7,583 nucleotides of DNA from DRGV01 sp018903055 [NCBI: bacterium] (GTDB lineage: Bacteria; UBP18; UBA7526), in NCBI GenBank assembly GCA_018903055.1, contig JAHIPW010000100.1, forward strand, positions 1-7,583. The letters run 5' to 3'. Below the pieces are notes generated by a model. It was not told where the DNA came from. It made no database searches and was given only the letters and a program-made list of their open reading frames with translations. A program made the position numbers and the translations under genes. This document shows positions 1 through 7,583 of the stretch, one piece after another (positions within the stretch are counted from its first letter, which is position 1; each line of letters begins with the position of its first letter).

Positions 1-1016
1 ATCCCCGGAACATCGATGTGGTTCTTCTCCATAAACCTCACCACTCTCTCGAAGATTTCTTTATTGTCATCGTCCAATCCAAACATAAAGGAACCGATCA
101 TTTTTATTCCATAGGAATGAATCCTTTTTATTGCTTCCTCGTATTCTTTTACTCTATTAATCTTCTTTCCCATCTTATCAATATTCTTCTGGGATAGGGT
201 TTCAAAACCAATCAAGGCTCCAATACAGCCACTCTCTGCACTAATTTTGAGTAGTTCCTCATCCCAGGCCATAGTAATGGGCGCCTGACAGAGCCACTTT
301 ATTTTAAAGGGTGTTATTTCTTTTAGCCACTCTTTGGTATAGGAAGGATTAGAAAAGATATTATCATCTGTGAAGAAAAAGATATCTCCTAAAGGGCTGC
401 GCTGTCTTTTACTCTCTATTAAGGTCTTGATTTCATTCACTACTTCCTCTATCGGCCGCGTTCTATATTTACCGCCAAAGAAGGTGGTTACCGCACAGAA
501 CTCACAATCAAAGGGACAACCTCTGGTTGTCTGGACAATATAAGTAGGAAGATATCGCATCTTCAATAGGTCCCATCTCGGCAGGGGAAGTCCTTTCAAG
601 TCAGGGGGCCTGAGACAGCGATAGATTTTTTGAAGTCGCCCTTTTTTAAAGTCCTCGATTAGCTTTGGCCAGGTCTCCTCTGCCTCTCCTAAGACCAGGG
701 CATCAGCATGGAGAGCCGCTTCTTGAGGACACATAGTGATATGCACCCCGCCCAGGACCACCTTTATTCCCCTCTTTCTAAACCTATCGGCAATCTCATA
801 GGCCCGAGGAGCTAAGGGAGTAAGGACAGATAGGCCGACTAAATCGACATCGGCATCAAAGTCAACCTCATCCACTAACTCATCAATAATCTGGATGTCA
901 ACATCCCCCGGGGTTAGGCCAGCAATATGAGGCAAGGTTAGGGGTGCAAGTTTAAAGTGGGAATGCTTGCCCATCATCCTGCCCTTCCCCATAGGAAAAA
1001 TTAATAGAAGTTTCAT
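1..1016 (-). CDS. B12-binding radical SAM protein C (C-terminus beyond window edge)
   Basis: The frame is open from an ATG at 1016 to the left edge, giving 338 visible residues; the C-terminus is missing. Residues about 1-125 form a cobalamin-binding-type Rossmann domain (LVGLSVLTPLAPRAYE, VVLGGVH, LGEAEETWP). The radical SAM domain follows, with the [4Fe-4S]/SAM motif RGCPFDCEFC, whose cysteines are C167, C171 and C174. FTDDN (215-219) and GFETL (270-274) are further typical core motifs. Family members are cytoplasmic methyltransferases, cyclases or C-C bond-forming enzymes that use SAM and cobalamin; the substrate here cannot be read from sequence. The ATG overlaps the stop of the upstream PH-like gene (ATGA, 1016-1013) and lacks a strong Shine-Dalgarno, so translational coupling is likely. 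It is a clear paralogue of the radical SAM gene at 4880-6145, with the cysteines at identical residue numbers. Family is certain, function is not. Confidence 0.93.
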   Translation of the reverse strand, partial: MKLLLIFPMGKGRMMGKHSHFKLAPLTLPHIAGLTPGDVDIQIIDELVDEVDFDADVDLVGLSVLTPLAPRAYEIADRFRKRGIKVVLGGVHITMCPQEAALHADALVLGEAEETWPKLIEDFKKGRLQKIYRCLRPPDLKGLPLPRWDLLKMRYLPTYIVQTTRGCPFDCEFCAVTTFFGGKYRTRPIEEVVNEIKTLIESKRQRSPLGDIFFFTDDNIFSNPSYTKEWLKEITPFKIKWLCQAPITMAWDEELLKISAESGCIGALIGFETLSQKNIDKMGKKINRVKEYEEAIKRIHSYGIKMIGSFMFGLDDDNKEIFERVVRFMEKNHIDVPG

Positions 1017-1342
1017 TTTTTCTTTATGCGCCTATTTATCTCTTCTATCCATAGGTTGGATCTTTTAAGTACCCAGGGCCAGCCGATGGCCCGGATACGC
1101 ACTTTCAGGGTACGCTGGCCCCCCTTTCCATCGAAATAATCAATGGCCAGAATGACCACAAAGACTACATGGATATATTCCTTGATTACCGAAGCCCCTC
1201 TAATTCTGGAAATGGGAATATGGTAAGAATCTATGTGGGGACCCCTAAAGATCAGTCCCTCTTCATTCAGGAGTAATCTTCCTGATTGCCCCTGAGGAAA
1301 ATAATTCGGTATCCCGCCATAGTAGATGACCCCGGTCTTCAT
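1013..1342 (-). CDS. Small PH-like domain protein
   Basis: This 109-residue protein has no signal peptide and no cysteines. The pattern YYGGIPNYF, then GRLLLNEEGLIFRG, then YHIPISRIRGASV, resembles bacterial PH-like/GRAM-type beta-sandwich domains, where successive beta strands are followed by a C-terminal helix (residues about 95-109, rich in Arg and Lys). The hydrophobic run VVFVVILAI (about 59-67) fits a buried strand better than a membrane helix, though weak membrane association cannot be excluded. The gene is sandwiched between two radical SAM genes with 4-nt ATGA overlaps at both ends (1342-1339 and 1016-1013), so it is co-translated with them. An AGGATAGG stretch just before the ATG can serve as ribosome binding site. 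A role as a lipid- or membrane-docking partner for the neighbouring enzymes is inference only. The gene is real; the fold assignment is tentative. Confidence 0.8.
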   Translation of the reverse strand: MKTGVIYYGGIPNYFPQGQSGRLLLNEEGLIFRGPHIDSYHIPISRIRGASVIKEYIHVVFVVILAIDYFDGKGGQRTLKVRIRAIGWPWVLKRSNLWIEEINRRIKKK

Positions 1343-2802
1343 TTCCTATCCTGCCTATAATCCTCGAAGGTAATATACCCTGGTTGCACCCAACCCTTAG
1401 CGCCAAAGACCTCCTGCTTGAAGACATCCCAGGCATATCTTAGGATGTGCTTATGGACCTTCCTCACCACGGGAAGGAAATGGAAGAAGGTCTGCCAGAG
1501 AAACCAGGGAATGAAGTAGTAATGCCTATGCATGTTCAACTGTAAGTTAGCCAGTTCCTCCCGGGTCATATACTTAGTAGGCATAATGGGATGGAGAAGA
1601 TCGTACTTAGAGTAATCCTTCTCCTCAATCCTTCCTAACCGCTTCGCCTCATTGTAGAATGGGGTACCTGGTATGGGAGTAAGCATCCCCAGGCCAAAGT
1701 GGCTTACATAGGGACGGCAGAAGCGGTCGAGACTCCTTATTCCTTCCTCGCCATCCTCCCACCAACCCATCATCATGGCTCCCACAATGAAGAGACCCTC
1801 CTTCCGGGCGGCCTTCAGGGCCTCTAGGTTCTGCTCAATAGTGGTTCCTTTATGGTAGCTATCCAATGCTTTCTGGCTATAATGTTCTATTCCGATCAGA
1901 ATCTGGAAGCATCCCGCCTTCTTTAAAAGAGGGAGGAGATCCTTATCCCTTAAGATATAATCCGCCCGGCTCTGAAACCAATAGTTCACCTTTATCTTTC
2001 TTCTTATCATCTCCTCACAAAATTCCTTGGTGACCTGGCGGTCATAATTGAAGATGTCATCTCCTATTAAGAAGGTCTTCCGGCCATATTTCTCATTGAG
2101 ATGCTGGAAGATATCCACCATCTTTTTAGGGCTCATCCCTCTCCTTCTGTGCTTCCAGAGGGCGGTCTCGGAACAGAAGGTGCATCTATGGGAACAACCC
2201 CGGCTAAAGGTAGCATGCAAGGTATCTTTCCCTTCCGAAGCCATATGATATAAGGGATGGTACATATCGAAGAGATGATAGGCAGGCAGGGGCAGGCTAT
2301 CCAAGTCCTCAATCAACGCTCTATCCCCGTTATAGACAAACTTATCCCCATCCAGATAGGCCAATCCCTTTATTCCGGAAAAATCCCTCTCTCCCCTCTC
2401 AAAAGTCTTCAAGAACTCGTGGAAGGTAATCTCTCCCTCACTTACCACAATATAGTCTATCTCGGGACAGAGCCTCAGGGTCTCCTCGGGAACCAAAGAA
2501 GGATGAGTTCCTCCGGCAACAATGGTCGTCTTGGGACTGACCTCCTTTATCAGGCGACAGGCATTGAAGGTATCGATGATAAAGCAGGTGCTGATGGTAG
2601 TGATCCCCACTACCTCTGGTTTAGCTCTTTTTATGATCTCCTCCAGGCCAAACCAGGTTCTCTCCAGGACTGTGCCATCTAAGACTTTAACCTCAAAATC
2701 GTTCTCAATATAGGCGCCGATAGCAAGAAGTCCGGGATTGGGCACCCAGCCCCTCAGGGCCGGCCATATTTTATGGGGAGCATCTACTAAGAATACGCGC
2801 AT
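1339..2802 (-). CDS. B12-binding radical SAM protein B (BchE-like architecture)
   Basis: This 487-residue protein is complete. Residues about 1-135 are a cobalamin-binding Rossmann domain (VVGITTISTCFIID, IVAGGTHPSLVPEE, VVSEGE). A linker with LDSLPLPAYHLFD (about 167-179) is typical of this superfamily. The radical SAM core carries SRGCSHRCTFC with C203, C207 and C210, then LIGDDIF (245-251), ILIGIEHYS (301-309) and TPIPGTPFY (375-383). The C-terminal 75 residues are basic and aromatic with probable amphipathic helices, as in BchE/HpnJ-like proteins that act on hydrophobic substrates. These enzymes use SAM and cobalamin for radical methylation or cyclisation in the cytoplasm; substrate unknown. 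It is more distant from the other two radical SAM proteins here than they are from each other. The ATG start is supported by AGAGG at 2808-2812. The stop overlaps the downstream PH-like gene (ATGA). Confidence 0.94.
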   Translation of the reverse strand: MRVFLVDAPHKIWPALRGWVPNPGLLAIGAYIENDFEVKVLDGTVLERTWFGLEEIIKRAKPEVVGITTISTCFIIDTFNACRLIKEVSPKTTIVAGGTHPSLVPEETLRLCPEIDYIVVSEGEITFHEFLKTFERGERDFSGIKGLAYLDGDKFVYNGDRALIEDLDSLPLPAYHLFDMYHPLYHMASEGKDTLHATFSRGCSHRCTFCSETALWKHRRRGMSPKKMVDIFQHLNEKYGRKTFLIGDDIFNYDRQVTKEFCEEMIRRKIKVNYWFQSRADYILRDKDLLPLLKKAGCFQILIGIEHYSQKALDSYHKGTTIEQNLEALKAARKEGLFIVGAMMMGWWEDGEEGIRSLDRFCRPYVSHFGLGMLTPIPGTPFYNEAKRLGRIEEKDYSKYDLLHPIMPTKYMTREELANLQLNMHRHYYFIPWFLWQTFFHFLPVVRKVHKHILRYAWDVFKQEVFGAKGWVQPGYITFEDYRQDRK

Positions 2803-2807
2803 CCATT

Positions 2808-2812
2808 CCTCT
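2808..2812 (-). promoter_or_regulatory. Ribosome binding site of radical SAM gene B
   Basis: On the minus strand AGAGG lies 5 nt before the ATG at 2802. It supports this start and shows that the gene can be initiated independently, although the preceding gene ends only 50 bp upstream. The site lies just outside the octamer repeat array. Confidence 0.6.
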
Positions 2813-2827
2813 TTTCAGGTGGAATTA

Positions 2828-2930
2828 GTTGATGCGTTGATGCGTTGGACCGTTAAACCCGTTGACCCGTTAAACCCGTTTTTATTCTTTCCGGGCTAAC
2901 CGACGTAACGGGCAAAACGGGCTTAACGTC
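2828..2930. repeat. Octamer-type tandem array with inverted half, over a stop codon
   Basis: Plus-strand units from 2828 to 2880 are GTTGATGC, GTTGATGC, GTTGGACC, GTTAAACCC, GTTGACCC, GTTAAACCC, then GTT, so the period is 8 with occasional 9. After a short T-rich break, the same core appears inverted (AACGGGC at 2907-2913, AAAACGGGC at 2914-2922, TTAACG to 2928), so the two halves could pair. The stop codon of the FAD oxidoreductase gene (2853-2855) lies inside the array, and the last roughly 29 residues of that protein are encoded by the repeat-rich sequence. Confidence 0.85.
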
Positions 2931-4457
2931 TTTCGCATTTCGCTTTTTTAAGATGGCTTGAGCGGCAAACTGGCCAGACATAGCCACTCCCACTATTCCA
3001 TGCGCTGGTCGGGTATAGTGGCCCGCTAAATAGAGACCTTTTATTGGTGTCCTTTGACTTACCCTATTGATTCCAAACTGCTCTGGGGTCACCTGTAATC
3101 CATACATCGCCCCTTCGGTATTTAGGGTATACTTTTCTAAGGTCCGGGGGGTAGAAATATCCTGATAGATAATGTGTGAGGAAAGATTGGGGATTGCTTT
3201 CTCCACCTGTTTAATAATTTCCTTGGCCACTTCTTCTTTCTTATTCTCCCAGTCATAATGATAGGGAGCAGGAACGACGATGCTTAAGATATGTTTCCCC
3301 TCTGGAGCCAGGGTGGAATCTACCAGAGATGGAACGGTAATGATGAGGCTCGATTCATCTGGCATCTGGTCATTATTTAATGCTTCAAACTCCTTCTCTA
3401 AATCGGGAGGAAGAATAGCATTAGTAAAACCTAACCCCAAAGACTTCAGGTCTAAGTCCGTTGCTATATGAAGAATAAGACCGGATAAAGAAACCTTTTG
3501 GGTTTCTATTTTTTTAATATACTTCTGAGATAGATATTCTTTCCCCACTAATTTATTAAAGGTCTGCTCTAAATTAGTGTTGGAAACAACGTATCTCGCT
3601 CTTATTCTCTTACCACTGGCTAACTCAACCCCAAAGACCTTTCTTTTTTCCACTAAGATTTTAGTCACTGACGTTTCGAGTAATAGTTCTCCTTTATGTT
3701 TCTTTAATCCTTTTACTAAAGTATCGCTGAAAGTCTGAATTCCTCCTTTAGGATAGTAGAAGCCTTCCTGGCCCTGGATGGTCACTATAGCCATGAAGAA
3801 TAAGGAGATTCGGGAAGGGGGTAGAGTGGTGGGGGCAATGGAAAGGATATTCTTTAGTTTGGAATTAGTAAAGTATCTATCGAGTAAATCCTTCAGAGTG
3901 CTCTTCTGATATCTTATGAGATGGGGATATCTTATGGGAAAGAGAAGGAACTTAAAGAACGACGGAGAGACAAGGTCTAAAATCTCTTGAGTAATCTTTC
4001 TTAAAGTCTGAAAATACTTTGGTATCTGAGAAGTTTCTTGGGGAAAGATTCTTTGAAGCGTCTTTTCTAACTCAGGAGGCTTTTTAACCGGAAGGGATAT
4101 TTTTTCGTCATTCAGGATTACTCCCATAGGAGCTTGGACTTCAATGAATTTTATCTCTTCTTCCACCTCTAACTTTTGAAGAAGTTTTCTAATTATTCCT
4201 TCTTTACCACAGCCACCTAAAAAGTGAACGCAGGAATCAAAAGTAAAACCATCCTTTCGGTAAGAAGTAGCATACCCTCCCGGCTTTGAAGCCTGTTCCA
4301 CAACTAGAACTTTCAAGTCTTCTTTGGCTAACAAAGAAGCGCAGGTCAGTCCCCCGATTCCTGCGCCGATTACAATGACATCATAACTGGATTCTGGATC
4401 CTGGATCCTGGATCCTGGATACTGGATATCTCGATATCTATTCTCTCTTTTCTGCAT
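2853..4457 (-). CDS. CrtI/CrtISO-like FAD-dependent oxidoreductase
   Basis: This 534-residue protein belongs to the phytoene desaturase / carotenoid isomerase / retinol saturase superfamily. The FAD-binding Rossmann motif YDVIVIGAGIGGLTCASLL has GAGIGG at 31-36, with the ribose-binding acidic E54 and KPGGYATSYRKDGFTFD at about 58-74. The C-terminal FAD motif GLYLAGHYTRPAHGIVGVAM starts at 474. Members desaturate, isomerise or saturate long conjugated or isoprenoid chains; the exact substrate is unknown. Two oddities: residues about 11-24 (IQYPGSR then IQDPESS) are encoded by six tandem heptamers inserted between the start codon and the first beta strand, and residues about 506-534 are a basic tail made from another repeat array. 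Family proteins normally begin only a few residues before the DVIVIGAG strand. The ATG lies 3 nt after the thioesterase stop (TGA CCA ATG), so coupling is likely; no other in-frame start precedes the Rossmann motif. Confidence 0.93.
   Translation of the reverse strand: MQKRENRYRDIQYPGSRIQDPESSYDVIVIGAGIGGLTCASLLAKEDLKVLVVEQASKPGGYATSYRKDGFTFDSCVHFLGGCGKEGIIRKLLQKLEVEEEIKFIEVQAPMGVILNDEKISLPVKKPPELEKTLQRIFPQETSQIPKYFQTLRKITQEILDLVSPSFFKFLLFPIRYPHLIRYQKSTLKDLLDRYFTNSKLKNILSIAPTTLPPSRISLFFMAIVTIQGQEGFYYPKGGIQTFSDTLVKGLKKHKGELLLETSVTKILVEKRKVFGVELASGKRIRARYVVSNTNLEQTFNKLVGKEYLSQKYIKKIETQKVSLSGLILHIATDLDLKSLGLGFTNAILPPDLEKEFEALNNDQMPDESSLIITVPSLVDSTLAPEGKHILSIVVPAPYHYDWENKKEEVAKEIIKQVEKAIPNLSSHIIYQDISTPRTLEKYTLNTEGAMYGLQVTPEQFGINRVSQRTPIKGLYLAGHYTRPAHGIVGVAMSGQFAAQAILKKRNAKDVKPVLPVTSVSPERIKTGLTGQRV
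4387..4428. repeat. Perfect heptamer array inside the FAD oxidoreductase gene
   Basis: Six contiguous 7-bp units CTGGATN (plus strand) start at 4387, 4394, 4401, 4408, 4415 and 4422. Their 42 bp equal 14 codons, and because 3 units make 21 bp they encode two cycles of a heptapeptide, IQYPGSR and IQDPESS. The array preserves the frame and sits between the start codon and the first beta strand of the FAD domain. Confidence 0.93.
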
Positions 4458-4460
4458 TGG

Positions 4461-4883
4461 TCATTTTTCTAAATAGATAAGTAGTCTATCAATCCTCTTC
4501 TTTATCTCTTCAGGAATAACGAAGATCAATTCTCCCTTTTTATCAAGAAGGACCTGGGTGGTTTCACCTTCGACCAACAGTTTTTTATCTCTTTTTCTTA
4601 GAATCTGATACTTAAAGGTTAGGGCAGCCTTGCTTGGTCTCTCCAGGGTAGTGTGAATAATGAGTTCTTCGTCATTCCTGGCGGGCTCTTTGTACTGGCA
4701 TTTTAATTCAATTACCGGTGCAGTGTAACCCACCTGGGCAAAATCAGCAGGAGTTAAAGCAAACTTTCGGGCGAGATTAATCCTTCCCATCTCAAAGTAG
4801 CTGATATAGTGTCCATGCCAGACTATTCCCCAGTGGTCCACCTCATTAAACCTGACTCTTATTTCAGTCTCATGATACTTCAT
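4461..4883 (-). CDS. Hotdog-fold acyl-CoA thioesterase (4HBT/YbgC-like)
   Basis: This 140-residue protein has the usual length of single-domain hotdog thioesterases. The N-terminal motif IRVRFNEVDHWGIVWHGHYISYFEMGR matches the 4HBT/YbgC pattern: D16 is the expected catalytic acid, GIVWHGHY (19-26) forms the active-site turn, and the following helix (about 27-40) is the hot-dog sausage helix. Residues 55-125 give the alternating strands of the sheet. It should hydrolyse an acyl-CoA or acyl-ACP thioester in the cytoplasm; chain specificity cannot be read. The ATG overlaps the stop of the upstream radical SAM gene (ATGA, 4883-4880) with no good Shine-Dalgarno, implying translational coupling, and the FAD oxidoreductase follows after 3 nt. 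Placement between a radical SAM enzyme and a desaturase-like enzyme suggests it releases or edits an acyl intermediate of the same pathway (inference). Confidence 0.92.
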   Translation of the reverse strand: MKYHETEIRVRFNEVDHWGIVWHGHYISYFEMGRINLARKFALTPADFAQVGYTAPVIELKCQYKEPARNDEELIIHTTLERPSKAALTFKYQILRKRDKKLLVEGETTQVLLDKKGELIFVIPEEIKKRIDRLLIYLEK

Positions 4884-6145
4884 TTTTTAAGCGACTTTAA
4901 AAAATGGGCTTTGCGGCTCAGATTATAGGCAATAATATGGGGCAAAGTCTTGAAGGGGGGAGGAAATAACCTTTTAGTCATAGAGAAGAGGGAGTAAAAC
5001 TTCTTCATCGTCCAACGAACCCCCTCTTGTAACTCTTCCCTGGTCATCTGCTTGGGTTGAAAGACCACTGTTGATAAGTTATACTTTGACCAATCCCGCA
5101 CCACTATCCTATTCTCTCTCTCTAACTTTTCATAGAGTTGGGTTCCGGGTAACGGGGTTAGAAGATGGAAAGTGGCTACATCGAGCCTTAATTCCTGGGC
5201 AAATCTAAGAGTCTTTTCAAATACTCTCTTATCATCAGAATCAAAACCAAAGATAAAGGAGCCTTCTACCCGGATGCCATGCTTTTTTAGTCTATTAATG
5301 GCATCCTTAAAATCGATGTATTTTTTGAACTTCTTTAAACCAATGTCCGATAAGGACTCAAACCCAATATAGACCCCCTCGCAACCGCTCTGAGCAGCCA
5401 ACTTGAGAAGTTCCTCATCCTGAGCCATACTTAAATCCGCCTGGCTGAACCATCTTTTCTTACAGGGAATTAAAGCCTTAAAGAGTTCTTTAGCATACTT
5501 CTTATGAGCAACCACATTATCGTCAGCAAAAATAGTAAAATTCCCTTCTAAGCTTTCGATCTCTTTTACAACATCTTCTACTGGTCGAAAACGATGTCTT
5601 CTGCCAAAGAATTTGGTCACGGAACAGAAATCGCAGTCAAAGGGGCAGCCTCTGGTTGTCTGGATGAAGTTCTTGGTCAGGTATCTCTTCCCCTGGAGTA
5701 AGTCCCTTCTGGGAAGGAGTAGGTTTTCTAAACTTGGTTTCTGTGAGGACTGATAGAATTTTTTTAATCTTTTCTTTTTAAAATCCTCGATTACCTCTGG
5801 CCAGAGATTCTCTGCCTCCCCAATGACTATGCTATCCGCATGCTGGATGGCCTCTTCGGGAAGCGTTGAAGGATGAATCCCACCCAGGACTACTTTTACC
5901 CCACGCTTTTTGAATTCATCGCCAATTTCATAGGCCCGGGGGGCGGTGGCGGTAAGGGAGGTAATCCCCACCAGGTCAACCGCTTCTTCAAAATCGATTC
6001 TATCTATATGCTCATCGATAAGGGTTATCTCCACATCTTTCGGGGTCAATGCTGCTACATAGAGAAGGTTCAAGGGTGGAATGGCAAAATACTTTGTCCA
6101 TCTTTTCTGTTTTACAGCTACCGGAACAATTAGTTTTAACTTCAT
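4880..6145 (-). CDS. B12-binding radical SAM protein A
   Basis: This 421-residue protein is complete. Residues about 1-125 form the cobalamin-binding-type domain (LVGITSLTATAPRAYE, VVLGGIHPSTLPEE, VIGEAENLWP). The radical SAM core has TTRGCPFDCDFC with C167, C171 and C174, then FADDN (206-210), GFESL (261-265) and TPLPGTQLYE (330-339). The C-terminal segment DWSKYNLSTVVFQPKQMTREELQEG, followed by a basic aromatic tail, resembles the DUF4070-type ending of HpnP-like proteins (recalled family feature, not searched). A SAM- and cobalamin-dependent radical methylation or C-C bond chemistry is expected; substrate unknown. It is a close paralogue of the gene at 1-1016, roughly half identical by eye over the first 200 residues. 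The ATG has a strong AAAGGAG 5 nt upstream, in contrast to the coupled genes downstream, so this is likely the first gene of the packed block e-g. Confidence 0.95.
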   Translation of the reverse strand: MKLKLIVPVAVKQKRWTKYFAIPPLNLLYVAALTPKDVEITLIDEHIDRIDFEEAVDLVGITSLTATAPRAYEIGDEFKKRGVKVVLGGIHPSTLPEEAIQHADSIVIGEAENLWPEVIEDFKKKRLKKFYQSSQKPSLENLLLPRRDLLQGKRYLTKNFIQTTRGCPFDCDFCSVTKFFGRRHRFRPVEDVVKEIESLEGNFTIFADDNVVAHKKYAKELFKALIPCKKRWFSQADLSMAQDEELLKLAAQSGCEGVYIGFESLSDIGLKKFKKYIDFKDAINRLKKHGIRVEGSFIFGFDSDDKRVFEKTLRFAQELRLDVATFHLLTPLPGTQLYEKLERENRIVVRDWSKYNLSTVVFQPKQMTREELQEGVRWTMKKFYSLFSMTKRLFPPPFKTLPHIIAYNLSRKAHFLKSLKK

Positions 6146-6150
6146 TTAAT

Positions 6151-6157
6151 CTCCTTT
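6151..6157 (-). promoter_or_regulatory. Strong ribosome binding site of radical SAM gene A
   Basis: On the minus strand AAAGGAG lies 5 nt before the ATG at 6145. It is the best Shine-Dalgarno in the window and fixes the start. It also makes an alternative minus-strand frame reading through this point from the repeat region unlikely to be a gene. Confidence 0.85.
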
Positions 6158-6169
6158 TTCTAATAAAAT

Positions 6170-6204
6170 GTCCAAAGTCCAAAGTCCAATGTCCAAAGTC
6201 CAAA
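6170..6204. repeat. Heptamer array GTCCAAW x5
   Basis: Five plus-strand units of GTCCAA plus A or T begin at 6170, 6177, 6184, 6191 and 6198, exactly 7 bp apart. The array sits 25 bp upstream of the radical SAM gene A start, adjacent to its ribosome binding site. Confidence 0.93.
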
Positions 6205-6258
6205 TGGTGTAAGTAAGGGAAAAGGGGGAAATCACAAATCCCAAGCAACATACTTAAA

Positions 6259-6279
6259 ACCCGAAATCCGAAATCCGAA
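6259..6279. repeat. Heptamer array AYCCGAA x3
   Basis: Units ACCCGAA (6259-6265), ATCCGAA (6266-6272) and ATCCGAA (6273-6279) are contiguous and exactly 7 bp long. An A run follows at 6278-6283, which reads as T6 on the transcribed minus strand. Confidence 0.85.
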
Positions 6280-6336
6280 AAAATGTCTCAATGACTCAAT
6301 GCCTAAAAATTCTTTTGTTTGGGCATTTGGACATTT
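6278..6336 (-). terminator. Possible intrinsic terminator of the flavodoxin/ferredoxin gene
   Basis: On the minus strand AAATGTC (6336-6330) and AATGCC (6327-6322) can pair with GGCATT (6303-6298) and GACATTT (6287-6281), and six T residues end the structure at 6283-6278. The stem is broken by an asymmetric internal loop and is AT-rich, so it is weak. It lies about 80 nt after the stop at 6418. The pairing may simply be a by-product of the two octamer arrays it is built from. Confidence 0.3.
6284..6307. repeat. Octamer array TGNCTMAA x3
   Basis: Units TGTCTCAA (6284-6291), TGACTCAA (6292-6299) and TGCCTAAA (6300-6307) follow each other without gaps. The sequence is unrelated to the neighbouring heptamer arrays. 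Confidence 0.75.
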
Positions 6337-6349
6337 GATCATTGGGCAT
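6319..6349. repeat. Octamer array TTGGRCAT-like x3 plus a heptamer
   Basis: Units TTGGGCAT (6319-6326), TTGGACAT (6327-6334), TTGATCAT (6335-6342) and the shortened TGGGCAT (6343-6349) are contiguous. They can pair partly with the TGNCTMAA array to form the weak hairpin listed separately. Confidence 0.75.
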
Positions 6350-6403
6350 TGATTCGTCATTCTGGTTTCGGGCTTCGTCATTTGCTTGCTTTCCCACCTG
6401 CAC

Positions 6404-6427
6404 ACTTTCCCACTTTCTCACTTTCCC
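6404..6427. repeat. Octamer array ACTTTCYC x3 over a stop codon
   Basis: Units ACTTTCCC (6404-6411), ACTTTCTC (6412-6419) and ACTTTCCC (6420-6427) are exact octamers. The stop codon of the flavodoxin/ferredoxin gene (6418-6420) lies at the junction of the second and third units, so the last two codons and the stop are repeat sequence. Confidence 0.85.
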
Positions 6428-7329
6428 GTTTTCTTTATCAGTACCCTCATCGGCCAAGCACATATTCTAAAGAAACCTAAGAGCCCCTTGGTTGGTCTCC
6501 AGTTTACAATGATTGCTCCCTGAGGACATATCTTCTCGCAATAATAGCATCTAATACAGTTTTCCTTACGTATAGGATAAGGATTGAGCTCGATTACTAC
6601 CGACGGGCATATCTCAGCACATTTGCCACATTTAATGCATTTCTCTTCATCTACTTCTATTTTTGGTAGGTGTTTATTTACTCTCTTCTTCGTCAACCAT
6701 AGAGAGGCGAGATGCAAAAGTGAAAATTTGAACCTGAATTCCGGGAAGATATCCAATCGGTTCGTTTCTTTAACTAATCCATAGTTCTTGACCATCTTTT
6801 GGCCAAACTCTTCTGCTTCTTTTAGGTCCTTTTCATCTGGATGGCCCTTGCTATAATCAAACTCCATATAAGGCTGAAAAGAGTCATAACCCCTGGTACT
6901 TAATCCCCCTAAAACTAACAAACCTCTTTCCTTCAGTCCTTTCGTCATGCGGGCTAAAGTATTAGCATCCTGACCACCATGGGTACAGAAAACAAAACTC
7001 AACTTATCTTTTAAGAAAGAGAGTCTCTCGATAAAATCCCTTACATTCCAGGGCTCCTGGAAGTAGAAGACCGGGGTGCCGATACCAATCAAATCATAAT
7101 TTCTTAATTCCTCTATTTTTATTTCTTGTGCGGGTGACTCGGCGGATCTCTGTGAGTGGGAGGATCTACACCGGGCGGAGGGGCCCGCGAACAGAGAATG
7201 CCGAGGCAGGACCCGCTTTAAGGGAATTAGGATACAGGGATTATCTGTGTTTTCTATTCCCTTGGCAATAGCCCGGGCTACCTTCTCTGTATTCCCTGTC
7301 TGGGAAAAATAAACAATTACTGCCTTCAA
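6418..7329 (-). CDS. Flavodoxin-fold / 2x[4Fe-4S] ferredoxin fusion (EFR1-like), with in-frame insert
   Basis: Numbering is from a TTG at 7329, giving 303 residues. The N-terminal flavodoxin-like domain opens with KAVIVYFSQTGNTEKVA; SQTGNT (9-14) is the FMN phosphate loop, and DLIGIGTPVFY (about 79-89) and CTHGGQ (115-120) are later FMN-contact regions. Residues 226-275 hold two ferredoxin [4Fe-4S] motifs: C231, C234, C237, C241 and C258, C261, C264, C268, each in CxxCxxCxxxCP spacing. This is the EFR1-type domain order, expected to shuttle electrons in the cytoplasm. Residues about 39-67 are an insert of 29 codons (GC-rich, Ser/Arg-rich) placed where the family has only a short loop after the second strand; the rest of the frame is intact. 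The start is non-AUG: TTG 7329 has GGAG 8 nt upstream, while a TTG at 7347 would add six residues with a poorer site. It could supply electrons to the neighbouring radical SAM enzymes (inference). Confidence 0.92.
   Translation of the reverse strand: MKAVIVYFSQTGNTEKVARAIAKGIENTDNPCILIPLKRVLPRHSLFAGPSARCRSSHSQRSAESPAQEIKIEELRNYDLIGIGTPVFYFQEPWNVRDFIERLSFLKDKLSFVFCTHGGQDANTLARMTKGLKERGLLVLGGLSTRGYDSFQPYMEFDYSKGHPDEKDLKEAEEFGQKMVKNYGLVKETNRLDIFPEFRFKFSLLHLASLWLTKKRVNKHLPKIEVDEEKCIKCGKCAEICPSVVIELNPYPIRKENCIRCYYCEKICPQGAIIVNWRPTKGLLGFFRICAWPMRVLIKKTGK
7130..7216. mobile_element. 87-bp palindromic GC-rich element inserted in frame
   Basis: The element is bounded by GCGGGT (7130-7135) and its complement ACCCGC (7211-7216). 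Further inward the arms share CTCGGC with GCCGAG and TCTCTGT with ACAGAGA, interrupted by small mismatched loops. The centre has a second hairpin, CGGGC (7172-7176) with GCCCG (7183-7187). By hand count about 60 of 87 bases are G or C, far above the flanking gene. Its length is exactly 29 codons, so it keeps the frame of the flavodoxin/ferredoxin gene and adds residues about 39-67. It encodes no protein of its own. The pattern resembles in-gene palindromic elements such as the Rickettsia RPE family in concept; no target duplication could be defined. Confidence 0.6.
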
Positions 7330-7337
7330 ATTCAAAA

Positions 7338-7341
7338 CTCC
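7338..7341 (-). promoter_or_regulatory. Ribosome binding site favouring the TTG start at 7329
   Basis: On the minus strand GGAG is followed by 8 nt and then the TTG at 7329, which begins the conserved KAVIVYFSQTGNT strand one residue later. This favours 7329 over the in-frame TTG codons at 7335 and 7347. Confidence 0.55.
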
Positions 7342-7381
7342 AAACAATATACCTAAAATCCGATGTTCACTTTCTGCTTTT

Positions 7382-7413
7382 CACCGTTTCCCCGTTTCCC
7401 TGATTCACCGTTT
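7382..7413. repeat. Octamer array CACCGTTT-like x4
   Basis: Four contiguous octamers: CACCGTTT (7382-7389), CCCCGTTT (7390-7397), CCCTGATT (7398-7405) and CACCGTTT (7406-7413). They lie in the spacer between the LolA-like gene and the flavodoxin/ferredoxin gene, beside the heptamer array at 7428-7476. Confidence 0.8.
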
Positions 7414-7427
7414 CTGCCTTTACCGTC

Positions 7428-7476
7428 ACCCGCAACCCGTTACCCGTCACCGATCACCGATCACCGATCACCGATT
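7428..7476. repeat. Heptamer array ACCCGTY to ACCGATC, seven units
   Basis: Units begin every 7 bp at 7428, 7435, 7442, 7449, 7456, 7463 and 7470. The first three are ACCCGCA, ACCCGTT and ACCCGTC; the next four are ACCGATC three times and ACCGATT. The unit sequence therefore drifts along the array while the period stays constant. An eighth unit would start at 7477 and run into the TAG stop of the LolA-like gene (7478-7480). Confidence 0.93.
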
Positions 7477-7477
7477 A

Positions 7478-7583
7478 CTATTTCAGGGGCTCCACTACCT
7501 CCACTCCTTTGGGAACCTCAAACTCAAACTCTGAATCTGGAATCTTAGTATTGACTTTAATGTTCTTAAACTCTATTAAAGTG
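7478..7583 (-). CDS. LolA-like outer-membrane lipoprotein carrier (C-terminal fragment)
   Basis: The frame is open from the right edge to a TAG at 7478-7480 and gives 34 residues, including IEFKNIKVNTKIPDSEFEF and then EVPKGVEVVEPLK. The pattern F-x-NI-x-VN, then IPDS-x-F-x-F, then P-x-GVEVVE is the usual last strand pair and C-terminus of LolA-type periplasmic proteins, which carry lipoproteins or other lipids from the inner to the outer membrane. Only the C-terminus is visible, so the assignment rests on a short match. It is the gene upstream of the flavodoxin/ferredoxin gene, same strand, separated by 148 bp of repeats. LolA-like genes also appear inside aryl-polyene-type lipid clusters, so this copy may be pathway-specific rather than the housekeeping carrier (inference). 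Confidence 0.65.
   Translation of the reverse strand, partial: TLIEFKNIKVNTKIPDSEFEFEVPKGVEVVEPLK

What the first reader, a model, noticed from the sequence alone, without database searches (positions are those of the whole stretch)
6170..7476. Tandem arrays with constant 7-8 bp period but unrelated unit sequences fill the spacers
At least eight separate arrays occur in this window (2828, 4387, 6170, 6259, 6284, 6319, 6404, 7382 and 7428). Units range from GTCCAAW, AYCCGAA and CTGGATN to ACTTTCYC and CACCGTTT. What is conserved is the period, not the sequence. In the array at 7428 the unit drifts from ACCCGTY to ACCGATC without losing phase. Ordinary dispersed repeat families conserve sequence, so this suggests a copying process that duplicates whatever 7-8 bp is present, such as slippage by a specific polymerase or repair of stalled ends. 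I know of similar-looking strings in candidate-phylum genomes, but of no described mechanism.
Basis: partly seen in the sequence, partly recalled or inferred. Interest (0 to 1): 0.8.

Follow-up and report, generated by a model that had tools for sequence, protein, structure and literature searches.

The report
Fixed-period short repeat arrays between genes
The DNA between this uncultured bacterium's genes is packed with short tandem repeats whose unit is almost always 7 or 8 letters long; this is a dense, fast-changing form of a known repeat type, often folded into imperfect hairpins, in a lineage in which no convincing genes for mismatch repair or for a hairpin-cutting enzyme subunit were found.

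Summary
The arrays are real: 9 of 9 listed are found; 6 pass a stricter scan that averages 0.035 in shuffles. In 281 kb of the same genome periods 7 and 8 give 53 and 17 arrays, periods 5, 6 and 9 give 0, 1 and 1. They avoid genes. 'Unrelated units' is half right: 63 heptamer arrays use 35 unit classes (60.1 expected), and G001, of the same genus, shares 14 of 37 (2.0 expected). At matched sites in relatives the array is usually absent or built on another unit.

New here: neighbouring arrays of one period are often reverse complements, arms of imperfect hairpins (30 of 77 pairs, 8.2 expected); one hairpin-plus-array cassette recurs at three loci; the family shows no credible MutS, MutL or SbcD in 6 of 6 genomes, with RecA in 6 of 6.

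The heptamer preference is already known, with polymerase slippage proposed (Mrazek 2007, as told in PMC4679880 and PMC4692102). I read this as a new variant of that kind: slippage and template switching on hairpins, then spread as cassettes. Why 7-8 bp stays open.

The parts
2828..2847 (.). 8-bp array GTTGATGC, 2.5 copies
2843..2880 (.). continuation in 8/9-bp units that each begin GTT (GTTGGACC, GTTAAACCC, GTTGACCC)
2906..2928 (.). opposite arm of the same hairpin (TAACGGGCA units)
2834..2943 (-). imperfect hairpin formed by the two arms above (window 2803-2950 folded: -53 kcal/mol, z -5.88, 0 of 200 shuffles as stable); overlaps the 3' end of the desaturase-like ORF
4387..4428 (.). 7-bp array CTGGATN, about 6 copies, inside the 5' end of the amine-oxidase/desaturase-type ORF; absent at the matched junction in G003
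6170..6204 (.). 7-bp array GTCCAAA, 5 copies
6257..6280 (.). 7-bp array AAATCCG, 3.4 copies
6282..6301 (.). 8-bp array AATGACTC, 2.5 copies
6318..6337 (.). 8-bp array TTTGGACA, 2.5 copies
6389..6427 (.). 8-bp array CTTTCCCA/CTTTCTCA, 4.9 copies; three tandem copies of the CACTTTCYC unit occur in 5 of 6 genomes of the family and in 0 of 284 others
6146..6417 (.). spacer A, about 270 bp, filled with arrays; about 300 bases that do not align between the flanking matches correspond to about 37 in G003, which shows no array there; folds as one long nested imperfect hairpin (z -1.93, 6 of 200 shuffles as stable)
7379..7414 (.). 8-bp array TTTCACCG, 4.5 copies
7423..7475 (.). 7-bp array drifting from ACCCGTY to ACCGATC in phase
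7130..7217 (.). separate palindromic GC-rich element inside the flavodoxin-ferredoxin ORF, in frame (94% identical to L067:1967-2054); not one of the arrays

Best explanation
The arrays belong to the known kind of long simple sequence repeats dominated by 7-bp units (heptanucleotide LSSRs, cyanobacterial STRRs), here at high density in a small-genome candidate-phylum lineage. Shown here: the 7/8 period, a limited set of units shared across the family, spacer bias, fast turnover at matched sites, inverted pairing of a good part of neighbouring arrays, and one recurring hairpin-plus-array cassette. Inferred: arrays are born and lengthened by replication slippage and by template switching on hairpin-forming spacer DNA, so that both arms carry related units; arrays with their flanking hairpins are then copied to other spacers, probably by recombination between imperfectly matching repeats. 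Also inferred: loss of MutS/MutL (which, from recall, hinder recombination between diverged repeats) and of SbcCD (which, from recall, cuts long hairpins) lets this persist. What fixes the unit at 7-8 bp is not explained; the published guess is the stretch of DNA held by the polymerase.
For: Period. Unit set: 63 heptamer arrays in 35 classes versus 60.1 expected (minimum 54 in 1000 draws); G001 shares 14 of 37 heptamer and 14 of 29 octamer units (2.0 and 0.8 expected). Inverted pairs: 30 of 77 neighbouring same-period pairs, permutation mean 8.2, maximum 18, 0 of 500; a second test finds an inverted partner of 68% identity or more for 45 of 230 arrays, versus 20 direct, 17 complement, 4 reversed and 0 in shuffled flanks. 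Cassette: one hairpin of 23 nt with an AAAGTGAG unit before it and the array after it, the same 41 letters at three loci with different outer flanks (L024 twice, L054). 44% of spacer DNA (167 spacers of 40 bp or more) matches elsewhere in the same sample. Turnover: 93 comparisons from 65 of 236 arrays: 65 no array, 20 another unit, 8 the same unit. Repair genes: MutS 0 of 6 in the family versus 19 of 20 other genomes; MutL one 19-bit hit in 6 versus 18 of 20 over the cut-off; SbcD 0 of 6 versus 15 of 20 (5 over the cut-off); RecA 6 of 6, 5 over the cut-off. Of three other genomes with several CTGGAT matches, G188 and G181 have no MutS or SbcD match.
Against: The six genomes of the family share ancestry, so the gene losses may be one event and coincidental. 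G195 has MutS and the most CTGGAT matches (65). Xanthomonas carries heptamer arrays in inverted pairs although, from recall, it keeps both repair systems. From recall MutS acts on loops of up to about 4 nt, so its loss should favour units of 1-4 bp, which are nearly absent here. Octamer units hardly recur within the G000 sample (20 classes in 23 arrays, 22.9 expected, minimum 20), and none of 5 heptamer units of G004 is in the G000 list. Two dispersed hairpin families show almost no compensatory change (1 of 35 and 1 of 23 pairs). Near pairs do not share their period more than chance (77 versus 72.0, 417 of 2000 permutations), and 0 of 30 inverted pairs are perfectly complementary. Only 45 of 230 arrays have a clear inverted partner, and G188 shows no excess of them on average. 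G016 lacks MutS, MutL and SbcD matches but its only locus seen (4.2 kb) has no 7/8-bp array.
Confidence: 0.45

Rival explanations
1. Pure local slippage with a 7-nt polymerase ruler: each array is grown from sequence already present, and nothing moves between loci.
For: Sharp 7/8 period; published proposal for heptamers; arrays with different units at the same site in two genomes, for example in a tsaB-like gene (L057:9709 AAAGTCC versus L138:4336 TCAAGGG) without net change over the 202 residues compared; drift of units in phase.
Against: Shared heptamer set within and between genera; the same hairpin-plus-array cassette at three loci; the clean empty site at the thioesterase/desaturase junction holds no CTGGAT-like seed (one site only); excess of inverted pairs.
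Confidence: 0.25
2. The arrays are selected as binding sites for a DNA- or RNA-binding protein, for example translational or mRNA-stability control between genes of an operon.
For: 104 of 110 arrays in spacers of 20 bp or more lie between co-directional genes (1.75 per kb, versus 0.96 in convergent and 0.30 in divergent spacers); such a role was proposed for TAACTGA repeats in Beggiatoaceae (abstract); some form hairpins.
Against: Presence and unit are mostly not conserved at matched spacers; tens of different units; no fixed distance to the next start (quartiles 24 and 168 bp); 342 of 379 spacers are co-directional anyway.
Confidence: 0.12
3. They are REP-type palindromes moved by a RAYT transposase.
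For: Dispersed palindromic elements occupy many spacers.
Against: No Y1_Tnp match in 6 of 6 genomes of the family, versus 14 of 20 others; the arms are tandem arrays of 7-8 bp, unlike REPs of 20-40 bp (start of an abstract).
Confidence: 0.04
4. Assembly artefact.
For: Draft metagenome assemblies with many contigs.
Against: Some G000 units occur in each of the five other assemblies of the family; most arrays are only 20-60 bp, shorter than usual reads (inference); two control genomes and a Clostridiaceae locus treated alike show no 7/8-bp array.
Confidence: 0.01

Closest known systems
Long simple sequence repeats with 5-11 nt units, heptamers commonest (Mrazek, Guo and Shah 2007; known here only through PMC4679880 and PMC4692102)
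   Same: Tandem short units with a strong bias to 7, patchy across lineages; slippage proposed
   Different: Here 8-bp units and some 10-bp units are also common, heptamer units are shared across a family, neighbouring arrays often pair as hairpin arms, and no credible MutS, MutL or SbcD match was found in the lineage
Cyanobacterial short tandemly repeated repetitive sequences (STRR; Mazel 1990, seen only as a reference entry and a citing passage)
   Same: Several different heptamers in one genome
   Different: No cyanobacterial sequence was compared here, so unit sequences and pairing are untested
TAACTGA direct repeats of Beggiatoaceae, Cyanobacteria and Bacteroidetes (PMC4679880; abstract and two sections read)
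   Same: Intergenic heptamers, present or absent at the same spacer in relatives; horizontal spread suspected without a mechanism
   Different: One dominant unit close to start codons there; many units without a fixed distance here
GGGAATC repeats of Xanthomonas (PMC4692102; passages read)
   Same: Heptamers, with many inverted pairs in close proximity (70 and 75 cases in two strains)
   Different: A single G-quadruplex-forming unit there; mixed units, never perfectly complementary between arms (0 of 30), here
REP/BIME elements
   Same: Dispersed intergenic palindromes
   Different: No Y1_Tnp match; tandem-array arms

Membership tests
Long simple sequence repeats / STRR (heptamer type) | head-to-tail units of 5-11 nt, more than chance | tested here: met
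Long simple sequence repeats / STRR (heptamer type) | 7 nt the commonest unit length | tested here: met
   53 of 7 bp, 17 of 8 bp, 8 of 10 bp in 281,200 bp
Long simple sequence repeats / STRR (heptamer type) | mainly intergenic | tested here: met
   34 of 124 arrays mostly inside ORFs that cover 86.6%
Long simple sequence repeats / STRR (heptamer type) | unit number changes by slippage within a population | not testable with these tools
   no reads or strain series; only comparison between species and genera
REP/BIME with RAYT transposase | a Y1_Tnp (RAYT) gene in the genome | tested here: not met
   0 of 6 genomes of the family; assemblies 53-93% complete
REP/BIME with RAYT transposase | 20-40 bp palindrome with a terminal tag | not tested
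   no tag search was run
G-quadruplex heptamers of Xanthomonas/Nostoc (GGGNATC, GGGGAYT) | unit is a rotation of GGGNATC or GGGGAYT | tested here: not met
   by reading the 14 consensus units on both strands; none fits
CRISPR arrays | long constant repeats separated by unique spacers | tested here: not met
   direct head-to-tail 7-8 bp units without spacers
Structured RNA | match to a known family | tested here: not met
   cmscan of 4 sources at gathering scores: 5 tRNAs, all in L051, nothing in the window
Structured RNA | compensatory base changes in the hairpin | tested here: inconclusive
   1 of 35 and 1 of 23 pairs; few copies, little divergence, and only two dispersed element families rather than the 7/8-bp arrays

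The most novel reading that the evidence does not exclude
In a bacterial lineage without MutS, MutL and SbcCD, spacer DNA has become a population of self-copying imperfect hairpins: a folded single strand primes on its own opposite arm one unit out of register, so both arms grow in steps of 7 or 8 bases as related inverted arrays, and the hairpins then spread to new spacers by recombination between imperfect matches. The constant step would be the shortest duplex that can prime, not the footprint of a polymerase, and the mismatches found between all paired arms would be what keeps the hairpins viable.
Probability: 0.15. Interest if true: 0.8.

Novelty: new variant of a known kind. Interest (0 to 1): 0.52.

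Why it matters
Why bacterial simple repeats prefer a 7-bp unit has been open since it was noted in 2007 (as cited). This family offers a dense natural case, with related genomes in which single spacers can be compared empty and filled, and with two candidate enabling losses (mismatch repair, a hairpin nuclease) that can be tested in laboratory strains. It also shows spacers being rewritten while neighbouring genes stay alignable at roughly 65-93% identity, with arrays running into gene ends and into at least one gene interior.

Tried and rejected
Tried without gain: coupling of periods between neighbouring arrays (77 same-period pairs versus 72.0 expected; no signal); covariation in two dispersed hairpin families (2 of the 13 T-family copies, both in L065 and carrying an inserted hairpin, were left out of the alignment); Rfam; purine share of arrays on the coding strand (mean 0.54 of 104; no clear trend). 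SbcC was a poor marker: matches at E 0.001 in 1 of 6 genomes of the family (16.7 bits) and 17 of 20 others, but none of 26 over the cut-off and many others weak. A first, gap-penalised test for inverted partners was weaker: the reverse complement scored best for 41 of 86 arrays in G000, 29 of 66 in G001, 7 of 12 in G004, 4 of 7 in G005 and 13 of 24 in G188, but direct copies scored best most often in G002 (4 of 6), G003 (7 of 17) and G195 (4 of 8). At a stricter 75% identity the second test gives 19 inverted, 12 direct, 10 complement, 2 reversed, 0 shuffled of 230. The fold z-score of spacers with 7/8-bp arrays (median -2.01, n 29) differs little from that of spacers without (median -1.5, n 69), some of which hold other hairpins; of the three window spacers folded only one is clearly more stable than shuffles.

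Rejected: that all units descend from one sequence (35 classes among 63 arrays). Outside the family the unit sets differ: with the CTGGAT variants used to pick those genomes removed, 0 of 17 heptamer units of G188 and 0 of 6 of G195 are in the G000 list (one of those six, and the single unit left for G181, are themselves CTGGATA units that my filter missed), and 0 of 9 octamer units of the three.

In print: two searches aimed at this lineage type or at a link with MutS/MutL found no paper, and one listed nothing that names UBP18 (8 of 153 listed). This does not show absence from the literature outside that library.
Full report
Observation. The window is contig C89 of a 1.085-Mb draft genome in 191 contigs; its nearest named relative found in genome contigs is bacterium UBP18_UBA7526 (81% over most of one protein). 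The seven ORFs taken as genes all run on the minus strand: three B12-binding radical SAM proteins, a 109-aa ORF without a Pfam match, a flavin amine-oxidase-type (desaturase-like, my reading) protein, a thioesterase and a flavodoxin-ferredoxin protein. With a stricter lag scan 6 are called period 7 or 8, against a mean of 0.035 (maximum 1) in 200 shuffles.

Period in the genome. In 365,178 bp of the same genome (61 contigs including the window, 9 of them chosen for a CTGGAT array) exact-run counts are 0 at lag 5, 2 at 6, 50 at 7, 19 at 8, 3 at 9 and 1 at 10, with multiples at 14, 16, 21 and 24; the shuffled sequence gives 0 at all of these. A tolerant scan over periods 4-12 gives 96 arrays of 7 bp, 32 of 8, 13 of 10, 2 of 9, 1 of 6 and 0 of 5, and none in shuffled sequence. 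In the 51 contigs not chosen for an array (281,200 bp, periods 3-30) the counts are 53, 17, 8, 1, 1 and 0. Numbers of 7- plus 8-bp arrays in the related genomes: G001 54 in 178 kb, G002 6 in 78 kb, G003 13 in 85 kb, G004 11 in 51 kb, G005 7 in 39 kb; shuffles gave one 8-bp array in G001 and one in G004. Two control genomes (40 kb each) and a Clostridiaceae locus (21 kb) hold no 7- or 8-bp array.

Place. In G000 34 of 124 arrays (periods 7, 8, 10 and their multiples or composites) lie mostly inside ORFs of 90 aa or more, which cover 86.6% of the sample. Pooled over the six genomes, 104 of 110 spacer arrays lie between co-directional genes (342 of 379 spacers are of that type); spacers with an array have a median of 187 bp, those without 116 bp.

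Units. The 63 heptamer arrays of the G000 sample (window included, chosen contigs excluded) use 35 rotation/strand classes; random draws from its own spacer heptamers would give 60.1 (minimum 54 of 1000). The 23 octamer arrays use 20 classes, which is near chance (22.9, minimum 20). Of the heptamer arrays in G001 14 of 37 use a unit in the G000 list (2.0 expected), in G002 4 of 5, G003 3 of 11, G004 0 of 5, G005 2 of 4 (0.2-0.5 expected); of the octamer arrays in G001 14 of 29 (0.8 expected), G002 0 of 1, G003 3 of 6, G004 3 of 7, G005 1 of 3. Part of this sharing may be inheritance at the same sites; where matched sites could be compared between G000 and G001, 1 of 9 G000 arrays had the same unit. 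Three tandem copies of CACTTTCYC occur in 5 of 6 genomes of the family and in 0 of 284 others; of CTGGATN in 5 of 6 and in 7 of 284 others, with the reversed pattern hitting 2 of 290. The three outside genomes with several CTGGATN matches (G188, G195, G181) carry further 7/8-bp arrays, but with their own unit sets.

Turnover. The reverse complement of the window is collinear in part with G003 contig C18, and that contig with G004, G005 and G002. Between flanking matches the window has about 300 bases where G003 has about 37 (spacer A), and the G003 stretch shows no array. At the thioesterase/desaturase junction G003 has genes that overlap by four bases and no CTGGAT-like sequence, while the window has about six copies inside the start of the desaturase ORF. 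Upstream of the radical SAM gene that starts at 2802 the window and G004 share the right flank ATCAACTAATTCCACCT but carry AACGCATC and AACTTATC units respectively; on the left side G003 and G004 have an extra gene, so only the right flank is comparable. Over all data in hand 65 of 236 arrays have a matched stretch in another genome: of 93 comparisons 65 show no array above threshold, 20 an array of another unit and 8 the same unit; pairs are counted from both sides. In a tsaB-like gene the same coding position holds an AAAGTCC array in G000 and a TCAAGGG array in G004, with no net length change over the 202 residues compared (the gene name is mine, recalled from its sequence).

Hairpins. The spacer at 2803-2950 folds as a strong imperfect hairpin (z -5.88, 0 of 200 shuffles); spacer A is weaker (z -1.93, 6 of 200) and 7345-7482 is not significant (z -0.97, 31 of 200). 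Other loci show the pattern by eye, for example L080:317-423, L043:1295-1381, L036:4775-4855 and L024:13862-14106. Tested formally over 335 arrays of the six genomes (chosen contigs included), 30 of 77 neighbouring same-period pairs are inverted complements within two mismatches per unit (permutation mean 8.2, maximum 18, 0 of 500), while direct pairs are near chance (12 versus 8.1, 50 of 500); none of the 30 is perfectly complementary, 9 have one and 21 two mismatches per unit, and 20 of 51 mismatches are A/T exchanges. About 8 of the 30 are expected by chance, so single pairs in that list prove nothing. A second test finds inverted partners of 68% identity or more for 45 of 230 arrays over nine genomes, versus 20 direct, 17 complement, 4 reversed and 0 in shuffled flanks. 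So a real but minority architecture.

Dispersal. 44% of spacer DNA in the G000 sample (167 spacers of 40 bp or more, chosen contigs included) matches elsewhere in the sample at E 0.001 or better; the strongest listed matches are largely copies of palindromic elements of about 100-200 bp, with at least one gene paralogue among them. One family built on GGTTAGGGTTAAGG has 13 copies in the loci in hand: 10 in G000, 2 in G001, 1 in G003; its consensus hairpin shows almost no compensatory change. A 41-base stretch made of one AAAGTGAG unit, a hairpin of 23 nt and the start of an AAAGTGRG array occurs at three loci with different outer flanks. This points to copying of cassettes, not only to local duplication, at least for this type.

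Repair genes. MutS-family matches are absent in 6 of 6 genomes of the family and present in 19 of 20 others (18 over the cut-off). MutL: one 19-bit hit in one of the 6, versus 18 of 20 others over the cut-off. SbcD: 0 of 6 versus 15 of 20 (5 over the cut-off). RecA is found in 6 of 6 (5 over the cut-off, one in two pieces), so incomplete assembly is an unlikely cause. Of seven outside genomes with a CTGGATN match, G188, G181 and G070 have no match to MutS or SbcD; G195, G153, G248 and G281 have MutS, and G195, G153 and G281 a weak SbcD match. MutL was not looked for in these seven. Y1_Tnp is absent in 6 of 6. The family is one clade and G016 shows the same absences without known arrays, so this is suggestive only.

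Comparison with what is known. Heptamers as the commonest category of long simple repeats in most genomes studied, and slippage over a 7-nt polymerase contact as the cause, are attributed to Mrazek et al. 2007 (PMC4679880: abstract, introduction and one results section read; PMC4692102: passages read; the original not held). Inverted pairs of heptamer arrays are reported in Xanthomonas, and repeat-filled spacers that are shorter and free of obvious repeats in close relatives are reported in Bacteroidetes. The searches that led to these two papers were made; one search listed papers that mention STRRs, none of which I read.

Verdict. A confirmed observation of a known kind, in a dense and structured variant with a testable genetic correlate. 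The origin of the 7-8 bp step stays open.

Noticed in passing
window 7130-7217: A palindromic GC-rich element (88 nt, -47 kcal/mol) lies in frame in the flavodoxin-ferredoxin ORF and adds about 30 residues compared with G003; a 94% identical copy lies at L067:1967-2054.
   Followed up: partly
L051:4398-4517, L024:1906-2023 and 13910-14028, L062:1795-1914 and others: A dispersed hairpin family of about 115 bp built on telomere-like GGTTAGGGTTAAGG words, 13 copies in the loci of G000, G001 and G003, two of them interrupted by another small hairpin.
   Followed up: partly
G000-G005: No MutS-family match, no credible MutL match and no SbcD match in any of six genomes of this family, although RecA is found in all six.
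   Followed up: partly
window 2853-4457 (minus strand): The desaturase-like ORF carries array-encoded extensions at both its N- and C-terminus compared with G003.
   Followed up: partly
L136, about 590-650: In G004 the spacer matching spacer A holds a CCCGCACCTTT...AAAGGTGCGGG hairpin with TTCA on both sides, which looks like a small insertion element with a 4-bp duplication.
   Followed up: no
L138:4336-4364 and L057:9709-9742: Two related genomes carry different 7-bp arrays at the same coding position of a tsaB-like gene without net change in length.
   Followed up: partly
L147 (G181): A 2.8-kb locus of an unrelated genome without MutS or SbcD matches holds five 7/8-bp arrays and one of 16 bp, among them, by eye, inverted GCTAATAG/CAATAGC and CCCTTTCT/AGGGAGAA stretches.
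   Followed up: no
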